From positions 1 through 45,184 of the forward strand of contig JAGXAQ010000013.1 of the NCBI GenBank assembly GCA_018971485.1: a DNA stretch of 45,184 nt. The letters run 5' to 3'. The translations under genes were made by a program, and so were the position numbers. The notes under the pieces were generated by a model. The model worked only from the letters and a program-made list of their open reading frames with translations, was not told the DNA's origin and made no database searches. Positions 1 through 45,184 of this stretch are shown here, one piece after another; position 1 is the stretch's first letter; each line of letters opens with the position of its first letter. This DNA is from Pseudomonadota bacterium (lineage in GTDB: Bacteria > Pseudomonadota > Gammaproteobacteria > Burkholderiales > REEB80).

Positions 1-66
1 AATGGAGCGTCACCAACGCAGGTAGCTGAAACTTGCGGTACAAGTACACATCAATCAGGATAAAAA

Positions 67-1422
67 ATGTCAATAAACGATAAAAGAAATACTCGTATTC
101 TGGTAAAGGAAATAGAGCTCGTAAATGGGTCTAATGACTACATTTACAATTTCTATTTAAATCTTTCAGAGTCAATAGAAAAAATTTATTTGGTAGACTT
201 AGATGAAGAAACAGAAAATAAATTACTTGCCAAAAATGATCCTTTTATTGATGTTATTTTAGCTCAGTATTGCTTTTATCGTGAAACATTACAAAAACTA
301 TTTTCTAAGTCATTCTCTGAAGACAATTTAACTCTTAGATTGGCTTGTCTATCTAATAAAACAATAAGTAAAATTTTGGCTATTGATTTGGCTATTGATA
401 AGTTGCCGGAAGCACTATTTGATTCAGAAAATAATGAGGAAATGCTAAATTGGTTTTCTAGCATTACAGATCAAGAAGTAGATACTTTATTTAGAAATGA
501 GACAATAGATGATGGGTTCTTAACAAACCTTTTAGAGCTTGAAAATGATTTGTGGAAAGTACTTTCAGAAGATAACAAGTTACAAGTAATCAAGGCTCTT
601 TATTACAATGAACGGGTATGTAAAAAGTATGAAGGACCTATGGATGGTTATGCTGAATACCGACATAATAGATTGTTTAGTGTAATTTGGGACTTAGCTA
701 AGAAATTACCTGTAGAAAAGAAATGGTCATACGCTTTAGGTTCTGTATTAGAAAAAACTAGAGATGACAGATATCAATTTAATAGCTTAGAAGTTGCTGA
801 TCGTTGGAATATTAAAGAAGAGGAAGAAGAAAAAAATAAGCATTATTTAAATGGATTTGAGCTTGTTAGATATGCTTGTTATAGAAATATAGTTAAGGAT
901 TTATATGGTAAAGATAAGACAAATAAGACTCACTATACTAACGAAGATATAGCATATCGTGCTTGTGCTTACGTCCAAACAGATATTAATGAAGATGATA
1001 TAAGGGAAGCCTACGTAAAAGATAAGTTACTTGCCATTTATTATATCATGAAAAATATGCGTGTTTGGCGTAATGAAGAACTTCGGAGTGTACTAAAAGA
1101 GATATGTTGGGATGCTGATAGAACCATTAATAACAATTATCTTAATTGTGCGAATATGTTTGACTATGAAGAAGAAGAGTTAAAAGAAAAATATCCAGAT
1201 TGGTTTTTAGATAAAGAAGAAGTTGTAATAGATGAAGATGATAAAGTTTTAACTGTTGGACTTGGTAGAGGTTTATTACAAGAAATTAACTATCACCAAT
1301 CAGTAGAACTTCTAACAGAGATTTTATCTATAAAACAAGTAATAGAGAAAAGTAGCAAAACTTTGAAATGGATTTTCTATGGCATTTCAGCACTTCTTTT
1401 GATAGAGATTTTTAAGCGATAA
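67..1422 (+). CDS. AT-rich orphan gene; hypothetical protein with C-terminal membrane anchor
   Basis: I do not recognise this 451-residue protein. It is acidic, charged and probably helical through about residue 425. It ends in one hydrophobic segment (about residues 432-449, WIFYGISALLLIEIF) followed by KR, so it looks like a tail-anchored cytoplasmic protein. Around residues 60-190 there are loose helical-pair repeats of the form LRLACLSNKTISKILAID, reminiscent of HEAT/Leu-rich-variant repeats; this is a weak resemblance only. The ATG follows CAGGA with an 8-base gap. Its codon use is very AT-rich, with many AAA, GAA and TTA codons, unlike every other gene in the window. Together with the CRISPR-type repeat and IS debris downstream, this suggests horizontal transfer. 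No catalytic motif is visible. A defence or toxin role is conceivable but unsupported. Confidence 0.75.
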   Translation: MSINDKRNTRILVKEIELVNGSNDYIYNFYLNLSESIEKIYLVDLDEETENKLLAKNDPFIDVILAQYCFYRETLQKLFSKSFSEDNLTLRLACLSNKTISKILAIDLAIDKLPEALFDSENNEEMLNWFSSITDQEVDTLFRNETIDDGFLTNLLELENDLWKVLSEDNKLQVIKALYYNERVCKKYEGPMDGYAEYRHNRLFSVIWDLAKKLPVEKKWSYALGSVLEKTRDDRYQFNSLEVADRWNIKEEEEEKNKHYLNGFELVRYACYRNIVKDLYGKDKTNKTHYTNEDIAYRACAYVQTDINEDDIREAYVKDKLLAIYYIMKNMRVWRNEELRSVLKEICWDADRTINNNYLNCANMFDYEEEELKEKYPDWFLDKEEVVIDEDDKVLTVGLGRGLLQEINYHQSVELLTEILSIKQVIEKSSKTLKWIFYGISALLLIEIFKR

Positions 1423-1640
1423 ACCTTTACACATTGTGTAACTTCTACTTTTTCTTCTATGTATACTAGCACTCTCAAAATTAATTAAGAAACCTTAAGT
1501 ACGTAAAATGTTACAAAAAAGTTACACGTGGTTTTCTTCATCACATAACTATATGATTTAGTTACTAATTATAATCATGTAACTATGGAGTTGGAGTGAT
1601 TTAAGGTCCTTCGGGGACTATCGTCAGCTATCGGTAACTA
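1423..1640. other. AT-rich non-coding stretch before the CRISPR-type repeat
   Basis: No gene is visible. The stretch is AT-rich and ends at the solitary CRISPR-type repeat, so it sits where a CRISPR leader would be, although no conserved leader motif can be proved. A small hairpin with a UUCG-type loop lies near 1606-1618. The 16-base string CATAACTATATGATTT here (about 1543-1558) recurs once near 27264-27279. Confidence 0.4.
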
Positions 1641-1669
1641 GTTTCCCCCGCGTTTGCGGGGATAGGCCC
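1641..1669 (+). CRISPR. Solitary type I-E-like CRISPR repeat (no array)
   Basis: This 29-base unit begins GTTTCCCCCGCG and ends GCGGGGATAGGCCC. It has the exact length of type I-E repeats, a perfect 6-bp stem (CCCCGC/GCGGGG) around a GTTT loop, and the conserved GGGGATA 3' shoulder. Aligned without gaps to the Escherichia coli I-E repeat it matches at about 20 of 29 positions. No second copy occurs 32 bases up- or downstream and no cas gene is in the window, so this is not a working array. It is best read as a relic of a lost CRISPR locus. A chance hairpin cannot be fully excluded. Confidence 0.55.
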
Positions 1670-1739
1670 ACCTGGGATTCTTGTCAACAGCAGCCGAAAA
1701 GTGCTTTACTTTTTTCATGATCAGCAATCGAAAATTGAT

Positions 1740-2119
<380 letters not shown>

Positions 2120-2489
2120 ACCCGCGTAAAATCTTGGGTGTTACGGCCACTATAGTTTATATTTTTACTATCGTTAAATGATATGCTTGGGTTTATTAGT
2201 TTGATTGGTATGAGGTCAGAAAATTTAAGGACAATATTGATATCTTGTCGATAACCGGCCTTAATGTGAAAGTTTCTTTTAAGGTGAAAATCTCTTAACG
2301 AAGGTTATTAAATTCGGCAGAGGCTATTTATTGGGGAGCTGATTGGTTTGCTCTACATTTAAGGTAGAGTCATGGTTACATGGGGTTAAGAATCAAGCTG
2401 GCCTTTTCTGCATGGAGTTTTTGTAAGGAATTTGTAGTTTAATAGTGCACGTTTAAGATTTCCGACTTGAATAATCAACAGGGGGCTGA
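2120..2489. other. Non-coding stretch upstream of tadA
   Basis: I see no gene or RNA here. It follows the IS30 remnant, still contains AT-rich sequence, and must hold the tadA promoter, but no hexamer pair stands out. Confidence 0.35.
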
Positions 2490-2966
<477 letters not shown>

Positions 2967-2967
2967 G

Positions 2968-3450
2968 ATGCGTGTTGCGATTAGCCTCGCTAATCAGAAG
3001 TTAACCTTATTTACTGATGAAGGACAGGTTGTATCGCACTATCCGGTTTCTACGTCAAAATTGGGTGCAGGTGAGTTTAATGGCTCAGGGCGTACCCCAA
3101 GAGGGTTACATGAAGTCAGGGCCTGTATCGGCAAGGGTTTACCCAAGAATACTATTCTCGTCGGAAGAAGGCCAACAGGTAAGGTATATTCCCCCGAACT
3201 AGCCATGCAGTCTCCGGAGAAGGATTTTATCCTGTCTAGGATATTGTGGCTTTCCGGACTTGAGCCCGGAAAAAACCGGATGGGCCAGGTGGATACCATG
3301 CGCCGGTATATCTACATCCATGGCACACCTGATAGTGAACCCATGGGTATTCCAGCTTCCCATGGGTGTATCCGGATGCGTAATGATGATGTTATCGCAT
3401 TATTTGATTATTTGGTTCCTGGAAGTCTCGTTGATATTCAAGAAGCCTGA
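2968..3450 (+). CDS. L,D-transpeptidase (YkuD) family protein without signal peptide
   Basis: A 160-residue YkuD-domain protein. The catalytic motif is visible as HGTP (His118) and SHGCIRM, with His132 and the nucleophile Cys134, followed by Arg136. Family members form 3-3 cross-links in peptidoglycan or anchor lipoproteins. The ATG at 2968 is preceded by AAGGA nine bases upstream and opens directly into the YkuD fold (MRVAISLANQKLTLF). There is no signal peptide, transmembrane segment or LysM domain. How it would reach the periplasm is therefore unclear, although short signal-less members are annotated in other proteobacteria. It is one base downstream of tadA. Confidence 0.88.
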   Translation: MRVAISLANQKLTLFTDEGQVVSHYPVSTSKLGAGEFNGSGRTPRGLHEVRACIGKGLPKNTILVGRRPTGKVYSPELAMQSPEKDFILSRILWLSGLEPGKNRMGQVDTMRRYIYIHGTPDSEPMGIPASHGCIRMRNDDVIALFDYLVPGSLVDIQEA

Positions 3451-3506
3451 AAAGTGTCCTTTACTTAAAATCTTAGGCTAAAAGCCATTTTCCTGATGTG
3501 ATCAAT

Positions 3507-4433
3507 CTACCTTTCCAGCAACGCCCTGACATGTGCAGCACTTCCTTGCTCCAGACCTGATATGCTGTATCCACCTTCTAGCATGGATACGATGCGCCCA
3601 TGACAATGCTTGTCGGCAAGATGCATCAGTTTCCGGGTGATCCAGTAAAAATCATCTGCTTCAAGTTTAAGCCCGGCAAGAGGATCGCCATGAAATGCGT
3701 CGAAGCCAGCGGATATGAGAATAAAATCAGGTTTGAATGTTTCCAGTGCCGGAAACATTTCGGATTCGACAGCCTGCTGAAATGCGGCTGAACCAGTTCC
3801 TTGAGGAAGGGGGATGTTGACGATATTTCCTATACCTTGTTCACTTCGTGAACCGGTACCAGGATAAAGAGGAGATTGATGGGTGGATGTGTAGAAAAAA
3901 GCAGGATTAGTCAGAAAGGCCGCCTGGGTTCCATTGCCATGATGGACATCAAAATCAACTATAGCGATTCTTGATAGCCCATGGGCCGCCCTGGCATGGG
4001 CTGCCGCGATTGCAATCTGGTTGAAGATACAAAACCCCATGGCGCGATCTGGTTCCGCGTGATGGCCACAGGGCCTTACTGCACAAAAAGCATTCTGTGC
4101 TTCTCCTGTCATGATGGCATCCACTGCTGCACAGGTTGCGCCGACACCGCGCAAAAGAGCCTCTCCCGAACCCGGGGACAGGATGGTATCCGGATCAAGC
4201 TGGATGAGGCCATGGCTTGGTAAAGCATCCATGATGGCATCGACATATTCGGCATTATGAACAAGCCTGACCTGCTCAATCAGGCCTAAAGGTGCTTCCC
4301 GGCGTTTCAGGGCTTTAAATTCCGGACTGCTTAGTGCGTTCCAGACAGCTTTCAGGCGTTCGGGAGATTCGGGATGGCCCGAACCGGTGTTGTGTGCCAA
4401 AAAGGCGGGGTGGGTATAAAGCAAGGTATCCAT
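3507..4433 (-). CDS. Histone deacetylase family (acetoin utilisation/APAH-like) zinc hydrolase
   Basis: A 308-residue arginase/deacetylase-fold protein, the usual length for bacterial class II HDAC-like proteins. Motifs in order are HPESPERL near the N-terminus, RPCGHHAEPDRAMGFC (His124-His125 acid/base pair), VDFDVHHGNGTQ (zinc ligands Asp162 and His164) and SAGFDAFHGDP (third zinc ligand Asp245), then LEGGY. All catalytic residues are present, so it should be active. Bacterial members deacetylate acetylpolyamines or other small amides or proteins, and the true substrate cannot be read from sequence. It is convergent with the L,D-transpeptidase gene and divergent from gltA, so it is probably transcribed alone. 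Confidence 0.9.
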   Translation of the reverse strand: MDTLLYTHPAFLAHNTGSGHPESPERLKAVWNALSSPEFKALKRREAPLGLIEQVRLVHNAEYVDAIMDALPSHGLIQLDPDTILSPGSGEALLRGVGATCAAVDAIMTGEAQNAFCAVRPCGHHAEPDRAMGFCIFNQIAIAAAHARAAHGLSRIAIVDFDVHHGNGTQAAFLTNPAFFYTSTHQSPLYPGTGSRSEQGIGNIVNIPLPQGTGSAAFQQAVESEMFPALETFKPDFILISAGFDAFHGDPLAGLKLEADDFYWITRKLMHLADKHCHGRIVSMLEGGYSISGLEQGSAAHVRALLER

Positions 4434-4634
4434 TATGGGTTAGCCTGTTATCTAGGAATTCGCGTAAATTTTGCTTAAAAAAGCTAATTATAGCAAATAG
4501 ACCGATAGAGCAAGTGAGTTTGGCCTACCTATTAGGGCTAATGTATGAATGCATGGTGACCCGGTATGCTGATAGGGACAAAATGATAGGAGAGATGGAA
4601 AAATGGCAGGATTGTCTGCTGTAATTCAGCCACA

Positions 4635-4662
4635 TTGGGAGTTTTTCTAATTATGCTAGAAT
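4635..4662 (+). promoter_or_regulatory. Predicted sigma70-type promoter of gltA
   Basis: TTGGGA (4635-4640) and TAGAAT (4657-4662) are 16 bases apart. This is a reasonable sigma70 pair about 50 bases upstream of the gltA start. A short GGCTT/AAGCC hairpin follows in the 5' leader. Confidence 0.45.
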
Positions 4663-4708
4663 GGCTTCTTGATAAGCCAAGAGGCGGAAAAAAGTAAGGA
4701 GGGGGTGT

Positions 4709-6004
4709 ATGGCTGACCGAAAGGCCTATTTGGATATGGGGGATGGCAGGGGGAAAATTGAACTTCCTGTCCTTGAAGGAACAATGGGACCCGATGTTGT
4801 CGATATCCGGAATTTAAGCCGGCACAATATCTTTACTTATGATCCCGGTTTTGTTTCCACGGCCAGTTGCAGTTCAAGCATTAGTTTTATTGATGGCGAG
4901 AAAAGCATTCTTTTGTATCGAGGCTATCCGATTGAGCAACTGGCTGATCAAGCGGATTTTATGGATGTCAGTTATCTGCTGATGCATGGGGAATTACCTA
5001 ATCGCTCTGAAAAGGAGCGTTTTGTCAGTCGGGTAAGCAAGCATACAATGGTTCACGATCAGATGCTGACCTTCTTCCGGGGATTTCGCCGGGATGCGCA
5101 TCCGATGGCAGTCATGGTTGGTATGGTTGGCGCCTTGTCAGCCTTTTATCATGATTCACTGGACATGGCGAATTTCCAGCATCGTGAGGTTGCTGCCTAC
5201 AGACTTATTTCAAAAGTGCCAACCCTGGCGGCTATGTGTTATAAGTACAGCATTGGCCAGCCTTTTCAGTACCCCAGGAATGATTTGTCCTATGTGGCGA
5301 ACTTTCTGCATATGATGTTTGCCACCCCGTGCGCGGCCTATCCTGTTAATCCTGTTGTTGCACGGGCTCTAGAGCAGATTTTTATTCTTCATGCTGACCA
5401 CGAACAAAATGCCTCAACATCGACTGTCCGGCTTGCAGGATCTTCAGGAGCGAGCCCCTTTGCGTGCGTGGCAGCAGGGATTGCTTCACTTTGGGGGCCG
5501 GCACATGGTGGTGCAAATGAAGCTGTACTGGACATGCTCACCCAGATCGGGGATGTTTCCAATATCAAGGATTTTATTCAACGTGCAAAGGATCCTAAGG
5601 ATCCATTTCGTCTGATGGGGTTTGGTCACCGGGTATACAAGAATTATGATCCCAGGGCTTCAGTATTGCGTGACAGCTGCCATCAGGTGCTGGATGAGCT
5701 GAGCCTTGAGGATAATCGCCTGTTTCAGGTGGCTCTGGAGCTTGAGAAAATTGCCTTGGATGATGATTATTTCATGACCAGAAAGCTTTATCCGAATGTT
5801 GATTTTTATTCAGGTTTGCTGTTGCATGCCATGGGTATCCCTTCAAACATGTTTACGGTCATCTTTACGATTGCCCGTACTATAGGCTGGACGGCCCAAT
5901 GGAATGAGATGGCAAGTGATCCCGATCGAAAAATCGGGCGCCCGCGCCAGCTCTATATGGGAAATGAGCCACGAGATTTTGTTCCGCTGGACAGGCGGGC
6001 TTAG
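4709..6004 (+). CDS. gltA: Citrate synthase (type II, hexameric class)
   Basis: Condenses oxaloacetate and acetyl-CoA to citrate, the entry step of the TCA cycle. The 431-residue length and the N-terminal strand domain ([10 protein letters not shown] at about 45) mark the larger Gram-negative type. The catalytic triad is present: His266 in GPAHGGAN, His307 in [14 protein letters not shown] and Asp365 in PNVDFYSG. The C-terminal [10 protein letters not shown] is characteristic. The start at ATG 4709 has a strong AAGGAGG. It lies 40 bases upstream of sucA, so citrate synthase and both 2-oxoglutarate dehydrogenase subunits are probably one transcript. The sdh and lpd genes usually found nearby are absent here. 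Confidence 0.97.
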
Positions 6005-6044
6005 ATTTGTATTGATGCGATAAGAATCCTGGAAAGGCCGACCC

Positions 6045-8852
6045 TTGCAAGAGATCGAGACCTCTAGTTACCTATTTGGTTTAAATGCCACCTATATTGA
6101 GGATCAATATGAGGCCTGGCTTGCTGATCCCTACTCGGTCAATGAATCCTGGCGTGATTATTTTTCATCTTTGGGGCCAGGAAGGCAGCCAGATATCGGG
6201 CATACTTCGATTCGCCATAACCTGGTCGATTTGGCTCATCATCTTTCAGAAAAACAGGTTATGCCTGATTTGGCTTCCCTGGTTCGAAAACAGGTGGCCA
6301 TCACCCAACTGGTCAATGCCTACCGTTATCGCGGGTTCCAGGTAGCCCATCTTGATCCCCTGGGCCGCTGCCTGTCTTCTGTTGCGCTTCCTGAACTGGA
6401 TTTAGCGTATTACGGCTTTACCGAAGCAGATATGGACACGGTCTTCAACAGTGGATCACTTGTGGGGCCGCAAACTCTTTCGTTGAGGGATATTTACCGG
6501 AACCTGAGGCAGGTATACTGCGGTTCGCTCGGTGTTGAATATATGCATATTGCATCCCATGAACAAAAACACTGGCTGCAGGAGTGCCTTGAGGGGGGAG
6601 ACCATCCTTTTGTATTAAACGGGGAGGGAAAGCAGCGTATTCTGGAGAGGCTGACTGCAGCAGAAACGCTAGAGCTTTATCTGCATACTCGATATGTGGG
6701 CCAAAAACGGTTTTCCCTTCAGGGCAGTGAAAGTCTGATTGTGCTGCTTGATAGCCTGATTGAACGTGCCGGGCAGGCACAGGTTCAGGAACTGTTTTTT
6801 GGAATGGCTCATCGTGGTCGACTGAATGTCCTGGTCAATGTGTTTGGCAAGAAGCCTTCTGATCTCTTCAAGGAATTCGAAGGGATTCAGGCAGAAGATC
6901 TTCCTGCAGGAGACGTAAAATACCATCAGGGATTTTCGACATATATCTCAGGGCCGGAAGGTCCGATACATCTGTGTATTCTTTTTAATCCATCACATCT
7001 TGAAATTGGCGGGCCTGTTGTAGAGGGTTCTGTTCGTGCGCGTCAGCAGGAACAAAATGATCTGGGAGGCGATGCCGTAATCCCGGTTCTTATTCATGGT
7101 GACGCATCTTTTGCAGGGCAAGGTGTTGTCATGGAAATGCTTAACATGTCACAAACTCGGGGGTATGCCACGGGTGGTAGTATTCATGTTGTCATCAATA
7201 ATCAGATAGGCTTTACGACAAGTGATCCACGTGATGCCCGCTCTTCTCTGTATTGTACGGATGTGGCCAAGATGGTTGACTCGCCTGTTTTCCATGTTAA
7301 CGGGGATGATCCGGAAGCGGTAGTAGCCGCGACACAGATGGCTTTTGACTTTCGGATGCGTTTTCATAAGGATGTGGTTCTGGATTTGGTCTGCTATCGC
7401 AAGCTGGGCCATAACGAGGCTGATGATCCATCAGTGACCCAGCCCATGATGTATCGGGCAATAGCTGAGAATCCAGGGGTTCGTACCTTGTATGCCAGAA
7501 AGCTCGAACAGGAAGGAATCCTGTCGGCAGAAGCAGCCCGGCAGTTTGTGACGCATTACCGTAAGGCCCTGGATGAAGGTAACCCGGTTAATTCGCAAGT
7601 ACTTCTTGCAGACAGGGGTGTGCCCCAGGCTAAAGAGCATGTTTACAACCAGGGCTTAGAAGATGAAACCGTATCAACCGGAGTGGATCCGGATGATTTG
7701 TCCATATGGGGTAAGGCACTAACCCGGATCCCGGAAGGTTTCAGCCTGCATCCGATAGTTGAAAAGGTGATGGCGGAACGGCTCATGATGGCAAAAGGCC
7801 AGCTTCCTGTAGACTGGGGTTTTGCTGAAACATTAGCTTATGCAAGTTTGCTCATGAATGGCTATCCGGTCCGGTTGTCTGGGCAAGACAGCAGTCGTGG
7901 AACTTTTTTCCATCGGCATGCCATGTTACGGGACCAGTTTCATGAACGGTGGGATCAGGGAGTGTATATTCCGCTTGAGCATTTAAAGAAAGGACAGCCC
8001 TCCTTTATAGTCATTGATTCGCTTTTATCCGAGGAGGCCGTTCTGGCTTTTGAGTATGGTTACTCGGTAACCAATCCGGAAGAACTGGTTATCTGGGAAG
8101 CCCAGTATGGAGATTTTGCCAATGGGGCCCAGGTCGTAATTGATCAGTTTATTAGTTCCGGAGAAGCCAAGTGGGGTCAAATCAGCAATCTGGTGATGAT
8201 GCTGCCTCATGGTTATGAAGGCCAGGGGCCGGAGCATTCTTCGGCCCGGATAGAGCGTTATCTGCAATTATGCGTAAACAATAACATGCAAGTATGTATC
8301 CCGAGCCTCCCGTCCCAGGTTTTTCATCTGCTACGGCGCCAGGTACTGCGTTCCTGGAGAAAACCGCTTGTCATGATAATGCCCAAGAGCCTTTTACGCA
8401 GCAAGCAATCGGTTTCCAGCCTGGATGATTTGGCCTTGGGTTGCTTTAGTGCAGTATTGACTACTCCTGCTGACTCAGATGCAGCACGGGTCCTATTTTG
8501 TTCAGGCAAGATTTATTTTGAACTGGCCCAGGCGATTAAGGCCCGACCTCATCCTTCTGTAGCCCTTGTCCGGATAGAACAGCTTTACCCTTTCCCAGTC
8601 AAAGAACTTCAGGAAGCAATTGCTTTACTTGCGGGTGCCAAACAATGGCTGTGGGTTCAAGAAGAGCCTGAAAATCAGGGCGTGTGGGACTATGTTGTTC
8701 GCAGATTACCGCCCCTTCTGCCAGAAGGAGCGCAACTCGGAGTGATTGCCCGGGAGGCTGCCTCAGCTCCTGCGGTGGGTTATGTTGCGAAACACAAGCG
8801 CCAGCAACAGAATTTAATTGCCGCAGCTTTGGGAGAAAATGATGCTCGTTGA
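6045..8852 (+). CDS. sucA: 2-oxoglutarate dehydrogenase E1 component
   Basis: The thiamine-diphosphate-dependent E1 subunit decarboxylates 2-oxoglutarate and transfers the succinyl group to lipoyl-E2. It has 935 residues, as expected. The short N-terminal helix ([19 protein letters not shown]) that anchors E1 to the complex is present. It is followed by [10 protein letters not shown], the ThDP/Mg site GDASFAGQG with a downstream [13 protein letters not shown], and the pyrimidine-domain EFGYS-type motif seen as FEYGYS. The start is a TTG at 6045 with GGAAAGG eight bases before it. The stop overlaps the sucB start, so translation of E1 and E2 is coupled. Confidence 0.96.
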
Positions 8853-9969
8853 TGTTAAGGCCCCTATGCTTTCAGAATCCATGACTGATGCAAGGTTGCT
8901 CGTCTGGCAAAAAAAAACCGATGATTTTGTTGAGCAGGGTGAGAATCTGGTGGATGTAGAAACAGACAAGGTGATTCTTGATTTGCCTGCCCCTGTTTCA
9001 GGAAAGCTGGTTGAAATTCTTGCTCCTGATGCGGCAACGGTGGGAAGCGAGGAGGTTATTGCCCGGATTGATACCTCGGCCCAACCTGATGCTATTGATG
9101 TCCAGCAACCTGAAAATACGGTGGATTCCTATCCTGAAAAACCTGGCAACAATAAGCTGGAAAAGGGCGCCAGGGTTCAAAAAAAAGAGGCTGAACCTGA
9201 AAAAAAACAGGCGGTTCCTGTACAACCTGTCGCCCAGCCGGTTGGAGGTCATGTCGCACTTGCTGAAGAAAGGCCGATGCAGCGCGTACCCATGACACGG
9301 CTTAGGCAGCGTATTGCTGAACGTATGCTTATAGCCAAACGCGATTATGCAATCCTGACGACCTTTAATGAAATCAACATGAAGTCAGTTCTGGATTTAA
9401 GAATCCATTACCAGGACAGTTTCGGGAAAACACATGGCGTGAAATTGGGGTTGATGTCCTTTTTTGTCAAGGCTGTCGTGGCGGGCTTGAAGAAATTTCC
9501 TGTGATGAATGCTTCCATTGAAGGCGAAGATATCCTTTATCATGGTTATTATGACATTGGCGTGGCAGTAAGTGCGCCACGGGGGCTGGTCGTTCCAGTC
9601 ATCAAGAATGCTGATTTGCTTTCCTTTGCGGAAATTGAAAAAAACATAAGTAAAATGAGCCAATTGGCTCAAAGTGGTGAATTGTCGATGGACATTTTAA
9701 CGGGCGGCACGTTTACCATCAGCAATGGAGGGGTTTATGGTTCGTTATTGTCTACACCGATTGTAAACCCCCCGCAGTCAGCCATTCTAGGAATGCACCG
9801 GATCCAGGACAGGGTTGTGGTTGAGTCTGGTGAAATGGTCGTGCGACCGATGATGAATTTGGCCTTGTCCTACGATCACCGTTTGATTGATGGGCGTGAT
9901 GCAGTGGAGTTCCTGGTTTACCTGAAAGAGCAGGTTGAAGCACCAGAGCGTTTGCTTCTGGATATTTAA
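8842..9969 (+). CDS. sucB: Dihydrolipoamide succinyltransferase (E2), apparently lacking the subunit-binding domain
   Basis: The E2 core transfers succinyl groups from E1 to CoA. I start at ATG 8842, six bases after GGGAG; ATG 8839 is the alternative. The gene overlaps sucA by 11 bases. The protein has 375 residues. Residues 1-77 form a lipoyl domain with Lys43 in [11 protein letters not shown]. Residues about 148-375 form the catalytic domain, ending in [10 protein letters not shown] with His346 and Asp350. The stretch 78-147 is a Lys/Glu/Gln/Pro-rich linker. I see no trace in it of the usual 35-residue peripheral subunit-binding domain (SPAVRRLLAE...GTGxxGRITKxDV). Typical SucB is 390-430 residues, so this domain appears to be missing. 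No E3 gene follows. Confidence 0.95.
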
Positions 9970-10086
9970 CGGAATCAGAATGGGACCGGTTGCGACTTCC
10001 GGATGGAATAAATTAAGCCTGATACTGGCAAAACAGGCTAAATGACCATTGGAGGCGGGCTGGAGGAATGAAGGGATATTGTTCCG

Positions 10087-10623
10087 ATGAGATGCGCACA
10101 TGTTCTTCTGATGGCTTCATATAATCAATGGATGAATGCCAGGATATACGCGGCTGCTGGCCAATTGTCCCCGGAAGCTCTTGTTGAGGACAGAAAAGCG
10201 TTCTTTCATTCGGTTCAGGGCACGCTCAATCATCTGGTTGTTGCTGATATTATCTGGCTGAAACGGTTTGCTGCACATCCTTCTTCTTTTATGGCACTGG
10301 ATCCGGTTCGTGTGCTGAATGCACCCTCTTCTTTGGATGAATGGCTGTATACTGATTTTACAGCTTTGTCCAGTTATCGGGATTGGCTGGATCGTGTGGT
10401 TCAGGATTGGGCAGAAGAGCTTAAAGAAGAAGATTTATCGTATTCGCTTTCTTATACGAATATGAAGGGTTTGAAGGCTACAAAAAATTTCTTTGATCTG
10501 ATCCTGCATTTTTTTAATCATCAAACACATCATCGTGGACAGGTCACGACATTGTTGTCTCAGGCTGGCGTAGATGTCGGAGTGACTGATCTGCTTGCCC
10601 TTATCCCGAATGAAAGCAACTGA
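10087..10623 (+). CDS. DinB family (DUF664-like) putative metal-dependent protein
   Basis: A 178-residue four-helix-bundle protein of the DinB/YfiT superfamily. The three metal-binding histidines are visible: His49 in TLNHLVVAD, and His145 and His149 in FFNHQTHHRGQ. The HHRGQ motif is characteristic. Members bind Zn or Ni, and some are thiol-dependent transferases (bacillithiol/mycothiol type) or DNA-damage-inducible, but most have no known substrate. The N-terminal MASYNQWMNARIYAA helix fits the family. It lies 117 bases after sucB and just before the convergent fumarase gene. Regulation is not evident. Confidence 0.87.
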   Translation: MRCAHVLLMASYNQWMNARIYAAAGQLSPEALVEDRKAFFHSVQGTLNHLVVADIIWLKRFAAHPSSFMALDPVRVLNAPSSLDEWLYTDFTALSSYRDWLDRVVQDWAEELKEEDLSYSLSYTNMKGLKATKNFFDLILHFFNHQTHHRGQVTTLLSQAGVDVGVTDLLALIPNESN

Positions 10624-10717
10624 GGCCAGCAAGGGCTGCAGGGAAAATAGTAGTTCTTGTTTTCTTCTGAGGCAGGCCTTGTGTCAATAAGTATTTGTTA
10701 AAGTGATTGTGCTGTTT

Positions 10718-12247
10718 TCATTTTGAATGCGTCTGGCGTTGTATTGCCTCAATTTTTATTTTCCATTCTTCTGGACCAGACTGGTGAATAGACTGGCCAT
10801 TAGAGTCGACAGCAACGGTAACAGGCATATCTTTAACGATAAATTCGTAGATGGCTTCCATTCCCAGTTCAGCAAAGGCAATAACCCGTGCAGATTGAAT
10901 GGCTTTGGATACGAGATAGGCTGCTCCACCTACGGCGATGAGATAAACTGCCCTGTGACGATGTAAGGAAGCAATGGTGTCCTTGCCTCGTTCGGCTTTT
11001 CCAATCATGCCCAGAAGAGCAGTTCTGTCGAGCATCATGTCAGTATATTTGTCCATGCGGGTTGCAGTTGTCGGCCCGGCAGGACCAACAGCTTCGTCAC
11101 CTATGGGATCAACCGGTCCGACGTAATAGATGAATCGATTGGTAAAGTCGACCCCGTCAGGCAGTTGTTCGTGACGGGCGAAAATGTCCTGGATACGTTT
11201 ATGGGCTGCATCACGGCCCGTGAACAGCTTACCTGTTAACAGGAGGGTTTCTCCTGCTTTCCAGGTGGCAACATCCTGTCGGGTCAGTGTATCAAGGTTG
11301 ACCTTGCGTGCCTTCTCCTGGTTATCCCAGGCGATATCGGGCCAGTCTGAGAGGGAAGGGGGAGATAAATCAGCCGCTCCGGTTCCATCAAGCGTAAAAT
11401 GAATATGCCGGGTTGCCGCGCAGTTGGGGATCATGGCAACAGGTAAGGATGCTGCATGAGTGGGGTAATCCATAATCTTGATGTCGAGGACAGTCGTGAG
11501 TCCTCCTAAACCCTGTGCACCGATTCCCAATGCATTGACCTTGTCATAAAGCTCAAGTCGCAGTTCTTCCAGTTTGTTCCGCGGACCTCTGAGACGGATC
11601 TCATGAAGATCAATCGGTGTCATCATGGCCTCTTTGGCCATTAGCATCGCCTTTTCCGGTGTACCCCCAATTCCAAGGCTTAAAATGCCAGGAGGGCACC
11701 ATCCAGCTCCCATGGTAGGGACTGTTTTAAGAACCCAGTCTACAATGCTGTCCGATGGGTTAAGCATGGCGAATTTGGCTTTGTTCTCAGAGCCGCCTCC
11801 TTTGGCACCTAACGTCACTTCAACTGTTTTTCCTGGGACAAGTTCCATGTGAATGACCGCTGGAGTATTGTCCCGGGTATTTTGGCGTAACCCGGCCGGA
11901 TCTGTCACCATGGAGGCACGCAGGACATTTGATGGATCCAGATAGGCTCGTCGAACCCCTTCATTAACCATTTGGGTTACTGAAAGTGAGGCATCCCAGC
12001 GAACATTCATGCCTATTTTAAGAAAAACGACAACGATGCCTGTATCTTGGCAAATGGGACGGTGCCCGAGAGCACACATTCTGGAATTAATGAGAATCTG
12101 GGCAATGGCATCTTTTGCGGCAGGTGAAACTTCACGTTCGTAAGCCTGGTTTAAAGCCTGCAAATAATCCTGGGGATGGTAATAGGAAATATACTGTAGA
12201 GCATGATGGATGCTATTGATAAAGTCATCCTGGCGTATGAGGGGCAT
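10718..12247 (-). CDS. fumA: Fumarate hydratase, class I (4Fe-4S)
   Basis: Interconverts fumarate and malate in the TCA cycle through an oxygen-sensitive [4Fe-4S] cluster. The cluster-ligand candidates are the cysteines in RPICQDTG (Cys66), GAGWCPPG and IPNCAATRH. The C-terminal half carries TTATRMDKYTD and LIAVGGAAYLVSKAI, typical of the swivelling beta domain. I start at the ATG giving MPLIRQDDFI (509 residues), which matches the N-terminus of this subfamily. The frame stays open 20 codons further upstream to 12307, but that extension has no family counterpart. No clear Shine-Dalgarno precedes either start. It is convergent with the DinB gene. Confidence 0.95.
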   Translation of the reverse strand: MPLIRQDDFINSIHHALQYISYYHPQDYLQALNQAYEREVSPAAKDAIAQILINSRMCALGHRPICQDTGIVVVFLKIGMNVRWDASLSVTQMVNEGVRRAYLDPSNVLRASMVTDPAGLRQNTRDNTPAVIHMELVPGKTVEVTLGAKGGGSENKAKFAMLNPSDSIVDWVLKTVPTMGAGWCPPGILSLGIGGTPEKAMLMAKEAMMTPIDLHEIRLRGPRNKLEELRLELYDKVNALGIGAQGLGGLTTVLDIKIMDYPTHAASLPVAMIPNCAATRHIHFTLDGTGAADLSPPSLSDWPDIAWDNQEKARKVNLDTLTRQDVATWKAGETLLLTGKLFTGRDAAHKRIQDIFARHEQLPDGVDFTNRFIYYVGPVDPIGDEAVGPAGPTTATRMDKYTDMMLDRTALLGMIGKAERGKDTIASLHRHRAVYLIAVGGAAYLVSKAIQSARVIAFAELGMEAIYEFIVKDMPVTVAVDSNGQSIHQSGPEEWKIKIEAIQRQTHSK

Positions 12248-12335
12248 GGTTGTGTCCGTGGATTGGCATGATTTTGTTTTGGATTGTAGCATTAAAATAT
12301 GCCACATTAATCAAGAGAACGGGAGGTGGGTTTGC

Positions 12336-12420
12336 TTGGGTTGATATTAACAGTATGATGTATAATGGAAAAATATTTCTCTTGCCTTGAAATAAGTGAA
12401 TCAGGGCAGGTATTTTTTTA
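12336..12420 (+). terminator. Leader with possible promoter followed by intrinsic terminator, upstream of the HDOD gene
   Basis: A consensus TATAAT at 12361-12366 is followed by a 10-bp hairpin (12381-12390 pairing with 12401-12410, including G-U pairs) and then TATTTTTTTA. On the plus strand this is a good rho-independent terminator, yet it lies before rather than after the HDOD gene, 135 bases upstream of its start. The -35 element is weak: TTGGGT with 19-base spacing or TTGATA with 14. It could be an attenuator, the end of a very short RNA, or a barrier to upstream read-through. Confidence 0.5.
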
Positions 12421-12554
12421 TGGCGATGTTCCAGAAGAAGATTTAAGTTTTGATGTGGAGTACCGATATAGAGCATGAGGAAAAAGGATCTGAGGGCTCA
12501 ATTGTTTGTTAGTCAGGCAAGGATGCCTGGTGTTGTGACAAGGAAAGGAAAACA

Positions 12555-13454
12555 ATGTCTGATATTCGATTGAGCGCCGAAGAAACCAGTTTGCTGCTGC
12601 AGGGCTTTCGTATTCCTCCCCGCCAGGAAATGCTGGCGAAACTAGCAGCAGTGCTGGCCAAACCGAATTCTACGCTTGAAGAGATGACAGCCTTGATTGT
12701 TAATGACGCCGGTTTGGCTTCAAGTGTTTTGAAGACCGTGAATTCCCCTTATTATGATGAAGCTGAAAAGATTGCCTCAGTAGGCCGTGCCCTGGAAATT
12801 CTTGGCAGGGACAACCTTGCCAATCTGGTAACAGGCCTGTCGATTCGCACGCTGTCTCAGGAACAGCCTGTTCAAATGGAACGTTTCATGGATACGGCGA
12901 GGGATGTCGCCATGATTTCAGCCTATCTTTCAGGACGGATTCCCGGTGTGCGTGCTGATGATGCTTATACGCTCGGGCTTTTCCATGACTGTGGCATGGC
13001 TGTCATGATCCAGCGTTATCCTGATTACAAGCGTTTTCTTAAACAGGCCAATAAAACGGATAGCCATTCCTTGCTGAAAATGGAGGAGGAGCGTTTTAAT
13101 ACTAATCATGCAGTAATTAGCTACCTGGTAGGGCGATGCTGGCATCTGCCTGAACATATTTGCCAGGTCATGCTTGTTCATCAGGATGATGATGTTTTTA
13201 GTCGTGCGATTGAAAAAGGCTATTCAGATGAGGTTCTTACCCTGACAGCCATTTTGCGTATGGCGATTTATTTCAGCCATCGTAACCGCCAGCTTGAAGA
13301 TGCCAATGATTGGGTAAAGATTCAGGCTGATGCCATGGAGTATCTGGGATTGACTGATGCAGAATTTGCTGATTTGGAAGCCGATGTGAAGGAAAAGGCA
13401 TTGTCGGGCGAATTGACTGATTGGTCCAACAGGGTGACTAGCTTACGCCCCTGA
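12555..13454 (+). CDS. HDOD domain signalling protein
   Basis: The 299-residue protein carries an HDOD domain, a metal-independent relative of HD phosphohydrolases. Visible blocks are LAAVLAKPNSTLEEMTALI, AGLASSVLKTVNSPYY, the VGRALEILGRDNLANLV helix and TLGLFHDCGMAVMIQRYP. HDOD proteins commonly act in c-di-GMP, motility or stress signalling as adaptors without proven catalysis. Here the domain fills most of the protein and no receiver or GGDEF domain is attached. A good AGGAAAGGA precedes the ATG. Upstream lies a terminator-like leader. Three c-di-GMP enzymes are encoded elsewhere in the window. Confidence 0.9.
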   Translation: MSDIRLSAEETSLLLQGFRIPPRQEMLAKLAAVLAKPNSTLEEMTALIVNDAGLASSVLKTVNSPYYDEAEKIASVGRALEILGRDNLANLVTGLSIRTLSQEQPVQMERFMDTARDVAMISAYLSGRIPGVRADDAYTLGLFHDCGMAVMIQRYPDYKRFLKQANKTDSHSLLKMEEERFNTNHAVISYLVGRCWHLPEHICQVMLVHQDDDVFSRAIEKGYSDEVLTLTAILRMAIYFSHRNRQLEDANDWVKIQADAMEYLGLTDAEFADLEADVKEKALSGELTDWSNRVTSLRP

Positions 13455-13479
13455 TGGCCAACCAGATTTTGCCGAAGCG

Positions 13480-13680
13480 CTAGGATAGCCAATGGCAGTA
13501 AGCCAGGTCATTGGGTTCGTATTGTTCGACATTGTCAAGACTGGCAGGGGAATCAGCCTTGTTGCATTTGGTCTGGCCGTGACTTGTTTTTCTGGCTTTC
13601 ATCAAAGCAAATAAGGCAGTACAGGCCAAAGCAATCTGGCCGGTAGTCTTGGCTATAGACAGGATGGAATGTGATGCCAT
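13480..13680 (-). CDS. Small hypothetical membrane protein (66 aa)
   Basis: Not recognised. The ATG at 13680 has AAGAGGAG seven bases upstream, a strong ribosome site, and is preferred to the ATG 18 bases further up. The protein has one hydrophobic segment (about residues 8-28, SIAKTTGQIALACTALFALM), then a basic stretch KARKTSHGQTK and a polar tail with two cysteines. It is probably a single-pass inner-membrane protein. It lies tail-to-tail with the HDOD gene. The strong ribosome site is the main evidence that it is real. Confidence 0.5.
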   Translation of the reverse strand: MASHSILSIAKTTGQIALACTALFALMKARKTSHGQTKCNKADSPASLDNVEQYEPNDLAYCHWLS

Positions 13681-13901
13681 TATGAACTCCTCTTGCATAA
13701 TCCAGACAGGACAGTCAATGATTCATTTTGTCCCGTATTCAGGCGTTTTTAAAACAGATGTCTTGTATTTTATCTAACCACGTTAAGCTGGGTAGTGCGT
13801 GAAATATCTGAGACAATATTAAAATTCAAGCGTGCCTGTATTCTGTTTACCTTCTGTAGTGAGCTCAAACTATACCTGATTCGTTTACTTGTTTCCAGTC
13901 A

Positions 13902-14099
13902 TCAGATATAAATATCAACATATAGACCCAGGGATTGATTTTTATCGGTTGATGGTGTTAGGACAGGTTGAGCCATAGAAGCGGCCGGACTGGGTTTTTG
14001 GTGTTGTGCATGGGAAAAAGAACGTTCAAAAGAGGCTCGGTTTTTCTGGGATGGGATAGGGTTGGAATGTTGAGTGGTGAGGACTTCCGGGATATTCAT
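13902..14099 (-). CDS. Small Ser/Pro/Gln-rich hypothetical protein (65 aa)
   Basis: Not recognised. It is low-complexity and probably disordered (HSNPIPSQKNRASFERS, HQKPSPAASMAQPVL), with no membrane segment or signal peptide. Two signals argue that it is expressed: AAGGGAG six bases before the ATG, and a near-consensus promoter at 14133-14161. It stands alone between another small minus-strand gene and the divergent marR region. Confidence 0.5.
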   Translation of the reverse strand: MNIPEVLTTQHSNPIPSQKNRASFERSFSHAQHQKPSPAASMAQPVLTPSTDKNQSLGLYVDIYI

Positions 14100-14132
14100 G
14101 GTTGCTCCCTTTCGTCTTTTCTTTCAGACTTC

Positions 14133-14161
14133 ATCATAACAAAAAGAAGAATGGATATCAA
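14133..14161 (-). promoter_or_regulatory. Predicted sigma70 promoter for the 65-aa gene
   Basis: On the minus strand, TTGATA (14161-14156) and TATGAT (14138-14133) have ideal 17-base spacing. Initiation would be near 14126, giving a leader of about 27 bases that contains the AAGGGAG ribosome site. Confidence 0.6.
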
Positions 14162-14477
14162 TTGGTTAGGAGATGATAAGGGTAGCGCTTGTAAAAAAGC
14201 GTGATTTTAAGGTAAACAGGGTAAGGATTTTCTGCAGATAGACTTTTTTACTGGCTTTGAGAGAATTTTCGATGCTTTTTTTTTGTCAATAGGGCATGAT
14301 ACGCGTGAAAAATTAAGGTGGCTCGGGTCAGGTGAGTTTATGATGGGCCTGTTGGTTCAGGATTGACTGGCTGGGGTGTGGTTTGGCAAGGGATCCAGGT
14401 TCGTTATTACAGGCATTTTGGATATGTCAGCCTGGAAAATCGGGTTATTGAAATTTTCCGGGTATTAAGAGGATAAC
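14162..14477. other. Non-coding stretch upstream of marR
   Basis: No gene seen. It must hold the marR promoter, and the gene's ribosome site (AGAGGA) is at its right end. No clear palindromic MarR operator was found by eye. Confidence 0.3.
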
Positions 14478-14993
14478 ATGAAACAGGTGAGCAGTGAGAT
14501 TCAGGATGAGAATGCAGATGAAGTGCGTTCCAATCGAATCCGGGAAGTATTGAAGTGTTTTCGGACGGTGGTTAAATCAGTTAAACGCCATTCTGAGAAA
14601 ATCAAGGAACAGTGTGGTGTCAGCGGAGCAGAACTTTGGGTGTTAAGTGAGCTTTTAAACAAGCCAGGAATGCGTTCATCAGATCTGGCCAGGGTTTTGG
14701 CCATTCATCAGTCGACCCTGAGTAATCTGCTGGATAAGCTTGATCGCAAAAAACTGATTTGGAGAGAACGTGGCCGTACGGATCAGCGTGTAGTCAGGTT
14801 ATATTTGACCGAATCAGGCGAAGAGGTGATAACACATGCTCCAGGCCCATCGCAGGGCGTCCTGATTGATGCCTTGCGCCATCTTTCGGATGAGGTGGTT
14901 GTTTCGCTGGAGACAAATCTGGGCATCCTGGTTCAGAGCATGAAGTTAAAAGATGAAACGCTTCCGATGGATCCGCTCTCACCTATAGACTAG
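14478..14993 (+). CDS. MarR family transcriptional regulator
   Basis: A 171-residue winged-helix repressor of the MarR family. The core reads VSGAELWVLSELLNKPG, then SSDLARVLAIHQSTLSNLLD (recognition helix-turn-helix), then DQRVVRLYLTESGEE, the wing with the conserved D-x-R. About 30 extra charged residues precede the first dimerisation helix. Family members are typically autoregulated and respond to phenolics, oxidants or drugs. The ligand here is unknown. The next gene on the same strand, uppP, is 142 bases away, so a shared transcript is possible but not evident. Confidence 0.9.
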   Translation: MKQVSSEIQDENADEVRSNRIREVLKCFRTVVKSVKRHSEKIKEQCGVSGAELWVLSELLNKPGMRSSDLARVLAIHQSTLSNLLDKLDRKKLIWRERGRTDQRVVRLYLTESGEEVITHAPGPSQGVLIDALRHLSDEVVVSLETNLGILVQSMKLKDETLPMDPLSPID

Positions 14994-15135
14994 GTTGATC
15001 CAGGGTTGATGTACGCCCTGGATTTTTCACATTCATGATAGAATAGTTGCCTTTTTAGTGCCCGCATGAAGGTTTCTGATGGAACATTGAGGGCCATATT
15101 GTGTGCTTTATCCTTAAAATCGTCCAGGACAATCC

Positions 15136-15966
15136 ATGACAACCATGCATTTGTATCTTATAGCCATTATGCAGGGGGTAACCGAACTTTTTCCGATCAG
15201 CAGCTTAGGTCATAGTGTGTTGATCCCGGCTATTTTTAAATGGCCAATAGATCGTACTGCCCCCTGGTTTTTGCCTTTTGTGGTCATCTTGCATCTGGGG
15301 ACGGCCTCAGCCATGCTCACCTACTTCTGGAGGGACTGGTATCATCTTCTGGGGTCTGCTGTTAAAACACGGGGCAACCTTAGAGATCCGGCAACGGGAC
15401 TTTTGGCCAAGATTGTTGTGGGGTCGATTCCTGCAGGTTTGCTGGGTTTATTCTTTGAGCATCCTTTAAGCCGGCTGTTTGGCGGCTATGTGCTTGTTGC
15501 CCTGTTCCTTTTGCTTAATGGCTTGATGCTGATTGCAGGGGATCGCCTCAAGAAACGTGCGAATGGGCGATCAATGGAAAGCCTGGGTTTTCGTGATGCC
15601 TTCCTGGTGGGCTGTGCCCAGGCCCTGGCGTTGATTCCTGGCATGTCCCGTTCCGGGGCTACACTTGTTGCCGGGCTTTCTGTCGGTTTGGATTACGAAG
15701 CATCCGCCCGGTTTTCTTTCCTTCTGGCTACTCCAATTATTTCTGCTGCAGGTGTATTGGAGGTCCCTAAGCTGTTTCGGCATCTGACACCTGCTACCCC
15801 ATTGAGCGCGATTATCGTTGCAGGTCTTCTGGCAGGGGTGTTTTCCTGGGCGAGTACCTGGTTTTTGATGCGTTATTTTAAAAATCATGAAACGGCAGCT
15901 TTAAGACCTTTTGGCTTTTATTGCCTGATTTTGGCACTGACTTCCCTGTGGTTGTACTACGCATAG
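15136..15966 (+). CDS. uppP: Undecaprenyl-diphosphate phosphatase UppP/BacA
   Basis: An integral membrane enzyme that dephosphorylates undecaprenyl diphosphate to recycle the carrier lipid for peptidoglycan and other envelope polymers; overexpression gives bacitracin resistance. The 276-residue protein has the family signatures QGVTELFPISSLGHSVL near residue 14 (catalytic Glu and Ser/His) and IPGMSRSGATLVAGLSVG near 168 (P-loop-like PGxSRSG). About eight hydrophobic segments are visible, and a W-rich C-terminal part follows. Length and motif order are normal. Confidence 0.95.
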   Translation: MTTMHLYLIAIMQGVTELFPISSLGHSVLIPAIFKWPIDRTAPWFLPFVVILHLGTASAMLTYFWRDWYHLLGSAVKTRGNLRDPATGLLAKIVVGSIPAGLLGLFFEHPLSRLFGGYVLVALFLLLNGLMLIAGDRLKKRANGRSMESLGFRDAFLVGCAQALALIPGMSRSGATLVAGLSVGLDYEASARFSFLLATPIISAAGVLEVPKLFRHLTPATPLSAIIVAGLLAGVFSWASTWFLMRYFKNHETAALRPFGFYCLILALTSLWLYYA

Positions 15967-16015
15967 ATTCATTCGTCTGTGTTTTCCTGGGGCATGAAAA
16001 AGACAGGCCTTTGTA

Positions 16016-18100
16016 TTAGGTGAGGCCAATAATATTGAAAGGCCCCTGGCGGAGTCGTTCTGTCATGATGGATGCGTCAACTGGTTGGCTGTAGATGAAG
16101 CCTTGAACATAAATACATTCGTGATCCCGTAGGTGTTCAAGCTGCTCCAGCGTTTCGACCCCTTCTGCAATCACATTGAGGTTAAGACTGTGTGCCAGGG
16201 CAATGATGGTTCTGGCGATGACTGAATTGTGGGTTTCGGTTGTGAGATTGCGTACGAATGAGCCATCCATTTTCAGGATATCAAGGGGCAGATCTTTAAG
16301 GTAGCTTAAAGAAGAATAGCCGGTTCCAAAATCATCCAGCGCAAGGTGGATGCCCATGGCTTTGAGTTCCCCCAGGATCTGGCGACCAAACTGGATATTT
16401 TCAATGAGCAGTCCCTCGGTAATTTCGAACTCCAGATAATGGGGATCAAGGCCGCTTCGCCCAATGATTTTACGGATGCTATCCAGAAAGCGCGTATCCT
16501 TCAGTTGCCTGGGTGAGAGGTTGACTGCCATTTTGATGGGTGGAAGCCCCATATCAATCCAGGCTTTGCACTGTTTGCAGGCCATCTCTAGAACCCATTC
16601 TCCTATAGGCACAATAAGGCCTGTTTCCTGTGCAATTGGAATAAAACGGGCTGGAGAAATTATGCCTTCCTCAGGGTGACACCACCGCACCAGTGCTTCC
16701 ACGCCAACGACTTCACCCGTGTAGATATCCACCTGAGGCTGATATTGCAAACGCAGTTCATCGTGGTCAAGCGCAGCACGTAACTGACGTTTGATGGTAA
16801 TGCGTTCTACAGAACGTTTGTTGATTTCTGGTGTGAAGAACTGGTAGTTGTTACGTCCCTCATCCTTGGCTTGATACATGGCCAGATCTGCTTTCTTGAG
16901 CAGATCATCCACGTCTTCTGTATCAATTGGAAAAAGGGAGACACCAATGCTGACCGTGAGGAAAAATTCTTTTCCGTCACAGACAAAGGGTGTGGTAAAA
17001 GCATCCAGGATCTTTTGTGCTACCAGTTCAGCCTGATCGATCTGTCTTAGGTCCTCAACCATTATGGTAAATTCATCACCACCCAGGCGGGCGACAGTAT
17101 CGGTTTCCCTTAGGCATCCAGACAGGCGGTTTGCGACAGCAACCAGGATATGATCTCCTGTTTCGTGCCCGAGGGAATCATTGATTTCCTTGAATTTGTC
17201 CAAATCGATAAAAAGCGCCGCCCCTGGTAACCCTGTCCGGCTGGATCGCTTGATTGCCTGCTCCAGGCGTTGCCTGAAGAGATTGCGATTGGGTAGTCCC
17301 GTTAAAGGGCAATACTGGGCTTCATTGGACAAATTATCTTGCAGGAGGGTCATGTCACGGGTAATACCGATCAGTTTGACTGCGTGACCGTCCGCATCTT
17401 TCAGGACGCGAAACCGGTCACAGAACCATTTGATTTGCCCGCTATCAAGGCAGACCCGGTAATCGACAGAGCCGACAGTATGGGTGTCCATGGCCTGCTG
17501 ACAGGTTTCCATGTAGCGTAGAATGTCCTGTTCATGGATGGTTTTGCAGAAATCCTCGTAGGAATGGATTGAATGAGGGGGAACCCTTCCGAGCAGGGTA
17601 TCCAGATTATGACTGGTGAACTCATTGGTTTGAAGATGACGCTCCCATGAAGCTACATCGGGTGCACAGAGAATGAGATCTGCCCGTAAACGGGCATCAT
17701 TTAGTTCCTCACCCAGTACTTGAAGGCTTGTCGGATGGAATATCAGAAGCGTGCTGCAATATGTTGCGTTTTTAAGCACGGGGTGGCAGATCACTTCGTA
17801 GGGTCTGAATGTCCCGTTTGGTTCTTTGAGAACCAGTGTGAAGGTTAAGGGTTCTCCCTGCGCTACACGGGCCAGGTTTTTTCTTGCATGAAAGACGGCG
17901 CCTGGATGAAAATAATCAAGAATGTTTGGCGAATGATCCAGACTGCCTAGTCCAAATAGTTGACTGGCTGATTCGTTGGCTTCAAGAATGCCCCCGTCAG
18001 GGTCGATTGTCAGGCAAGCATCACGATTGTCGGGGTTATCATCGAGGATGTTGTTTGGATCAATCAGGCAATCACGGACATCTGTATTTTGCAACCTCAT
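16016..18100 (-). CDS. PAS-PAS-GGDEF-EAL cyclic-di-GMP signalling protein
   Basis: A 694-residue cytoplasmic protein. Two PAS-like sensor domains (about 28-125 and 140-255) precede a GGDEF domain (about 262-425) and an EAL domain (about 437-685). The cyclase active site is intact at 340-344 (GGDEF), with an RxxD inhibitory site at Arg331-Asp334, five residues upstream. The EAL domain keeps VEALVRW, NLSPRQL, DDFGTGYSSLSYL and EGVET, so both c-di-GMP synthesis and hydrolysis are possible. There is no membrane segment, and the PAS ligand is unknown. It is convergent with uppP and divergent from the Mla operon. No obvious Shine-Dalgarno precedes the ATG. Confidence 0.94.
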   Translation of the reverse strand: MRLQNTDVRDCLIDPNNILDDNPDNRDACLTIDPDGGILEANESASQLFGLGSLDHSPNILDYFHPGAVFHARKNLARVAQGEPLTFTLVLKEPNGTFRPYEVICHPVLKNATYCSTLLIFHPTSLQVLGEELNDARLRADLILCAPDVASWERHLQTNEFTSHNLDTLLGRVPPHSIHSYEDFCKTIHEQDILRYMETCQQAMDTHTVGSVDYRVCLDSGQIKWFCDRFRVLKDADGHAVKLIGITRDMTLLQDNLSNEAQYCPLTGLPNRNLFRQRLEQAIKRSSRTGLPGAALFIDLDKFKEINDSLGHETGDHILVAVANRLSGCLRETDTVARLGGDEFTIMVEDLRQIDQAELVAQKILDAFTTPFVCDGKEFFLTVSIGVSLFPIDTEDVDDLLKKADLAMYQAKDEGRNNYQFFTPEINKRSVERITIKRQLRAALDHDELRLQYQPQVDIYTGEVVGVEALVRWCHPEEGIISPARFIPIAQETGLIVPIGEWVLEMACKQCKAWIDMGLPPIKMAVNLSPRQLKDTRFLDSIRKIIGRSGLDPHYLEFEITEGLLIENIQFGRQILGELKAMGIHLALDDFGTGYSSLSYLKDLPLDILKMDGSFVRNLTTETHNSVIARTIIALAHSLNLNVIAEGVETLEQLEHLRDHECIYVQGFIYSQPVDASIMTERLRQGPFNIIGLT

Positions 18101-18299
18101 TTTTATTATGGTAGTGGGCAGTTAGCAGTACGTGAATAATGGTATCTTTATTAACACAATTTTTATACTGATGACAAGAGCAAATGACGTGAATTTTATA
18201 TTTTTTATGGTTTTTAATGGTTTAAACCTGAGTAAGGTGCAAGTCGGCAGCATTAAGCAAGGTTTTTGGTCTGTGTTGTGATACTCCAGGATAGAGGAT

Positions 18300-19397
18300 A
18301 TGAAACCCGAACTTATCAGGCCGGATGCAGGACGAGTCGTGTTGTCCGGAAGCTGGCGACTGAATCAGCTCAAGACTAATTATCGTTTTCTGCGGCATGA
18401 ATTATGTTGCCAGAAAGAAAGTGAAGTGACTTGGGATCTGATGAATCTGGAAGGGCTGGATTCGGCAGGGGCCTTGCTGATATGGCAGTGCTGGGGGCGG
18501 CGTTGGCCTTCTGGTTTGGCGATAAAGGACGGTGACAGGGGATTGCTTGAATGTGTTTCAGGTATTGCAAGACCTGTTGTACCAGCCGTACGCCGGGATT
18601 GGCTGTCGCCAGTTGTGGCTATTGGACTGGGTGTTGGTACCTGTTTTGCTCAGTTCAGGGAATTCGTGGTGCTTTTTGGGCAGCTGGTACGTACCTTTTT
18701 ATGGACTCTTATTCATCCTGCCTGGTTTCCAGCGCGGGAGTTTTCTGCCACGCTGTATAAGGCCTGTGTGACGGCCCTGCCGATTACGGCGCTGGTTGGA
18801 GCCTTGATTGGTATTGTGTTGAGCTATCTTTCAGCGCAGCAGCTGGAGACATATGGGGCCAACATTTATATCGTTAATCTTTTGGGTATGGGGATTATGC
18901 GGGAAATGGGGCCATTGCTCGCAGCCATTCTGGTGGCAGGACGCTCAGGTTCGGCCATTACGGCCGAGCTGGGTGCCATGCGAATGAACCAGGAGCTCGA
19001 TGCTCTTGCGGCCATGGGATTATCCATTCCCTTAAGGCTTCTGTTGCCGAAGGTTTTAGGACTCGCGCTGGCTTTGCCTTTGCTGGTGGTATGGACCAAT
19101 ATCATGGCACTTGCAGGCGGGATGTGGATTGCTTATGAAAAACTCGGAATAGGTTTTACCTATTTTCTGCAGCGTTTGCCAACAGTTGTACCACTGGTTA
19201 ATTTATGGCTGGGTGTAGGTAAAGGTGTTATATTCGGTTTGGCAATTGCCCTCATGTCCACCTACATTGGCTTAAATATTGAGCCTAACAGCGAAAGCCT
19301 TGGACAGGGAACCACCCGTTCTGTTGTCATGGCGATTACGGTTGTAATTGTACTTGATGCGTTATTTGCTGTGATGTTTTCCGGGGTGGGGCTGTGA
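18300..19397 (+). CDS. mlaE: MlaE-family lipid ABC transporter permease with N-terminal STAS-like domain
   Basis: A 365-residue permease. Residues about 10-95 form a soluble STAS-like domain (VTWDLMNLEGLDSAGALLIW), which in the classical system is the separate protein MlaB. The rest is the MlaE permease core with the hallmark GALIGIVLSYLSAQQLETYG, MGPLLAAILVAGRSGSAITAELGAM and ELDALAAMG, and five to six membrane helices. The complex moves phospholipids or other lipids between inner and outer membrane. It is first in an operon whose next gene overlaps it by four bases. The ATG follows AGAGGA. Confidence 0.92.
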   Translation: MKPELIRPDAGRVVLSGSWRLNQLKTNYRFLRHELCCQKESEVTWDLMNLEGLDSAGALLIWQCWGRRWPSGLAIKDGDRGLLECVSGIARPVVPAVRRDWLSPVVAIGLGVGTCFAQFREFVVLFGQLVRTFLWTLIHPAWFPAREFSATLYKACVTALPITALVGALIGIVLSYLSAQQLETYGANIYIVNLLGMGIMREMGPLLAAILVAGRSGSAITAELGAMRMNQELDALAAMGLSIPLRLLLPKVLGLALALPLLVVWTNIMALAGGMWIAYEKLGIGFTYFLQRLPTVVPLVNLWLGVGKGVIFGLAIALMSTYIGLNIEPNSESLGQGTTRSVVMAITVVIVLDALFAVMFSGVGL

Positions 19398-20161
19398 GTC
19401 CGGCTGATATCATCAGGTGTGAGCATGTCGTAACGCAGATTGGTGATCATCTGGTGCATAAGGAGGTCAACCTTGCTATTCATTCTGGTGAGATTTTCTC
19501 TTTGCTGGGAGGATCTGGCAGTGGCAAGACTGTGCTCCTGCGGGAGATGATTGGACTCATGGAATCGACGAAAGGTCGGGTGGCCCTTTTTGGGATCGAC
19601 TGGAAAGAAGCCAATGAAGAGGAGCGCAGCCAGATTCGCTCACGTTTTGGGGTCATGTTTCAGCATGGTGCCCTTATCAGCACCTTGACAGTCTTCGATA
19701 ACATTGCCTTGCCTTTACGTGAACTGAGGGTATTTGATGAATCCATGATCGAGCAGCTGGTTCTGCAGAAACTACAGATGACCGGCCTTGATGCGAGCGT
19801 AGCCGGTTGGCAGCCTGCAGTCCTTTCAGGAGGGATGGTTAAGCGCGTGGCCCTGGCACGGGCCCTGGCACTGGAGCCGGAACTTATTTTCCTTGATGAG
19901 CCGACAGCCGGGCTGGATCCGGTTTCAAGCATGATGTTCAGGGTGTTGATACAGCGTTTGCATCAGCAGTTGGGTTTGACAGTAGTCATGATTACCCATG
20001 ATCAGGTTACTTTGGAACACTTGAGTCATCGGGTTGGTATTCTGGCAGATGGCCGTATAATTGCGCAGGGTAGCATCGAGGAAGCCAAACAGGTGGATCA
20101 TCCTTTTATTCGAAGTTATTTTTCGCCTGAACGGCTACTTTCAGAGGAAGGAGAAAGCTAG
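19394..20161 (+). CDS. mlaF: MlaF-family ABC transporter ATPase
   Basis: A 255-residue ATPase of the lipid transporter. It has Walker A GGSGSGKTVLLREM (about residue 39), a Q-loop MFQHGAL, the variant signature LSGGMVKRVALARAL and Walker B LIFLDEPTAGLD with the catalytic Glu, then an ITHD H-loop. LSGGMVKR is typical of MlaF/Ttg2A. It starts at a GTG inside the four-base GTGA overlap with the permease gene. The next gene begins immediately after its TAG, so translation is tightly coupled. Confidence 0.95.
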   Translation: MSPADIIRCEHVVTQIGDHLVHKEVNLAIHSGEIFSLLGGSGSGKTVLLREMIGLMESTKGRVALFGIDWKEANEEERSQIRSRFGVMFQHGALISTLTVFDNIALPLRELRVFDESMIEQLVLQKLQMTGLDASVAGWQPAVLSGGMVKRVALARALALEPELIFLDEPTAGLDPVSSMMFRVLIQRLHQQLGLTVVMITHDQVTLEHLSHRVGILADGRIIAQGSIEEAKQVDHPFIRSYFSPERLLSEEGES

Positions 20162-21091
20162 GTGGAGAATCGTTCCTATGCCCTTTGGGTAGGTATGATT
20201 ACCCTATTACTGCTGGCTGCCTTGATCGGTTGGGCTATCTGGTTTGATCAGGGCCATGTTCAGGATCAGTCCATTTATCAGGTTGTGACCCGGAGCTCTG
20301 TATCGGGCCTGAACCGTCAGGCGCTAGTGCGGTATCGGGGGGTAGAGGTGGGGCATGTCCAGAGCATACGGTTTGCTCCTGATGGGAGAACTATCCTCAT
20401 TCGTATTGGTATCCGGCCAGATACACTGATTACTTCTACAACTTATGCCCGGCTGGAATATCAGGGGTTGACAGGTCTGGCTTACATTGAACTCAATGAT
20501 AAAGGGAAAAAACATGTCCAGGTCAAGACGAGCCTTTCCCATCCGGCACAAATTGTGATGCTGCCTTCACTGCTGCAGCAGGTAGGAGATACCGGACAGG
20601 CCTTGTTGGTCGATCTGGAGCAAATAGCCGATCAGATGAACCGGTTGCTTGATAGGCAGAATATCCGTCATTGGAGCCAGACACTCCAGAATTTGTCCCG
20701 GGCTACAAGGCAGCTTAATGAGCTTGAAGCTTCGATTGCACCTGTGGTATCCCGGTTACCCCAGACTTCGCAGCAGATGGAGCAGACCTTGCGGGATACG
20801 GATGAAACTGTCCGGCAACTTGGAAGGTTGAGCAAGGAGTTAGGGCCTAAGCTTCGGGTGCTTGATGAGGTGGGTAAGGCAGGTTCACAAGTGACGCAGG
20901 TGGCTCAGACTGTTCATGATACGACATTACCTGAGATTCAGGCCTTAATCATCAGGCTCAACCATAGTGCGATACGCCTGGATGATGCGCTTCGACAACA
21001 GCAACAGTATCCCCAGGAACTGCTTTGGGGGCGCCCTCCGGTCCCGCCAGGCCCAGGGGAACCCGGATTTCAGGTAAAGGAAAAAGAGTGA
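20162..21091 (+). CDS. mlaD: MlaD/MCE-domain periplasmic lipid-binding protein
   Basis: A 309-residue MCE protein with one N-terminal membrane helix (about 8-28, ALWVGMITLLLLAALIGWAI). An MCE domain follows (about 38-115) carrying the conserved SVSGLNRQALVRYRGVEVG and LIRIGI blocks and a LEYQGLTGLAYIEL segment. The C-terminal 150 residues are helical and probably form the coiled-coil barrel or needle seen in longer MCE proteins, so it is longer than the 180-residue E. coli MlaD. The start is a GTG directly abutting the mlaF stop. It overlaps the downstream lipoprotein gene by four bases. Confidence 0.93.
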   Translation: MENRSYALWVGMITLLLLAALIGWAIWFDQGHVQDQSIYQVVTRSSVSGLNRQALVRYRGVEVGHVQSIRFAPDGRTILIRIGIRPDTLITSTTYARLEYQGLTGLAYIELNDKGKKHVQVKTSLSHPAQIVMLPSLLQQVGDTGQALLVDLEQIADQMNRLLDRQNIRHWSQTLQNLSRATRQLNELEASIAPVVSRLPQTSQQMEQTLRDTDETVRQLGRLSKELGPKLRVLDEVGKAGSQVTQVAQTVHDTTLPEIQALIIRLNHSAIRLDDALRQQQQYPQELLWGRPPVPPGPGEPGFQVKEKE

Positions 21092-21753
21092 AGATGAGAT
21101 GGCTGGTTTGTTTTTTTTCTATTCTGCTTCTAGCTGGTTGTCAGGTTCTGCCTGCCCAGAAGCCTGCCCGAAAAAATTATGATCTGGGGCTTATGCCTAT
21201 TTTGAACCAGGGATCTTTTACTGGGACTGGCTTATCTGCCGTTGATGTATCCGAGATAAAGGCACCAGGATGGCTGCAGACTACTGATATGTATTACAGG
21301 CTGAGTTATGCTGATGCCGCCCGGATTCGCTGGTATGCGCTAAGTCGCTGGATACGCCCACCAGCACAACTGTTAGGTCCTGTGGTACAGAAAGCGTTTG
21401 CCCGCCACGCTCTGCTTGTCACGAATGGGCAGGCTCAGCAGGTTCGCTGGAAACTGTCGCTTCGACTGAATGATTTTGAACAGGTGTTTGTTTCTCCAGG
21501 CCAGAGTTATGCCCGTGTGGTGCTTACGGCAAGCCTTGTTCAGTTACCCTATCGTCATTTTTATGCTCAAAGGCAGTTTTCCATAGAGGTTCCAGCTAAA
21601 CGTAATACGGCTCAGGGAGGAGTGGCCGCATTTTCAGATGCCTGTGTTCATCTTTCGGCTGAACTGGCAGGCTGGGTCATGCAGCATATTCAAGAAGCAC
21701 CCTCTATCCCACCAGGTAAAACCAATAGTGTGACAAGCCTGGGAGCCAAATGA
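21088..21753 (+). CDS. ABC-type transport auxiliary lipoprotein (PqiC/ABC_trans_aux-like)
   Basis: A lipoprotein of about 221 residues. The signal peptide WLVCFFSILLLAGCQVLP ends in a LAGC lipobox, predicting lipidation and probably outer-membrane sorting. The mature part matches the auxiliary lipoprotein family of MCE systems in overall form: YDLG near the start, a YRLSYADAARIRWYALSRW segment, and a C-terminal region ending in helices. I start at the GTG in the GTGA overlap with mlaD, six bases after AAGGA. ATG 21094 is an alternative, and the frame is open further upstream. It likely completes the transenvelope path in place of MlaC/MlaA. Family assignment rests on context plus general form. 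Confidence 0.82.
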   Translation: MKMRWLVCFFSILLLAGCQVLPAQKPARKNYDLGLMPILNQGSFTGTGLSAVDVSEIKAPGWLQTTDMYYRLSYADAARIRWYALSRWIRPPAQLLGPVVQKAFARHALLVTNGQAQQVRWKLSLRLNDFEQVFVSPGQSYARVVLTASLVQLPYRHFYAQRQFSIEVPAKRNTAQGGVAAFSDACVHLSAELAGWVMQHIQEAPSIPPGKTNSVTSLGAK

Positions 21754-21807
21754 AATAATGGGGTGGGGACATGGGGGTGTCTGAAAGGTTTGTGTGCTGT
21801 TTTACGG

Positions 21808-22164
21808 TTAATACATGAAAGGGATGTGAGGTGCAACCTGCCAGCCTTGCTTAATAGCCTGTTTTTTGCACATGAATGATCCATTCCGCTTGTGTGTGTA
21901 TCCTCGGCTTCCTTCATAATAAAACTGATGCGTGTAAGTATTAGCCCATACTACTATATCTTTCGGGCAGCTTGATTGAGCAGCATGTCTGCTGCTGAAA
22001 TGTGTGGGCAGTCTTGATGCAAGACAGTCTGCAATTGATTCGATGAGGAGCAGGCCCAGAACAAGGATCTTGATGATATTCCTTTTTCCGTTAATGTTCG
22101 TAATGGTATCCTCTAAGATGGTTCTGGTTGATATGAGTATCAACCTGTTTATTGCCTGGTGCAA
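21808..22164 (-). CDS. Small exported protein with VVW...FMC motif
   Basis: A small protein whose C-terminal half, CPKDIVVWANTYTHQFYY then EGSRGYTHKRNGSFMCKKQA, resembles short exported proteins with a VVWVNT...YH..G..YG.TK.G.YM(C/S)...A...G pattern, whose function is unknown to me. An N-terminal hydrophobic stretch (IIKILVLGLLLIESIADC) could be a signal peptide. Start choice is uncertain: TTG 22164 has AAAGGG upstream but leaves an odd 27-residue lead-in. A rarer ATT start after AGAGGA would begin just before the signal. It faces the Mla operon tail. Confidence 0.5.
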   Translation of the reverse strand: MHQAINRLILISTRTILEDTITNINGKRNIIKILVLGLLLIESIADCLASRLPTHFSSRHAAQSSCPKDIVVWANTYTHQFYYEGSRGYTHKRNGSFMCKKQAIKQGWQVAPHIPFMY

Positions 22165-22324
22165 TAGGCATACCCTTTAATAAGGCCCTGTTCCGGCAGG
22201 ATATAAAAGGAAGGGACTGCTGTTTTCGAAGTATCTGGTTTTAAGTCTTTAAGGGAACTTGTTTTCGGAAAACAGGTCATATGCGTTGTTAAGGACTAAC
22301 TGTTTAATGAATGGAGGAAAAGTG

Positions 22325-22723
22325 ATGGATTATCAGGTGGCAGAACAACAAATGACACAGATTACCCAGCAGTCCCAGGAGCTGCTGCAGAGCATGCAAA
22401 CCCTGGCCCTGAAGTTTAAGACAACTGCAAAGGATGAAGCGACTGCCCGTGAACTGGCAATGGATTTAAGGGAGATTGCCCTGAAAGAACAAAGTAATAC
22501 CCAGGCTTCTGGCCTGCTAATGCAGCAGATGGCCCAATATATTCATCAGCTGGAGATGCAGCTCCAGACACACCCTCAACCAACAATGCAGCCTATGGGA
22601 TGGTCTCAGGGGCTCACAGGCGGGGGCGGAGGGTTTTTCAGTAATATCATGACGGGACTCGGTCTGGGTGCCGGTATGGGTATTGGTGAGGATATTGCCA
22701 ACGATATTTTCAATTCATTCTGA
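22325..22723 (+). CDS. Hypothetical protein: coiled coil plus Gly-rich tail (132 aa)
   Basis: Not recognised. From ATG 22325 (ATGGAGGAAA six bases before) the protein is a Gln/Met-rich amphipathic helix of about 90 residues (QQMTQITQQSQELLQSMQT), probably a coiled coil. It ends in a Gly-rich hydrophobic segment (GGGGGFFSNIMTGLGLGAGM) and EDIANDIFNSF. The open frame extends 22 codons upstream but lacks a ribosome site there. The Gly-zipper-like tail may insert into or lie on a membrane. No operon partner is obvious. Confidence 0.65.
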   Translation: MDYQVAEQQMTQITQQSQELLQSMQTLALKFKTTAKDEATARELAMDLREIALKEQSNTQASGLLMQQMAQYIHQLEMQLQTHPQPTMQPMGWSQGLTGGGGGFFSNIMTGLGLGAGMGIGEDIANDIFNSF

Positions 22724-23001
22724 TTCGCTGTATGGTCCCATGTCGATAAATAATCTGGTTATGGCACTGTAAAGCAAGTGCTGGGCGGCCTTTCCTCTTC
22801 GCTAAAGGAGCGAATGCTGTGCCAGGCTTGTGCGGTATGCGGGGATGGGGTTCCCCTTGTAATGGGGTCCCTTTTCTCATGTATGTTGTTGTGCTGGCAG
22901 CTTTTTTTGCCATTTGTCGGGTATTGCATCAATTACAGTTGATTTGCCCTTTTTAAAGGGTATTGGCCCGGGGTTTAGGTTTGTAGAAAACCGCCAGGAA
23001 T

Positions 23002-23244
23002 CTATGCGGTGGTATTGACCCGGGTTCCAACAGTCTGGCCATTACTGTTGACGGTTGGGTTGATTTGCAGGAGGGTAGTCTGGGGTGCAACTGCCTTTTT
23101 GTCATCTGTATCATGGTCATTCTCGGCATCATGATTTTCATGCACTTTTGCGCCGGACTGGGGATGTTTTGAGGTTGGGTGCTGCGTTGCAGGTTGAGCT
23201 GTATTAAGACCTGCAATGGGTGCGGATGTGGCTGAAACTTGCAT
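23002..23244 (-). CDS. Small acidic hypothetical protein with conserved-looking C-terminus (80 aa)
   Basis: Not assigned. From ATG 23244 (AGGGA nine bases upstream) the protein opens with MQVSATSAPIAGLNTAQ, continues with a His/Asp/Lys-rich linker (VHENHDAENDHDTDDKKA) and closes with PTVNSNGQTVGTRVNTTA. The two ends look like small proteobacterial proteins with a PTVNxxGQxxGTxxN tail, which I recall only loosely and whose function is unknown. There is no signal peptide. The His/Asp linker could bind metal, but that is a guess. A palindrome lies about 55 bases upstream. Confidence 0.5.
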   Translation of the reverse strand: MQVSATSAPIAGLNTAQPATQHPTSKHPQSGAKVHENHDAENDHDTDDKKAVAPQTTLLQINPTVNSNGQTVGTRVNTTA

Positions 23245-23689
23245 AATCTTCATTCCCTGTAGTAAGACCCTCAGTGGTATTCTTGCAGCAACCGACTGAT
23301 TAGTCAAACTAATACTGTTTTTTTGTTTATGTGCCGGATAGTGTTCCTATGCAGCCTTTATTGGATGGGTCAGACCTTAATGAGATTGTGAAGCAGATTA
23401 TTGCCTGTTGTGCATTTCATTGGCTGATTTTTGCTGGGTAGGGCTGTGTCTGCTCCAGATTTATCTACTTTTTGAATCGGGATGATTTTTCAGCCTAGAA
23501 GATGATCCAAGATGGAACTAACAACATGCATTATGCACTTTTTATGTGACTCATCTATTGATCCCGGTGTAGTAATTCGAAGGTAGGTATTGTTCTATTA
23601 AATTGAAATATAATAGGTATTACAGTTTTTTGTTTGTCTGGCATGAGGATTGCTTATATTCAAGTGCAACCACCTTGAAGGAGATAGCA
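23245..23689. other. Non-coding stretch with a 15-bp palindrome
   Basis: No gene seen. At 23299-23313 there is a perfect inverted repeat, ATTAGT-CAA-ACTAAT. On the minus strand it contains TTGACT, a possible -35 element for the 80-aa gene, so it could be an operator. Candidate -10 sequences for the 38-aa plus-strand gene are TATAAT at 23609-23614 and TATATT near 23657. Confidence 0.35.
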
Positions 23690-23806
23690 ATGATTGAATG
23701 GTTCTGTTTGGCAGTATTGATAGCACAGATTGTTGGACTGGGACTGTTTGGGGAAAAGCTGTTTTCTCACTCCATGCTGGATGAATTGACAGCAGGTTTA
23801 GGTTAG
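23690..23806 (+). CDS. 38-aa single-pass membrane microprotein
   Basis: A 38-residue product, MIEWFCLAVLIAQIVGLGLF then GEKLFSHSMLDELTAGLG. Residues 3-20 form one membrane helix and the tail is polar. The ATG is preceded by AAGGAG at ideal spacing, and the gene is followed 66 bases later by a perfect intrinsic terminator. The frame is open for 29 more codons upstream, but that part reads unlike protein. The signals make a real small membrane protein likely. Function is unknown. Confidence 0.55.
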   Translation: MIEWFCLAVLIAQIVGLGLFGEKLFSHSMLDELTAGLG

Positions 23807-23871
23807 GCAGTCCTGTTTCTTGAAATTCCCATGTTGTGTCGTGTGTTTTGTTATGTGCTCCATCCGCTTTG

Positions 23872-23895
23872 GCCACCTTCGGGTGGCTTTTTTTA
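23872..23895 (+). terminator. Intrinsic terminator
   Basis: GCCACC (23872-23877), a TTCG tetraloop and GGTGGC (23882-23887) are followed by seven T. This is a textbook rho-independent terminator for the 38-aa gene. Confidence 0.9.
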
Positions 23896-24254
23896 TTCTT
23901 TTTTTATCATGAAACCTCGGGGGTTAATTTTTTTCCTGGAAAATAAAGGCGTTTGAAGATCTTGTCAACTAAATGGGTTATGATGTATTTTTATACAAAA
24001 TGAGTTGTAGCGGTAAAGAGCAGCTTGTTGTATTGTTCAGCATGGTTTTCATGTTTTGATCAAAGTTTTGATCAAATCATAGGGATGCGGTGTTGTTATG
24101 TGATCGCGAAGATTTGCAGTACAGGTAACATTCTGGAACCCGGGTTGAGCAAGTTTGTTTTCCGGCCAGGAGTGATTTCTGGCTTAAAACATAAGAGACA
24201 CAGGATGTATTTGTGGCTGAAATGATGATTCAGTTCAGCTGATTTTTTTATTTC
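23896..24254. other. Non-coding stretch upstream of the M23 peptidase gene
   Basis: Apart from the tandem repeat listed separately, no gene is supported. A 66-codon frame at 24025-24225 has no ribosome site and no protein-like composition. Confidence 0.3.
24053..24076 (+). repeat. Two perfect tandem 12-bp units, each holding a TTTGATCAAA palindrome
   Basis: GTTTTGATCAAA occurs twice head to tail. Each copy holds the palindrome TTTGATCAAA, with centres exactly 12 bases apart. It lies about 180 bases upstream of the M23 peptidase start. It looks like a double operator, but it is not a standard FNR box because the half-site spacing differs. The regulator is unknown. Confidence 0.55.
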
Positions 24255-25334
24255 ATGTTTTGGATAATGCGTTTGATTTTGATAAAAAAAAATGTAGCCC
24301 GGGTTACCCGTATCTCTTTTTTACCTTTGCTGGGCTTCCTGATTGTGATAACCGGGGTAATGCTTTCAATAAACCGGCAGGAGGTGATCTGGCCCTCCCG
24401 TTCCTTGACTGAAAACACATCCCCGTCATCGGATTTGGCAAGTGAACAGGATGTAACCCACGCCGTTACCTCCCAGGTCAAAACATCATCAAGACCTCCT
24501 TTGCAGGCAACGGCCCATTTTCAGGCAGATCTGGATGGACGGCAAAGCAGCGTGCATTCCTATACGCTGGCAAGGGGACGAATCAGGCATGCTTTTTCGC
24601 TAGCGGCACAACGCTTGGGTGTACCATATACTGTTGTGACACAATTTGTTCAAGCCATGGCTTCCCAAGTGAATTTCAAGAAAAAAATCTGGCCAGGAGA
24701 TCGGTTCTGGTTGATTTATCATCATCCAGCGACTCCAGGGTCGTCAGATAATCGTCTGGTTGCTGCGAAGTTCTGTCACCTGGATTTGTGCCATACGGCG
24801 TATTGGTATCGGGTAAGCCGTGCGGTCAAGGGGTATTTCAGTGCCAGGGGGAAAAGCCTGAAACGGTCTTTTTTGCGCACACCTATAGCTGATGCGCGTA
24901 TTTCATCTCCTTTTTCCTTGTCACGCTTTGATCCGGTTCTCAAGAAATGGCTTCCCCATGATGGGGTTGATTTTGCGGCTCCGGTAGGTACCCCCATTCA
25001 TGCCACAGCAAATGGCTGGGTTAAGTTCATAGGCTGGCTCCGGGGTTATGGTAAAGTGGTCATTCTGCAGAATGGTCGAATTTATTCAACCCTTTATGCC
25101 CATATGAGTCGTTTTGCTCATCTGCACGTAGGCAGTAAGATTAAGCAGGGTAAGGTGATTGGATATGTAGGAATGACCGGTTGGACAACGGGGCCTCATG
25201 TACATTATGAGTTGCGGGTTAAAAATATTCCTGAAAATCCAATGACGATAAAATTACCTGCCTTGGTTGTGTTGCACGGCAAGAATAAATCAAGGTTTAA
25301 TGAATTAAAACAGACCTTGTCAGCTTATATGTGA
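24255..25334 (+). CDS. M23 family (LytM-domain) metallopeptidase, membrane-anchored
   Basis: A 359-residue cell-wall peptidase-like protein. One N-terminal membrane helix (about 22-39, FLPLLGFLIVITGVML) places the rest in the periplasm. Residues 100-205 form an OapA/LysM-like N domain (LAAQRLGVPYTVVTQFVQAM, IWPGDRFWLIY). Residues about 215-335 are the LytM domain. The zinc and catalytic residues are all present: His235 and Asp239 in HDGVDFAAP, His315 and His317 in GPHVHYEL. It should be an active DD- or LD-endopeptidase of peptidoglycan. ATG 24255 lacks a clear ribosome site, and ATG 24267 is an alternative. Confidence 0.9.
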   Translation: MFWIMRLILIKKNVARVTRISFLPLLGFLIVITGVMLSINRQEVIWPSRSLTENTSPSSDLASEQDVTHAVTSQVKTSSRPPLQATAHFQADLDGRQSSVHSYTLARGRIRHAFSLAAQRLGVPYTVVTQFVQAMASQVNFKKKIWPGDRFWLIYHHPATPGSSDNRLVAAKFCHLDLCHTAYWYRVSRAVKGYFSARGKSLKRSFLRTPIADARISSPFSLSRFDPVLKKWLPHDGVDFAAPVGTPIHATANGWVKFIGWLRGYGKVVILQNGRIYSTLYAHMSRFAHLHVGSKIKQGKVIGYVGMTGWTTGPHVHYELRVKNIPENPMTIKLPALVVLHGKNKSRFNELKQTLSAYM

Positions 25335-25450
25335 ATCCTGCTTTGCCATGAAGTCTGTTTTTTTTTATGCCGGTACTGATATGGGCAAGTATGCGGCATG
25401 AGTCGGTCCTGTAGTTTTCCCGGCTGGTTACAGGGTGATTAAGGATAGTC

Positions 25451-26011
25451 ATGAATGGTTATCGAATTTATCTTGATCATTCGCCTCAATGGTGGATAGA
25501 GCATTTTTTGCTGACTGTGCTGGTTCTGGTTGGTTTTGCAGTTTTATACCGCCTTCTGAGCCGTACGTTTTTTGTCATGGCGAGCCTTGTTCATGCCCAT
25601 CGTCCTGTTTCAACGCGATATCAGAAAATTCTTCTGAATGTACTCAGATGGCTATTCTGGGTAGTGGGCTGCATCCTCATTCTGCACGTCTGGGGAGTGA
25701 ATGTGAATGCCTTATGGACGACCCTTGTGAGTGTTCTAGCGCTGATTGGGGTGGGATTGCTTGCAGTATGGACCATGGTGAGCAATATTACGGCCCGTTT
25801 TTTTATTTGGTTCTGGCGGCCCCTGCGCTTAGGTCAGCGGGTGGAGGTTTTTCCTGAAGCAGTTCAAGGGATAGTTGTTGAGGAAAACCTGATGTTTACG
25901 GAACTGCGTGAGGATGATGGAAACATCATTGTTATTCCCAACAACCTTTTCTTTCAAAGGGTAATCCGGCGTAGTTCTGAAAAAGAAGCCGGTCCATCCG
26001 CAAAAAAATAG
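25451..26011 (+). CDS. Short MscS-family mechanosensitive channel-like protein
   Basis: A 186-residue protein with three hydrophobic helices (about 16-37, 63-80 and 88-110). They are followed by the MscS beta domain core (WRPLRLGQRVEVFPEAVQG, VVEENLMFTELREDDGNII, VIPNNLFFQR). The PN motif ending the beta domain is present. It lacks the roughly 90-residue C-terminal alpha/beta vestibule domain of E. coli MscS (286 residues), ending soon after PNNLFF. The last helix resembles TM3 with small residues (SVLALIGVGLLAVWTMVSN). It may relieve osmotic stress or serve as a minimal channel. A GGATA precedes the ATG. Confidence 0.85.
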   Translation: MNGYRIYLDHSPQWWIEHFLLTVLVLVGFAVLYRLLSRTFFVMASLVHAHRPVSTRYQKILLNVLRWLFWVVGCILILHVWGVNVNALWTTLVSVLALIGVGLLAVWTMVSNITARFFIWFWRPLRLGQRVEVFPEAVQGIVVEENLMFTELREDDGNIIVIPNNLFFQRVIRRSSEKEAGPSAKK

Positions 26012-26062
26012 GAATTCTAGTCCTAAGCAGCATTCCGTGATGATGATTGACTGCTGAAAATG

Positions 26063-27127
26063 TTATTCAGAAAGCTCTGTTCCGGTTTCTTCTGATGACC
26101 CCATTCTGTCAGGTCTCGATTTAGGGAGTTCCCCGATAATGGCTGCAGCCAGACTGATAGCCATTGGCCCGATAATCATGCCAATCAATCCGAATACCTT
26201 GACTCCCCCGAGTATGCTGAATAAGACCAGGATAAACGGTACTTTGTTTTTTGCTCCAACAAATAACGGGCGTAATAAAAGATCGGCCAGTCCAATAATG
26301 GTAAATCCCCAGATTGCTACAATAAGGGCATGAATCCAGCTGCCTGTGAGTACAAGCCATGCCGAAGCTGCAAGAATGATAATGGCAGCGCCAAACGGGA
26401 TAGGAGCGAGGAATACGGTAGCCAGGGCCCAGATGGACCATAGGGGCATGCCAGCGACTGCATAGGCAACTCCAATCAGAAGACCCTCAATGACCCCTAC
26501 TCCAATGAGCCCGACCATGACTGCATAGGCAGACTGCCTGGCATGCTCAATAAACTGGGGCCCCTTGTTTCCCCACATCCGGATGGATAGCGCATGAAGT
26601 TTTTGGGCGATTGTGTCGCCTGCAAAGCCAATCGAAAGCACGGTCATTACAGCAAATACGGAATGAAGGACATAGATCCAGATACGCCAGACCCAGCCAA
26701 CCACCAGGTTCGAGTGCCCCCCCAGAAACTGTAGCAAGGCCTTGGCAGTCAGTGGAGAGAGTTGTTGGGCTATCCAATCACCTATTATAGGAATTTTCAT
26801 TAGCTGGGGTGGAGGTTTGAGAATTGGAATTTCTGCTCGCCATTGAGCAAGAAGTGGAGCGATTCTTTCTCCGGCTGGTTCCAGGATAAGCCAAAGCGGG
26901 ATAACAATGATAATGAGCCAGAACAATGCATGCAGGCTGGCTCCAGCCCAGCGGGGAAGGTTGAAGCGCCGCTCCAGCCATAGTTGCGGTCCCCAGCCTA
27001 TGACTGCCAGCATAGCGCCCATTAGCAGGGAGGGGAGGAAAGGGCTCAGGGAGTAGGCGGCAATGGCCAGGATAAAGAAAGAGACAAAGAGGGCAATACG
27101 CTGCATGCTGGTTTTGGTCATTGGCAT
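26063..27127 (-). CDS. AI-2E family (YdiK/PerM-like) transporter
   Basis: A 354-residue polytopic inner-membrane protein of the AI-2 exporter (AI-2E) family. It has two to three N-terminal helices, a large central loop (residues about 80-150), then five helices. The conserved GVIEGLLIGVAYAVAGMPLWSIWALATVFLAPIPFGA region and a C-terminal LLRPLFVGAKNKVPFILVLFSILGGVKVFGLIGMIIGPM block are diagnostic. Family roles range from autoinducer-2 export to Na+/H+ antiport, and most members are uncharacterised. No clear ribosome site precedes the ATG. It is convergent with the MscS-like gene. Confidence 0.9.
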   Translation of the reverse strand: MPMTKTSMQRIALFVSFFILAIAAYSLSPFLPSLLMGAMLAVIGWGPQLWLERRFNLPRWAGASLHALFWLIIIVIPLWLILEPAGERIAPLLAQWRAEIPILKPPPQLMKIPIIGDWIAQQLSPLTAKALLQFLGGHSNLVVGWVWRIWIYVLHSVFAVMTVLSIGFAGDTIAQKLHALSIRMWGNKGPQFIEHARQSAYAVMVGLIGVGVIEGLLIGVAYAVAGMPLWSIWALATVFLAPIPFGAAIIILAASAWLVLTGSWIHALIVAIWGFTIIGLADLLLRPLFVGAKNKVPFILVLFSILGGVKVFGLIGMIIGPMAISLAAAIIGELPKSRPDRMGSSEETGTELSE

Positions 27128-27376
27128 GGACGGGTTCCATGGGATATTGGATTAAAAGGGGCCATATGTCACTCTCCCTGTTGATGTTACTGTTTATTAT
27201 AGGGGCAAATCCTGTCAGGAGTTGCTGAGTTTAGCAAATAATTTCCTTGGTGGGATATTAAGTCATAACTATATGATTTCGTCATGGCCCTGCCTGCTTT
27301 TAATGGTCTTGGTTCTGAAATTGGTGTAGTTTAGGATCATGAGGGTTAACAGTTCTGTTCATCCAGTCGAGGAGGT

Positions 27377-27667
27377 ATGATGAAGCCATGGATCGCCGGT
27401 TTTCTTGGTCTGCTACTGCTGATGCCTGTTTTAGCGAAGGCTGGAAGCCTCTCTGGTTATGATATGAGCCAGCGTCAAAAAGACAGGAACGCTGATGCAC
27501 AGATTCAAGAACGTACTACGCTTTATGATTCAGGTCCGAAAACAGAGCAATCTGGCATGCAGGCTATGCAAGGTACGATGGGTGGCATGCAGGGTTTGAG
27601 TAATGAGGAGGCAGCCAAGGTCAGGCGCTGGCAAATGAACACCATGCAGTCATCCCAAACGAAATAA
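27377..27667 (+). CDS. Small exported hypothetical protein (96 aa)
   Basis: Not recognised. It has a very strong ribosome site (GAGGAGGT) and a clean signal peptide, MMKPWIAGFLGLLLLMPVLA followed by KAG, with cleavage likely near AKA-GS. The mature part is about 72 polar residues (MSQRQKDRNADAQIQERTT) with a Met/Gly/Gln repeat zone (MQAMQGTMGGMQG). It is probably periplasmic and unstructured or helical. A possible promoter (TTGGTG, 17 bases, TATATG) lies around 27248-27276. Confidence 0.7.
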   Translation: MMKPWIAGFLGLLLLMPVLAKAGSLSGYDMSQRQKDRNADAQIQERTTLYDSGPKTEQSGMQAMQGTMGGMQGLSNEEAAKVRRWQMNTMQSSQTK

Positions 27668-27742
27668 GGGCGATGTCTTGTGGTCTGAAGCGGAGATGGA
27701 GCCTGGTTGCATAGTAAAGGAGCATCTTTGGGATGCTGTTTC

Positions 27743-28414
27743 ATGTTCGTAGGGAGCAGACTGCCATCTTGTAAATGCCTTAATCTGTTTTCAGAAGTAT
27801 TCCCTACTGGTTCTGGTCATACCTCGAGGTGGTGTACCGATGGCGCTGGTATTGGCCCAGGCTTTGCGAGGTCAAGTGGATGTGGTGCTGGTGCGTAAAC
27901 TATCTGCTCCCTCTCTAGTAGCGAATATGCGTGGGAGCAACAGATGAGTCCGGCTGGGTGTACTGGAACGATGTTTTTGCGAGCCTGATTTGAATGAATC
28001 GGTTTATGCGCAGGGCGAGAGAGCAAGACAGCCAGGGTTAATCCGTGAACAACATCAAACTTGCACGCCCGGGCACGGCCCTGCGGATGTATCCGGTCGT
28101 TATGTCCTTATGGTTTCGGTGGTCTGGCTACTGGCTCGACCATGATGGCAGCTTTGCATGCTGTCAGGCTTAAAGGGCCCGGTTGACTGGTCTATGCTGT
28201 ACCTGCAGCGTCCAGGCAGATATTAATGAAGGTCAAAATAGGCGCGGATGAAGTGGTGTGTCTTCATTGTCCAAAAACCTTTTATTCGGCAGGCTGGTTC
28301 TATCGGATATTTTCTTCTGTAAGTGATAAAGGGGTTATCCAGGATCTGAAGAATATAGCGTTTTTTCATCAGGATGGAAGGAGCCCTCATGGTCTGGATG
28401 TGTGCGAGATTTAA
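27743..28414 (+). pseudogene. Decayed COG1926-type phosphoribosyltransferase
   Basis: Pieces of one protein are scattered over several frames. LVLVIPRGGVPMALVLAQAL then RGQVDVVLVRKLSAPS is the N-terminal phosphoribosyltransferase fold. CEPDLNESVYAQGERARQPG and DVSGRYVLMV are middle segments. GLATGSTMMAALHAVRLKGPG is the PRPP loop, with the preceding acidic pair lost. DEVVCLHCPKTFYSAGWFYR then IFSSVSDKGVIQDLKN is the conserved C-terminus. At least three frameshifts and several stops interrupt it, so it is inactive. The ATG at 27743 (MFVGSRL) fits the original start. Ordinary base composition suggests recent decay of a resident gene. Confidence 0.8.
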
Positions 28415-28507
28415 GGATGAAATTTTATTAAAGTGGCCTGCTTTTTTTTGAACTGGTTTTCGAGAGCAGGCCAGATAGAAAATATTGAAACAAGGGAGTA
28501 GTGCACC

Positions 28508-28852
28508 ATGGATTCGTGTCATACATTTGAGGATGCGCGCAACCTGATTCGGGAATTCGTCAGGGGCCGGGACTGGGAACGGTTTCATACCCCGAAAAAT
28601 CTTGCTACTGCCCTGAGTATCGAAGCCAGTGAACTGCTGGAACCTTTTCAGTGGCTTGAATCGGGCAGAAAAGATGAGCTTGATGAGGCTGAATGGAAGG
28701 CTGTCCGCTTCGAAATGGCTGATGTACTTGCTTATCTGGTACTCCTTGCGGACAAGCTGGATGTGGATCTTTATGAAGCCTTGCTTGAAAAAATGAAGTT
28801 AAACCAGACCCGTTATCCGTTGGATACAGTACGGGGTAATACCTGCAACTAG
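28508..28852 (+). CDS. MazG-like nucleotide pyrophosphohydrolase (dCTPase/iMazG type)
   Basis: A 114-residue all-helical NTP pyrophosphohydrolase. It has the metal-binding motif E39-xx-E42 with E45 (SIEASELLEPFQW) and E69-xx-D72 (EMADVLAYLVLLADKL), as in the MazG-related family that includes mouse DCTPP1/RS21-C6. NLATALSIEASEL is diagnostic. It should hydrolyse non-canonical or excess (d)NTPs to the monophosphate and pyrophosphate (house-cleaning). GGGAG lies about eight bases before the ATG. It directly follows the phosphoribosyltransferase pseudogene. Confidence 0.9.
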   Translation: MDSCHTFEDARNLIREFVRGRDWERFHTPKNLATALSIEASELLEPFQWLESGRKDELDEAEWKAVRFEMADVLAYLVLLADKLDVDLYEALLEKMKLNQTRYPLDTVRGNTCN

Positions 28853-28977
28853 TTGCAATATCATGAATCAGGCATTATATCCTGTTATTGAGGGTTTGCA
28901 GGCTGATGAACCAGTTGGCAGGTTAAGGTGCAATGCAGGAATGTGTTCAGGTTATATATCTAAGTGAGGTTAGAACC

Positions 28978-29676
28978 ATGATGATAGTGCGTAAGAGTGA
29001 AGACAGGGGCCATGCAGAACATGGGTGGCTTGAAAGTTATCACAGTTTTTCGTTTGCTGGCTACCATGATCCCCTGCAGATGGGATGGGGGCCCTTGCGG
29101 GTCATCAATGAGGATCGGGTTCAGCCTGGTAAGGGATTTGGTTTGCATGGTCATGAGGATATGGAAATCATCAGTTATGTGCTTCAGGGCGAACTGGCTC
29201 ATCGTGACAGCATGGGCAATGGGACAGTGATTAAGCCCGGGGATGTGCAGCGCATGAGTGCTGGTACAGGGATAAAACATAGTGAATTCAATCCATCTGA
29301 CCGGGAGCCGGTTCATTTTCTGCAGATTTGGATTGAACCTAATCAACATGGTCTGGAGCCAAGTTATGAGCAGAAATTTTTTGAACCTGAAAGCAAGAAA
29401 GATCAGTTTCGTTTGATTGCGTCATCGGATGGCAGGGATGAAAGCGTGCTGATTCATCAGGCGGCTGATGTGTATTCCAGTCTTCTAAGCGCTGGTAAAA
29501 GCCTGTCATTTCTGACCACAGCTGGCAGGCTTGCCTATCTGCATCTGGTTCAAGGTGAGCTGGATGTAAATGGTATTGTGGTCAAAGCAGGTGACGCCAT
29601 TAAGGTCGATCTGGAGCAGGAGCTTAACATTGATGCCCAGCAGGATTCAGAATTCCTCCTTTTTGCCTTTGGTTGA
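28978..29676 (+). CDS. Pirin family protein (YhhW-like quercetin dioxygenase type)
   Basis: A bicupin protein of about 232 residues. The N-terminal cupin shows the metal ligands GLHGHEDMEIISYVLQGELAH (His-x-His, Glu) and GIKHSEFN (third His), the pattern of YhhW/pirin proteins with quercetinase activity in vitro. The conserved HGWLESYHSFSFAGYHDP opening and FLQIWI strand are present. The C-terminal cupin is degenerate (YLHLVQGELDVNG). I start at ATG 28978; the frame extends 15 codons upstream to 28933 without family support. The physiological substrate is unknown. Confidence 0.92.
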   Translation: MMIVRKSEDRGHAEHGWLESYHSFSFAGYHDPLQMGWGPLRVINEDRVQPGKGFGLHGHEDMEIISYVLQGELAHRDSMGNGTVIKPGDVQRMSAGTGIKHSEFNPSDREPVHFLQIWIEPNQHGLEPSYEQKFFEPESKKDQFRLIASSDGRDESVLIHQAADVYSSLLSAGKSLSFLTTAGRLAYLHLVQGELDVNGIVVKAGDAIKVDLEQELNIDAQQDSEFLLFAFG

Positions 29677-30100
29677 ATGATGTCTTATAACGGTCGAATT
29701 TCGTAGGTTTATCTGGGAAATACAGATGCTGGTTCAACTGGTATCATTAGATAACGGGGCAAGGTATCAGATTGTTTCAGTACTCTTTTATCGTAGGGGA
29801 TGGCTGCAATTGTTTAAGTCGTAAGGGCAATCAGGGCACCCTGATGTGGTTGTATGTAGGACGTAATATATTGATTATGATGTTTGACTTGAATATTTCC
29901 AGTAAGCCATTATGATTGAGATATGGCCTGTTTCAGAACAAGAAGAAAAATAGGCCTACAGACTAAAGCGGTTTATATTTTCTAAGTGTACTTCAGGGTG
30001 AATCAAGGAAAGTCGTTAACGACATGGTTGGAATTTGAATATGGCCAGGCAATCTGCTTTTGTATTGTGGCGGTTGTTAGTCTAAGTTTAATGGCGAGAT
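29677..30100. other. Non-coding stretch with a candidate promoter
   Basis: No gene seen. TTGAAT (29889-29894) and TATGAT (29911-29916), 16 bases apart, could drive the downstream GGDEF gene with a leader of about 180 bases. No riboswitch fold was recognised. Confidence 0.35.
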
Positions 30101-31240
30101 GTGATTTCTGACTGTGCATTGAGCGAAAAGGTTCGTGGGATGGGTTTGGATGAACGGTGCTTGCTTGCTGAAATTGACCGGTTGAATCAGGTTATTGATG
30201 GGTTAAAGAAGCGTCTGAGAGGTTGTGCCCCAGATGTGGAAGGAGATTTACCAGGGCAAAGCTACGAGAAAAACAGGATGGATGGTGTTGCTCTAGAGCC
30301 GGATGTCCAGCCATCCTTATTACAGGAAGGGTCTCTTTTCAGGCAGATGTTTGAACGACATACAGCAGTAATGCTGTTGATTGATCCAAAAGCGCGCATG
30401 ATTATTGATGCTAATCATGCTGCCGCAGAGTTTTATGGTTATTCCATAGAACAGCTTCGTGGTATGAAGGTTAGTCAAATCAATGCCCAGCCTGAATCAG
30501 AAATAGCCTCACAACGTCAACAGGCCATACGGGGAGAAAAAAGCCGCTTTGTCTTTGATCACCGCCTGTCAAATGGATTGATCCGCTCTGTTGAGGTATA
30601 TATTTCCACGATCATATATCGAAACAGGACACTCTTTTTTTCTATTATCCATGATATTACAGATCGGGTTCTGGCTGAGGAGAAAATCCGGAATCTGGCT
30701 TTTTATGATCCTTTAACCAAGCTGCCCAATCGTCGGTTACTGGATGATCGTTTAGGCCAGGCGTTAACCGTGAGTAAGCGTAGTCATCGGTATGTTGCCT
30801 TGATGCTTATTGATTTGGACAACTTCAAGCTGCTCAATGATACTTATGGTCATGCAGTAGGAGATTTATTGTTGATTGAAGTTGCTTTGCGTCTTAAAAG
30901 TTGTGTGCGGGAGATGGATACACTTGCCCGTTTTGGTGGGGATGAGTTTGTAGTGATTCTAAGCCAGTTGCATTCGGATATACATCAGTCTATCTCTACT
31001 GCCCGGCAGGTTGCAGAAAAGATACGCAAGAAACTGAGCCTGCCTTATTTTCTTTTGACCCGACAGGATGGGTTACAGGATAATCTTGTCGAATACCAAT
31101 GTACGCCAAGCATTGGAATGGTGGTGTTTATCGCTCATGAGATGAGTGCAGAAGCTGTTCTCCGGCGAGCTGATGTGGCCATGTATCAGGCCAAGAATCT
31201 AGGGGGAAACCAGGCCTGTTTTTATGAAAAGGGTAAGTAG
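30101..31240 (+). CDS. PAS-GGDEF diguanylate cyclase
   Basis: A 379-residue cytoplasmic protein. After a short N-terminal coiled coil (ERCLLAEIDRLNQVIDGLKK) comes a PAS domain (about 80-190, ending HDITDRVLAEE) and a GGDEF domain (about 200-378). The cyclase signature is intact at 279-283 (FGGDEF), with an RxxD product-inhibition site at Arg270-Asp273, so it should make c-di-GMP with feedback control. There is no EAL domain. The start is a GTG at 30101; an ATG at 30140 is possible. A much larger c-di-GMP protein follows 220 bases downstream on the same strand. Confidence 0.93.
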   Translation: MISDCALSEKVRGMGLDERCLLAEIDRLNQVIDGLKKRLRGCAPDVEGDLPGQSYEKNRMDGVALEPDVQPSLLQEGSLFRQMFERHTAVMLLIDPKARMIIDANHAAAEFYGYSIEQLRGMKVSQINAQPESEIASQRQQAIRGEKSRFVFDHRLSNGLIRSVEVYISTIIYRNRTLFFSIIHDITDRVLAEEKIRNLAFYDPLTKLPNRRLLDDRLGQALTVSKRSHRYVALMLIDLDNFKLLNDTYGHAVGDLLLIEVALRLKSCVREMDTLARFGGDEFVVILSQLHSDIHQSISTARQVAEKIRKKLSLPYFLLTRQDGLQDNLVEYQCTPSIGMVVFIAHEMSAEAVLRRADVAMYQAKNLGGNQACFYEKGK

Positions 31241-31463
31241 TTACTAATTGAATTTAAAATAAAATATTTTTATCAAGACATATTTTTCTAAATCAAAATT
31301 CACAGCGTGTGGTTATCATCAGGATTGGAATAAGCCGGTTTTAAAATTACATGCCTGTTCGAGCATAATCCGCAAAGTATAGAACGTCAATATTTACAAT
31401 TGGTTATAGGCTAACGTAAGATGTAGGCATTAGGCAGGTTTGCTGCCGATCCTGTGGGAAGCT

Positions 31464-34400
31464 ATGGTCGATTCTACGCGCTCTAACATGTCGCCTTCTG
31501 GATCACCTGATAGTGACAGGCGTTTTAAGGCAGTGATTGAAGCCATTCCTCTCCCTTTAGCCTTAAACGATGGGGAGGGTTTTATTCATTATCTGAATAA
31601 AGCCTTTATCCAGAAAATTGGCTATACCCTGAGTGATATTCCTGATTTGGCCACCTGGTGGCCCAAAGCCTATCCAGATCCAGCCTATCGACAGCAGGTT
31701 ATTGACCAGTGGCAGCAGAACATGGACAAGGCGCGGATTACGACAGATTCGTTTGTTCCCATGGAAGTGAATATCTGTTGCAAGGATGGTCATATCCGCC
31801 CCTTTTTGGTCAGCCCGGCTACACTGGATTTAGGGGCGAATAACCTGCATCTGGTTATTTTGTGGGATGTCAGTGACATCCGGCAAATGGAAAAGGCCGT
31901 TTGGTTTCGCCAGTTTGGCCTGAACCGGGCAGGAGAGGCAATTCTTTGGATGGATGAAAGAGGGCATATCCTTGACGCTAATGAGACTGCCAGCCGGAAG
32001 TTTGGCTATTCTGGCGAGGAGTTGTCCCGAATGGCTATTTCTGATCTTAATCCCCATCTTTCCGAGGAAACCTGGTCTCAATTCTGGCAGGACCTGAAAC
32101 AAAAAGGGGGGGTCAGTTTTGAATCCACCTGCTGGTGCCAGAATGGCATGGTTATCCCGGTTGAGATTGTAGTCAATTATTTCGAGTATGAGGGGACAGG
32201 CTACAATTGTGCCCTTATTCATGACATCACTGAAAGAAAGAACTCAGAAGCCCGTATTGAACGTTTAAGCAAGCTTTATCGTGCCTTGAGTGAGGTCAAT
32301 CAGGCCATTGTCCGGATGGAAAGTGAAGAGGCACTTTTTCCTCTGGTCTGCCAGATGGCAGTTGATTTTGGAGGATTAAAGCTGGCGTGGATAGGGCAGG
32401 CTCACCCCAGGACATTGATAATTGAACCACTGGTTAGTTATGGCAAGGGTTCTGATTACCTGAAAAAAATTGTTGTTTCCATGGATCCGGTTCTTCCTGA
32501 GGGCCAGGGACCGACTGGAACAGCCTATCGGGATAACCGCATTGTGATTGTAAACCGTTATCTTGAGACTGATATGACACGCCCATGGCATAAGGAGGCA
32601 AAGCGTTATGACTGGAAAAGCTGTGCCAGCTTTCCCATCCTTCGTTCTGGAAAACCTTTTGTGGTTTTGAGTGTGTATCACGATAGTGAAAATGCTTTTG
32701 ATGAGGAGACGATTGCCCTGCTTGATGAGATGGTCCGGGATGTGTCATTTGCACTGGATGGCTTTGACAAGGAAAAATTGCGCCAGGTTTATGAAAGTAA
32801 TCTTTTGTCCAGTGAGCGGCATTTTCGGGCCTATTTTGAACGCTCCATGGTAGGAATGGCAGCCGTTGGCCCGTATCGGAACTGGATAGAAGTGAATGAT
32901 ACCTTAAGCAAGATGCTTGGTTACTCAAACGAGGAATTGATGTCAATGACCTGGTTTGAGGTGTCTCATCCGGATGAGCTTTTTGAATGTGAGGAAATGT
33001 TTGAGCGGATTATGCGGGGTGAGCTTGAGGAATATGAAATGGATAAGCGGTTTATCCGAAAAAATGGCGAAATCCTGCATGTTCACCTGGCTGTTCGTGC
33101 AGTGAGAAAGGAAGATGGCTTGCTGGATTATCTTGTGGTACTGGTCGATGACATTACGGAAACAAGGGATCAGCAGCGGCGTCTTGAGCAGCTGGTTCAT
33201 CATGACACGCTGACCGGATTGCCCAACAGGGTGCTGCTTAATGATCGCCTTGAAATGGCTCTGGCGCAGGCAAGAAGGACGGGCGAAAACCTGGCGGTAG
33301 GTTTTATGGATCTGGATGGATTCAAGCCTGTCAATGATACTTTTGGTCATGCGATGGGTGATCTGCTGCTTGTAGAGGTTGCTCAGAGGATGCTGGGAAT
33401 TTCCCGGGCAACTGATACGGTAGCCCGCCTGGGTGGGGATGAATTTGTCCTGATTCTGTCGGGCATTGCTGACGAAGCTGAATGCCGCCAGCTTTTGAAC
33501 CGTATTATGCAGACCTTGAGCGAGCCTTTTGAGATTAACGGCCATGATATTCGTATTTCAGCCAGCATCGGAGTAGCCATTTATCCTGATGATGTAACAG
33601 ATGGTGACAGTCTTTTGCGTCATGCCGATCAGGCCATGTATATAGCCAAGCAGTCCGGCCGGAACCGGATTCATTTTTTTGATGTGGTTCATGATCATTT
33701 GGCACAGGTTCGTTCTGAGGGGCTTTCACGAGTTGAAGTGGCGCTGGAACGTTCAGAGCTTGCCTTGCACTACCAACCTAAAATTAATATGCGCAGCGGC
33801 CAGGTAATAGGGATGGAGGCGTTGATCCGATGGAATCATCCTGACCGGGGATTGCTCGCGCCCGGAGAGTTTTTACCCCTGGTTGAAAACAGTGATTTTG
33901 AAATCAGGTTATCTGAATGGGTGATTTCGCAGGCAATGAAGCAGTTGTCTGAGTGGAATCAGGCTGGCATGGATTTGAGCGTCAGTGTAAATGTCCCGGC
34001 CTGTCATTTGCAGTCGCATGGCTTTGCAGATTTTATTGCCTCGGTTGTTGCAGGGTATCCTGCGGATCTGCCTGCCCTGCTTGAGCTGGAGATATTGGAG
34101 ACAGCAGCGTTAGGTGACATGGGAAGTATCATTCGTAAAATGGAGGAATGTATCCGCCTTGGTGTGCGATTCTCCATTGATGATTTTGGAACCGGTTATG
34201 CTTCGCTTGCTTATCTGCGGCGTTTACCGGCTGCCATTATCAAGATTGACCAGGTATTTGTCCGCGACATGCTGGATGACATGGATGATTTATCCATCGT
34301 TCAGGGAGTGATTGGTTTGGCAGATGCGTTCCAGAAGGAGGTTATCGCTGAAGGAGTGGAGACAATAGAACATGGCTTGAAGCTTCTGGGTATGGGGTGT

Positions 34401-34520
34401 GAGTTGGCACAGGGGTATGGTATAGCCCGCCCGATGGAGCCGATGCAGGTAATTGAATGGGTAGCCCATTATAAGGTCCCTGAAAGCTGGGTTAAAACCG
34501 GATTGAATTCGAGTGGATAG
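31464..34520 (+). CDS. PAS-PAS-GAF-PAS-GGDEF-EAL cyclic-di-GMP signalling protein
   Basis: A soluble signalling protein of 1018 residues from ATG 31464; a TTG at 31440 would add eight. Counting from that TTG, the domains are PAS (25-140), PAS (150-265, ending ALIHDITERKN), GAF (270-445, with GPTGTAYRDNRIVIVN), PAS/PAC (455-575, ending VDDITETRD), GGDEF (585-745) and EAL (765-1010). GGDEF and its RxxD site (RATD) are intact. EAL keeps EALIRW, DDFGTGYASL, KID and EGVET, but the usual NLSxxxL reads NVPACHL and ITES reads ILET. Either activity or both may persist. Ligands of the four sensor domains are unknown. Confidence 0.93.
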   Translation: MVDSTRSNMSPSGSPDSDRRFKAVIEAIPLPLALNDGEGFIHYLNKAFIQKIGYTLSDIPDLATWWPKAYPDPAYRQQVIDQWQQNMDKARITTDSFVPMEVNICCKDGHIRPFLVSPATLDLGANNLHLVILWDVSDIRQMEKAVWFRQFGLNRAGEAILWMDERGHILDANETASRKFGYSGEELSRMAISDLNPHLSEETWSQFWQDLKQKGGVSFESTCWCQNGMVIPVEIVVNYFEYEGTGYNCALIHDITERKNSEARIERLSKLYRALSEVNQAIVRMESEEALFPLVCQMAVDFGGLKLAWIGQAHPRTLIIEPLVSYGKGSDYLKKIVVSMDPVLPEGQGPTGTAYRDNRIVIVNRYLETDMTRPWHKEAKRYDWKSCASFPILRSGKPFVVLSVYHDSENAFDEETIALLDEMVRDVSFALDGFDKEKLRQVYESNLLSSERHFRAYFERSMVGMAAVGPYRNWIEVNDTLSKMLGYSNEELMSMTWFEVSHPDELFECEEMFERIMRGELEEYEMDKRFIRKNGEILHVHLAVRAVRKEDGLLDYLVVLVDDITETRDQQRRLEQLVHHDTLTGLPNRVLLNDRLEMALAQARRTGENLAVGFMDLDGFKPVNDTFGHAMGDLLLVEVAQRMLGISRATDTVARLGGDEFVLILSGIADEAECRQLLNRIMQTLSEPFEINGHDIRISASIGVAIYPDDVTDGDSLLRHADQAMYIAKQSGRNRIHFFDVVHDHLAQVRSEGLSRVEVALERSELALHYQPKINMRSGQVIGMEALIRWNHPDRGLLAPGEFLPLVENSDFEIRLSEWVISQAMKQLSEWNQAGMDLSVSVNVPACHLQSHGFADFIASVVAGYPADLPALLELEILETAALGDMGSIIRKMEECIRLGVRFSIDDFGTGYASLAYLRRLPAAIIKIDQVFVRDMLDDMDDLSIVQGVIGLADAFQKEVIAEGVETIEHGLKLLGMGCELAQGYGIARPMEPMQVIEWVAHYKVPESWVKTGLNSSG

Positions 34521-34853
34521 ATAACCATGGTTGATATGGGCTCTGGGGCTGGAATTGAAAAATCCGGATCGAAAAAGGGATGTGAATTGTGTGATCTGTA
34601 TTTTTTGAATTCAGGCGAGAATGTTTTTTAGGTAGCCTGGAACCATTGGGCCTGTCTTCTGCACGATGTTGTTTCGGAAGTATATCTTTCAAATATCCAT
34701 TTGGGGTATTGGTTTCGCGCACCCTTCTGGTTGCTCCCTGACGTCTTCTGATCAAGAATGACACAGAAAAAATCAGCTGAAAAATCGCTTTATCGCTGAA
34801 TCTTGAATAAGTTTAATGCGCCAGGGCTAGATAATTTAGGGAATAATTGACTG
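34521..34853. other. Non-coding stretch
   Basis: No gene is supported. A minus-strand frame at 34492-34764 overlaps the preceding gene and lacks a ribosome site. No terminator or strong promoter was recognised. Confidence 0.3.
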
Positions 34854-35132
34854 ATGTTTACATTACCTTCCATGTGGAACCTGATTATTTCGACGATAGT
34901 GTTTTTTATTGCTGCCTGGTATTTTCATCGGGTATTGGAGGAACATGGATTGCCAAAAGGTATGACACGAGGACTTCTGGTTTTTATGCTGGCATCCGTT
35001 ATATCCTGGGGGGCGGGGGATGCTGTAGATTGGGTCCAGGGTAAAGTTGAAGGATCTTCTGGCAGGGTGCATAATTCGCAGAATTTGACCCAGTTGCTTG
35101 ATACATTGTCCCAGCTGAAACGCCAGCATTAA
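34854..35132 (+). CDS. Small hypothetical membrane protein (92 aa)
   Basis: Not recognised. It has two hydrophobic segments (about residues 8-23, WNLIISTIVFFIAAWY, and 40-56, GLLVFMLASVISWGAG) around a short basic loop, then a polar helical tail (NLTQLLDTLSQLKRQH). It is probably a two-helix inner-membrane protein. The ribosome site is weak. A strong bidirectional terminator follows, and the gene faces the NO-reductase gene, which may be coincidental. Confidence 0.6.
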   Translation: MFTLPSMWNLIISTIVFFIAAWYFHRVLEEHGLPKGMTRGLLVFMLASVISWGAGDAVDWVQGKVEGSSGRVHNSQNLTQLLDTLSQLKRQH

Positions 35133-35186
35133 ACTTCAGGACCTGCTTTTAGGTAGAGCAATGGATATTAAGTACAGTACTTGATG

Positions 35187-35231
35187 AAAATCCGGATCAT
35201 GGCCTGAAAGCGTGCGCATGATCCGGATTTT
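35187..35231. terminator. Bidirectional intrinsic terminator
   Basis: A perfect 15-bp stem (35187-35201 with 35217-35231; AAAATCCGGATCATG and its complement) encloses a 15-base loop. A-rich sequence on the left and T-rich sequence on the right let it act in both directions. It separates the convergent 92-aa gene and the NO-reductase gene. Confidence 0.9.
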
Positions 35232-35235
35232 ATTT

Positions 35236-37566
35236 TTATTCCTTGATTAGGTTTTTTTCACATTTGCTTTCTATGGGGCGCTGTGTGGAAGGCCTTAACC
35301 ATAATGGTTTGAGCTTTAAGAAAAAATCATAGGCCATCAGCAAGGCACCCAGTGCAAAAACGACATCGCCAGGAAAACGGAGCCATTGCCACAACAAAGT
35401 GGTGTTGTAGAAAGTCAGGCTACGAGCGTAGGCATAACCATGTTGATAGACTGCAGCAAGCTGGGGCCAGCCAATGGGCCAGAAGTTCAGGGTAAGCCAC
35501 AAGACTAATCCACCGTTATACAGCCAGAATGCCCAAATTCCTAATTTTTCATTCCAGGGTGCACGCTCCCCTACTATATACCGTAAAGAGAAGTAAATCA
35601 GTCCGATGGCCAGCATGCCAAATGCTCCAAAAAGGGCTGTATGGGCATGAGCCAGTGTCAGGAAGGTACCATGTTCATAATAGTTGACCAGGGGTGCATT
35701 GAGCGTACCTCCACCAAGAACGCCTGCCCCCATGAAATTCCAGAAACCGGATCCAAGCAGGAATAGATAGGCAACCCTGTGCTGAAATCCGGCCTGTTGT
35801 CTGATTCTACGATATTGATCAAGTGATTCCAGAATAAGCAATACCAGCGGGATGACCTCGATGAATGAGAACATGGTGCCAACCCCGATCCACAAGCTTG
35901 GCCCGCCTACCCAGTAGAGGTGATGACCGGTTCCGAGATCGCCTCCTAGAAAAATCAGAATAGCTTCAAAGTAAAGGGCCCGTTCTGCAAGAATTCGGGA
36001 TACCAGCCCTAATGCCATGAGAATATAGGCGGTAATGGCAACGGTAAAAAGCTCAAAGGATTGTTCTACCCAAAGATGTACAACCCACCAGCGCCAGAAA
36101 TCGGTGATAGTGAAGGAGTGGTTGATACCAGTAATTGGAATCATGCCAAACAGATAGAGTATTGCAATGTTGACAGTACTGAGAAAAAGGATATGCTCCA
36201 CACGAATGCCACGGCCTAATGCCTTAAGTGTAGGCAGCATGGCCCGCAGGACAAGAAAGCTCCAGAATGCGAGTCCTATGAAAAACCCGATTTGCCAGAA
36301 TCGCCCAAGTTCCAGATAGGATAGCCCCTGGTTACCAAACCAGAACCAGTTCTGGTTGATGACACCCTGTATTCCAAGATAGTCTCCACCTAAAGCGCCA
36401 CCTACAATGAGAAGCGTTACCCAGAATAGAAGATCGACAAGCTTTCCTTGCCCTTTGGGTTCTTTCCCTCCAATCATGGGTGCAATAAAAAGGGCAGATC
36501 CTATCCAGGCAAGTCCAATCCAGATGATAGGGGCTTGAATATGCACGGATCGTAAAAATTCAAAAGGTAAAATGCTATTGATATTAATCCCGTAAAAATT
36601 GGTACGTTCAGCGTAATCATGGGCCATGGTTGCACCTGCTGCTATTTGTAACAGGAAGACTGCAGCCACCACCAGAAAATATTTTCCGGTTTTCTTCTGG
36701 CTTGGCGTAAGTTCTGGAAACCCTTTGAACAGTTGATGCCTGTCTTCTTCCTTTTCATGGGTCTCAATAAATCGTTTATAGAGGAAAAGGGTCAGGCCCA
36801 GCGCTGCCAGGAGCCAGAGGATAGATACCCAGGTCCAGATGAAGGTTTGGAGTGTCGGTGTATTTCCAACCAGGGGCTCGTATGGCCAGTTGCTCGTGTA
36901 GGAGTAGCTCTTCCCGGGGCGTCTTGCAACTGTGGTCAATGAAGAATACAGCAGGAAATCTGCTGCTTGCGTGGCAGTGGCTGGATTCAGGCTGCCTGCT
37001 TTGCTCCACCCTCGGGTAAAATGGTTGGTCAAGAGGTCGAGGCTGATTTTTCCTTGAAGCTCAGTCATGGCTTGAGCCAGGGCATCTGGAATTACCGAAA
37101 TCTTGTTGTGTAGCAAAGAAACGGATTGCAGTTGGGTTTGCATCTGTTTTTGAACTGCTATTTGCCTGGCCGGGCTCAGTCTGGAAAATTCTTCATGATA
37201 GATCTGATGGGCCAGGTTGGTTTCAGTTATTTTACCCAGACTGACTAGATACTGTGCTGTGTAGTCTTCACCGAAATAAGATCCCATTCCATAGAGGCTG
37301 CCATAATCCATCAGATCTGCCTGTTGAAAAGCGGCTTTACCTTGAATGATATCTTTCTTCGTCATGATGAGATGGCCGGATTGGGTGACAAACTGGGCAG
37401 GTTGCGGTGGTGCTTGCCGGTAGGTGATTACTGTAGCCCATCCAAAGGCCGCGAAGGTGAAGATCACGATAGTCAGTAAAATCCATTTCAGAACAGATGA
37501 AACCTGATCCCGTGGTTCAGCTAAGGCATGCCGGGTGTTTATTCGTGCAAGATTAGGGGAAGTCAT
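35236..37566 (-). CDS. norB: Quinol-dependent nitric oxide reductase (qNOR)
   Basis: Reduces 2 NO to N2O at the inner membrane with electrons from quinol. The 776-residue length and the fused N-terminal hydrophilic domain (about 55-235, including DLMDYGSLYGMGSYFGEDYT) identify the single-subunit qNOR rather than cytochrome-c NorBC. About 14 helices follow. Metal ligands align with cNOR: haem b His342 and His642, haem b3 His640 (HAHTALFGAFG), FeB His497, His548 and His549 (VVHLWVE, GTGHHLYW), and the essential Glu501. AAGGA precedes the ATG. It is the last gene of the minus-strand cluster, 142 bases after a DUF2249 gene. Confidence 0.97.
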   Translation of the reverse strand: MTSPNLARINTRHALAEPRDQVSSVLKWILLTIVIFTFAAFGWATVITYRQAPPQPAQFVTQSGHLIMTKKDIIQGKAAFQQADLMDYGSLYGMGSYFGEDYTAQYLVSLGKITETNLAHQIYHEEFSRLSPARQIAVQKQMQTQLQSVSLLHNKISVIPDALAQAMTELQGKISLDLLTNHFTRGWSKAGSLNPATATQAADFLLYSSLTTVARRPGKSYSYTSNWPYEPLVGNTPTLQTFIWTWVSILWLLAALGLTLFLYKRFIETHEKEEDRHQLFKGFPELTPSQKKTGKYFLVVAAVFLLQIAAGATMAHDYAERTNFYGININSILPFEFLRSVHIQAPIIWIGLAWIGSALFIAPMIGGKEPKGQGKLVDLLFWVTLLIVGGALGGDYLGIQGVINQNWFWFGNQGLSYLELGRFWQIGFFIGLAFWSFLVLRAMLPTLKALGRGIRVEHILFLSTVNIAILYLFGMIPITGINHSFTITDFWRWWVVHLWVEQSFELFTVAITAYILMALGLVSRILAERALYFEAILIFLGGDLGTGHHLYWVGGPSLWIGVGTMFSFIEVIPLVLLILESLDQYRRIRQQAGFQHRVAYLFLLGSGFWNFMGAGVLGGGTLNAPLVNYYEHGTFLTLAHAHTALFGAFGMLAIGLIYFSLRYIVGERAPWNEKLGIWAFWLYNGGLVLWLTLNFWPIGWPQLAAVYQHGYAYARSLTFYNTTLLWQWLRFPGDVVFALGALLMAYDFFLKLKPLWLRPSTQRPIESKCEKNLIKE

Positions 37567-37708
37567 GATTGATTCCTTCTGGCGTTTTTATTAAATCCAA
37601 GTTTAGTTGCTGAGTGTATTTAAACGCTGACTAAGAAACTGAATCAGGGGCGCGGGTGTCTTGCAATTTTCAGTGCACTTGTTTGTAACACCCATGCCCT
37701 GGAGGCTT

Positions 37709-37942
37709 TTAATGAACGCGTCCAATCCGTACCTGCCAGATGCGTGGTCCCTGTTCGAGATAATCCCAGGTAAACTGGTTCTTATGCTCTGCGTCAAACT
37801 GGTAATACAGCGGCTTTGGATCGTGGTCATTGACGAGGATAAAACCGGAACCCGGGCTTAATTTTTGATAGGTTTCAAAGATGATGCGGTGTCTATCCAT
37901 GGGAATCAGGCTTCGTACATCAAGAATTGGATCCTTTGTCAT
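37709..37942 (-). CDS. DUF2249 domain protein (single domain)
   Basis: A 77-residue protein covering one whole DUF2249 domain. It shows ILDVRSLIPMDRHRIIFETY, LSPGSGFILVNDHDPKPLYYQF and WDYLEQGPRIWQVRIGR. The fold is SirA/TusA-like. The family is found repeatedly beside nitric-oxide and nitrite-reductase genes, sometimes fused to hemerythrin or cupin domains, but its biochemical role is not established. AAAGGA precedes the ATG, which lies 23 bases inside the end of the upstream gene. Its neighbours argue for a role in NO metabolism. Confidence 0.9.
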   Translation of the reverse strand: MTKDPILDVRSLIPMDRHRIIFETYQKLSPGSGFILVNDHDPKPLYYQFDAEHKNQFTWDYLEQGPRIWQVRIGRVH

Positions 37943-38186
37943 GTGAATGTTCCTTTAAATTGATTGATGGGGAAAGCAACGGGTGTTGCTGAGATTGTTG
38001 CGTCAATGCATGCAAGACCCCGTTTAATCGTTCTGCCTCACGCGTATGGTTCAGCCTTAGTCGGGACCAGCCCCGGGCTGCAAGTTTGCACGCCTGTTCT
38101 ATTGCACCCTGGTTTCTTAGTTCCATCAGGGCCTCGATGAACAGACGGTTCAGCTCCTGTAAAGCATGTTGCTCTGAATGTTTCAT
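37920..38186 (-). CDS. Small helical protein of the NO-reductase cluster (88 aa)
   Basis: Not named. It is helical, with ALQELNRLFIEALMELRNQG, AIEQACKLAARGWSRLR and EAERLNGVLHALTQ. I recall similar short proteins with a conserved A(C)xLAAxGWxxLR...EAERLNGLLH pattern beside DUF2249 genes, function unknown. It overlaps the MIP18-family gene upstream by four bases and the DUF2249 gene downstream by 23, so all three are translationally coupled. Confidence 0.75.
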   Translation of the reverse strand: MKHSEQHALQELNRLFIEALMELRNQGAIEQACKLAARGWSRLRLNHTREAERLNGVLHALTQQSQQHPLLSPSINLKEHSHDKGSNS

Positions 38187-38503
38187 GAGGTAACCCCAAA
38201 ATGGGTCTTGGCTTTCTCACTCATGAGGCCAGGATGCCACTGGGGCTCCCAGACAACCTGTACATGAATTTTCTGTATGCCGGAAAGTGTTCCGAGGATG
38301 TGTCGAACCCCGGCAACAATATAATCCTGCGCAGGGCATCCCGGGGTGGTCATGGACATTTTGATGTTGACCTGTCCTTTACCGGCATGAATCTCATAAA
38401 CGAGGCCCAGATCCATGATGTTATAGCCTAGTTCAGGATCAATGACGGTATGGAGGGCATTGATAATCTGCTGGTTCAAGGAAGGCTCGGATATGTTTTT
38501 CAT
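38183..38503 (-). CDS. MIP18/DUF59 family iron-sulfur assembly-type protein
   Basis: About 106 residues from the ATG giving MKNISEPSL. The upstream 20 codons of open frame overlap the neighbouring gene and are not family-like. The DUF59 core is clear: INALHTVIDPELGYNIMDLG and IKMSMTTPGCPAQDYI with the reactive Cys, then VQVVWEPQWHPGLMS. Relatives include SufT, PaaD and the apbC-like N domain, which help Fe-S cluster maturation. Inside a NO-reductase cluster it may repair or load Fe-S or haem/Fe centres damaged by NO. That role is inference. Confidence 0.9.
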   Translation of the reverse strand: MKNISEPSLNQQIINALHTVIDPELGYNIMDLGLVYEIHAGKGQVNIKMSMTTPGCPAQDYIVAGVRHILGTLSGIQKIHVQVVWEPQWHPGLMSEKAKTHFGVTS

Positions 38504-38505
38504 GG

Positions 38506-39036
38506 CTACCCTACCCTGATCCAGATAAGTGTGGCACCCGGTTCCTTGGTTTGGGTATGCCATTCGTGCCCTGCCGTTTTCAGTTCCGGGTAAAGAAAAA
38601 CAGGTTCCCGGTCCAGCAATGCTTCTAACACATCGCCTGAATGCAAAGCGGGAAGTGCTTCTAGAATTCGTACCATCGGTTCTGGTGGGAGAAGGTTGCG
38701 GTTGTCCAGAACCAGGCAGGGTTTGGGCCAGGTTTCAAACGGGACATGATGCGCCTGAGTAGATTTTTGGTTGTTTTCGGGTTGATTTGTTTTAAGTGTA
38801 GGTTGCCGGGTAAAGAGCACTTCCCATTCGCCTCGATCCAATGAGCGGGATTCATGGCTGAAACCATGCTGTTTTAGTAAGGCATATAATGGTTTTGGCT
38901 CAAAAGTAGTAAATAGTCTTAACCCCTGATTGGGGATAAGTGCCGAAATGGCTTCAAGAATACGGGGTAGAGGTTCTCCCCCATGACTTAGTTCTTCCCG
39001 GACGTCCAGTGTAATATAAGCTTCATTGGGGTTCAT
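38506..39036 (-). CDS. Tandem DUF2249 protein (two domains)
   Basis: A 176-residue protein with two DUF2249 domains. The first (about 7-73) shows ITLDVREELSHGGEPLPRIL, LRLFTTFEPKPLYALL and GEWEVLFTR. The second (about 105-175) shows CLVLDNRNLLPPEPMVRILE, LLDREPVFLYPEL and GATLIWIRVG. In the second domain the usual LxVRxLxPxE reads LDNRNLLPPE. A Gln/Asn-rich linker joins them. It starts within the last 14 bases of the preceding membrane-protein gene and ends two bases before the MIP18 gene. Confidence 0.88.
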   Translation of the reverse strand: MNPNEAYITLDVREELSHGGEPLPRILEAISALIPNQGLRLFTTFEPKPLYALLKQHGFSHESRSLDRGEWEVLFTRQPTLKTNQPENNQKSTQAHHVPFETWPKPCLVLDNRNLLPPEPMVRILEALPALHSGDVLEALLDREPVFLYPELKTAGHEWHTQTKEPGATLIWIRVG

Positions 39037-40372
39037 GGCTGATTTTCTCCAGCGTATTAGGGGATAAACGGGGTTTTTTACTGATTAAATCCTGGTCAGG
39101 GTGCCTTGCATGCCAGAATTCGCGAATAAGGGCTAAAACTGCAATCAGTTGAATGAATGCCACCAGTTCAAACATGCTGCTTATTTTCCAGAATAGCAGG
39201 CTGGTATTGATGGCAACTCCTGCGAAATAAATGATGAACCAGGGTTTGGCGCGGGCTTCAATAACAAGATCCTGGACGCGCGGAACGGGTCCCTGGCCCA
39301 GCTTTATCCCAAAACGGTCAAGCCAGGTCAGGAAGGGCACTATTTTATAGAGCTGGCTTAAACCGAGGCCGGAAAGATATCCAAACATGAAGATAAAAAC
39401 TGTGGCAGGTAGGAATGAGGAGGCATCAAATATGGCCGCTGCCCCTGTAAGGATGGCCGGAGCAAAGAGGGTAAGAGCCATTGCTGCAGCTGTACTGTTA
39501 AGTTCAAGCGTTTTTCGTTGGCGGGAGTGATATAGGCGGGTGATATCCACGATATAGATGACAAGTCCTGATATCAGTAGTATCAACCCGAGCTTTTCGC
39601 ATGTATGGAGGATAGGGTTGGGGAACCACAGATTGAAGAGACCGGTCAGGACAAAAAGCGTTAGCCCTGTCGCAAGTGTTCCCCAGACACCAGTGCCCCA
39701 GTGTCCCCTGTCTTCTGGCGCAAGCATGAACATGGGTAGCAGTTTGTATCCAACCCCGATTGCCGTAAATCCAAGCCAGCCTACTAGCCCTGCAAGAATA
39801 TGGATGGGTAGTCCGTTTGACAGGAGGGGGTACAGTTCCAGTGGCGACTGGTCTGCTCCAAAACCAATGGCAAAGCACAGTCCGATACATAGGGTGAGAA
39901 TGAGAAAACCAAGGGAAGTGAGCAACATTTTTGCCGGGAGCTGAATAGGGCGGGTGCGTACAAGTGGAACAGCAATATTCCAGATATCAAGAAAGAACCC
40001 CGTTAGGACCAGTGTACCGCCTATGGGAAGCAGGATTTTCATGGACAAGGGAAAGCTGCCATTTAAAGCCAGAAAACCCATTACCATATTCAGTAGCCCG
40101 GCTTCTAGAAGGATAAGTCCTGCTAGCATGCCAGGCTGGCTAGGCAGGGGGTTATTCGTAATGACAGGAACAAATTGAGCCAGGGCACCTAACATGAGCA
40201 GGCTGAGCCAGCCAATTGTCATGAGATGGACAGCTATAAGGTTTGAGGGGGATGAAAATGACAAGGCCGGATAGGTGTGACCCGACACCATCATCCCCAG
40301 GGCCAGGATAAAATTGATGAGGGCACAACTGAAGTAGGTCATGGTCCATCTGGATAGCCGTGCATTCAGCAT
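39023..40372 (-). CDS. Polytopic membrane protein, haem-copper-oxidase-subunit-I-like, of the NO-reductase cluster
   Basis: A 449-residue protein with about 12 hydrophobic helices. Conserved-looking His-bearing segments are VHLMTIGWLSLLMLGALAQF near residue 48 and IHILAGLVGWLGFTAIGVGY near 190, followed by KLLPMFMLAPED. Similar proteins in denitrifiers are annotated as distant cbb3/NorB-type subunit I relatives, but the full set of metal ligands is not evident, so I would not call it an oxidase. It lacks the WHxHEM motif of NnrS. It is the first large gene of the transcript that includes qNOR and may handle NO or haem/copper at the membrane. Confidence 0.8.
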   Translation of the reverse strand: MLNARLSRWTMTYFSCALINFILALGMMVSGHTYPALSFSSPSNLIAVHLMTIGWLSLLMLGALAQFVPVITNNPLPSQPGMLAGLILLEAGLLNMVMGFLALNGSFPLSMKILLPIGGTLVLTGFFLDIWNIAVPLVRTRPIQLPAKMLLTSLGFLILTLCIGLCFAIGFGADQSPLELYPLLSNGLPIHILAGLVGWLGFTAIGVGYKLLPMFMLAPEDRGHWGTGVWGTLATGLTLFVLTGLFNLWFPNPILHTCEKLGLILLISGLVIYIVDITRLYHSRQRKTLELNSTAAAMALTLFAPAILTGAAAIFDASSFLPATVFIFMFGYLSGLGLSQLYKIVPFLTWLDRFGIKLGQGPVPRVQDLVIEARAKPWFIIYFAGVAINTSLLFWKISSMFELVAFIQLIAVLALIREFWHARHPDQDLISKKPRLSPNTLEKISHEPQ

Positions 40373-40500
40373 AATAATCTGCCTTCTGGCCTGTTTGCAT
40401 TGGAAGGATGCGGGCTGGCTCTTTCTGTGATGTTTTGTAAACAGTACAGTTCTGGGTCCGGGTTGATGATTAGGCCCTGTGTTATTTTTGAGCGATCCAT
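40366..40500 (-). CDS. Possible 44-aa leader ORF of the NO-reductase cluster
   Basis: Within the long leader of the cluster an ATG at 40500, with GGGA eight bases before it, opens a 44-codon frame: MDRSKITQGLIINPDPELYC to the end PEGRLLC. Its TGA lies seven bases inside the next gene, so translation would be coupled to it. The sequence has no signal peptide or recognisable domain. It may be a genuine small protein, a leader peptide or chance. Confidence 0.35.
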   Translation of the reverse strand: MDRSKITQGLIINPDPELYCLQNITERASPHPSNANRPEGRLLC

Positions 40501-40602
40501 GATTAATGTCCCATGAATATTTGCATCTAAAATACGCTTTAATTTAAATATTACTGTTTATTAATAGCATGTTATTTTTATATTTTATAATATAAAAAAT
40601 TA

Positions 40603-40641
40603 AACATGTATTAATTATACATGTTTAATCAGGCTTGACAA
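40603..40641 (-). promoter_or_regulatory. NsrR-type operator overlapping the promoter of the NO-reductase cluster
   Basis: The palindrome has arms AACATGTAT (40603-40611) and ATACATGTT (40617-40625) around TAATT, extended to perfect 13-bp arms at 40599-40629. Length and half-sites fit the NsrR consensus (AAnATGyATTT-n-AAATrCATnTT). On the minus strand it overlaps a promoter with TTGTCA at 40641-40636, a 16-base spacer and TATAAT at 40619-40614. The start would be near 40607, so the box spans about -19 to +5, ideal for steric repression. NsrR is a Fe-S repressor that releases DNA when nitrosylated. Confidence 0.75.
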
Positions 40642-40727
40642 GAGGGTAAAAAAAATCTTTAGGCAACATGAATCTCTTTATATTTATCGAGTTAAAACGA
40701 CTGATTTCAGGTGGGTTGGAAGAAGGC

Positions 40728-41201
40728 TTAAATTGGCGTCTTATTTTTTACGATAATGTTCCCGGTCATGCCAGCAGCAAAATGTCCTGGTTCATGGCAG
40801 GCAAATTCGACTGGGCCTGGTTTATCAAATGTCCAGATCAGGGTTTTGGACTGGCCTGGTTTCAGGTTGATGCCGTTGGGCTCACTTGTCATTGCCATGG
40901 TCCTCATCTGTTGCATCTCCTGCTCATGTTCGAGTTGCTCCTTTTTGTCGCCAAGAACAAATTCGTGATCAACCTGGCCCTTGTTTGTAACAATAAACCG
41001 GATGGTTTGCCCAGACTGGATAACCAATGTGTCTGGAATAAAACGCATCGCGTCATTTGCAGTAATTTTGATGGTTCGACTGACTTGGAAGGGTGTGCCA
41101 GGATGGCCATAACTGAAAGCCTGAGCGTGAGCAGCAGTTAAATCAGCTAATGTAAGCGAAGCGGTAAGAAAAAGACAAAGCAGGCGGGGATGAAAGGACA
41201 T
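40728..41201 (-). CDS. Periplasmic cupredoxin (type 1 copper protein)
   Basis: About 157 residues from ATG 41201 (AAGGA nine bases before). A signal peptide ends near AHA-QA (residue 27). The type 1 copper ligands are His79 (VDHEFV), Cys135, His140 and Met145 in ACHEPGHFAAGM. The Met/His/Glu-rich insert HEQEMQQMRTMAM may bind more copper. It resembles the N-terminal domain of the NirK encoded nearby (CNMPGHRAAGM), suggesting common descent. It is a plausible electron donor to NirK, or a periplasmic copper carrier. Confidence 0.88.
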   Translation of the reverse strand: MSFHPRLLCLFLTASLTLADLTAAHAQAFSYGHPGTPFQVSRTIKITANDAMRFIPDTLVIQSGQTIRFIVTNKGQVDHEFVLGDKKEQLEHEQEMQQMRTMAMTSEPNGINLKPGQSKTLIWTFDKPGPVEFACHEPGHFAAGMTGNIIVKNKTPI

Positions 41202-41330
41202 GGCCAAGTTTCCTTATGGGTAGATTATAGCCAAGAAAGTGCCTCGGTTGAGACACACGCTGTTTATGATGCATGGATCAGGATATTTTGACAAATGTAC
41301 CTGGCAGGGGGGGGGCGAAATTATGATGGG

Positions 41331-42644
41331 TTAATAATCATACTCCATGGTAACCCAGGTTTTTTCGGTATGGGTGTTGGTTACAGCAGTACCGGGGTAG
41401 TTGTGGCCTGCGTTATCTTTTGCCTGATAATTGGCATACATGACGCCCAGTTTCACTCCATTCTGAAGCGTATCCAGCAAGGATATATCCCATTCAGTGC
41501 CATAGTGAATTGAACCATAGCTAGATTTATAATCATGATGTACGGCAAGTAGTTTCAGTTTGTGAAAAACGGTATCACTCAGGGTGACGTAAACATCCCG
41601 CAAACCGGTTTGCGGGGTAGTCAAGAACATGTCTGCCCAGCCATTGAAAGCATGCTTGGTTCCCATTGGGGTTTGTAGCCCGTAGGTTCCGTTTGAGTTG
41701 CTACCTAGCTGTTCGAGATCGATATGGCCTGCCAGTTTTTTGAATGATCCCCCTGCCCCAACATGTAAATAGCTTGCATCTATACCAGATTCAGCATGAT
41801 TGAGCCCGTGTTGTTTTGCATATTCGGCGGTATAGAAAATCTGCGTCATCCCTGTCAGGTGGAGCGAACCATGAAAGCGTAAACCGACAGTATTGCTTGA
41901 AATATTGCCGGGTGCCTGGCTAATCATGCTCTTGTCATCATAGCTGTAGTCATATAAAGCGATGTTTGTACCTTGAAATAAAGGAATAGCTGCATGGAAC
42001 AGGTTTGCATTGACATGCTGCAGGTTATATCCCACCGGGATTTGTCCATTGGCATAGCTGCTTTTTGTGTGAACCACATGGGCAGCAAACAGATTAATGC
42101 CCTCAATACTGCTATTGTTCAGGCTTATGGCATCAAAAGTCTGCATGTTTTGCCGAAAGTCGACATTTCCTACAAATCGGGAATTGTCGAGAATAATCTT
42201 CTGGCGACCGATTTTAAGCCGGGTTGCATCAATGCCAGAATAGTTGATAAAAGCCTGGTTGACAGCCGTTTTACCTGGATCAGCGATGATGGGATAGCCT
42301 GTTTTTCCATTTTGAGTGCTATTGTACTGTTGGCTACCAAGGTTGCTTACATTGATGAATTCTAGTTTCGCCTTAAGATTGGATCTAGGCTGGATGCTGT
42401 ACCCAAGAATGGTTCTCATGGTCCAGGCATGGGCTGCATCGGGTTTCCCCTCCTGCTTGACTGTTTCATAGCGTGGACGGATCTGGAAGTTGATATGCCC
42501 ATTATCCATCCATCCTGTACTGGCATGAACCAGCGGGATATGGGTAGCCATTCCCGTGACAAGGTAGAGCAGGAACCTTATTTTCTGGGAGCCAGGCTTC
42601 CAAAAAGAGTGATGGGGGAATGGGTTGTATCGGATTATTTTCAT
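41331..42644 (-). CDS. Outer-membrane porin, alginate-export-family-like beta barrel
   Basis: About 437 residues. An N-terminal export signal (IRFLLYLVTGMATHIPLVHA) is followed by alternating beta-strand sequence to a C-terminal aromatic residue (WVTMEYDY), the usual outer-membrane insertion signal. Blocks such as VNQAFINYSGIDATRLKIGR then QKIILDNSRFVG are typical of the alginate_exp-type barrels common near nitrite-reductase genes. It may pass nitrite, nitrate or other anions into the periplasm; substrate is inferred only from context. The start is ATG 42644; the frame continues four codons up to a TTG. Confidence 0.82.
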   Translation of the reverse strand: MKIIRYNPFPHHSFWKPGSQKIRFLLYLVTGMATHIPLVHASTGWMDNGHINFQIRPRYETVKQEGKPDAAHAWTMRTILGYSIQPRSNLKAKLEFINVSNLGSQQYNSTQNGKTGYPIIADPGKTAVNQAFINYSGIDATRLKIGRQKIILDNSRFVGNVDFRQNMQTFDAISLNNSSIEGINLFAAHVVHTKSSYANGQIPVGYNLQHVNANLFHAAIPLFQGTNIALYDYSYDDKSMISQAPGNISSNTVGLRFHGSLHLTGMTQIFYTAEYAKQHGLNHAESGIDASYLHVGAGGSFKKLAGHIDLEQLGSNSNGTYGLQTPMGTKHAFNGWADMFLTTPQTGLRDVYVTLSDTVFHKLKLLAVHHDYKSSYGSIHYGTEWDISLLDTLQNGVKLGVMYANYQAKDNAGHNYPGTAVTNTHTEKTWVTMEYDY

Positions 42645-42908
42645 GTGGGTTCTCAACTGTGATTAAGGTGGGTAAGAAAAGACAGTAATGTTCCTTATTT
42701 TTCTATAGCGAAAACAACCTATTAAATGGTTCAACAATGCCTGCACTTATTTTGGGTGTTTTATGCAGCAGTTCTCTAAATGGGTGCATTCGTTTCCAGG
42801 CTGGTGATTTATCGGGTTGGTGTTTTTCCCCCCTGAGGTTAAGCCCAAGGGGATGTATTTCCGACGGGTTAATCGGGTTCATGTGTCTTTTGGCCAGGTT
42901 ATGCCGGG

Positions 42909-44309
42909 TTATTTTTCGCCTCCACTATGATAAAGGGCGGGGTTGGGTGAACCGGATACAAGTAAAAAGCCGCTTAATCCCTGCTCCATTCTCGATAGAG
43001 CATGATCAACCAGAATATATTTTCCCGGTTCCCGTAATTTAAACTGCCCCATAAAAGCACCTCCTGGAGGAACTAGTATTGTTTGAACATCCCTGATGGG
43101 CTTGTTGGCCAGGGAACCCCAAGGCCAAGCTTTCTCGAATTGCTCGCCAATGACATGAAATGAAGAAGCAAAATTCGGGCCAGCATCACCGAAGAAGATC
43201 CGGACAGTATCACCAACCTTGGCCTGAAGGGGATGATCCTGGGTCAGAGCCCCCACTGAACCATTGAATACAAAGTAATCTGGTGTCTCCTTGAGTAACT
43301 TATGTACGCTGAACTCCTGATTGCCGCGTTTTCCAAATGGCCCAGCCGTATATATTTCGCTTTGCATGACATAAAATTCCTCGTTTACTCTCGGGAGCCC
43401 GCCAGCAGGTTCGACCAGGATCATTCCAAACATTCCATTGGCAATATGTTCAGCTACCATGGGTGTGCCGCAGTGATAAACAAATAAGCCCGGGTGTAGT
43501 AGCTTGAAAGTGATTGTTTTTTCTTTTCCTGGAGGTGTTTGCAATAGCATGGCCCCACCTCCTGGCCCAATGACCGCATGCAGGTCAATAGAATGGATCA
43601 TGTGGCTTGTTGCCGGGTTGGAAAGATGAAGTACTACAGTATCACCAACACGAACCCGAATCATGGGGCCTGGAACTTTGCCATTAAAAGTCCAGTAATG
43701 ATAGGTTGTTTTATCGGCTAGTTTCCCAGTCAATTCTTCGGCTTTCAGAAAGATTTGAACTGATTTTGGTCCACGGTGCCCCACAGGAGGTGGAAGATCA
43801 GCTGGATTACGGGAAATATCGGAAATACCAGTCAGCGAAGGGACTGGTATTTCTTTTCCCACAATGATTTTCCCGTTCATGCCTGCTGCGCGATGCCCAG
43901 GCATGTTGCAGTAATAATTAAACTGGCCTTCCTTATTGGCACGAAAGACGATAGTTGCGCTTGCTCCCTTTGTGCTTACGGTTCCAGACAGGGCATGAAA
44001 TTGAGGGACAGTAATGTCATGAATAGCCCCATCACCATTAATCAGGGTGATTTGGACAAGGCTGTTAGGTTGTATATGCAGGATCGGGTTGATATGACCA
44101 TCAATATTTCCCCCGACACCAACAAATTCCATCCCGGAATTGCCTGTTTCAGTTTTTAAGGTATATGAAACATTTGGAACATACCCGGATGAGTGTGGTA
44201 GTTTGTTTGTTTGAGCATCAGCTTGAGACGTGAATAATCCAGTAAGAATCAATCCTGTTATTAGTTGTGCCATAGTGCGTTTTGATCGGGTTTTTAAGTT
44301 GATTTTCAT
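42909..44309 (-). CDS. nirK: Copper nitrite reductase NirK with N-terminal cupredoxin domain
   Basis: Periplasmic enzyme reducing nitrite to NO. Of 466 residues, 1-32 are a signal peptide. Residues about 45-150 are an extra type 1 copper cupredoxin (His97, Cys134, His139, Met144). The rest is the two-domain NirK. Its type 1 copper ligands are His239, Cys280, His288 and Met293. Type 2 copper ligands are His244, His279 and His436. Catalytic Asp242 and His385 are present. The eight-residue Cys-to-His loop ending HIANGM is the AniA (class II) form. GGGAGGAG precedes the ATG. The fused donor domain is known from Hyphomicrobium-type NirK. FNR- and NsrR-type boxes lie upstream. Confidence 0.95.
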   Translation of the reverse strand: MKINLKTRSKRTMAQLITGLILTGLFTSQADAQTNKLPHSSGYVPNVSYTLKTETGNSGMEFVGVGGNIDGHINPILHIQPNSLVQITLINGDGAIHDITVPQFHALSGTVSTKGASATIVFRANKEGQFNYYCNMPGHRAAGMNGKIIVGKEIPVPSLTGISDISRNPADLPPPVGHRGPKSVQIFLKAEELTGKLADKTTYHYWTFNGKVPGPMIRVRVGDTVVLHLSNPATSHMIHSIDLHAVIGPGGGAMLLQTPPGKEKTITFKLLHPGLFVYHCGTPMVAEHIANGMFGMILVEPAGGLPRVNEEFYVMQSEIYTAGPFGKRGNQEFSVHKLLKETPDYFVFNGSVGALTQDHPLQAKVGDTVRIFFGDAGPNFASSFHVIGEQFEKAWPWGSLANKPIRDVQTILVPPGGAFMGQFKLREPGKYILVDHALSRMEQGLSGFLLVSGSPNPALYHSGGEK

Positions 44310-44347
44310 TTGCGCTCCTCCCTTTTTTGTTTAATTGCTATGGGTTT

Positions 44348-44389
44348 ATTCTATTCAGGGCCTGTTGGCCTGGTTTTGATCATGATCAA
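44348..44389 (-). promoter_or_regulatory. Class II FNR/Dnr-type promoter of nirK
   Basis: The perfect box TTGATCATGATCAA lies at 44376-44389. On the minus strand a -10 element TAGAAT occupies 44353-44348, predicting initiation near 44341. The box centre (44382.5) is then at -41.5, the canonical position for FNR-family activators, and no separate -35 is needed. FNR, Dnr or NnrR could bind; sequence does not separate them. Confidence 0.8.
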
Positions 44390-44411
44390 ATATGTATTTA
44401 AAATACATATT
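44389..44411 (-). promoter_or_regulatory. Perfect NsrR-type palindrome upstream of nirK
   Basis: AATATGTATTT (44389-44399), a central A, and AAATACATATT (44401-44411) form a flawless 11-1-11 palindrome matching the NsrR consensus. It shares one base with the FNR-type box and is centred near -59 of the predicted nirK start, so a bound repressor could block the activator. Confidence 0.75.
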
Positions 44412-44561
44412 TATTAAGTTGATTGTTTATTTAAGGGTTTTATTGGGATTTAGGATTACTTGTGTTATTGAGTGCTATTGGAAATAAAGGAGAATCTCCG
44501 TATAGGGGAACATGGCAGAATGGTTTTTTTATGTTTTTTGATGTTAATTAAAAAGACGCTT

Positions 44562-44783
44562 TCAAGGCTCCTGTGTGATGGCGGTGAAGTCTTTGTTCCT
44601 GGGGAAGTAGTGCCGTATCAGCCCATTGGTATTCTCGTTCGTGCCGTGCTCCCGGGACGCATAGGGATGAGCAAAACAGGAGCCCGGCTTCCGTTGTCTG
44701 GCAATCACTTCATGCGCTTCAAATTCCTGTCCGTAGTACACATTCAGAACAGGCAGGTGGTCAGCCATAAAGATGTGGCACAT
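44562..44783 (-). pseudogene. IS30-family transposase remnant
   Basis: Read on the minus strand it gives LPVLNVYYGQEFEAHEVIAR, then FAHPYASREHGTNENTNGLI and RHYFPRNKDFTAITQ. This is the second catalytic-Asp region and the catalytic-Glu region of an IS30 DDE transposase. The usual SDNGKEF is degraded to YYGQEF, and the N-terminus and the last 40 residues are missing. It is the same subfamily as the fragment at 1925-2119 but in the opposite orientation. Confidence 0.8.
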
Positions 44784-44823
44784 TCTCGTGATGGCGACCC
44801 CTCATGGGAGAGGAGAGTTCAAT

Positions 44824-45184
44824 ATGGCTGGCCTGACCAGGAGTAAAGCCTCTGCCTCATGGAGGGCACTAGACATTGCAAAGGATTTCAATGCGGTGAT
44901 GGTTGAAACACAAGGCAGAACCATACGTCAATTCAAAAGGCCCAGTTCTGTATCTGGCCATAACCGTTTGATCGGCTATATCAAGACCTTGCCGGATTGG
45001 TTGCGAAGCCACAGGAAATTACCACTGGACGCTTGGCTACCGCTTGAGTGCCGGGGGTTTTGATACTTGCCGGGTTTTGTCTGTGGCGGGAGCATGTTAT
45101 CGTGAAGTGATGTTCAATTCCCGGGACAAGAATGATCCAAAGGATGCACATGGGTTGCTGCAGTTGCCCTGGCAAGGTATTACA
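44824..45184 (+). pseudogene. IS110-family transposase, N-terminal part, frameshifted and cut by the window edge
   Basis: The gene starts at ATG 44824 with a strong GGAGAGGAG. Frame 1 reads WRALDIAKDFNAVMVETQGR through GYIKTLPD. The sequence then continues in frame 2 from about 44996 with IGCEATGNYHWTLGYRL, VLSVAGACYREVMFNSRDKN and DPKDAHGLL. The DEDD RuvC-like residues (Asp in LDIAKD, Glu in EATGNYH, Asp in DPKDA) are recognisable. The shift near 44990-45000 breaks the reading frame unless it is a sequencing error. The Tnp20 half would lie beyond the window. Confidence 0.85.

Follow-up and report, generated by a model that had tools for sequence, protein, structure and literature searches.

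In the window analyzed here, a stretch of 45,184 bases from a 1.93-Mb genome, the gene nirK for a copper nitrite reductase is preceded by an exact FNR-type box and, directly upstream of this, by a perfect NsrR-type palindrome. The sequence tests described below lend good support to the view that this arrangement is functional, and by analogy with characterized systems nirK probably has a class II FNR-dependent promoter, at which an NsrR operator directly upstream of the activator site blocks activation until nitric oxide (NO) appears.

The nirK gene (positions 42909-44309, minus strand) encodes a protein of 466 amino acids with an N-terminal cupredoxin domain. It was identified with TIGR02376, for which the product reaches 330 bits at a cut-off of 296, and by a Pfam search that returned Cu-oxidase and cupredoxin domains. 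When the minus strand is read toward the gene, the palindrome is followed by the FNR-type box, 22 bases, the hexamer TAGAAT and finally the start codon, with the Shine-Dalgarno-like sequence GGGAGGAG (44315-44322, minus strand, read from the sequence) immediately 5' of the ATG. TAGAAT (44348-44353, minus strand) matches the -10 consensus in five of six positions; on the assumption that it occupies -12 to -7 (44353-44348), counting from it predicts transcription to start at an A at position 44341 on the minus strand. The FNR-type box TTGATCATGATCAA (44376-44389, minus strand) agrees with the consensus without a mismatch, and its center at 44382.5 lies at -41.5, as the original prediction had it with correct coordinates and counts. 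Relative to the predicted start, the motif TTGATNNNNATCAA is hence found near -41.5, as in class II promoters, and TAGAAT provides a -10 element at a fitting distance.

The NsrR-type operator is centered at -59. Its core ATGTATTTTAAATACAT (44392-44408, minus strand) does not deviate at any position from the published consensus ATGyAT-N5-ATrCAT (PMC1274295) and is embedded in an inverted repeat of the 11-1-11 form described for NsrR operators (PMC5320621), the arms of which are perfect; the outer bases are t/a where the NsrR consensus has g/c. The flawless 11-1-11 palindrome that had been predicted is indeed present at 44389-44411, and its symmetry extends further to 12-1-12 (44388-44412, minus strand). 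As a consequence, the overlap of a single base between the two sites, also part of the original prediction, applies to the 23-mer at 44389-44411 and not to the palindrome in its full extent, which shares two bases with the FNR-type box. Transposase debris lies further upstream. By visual inspection, a minus-strand reading frame (44562-44800) resembles the terminal part of an IS30-like transposase and stops 150 bases short of the palindrome, and the plus strand at the contig end (44822-45184) looks like a broken IS110-like element. A 95-aa open reading frame at 44776-45060 gave no match in Pfam, PHROGs or PADLOC.

Chance expectation for the two sites is low. The nirK operator is the sole palindrome with a one-base center and arms of at least nine bases in the window, and 0.01 copies of the palindrome with up to three mismatches would be expected there. 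When the 250 upstream bases were dinucleotide-shuffled 20,000 times, three of the resulting sequences contained an 11-1-11 palindrome, nine an exact FNR box and none both. Across the genome there are 15 exact FNR boxes compared to none in the reversed control, and by our own count nine of the 15 are located inside genes. This count started from the 13 of 15 loci with a listed open reading frame context, nine of which fell within a frame of at least 70 aa; it was then adjusted by discounting a doubtful 89-aa frame over one box (L017) and by adding one locus that shares its frame with another (L015 and L014) as well as the nirK site. Because most exact boxes sit in genes, the FNR box taken alone is the weaker evidence.

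A search of the genome for fnr/dnr and nsrR genes yielded two FNR-type proteins and one NsrR-like protein, so that the original prediction does not founder on a lack of regulators. Three Rrf2 proteins exceeded the PF02082 cut-off, namely IscR, a SUF-type regulator and the NsrR-like protein, and there was one additional weak match. The NsrR-like protein has NsrR as its top NCBIfam match (140.8 bits), followed by RirA (116.5 bits), and an alignment with a solved NsrR (5n07) matches its three C-terminal cysteines to those of that protein; on the basis of this top match and the three aligned cysteines, the genome encodes a putative NsrR. The score is below the equivalog cut-off of 182 bits for NF008240. 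NsrR-like proteins from elsewhere in the order, four of which scored 114.5 to 137.9 bits, fall short of it as well, and strict membership in NF008240 is therefore not claimed. Searching with PF13545 revealed two CRP/FNR-type proteins over the cut-off, while the third, weak match was the NsrR-like protein itself; no candidate for a separate DNR/NnrR activator was found in the genome by this search. Both FNR-type proteins carry a C-X2-C-X5-C motif and a later cysteine (read by eye), i.e., the four cysteines of an FNR cluster. Their scores with the FNR model are 232 and 182 bits at a cut-off of 228, which one of them passes, and one of the two (L007) aligns with a solved FNR. Two of the exact FNR boxes in the genome (L016 and L017; G000 contig C13, 54468-54518) lie 37 bases apart between genes read by eye as encoding a universal stress protein and an Hsp20-like protein, adjoining one of the fnr genes.

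The exact NsrR core occurs at three places in the genome and at none in the reversed control. Besides the nirK promoter, these are a site 3.8 kb away that precedes a run of genes ending in NO reductase, and a position inside an open reading frame read by eye as fabF. The site before the NO-reductase run is a second NsrR-type operator on the minus strand (40601-40627) with arms of 11 bases, as judged by eye, and a core (40606-40622) without mismatches. It overlaps the -10 element of the best-scoring sigma-70-like match in the scanned region, TTGTCA-16-TATAAT (40614-40641, minus strand; 11 of 12 positions), a putative promoter that comes from a consensus scan only and belongs to a class of matches that is not in excess in this region (11 compared to 12.7 in shuffles). 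The leader predicted from this promoter to the first large open reading frame would measure about 235 bases. According to domain searches, the same-strand run (35236-40372, minus strand) comprises genes for a membrane protein, a DUF2249 protein, a protein with an FeS-assembly domain, an 88-aa open reading frame, another DUF2249 protein (37709-37942) and a norZ-like NO reductase with COX1 and NorB cytochrome-c-like domains (35236-37566, minus strand), and it may be transcribed as a unit. The 449-aa membrane-protein-like frame (39023-40372, minus strand) gave no Pfam or NCBIfam match and is unlike the NnrS of this genome. Neither an exact nor a one-mismatch FNR box is present in the gap upstream of the run. 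Ahead of the NO reductase gene itself, positions 37865-37878 resemble an FNR box, but they fall inside DUF2249 coding sequence and were rejected.

When the core was searched with a TTNAA center and up to two mismatches, four places were found in the genome compared to two in the reversed control. These were the nirK promoter and positions ahead of a hemerythrin-hemerythrin-nnrS run (at a distance of about 60 bases), the nsrR-like gene and an ArsR-like gene. The site at the nsrR-like gene is located about 100 bases before the chosen start (MQL); the listed open reading frame opens earlier, at the site itself. The match at the ArsR-like gene (C4:22406), situated before or in its first codons as read by eye, was set aside as a probable chance occurrence. 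A genome of the same genus (G001) contains no match to nirK and encodes an NsrR-like protein that is 75% identical to the one studied here. In this genome the identical 17-base core, flanked by canonical outer bases, appears as AAGATGTATTTAAAATACATCTT before a pair of hemerythrin genes, the second product of which is 50% and the first 29% identical to its counterpart. The G001 genome yields 15 hits with up to two mismatches and its control yields six, which implies that weak core matches alone mean little. An exact FNR box, TTGATACAAATCAA (L106), is located upstream of the nsrR-like gene of G001, and this gene may therefore be under FNR control.

We then asked whether the paired sites recur. 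A direct search for the pair pattern in 399 genomes of the order, our own included, retrieved three genomes: our own, G005 and G066, the last with a gap of seven bases. In G066, which belongs to a different family of the order, the FNR-type box and the exact NsrR core lie at 18494-18531 of contig C24 (L079). As the exact pattern misses operators of the Neisseria form, a relaxed pattern was applied to 29 nirK loci. These stem from the 31 other genomes among the 399 that have a strong nirK match; G033 and G077 contributed no locus to this set, and the G033 locus L034, scanned separately, gave no hit. In seven of the 29 loci an NsrR core with up to two mismatches is situated directly upstream of an FNR box before nirK, the AniA-type composite that is also present in our genome. 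The distance between the centers of core and box is 17.5 bases in our genome, 18.5 in six of the nine promoters of family f44 and 16.5 in one of the three of family f5 (G005); of the other two f5 promoters, that of G054 has a recognizable but degenerate form and was not counted, and that of G352 lacks the pair at this place. Three of the nine f44 promoters have no NsrR site at the upstream position. In two of these (L096 and L097), an NsrR-like match overlaps the FNR box from downstream, with its center at +4.5, possibly as an alternative geometry. Eight of the nine f44 loci contain a further site of NsrR form 314 to 358 bases upstream of the start, as the two-site layout of Neisseria predicts. 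Family f44 may well represent the Neisseriaceae, judging from one AniA-like lipoprotein start (L030) and the ATTyAT form of the operator.

A shuffle test was performed on 17 promoters, our own and those of the 16 among the 29 loci that have a plausible FNR box (L092, L095 and L103, with boxes at -22, 0 and -243, were dropped together with the rest). The pair was present in eight of them compared to 0.13 expected, a favorable figure in that the offsets were fixed after the scan and the promoters are related, such that the true contrast is smaller. All nine f44 promoters carry CATAAT at the 22-base spacing after the FNR box. In total, a -10 hexamer with five of six matches occupies this place in 11 of the 16 promoters examined (our own, the nine of f44 and L099), and it is absent from the remaining five, among them both f5 promoters examined, including that of G005 with its pair. 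In families f34 and f23, promoters with an FNR box have no NsrR site at the corresponding place. Taken together, the regulator identities, which the original prediction had derived from consensus motifs, are now backed by the second site before the NO-reductase run, by the weaker sites before the nsrR-like gene and the hemerythrin-nnrS run, by the site in the same genus and by the recurrence of the pair at some other nirK promoters. The sites in our genome and in G001 place the NsrR motif in the NO circuitry of this lineage.

The closest relatives of nirK failed as a source of conserved promoter sequence, since paired sites were not found in them. Neither site is present within 400 bases of the closest homologue in the order (G351, 53% identity), and up to 700 bases before the match in the loci of seven further relatives contain no NsrR-like site with up to two mismatches. 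With regard to the FNR box, three of these loci (L059, L064 and L065) have none in the scanned upstream stretch, a box with one mismatch occurs in three (L060, L061 and L062) at distances of 510 to 631 bases from the match, and an exact one in L063 at 461 bases; L059, with 649 scanned bases, and L062, with a run of unknown bases, are partial tests. The best named relatives of the NirK protein originate from Acidicaldus, Acetobacteraceae, Chloroflexi and alphaproteobacterial and archaeal metagenome-assembled genomes (52-61% identity over the best segment), and their occurrence in such distant lineages suggests possible horizontal transfer. The closest relatives, G351 and mostly acidophile-type or metagenome-assembled genomes, lack the paired sites, and distant AniA-type genes in other families possess them, each with a spacing of its own. 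We therefore put forward, only tentatively and as a rather doubtful possibility, that nirK was acquired horizontally and received its composite operator independently. If this were true, placing NsrR hard against the upstream side of a class II FNR box would be a solution at which evolution arrives repeatedly, and nirK would be predicted to respond to NO as a band-pass.

The proposed double switch at nirK resembles the layout of aniA in Neisseria; the arrangement is not new, the example is. Regulation of neisserial aniA (nirK) by FNR, NsrR and NarQP has been described (PMC1274295, PMC1802743, PMC10187123). Control by NsrR and FNR was predicted in 2005 (PMC1274295) and has been tested since: FNR is essential for aniA and NsrR represses it (PMC10187123). 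Induction of aniA by nitrite requires inactivation of NsrR by NO, according to earlier work cited in PMC1802743, and two candidate NsrR sites are given for the neisserial intergenic region (PMC1274295). The norB gene is dominated by NsrR and has no FNR site nearby in the account of PMC10187123. When nitrite was absent, one aniA reporter in the meningococcal study rose 5-fold upon loss of nsrR and the gonococcal reporter did not change significantly; aniA remained inducible by nitrite in an nsrR mutant (PMC10187123); from these reporter differences it appears that the weight of NsrR at such promoters varies. Our locus shares with Neisseria the FNR box upstream of a nitrite reductase gene, an NsrR site close to it and a nearby NO reductase gene with an NsrR site of its own. 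The spacing from box to -10 element is the same as in all nine f44 promoters, and the distance between the centers is nearly equal (17.5 bases compared to 18.5 in six of these nine). It differs in that the operator has the general ATGyAT core instead of the neisserial ATTyAT form, in the N-terminal cupredoxin domain of NirK, and in the position of the NO reductase gene, which is downstream on the same strand and not divergent as in Neisseria.

Other systems share single aspects. The copper nitrite reductase gene nirK of Nitrosomonas europaea is under NsrR, although coupling to FNR does not figure in what PMC1274295 says about it. In Chromobacterium violaceum, norB and nirK also combine an activator box with an NsrR site at a denitrification promoter; there, however, a DNR site is upstream and the NsrR site downstream (PMC1274295), whereas at our locus the NsrR site is the upstream one and the activator is FNR-like. 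The enterobacterial hcp-hcr promoter joins low oxygen to nitrogen oxides through the same two regulators, but its NsrR site is downstream of the FNR site (PMC1274295). Among titles and abstract openings of the open-licence literature, we found no study that treats the abutting geometry as such, which is not to say that none has been published.

Several other explanations have to be weighed. Both sites could be real and yet act largely independently, with NsrR at -59 as a weak modulator and with FNR and another input, e.g., a nitrate/nitrite two-component system, setting expression. This would agree with the lasting nitrite induction of aniA in the nsrR mutant and the reporter without significant change (PMC10187123), as well as with the three of nine f44 promoters without an upstream NsrR site; on the other hand, the perfect symmetry of the operator and the rarity of its core, with only three exact copies in the genome, suggest strong binding, and we consider largely independent action unlikely. 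It is very unlikely that the palindrome serves a regulator other than NsrR, be it one of the other Rrf2 proteins (IscR or the SUF-type one) or some unknown repressor. Two further Rrf2 proteins do exceed the cut-off and the outer bases depart from the consensus, but the core is identical to the published NsrR core, among the other core-like sites of the genome are some at NO-related genes and one ahead of the nsrR-like gene, and the site with canonical outer bases in G001 precedes a hemerythrin pair.

The FNR-type box could likewise be read by an NO-responsive activator of the DNR/NnrR type, which would make the promoter doubly NO-dependent. The DNR box consensus, CTTGATnnnnATCAAG, is indeed nearly the same (PMC1274295), but the base preceding the box is T and not C, and just two CRP/FNR-type proteins exceed the PF13545 cut-off, each with FNR-type cysteines, so that we regard this reading as highly improbable. 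Finally, the IS30-like transposase end, being so close to the palindrome, might hint at a chance juxtaposition or a relic of transposon debris. The two elements did not arise together in any of the shuffles, however, and the paired arrangement recurs at other nirK promoters, which leaves this explanation with hardly any credibility; an origin of the palindrome from the insertion sequence end was set aside for the reason that its core recurs elsewhere.

For the preferred reading, a class II FNR promoter held in check by NsrR, we infer binding, repression, the response to the gases, the steric step and the operon structure as follows. In the presence of oxygen, FNR would lose its cluster and nirK would be silent. 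When both gases are absent, FNR would be able to act, yet NsrR bearing its cluster would occupy -59 and prevent activation. At class II promoters, RNA polymerase reaches the activator from upstream with the C-terminal domains of its alpha subunits, and NsrR at -59 would cover the upstream edge of the FNR box together with the DNA available to these domains. Once NO damages its cluster, NsrR would leave and FNR would recruit polymerase. As NirK makes NO, such a loop would be self-reinforcing. The same NO would free the NO-reductase run, the predicted promoter of which has an NsrR site over its -10 element; with an NsrR site and without an FNR box at that run, two locks would guard the NO source and a single one the NO sink. 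At high concentrations, NO would damage FNR and turn nirK off again.

The original prediction saw nirK as an AND gate for low oxygen and NO. Such a gate appears plausible from the motifs, and its experimental basis is borrowed from Neisseria; since FNR is inactivated by NO (PMC4601167, a review), a response confined to a band of NO concentrations would be likelier than a simple AND. The prediction also held that the two regulators should compete or interlock because of the shared base. A shared base alone is no proof of competition, and blocking the upstream contacts of polymerase would serve equally well. The natural spacings of 16.5, 17.5 and 18.5 bases favor plain exclusion over phased contact, and they lend themselves to simple reporter tests of the way in which NsrR, bound upstream, would block a class II activator. 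The locus thus illustrates, in a clean and compact form, how two signals may control the NO source of a denitrifier and a single signal its NO sink.
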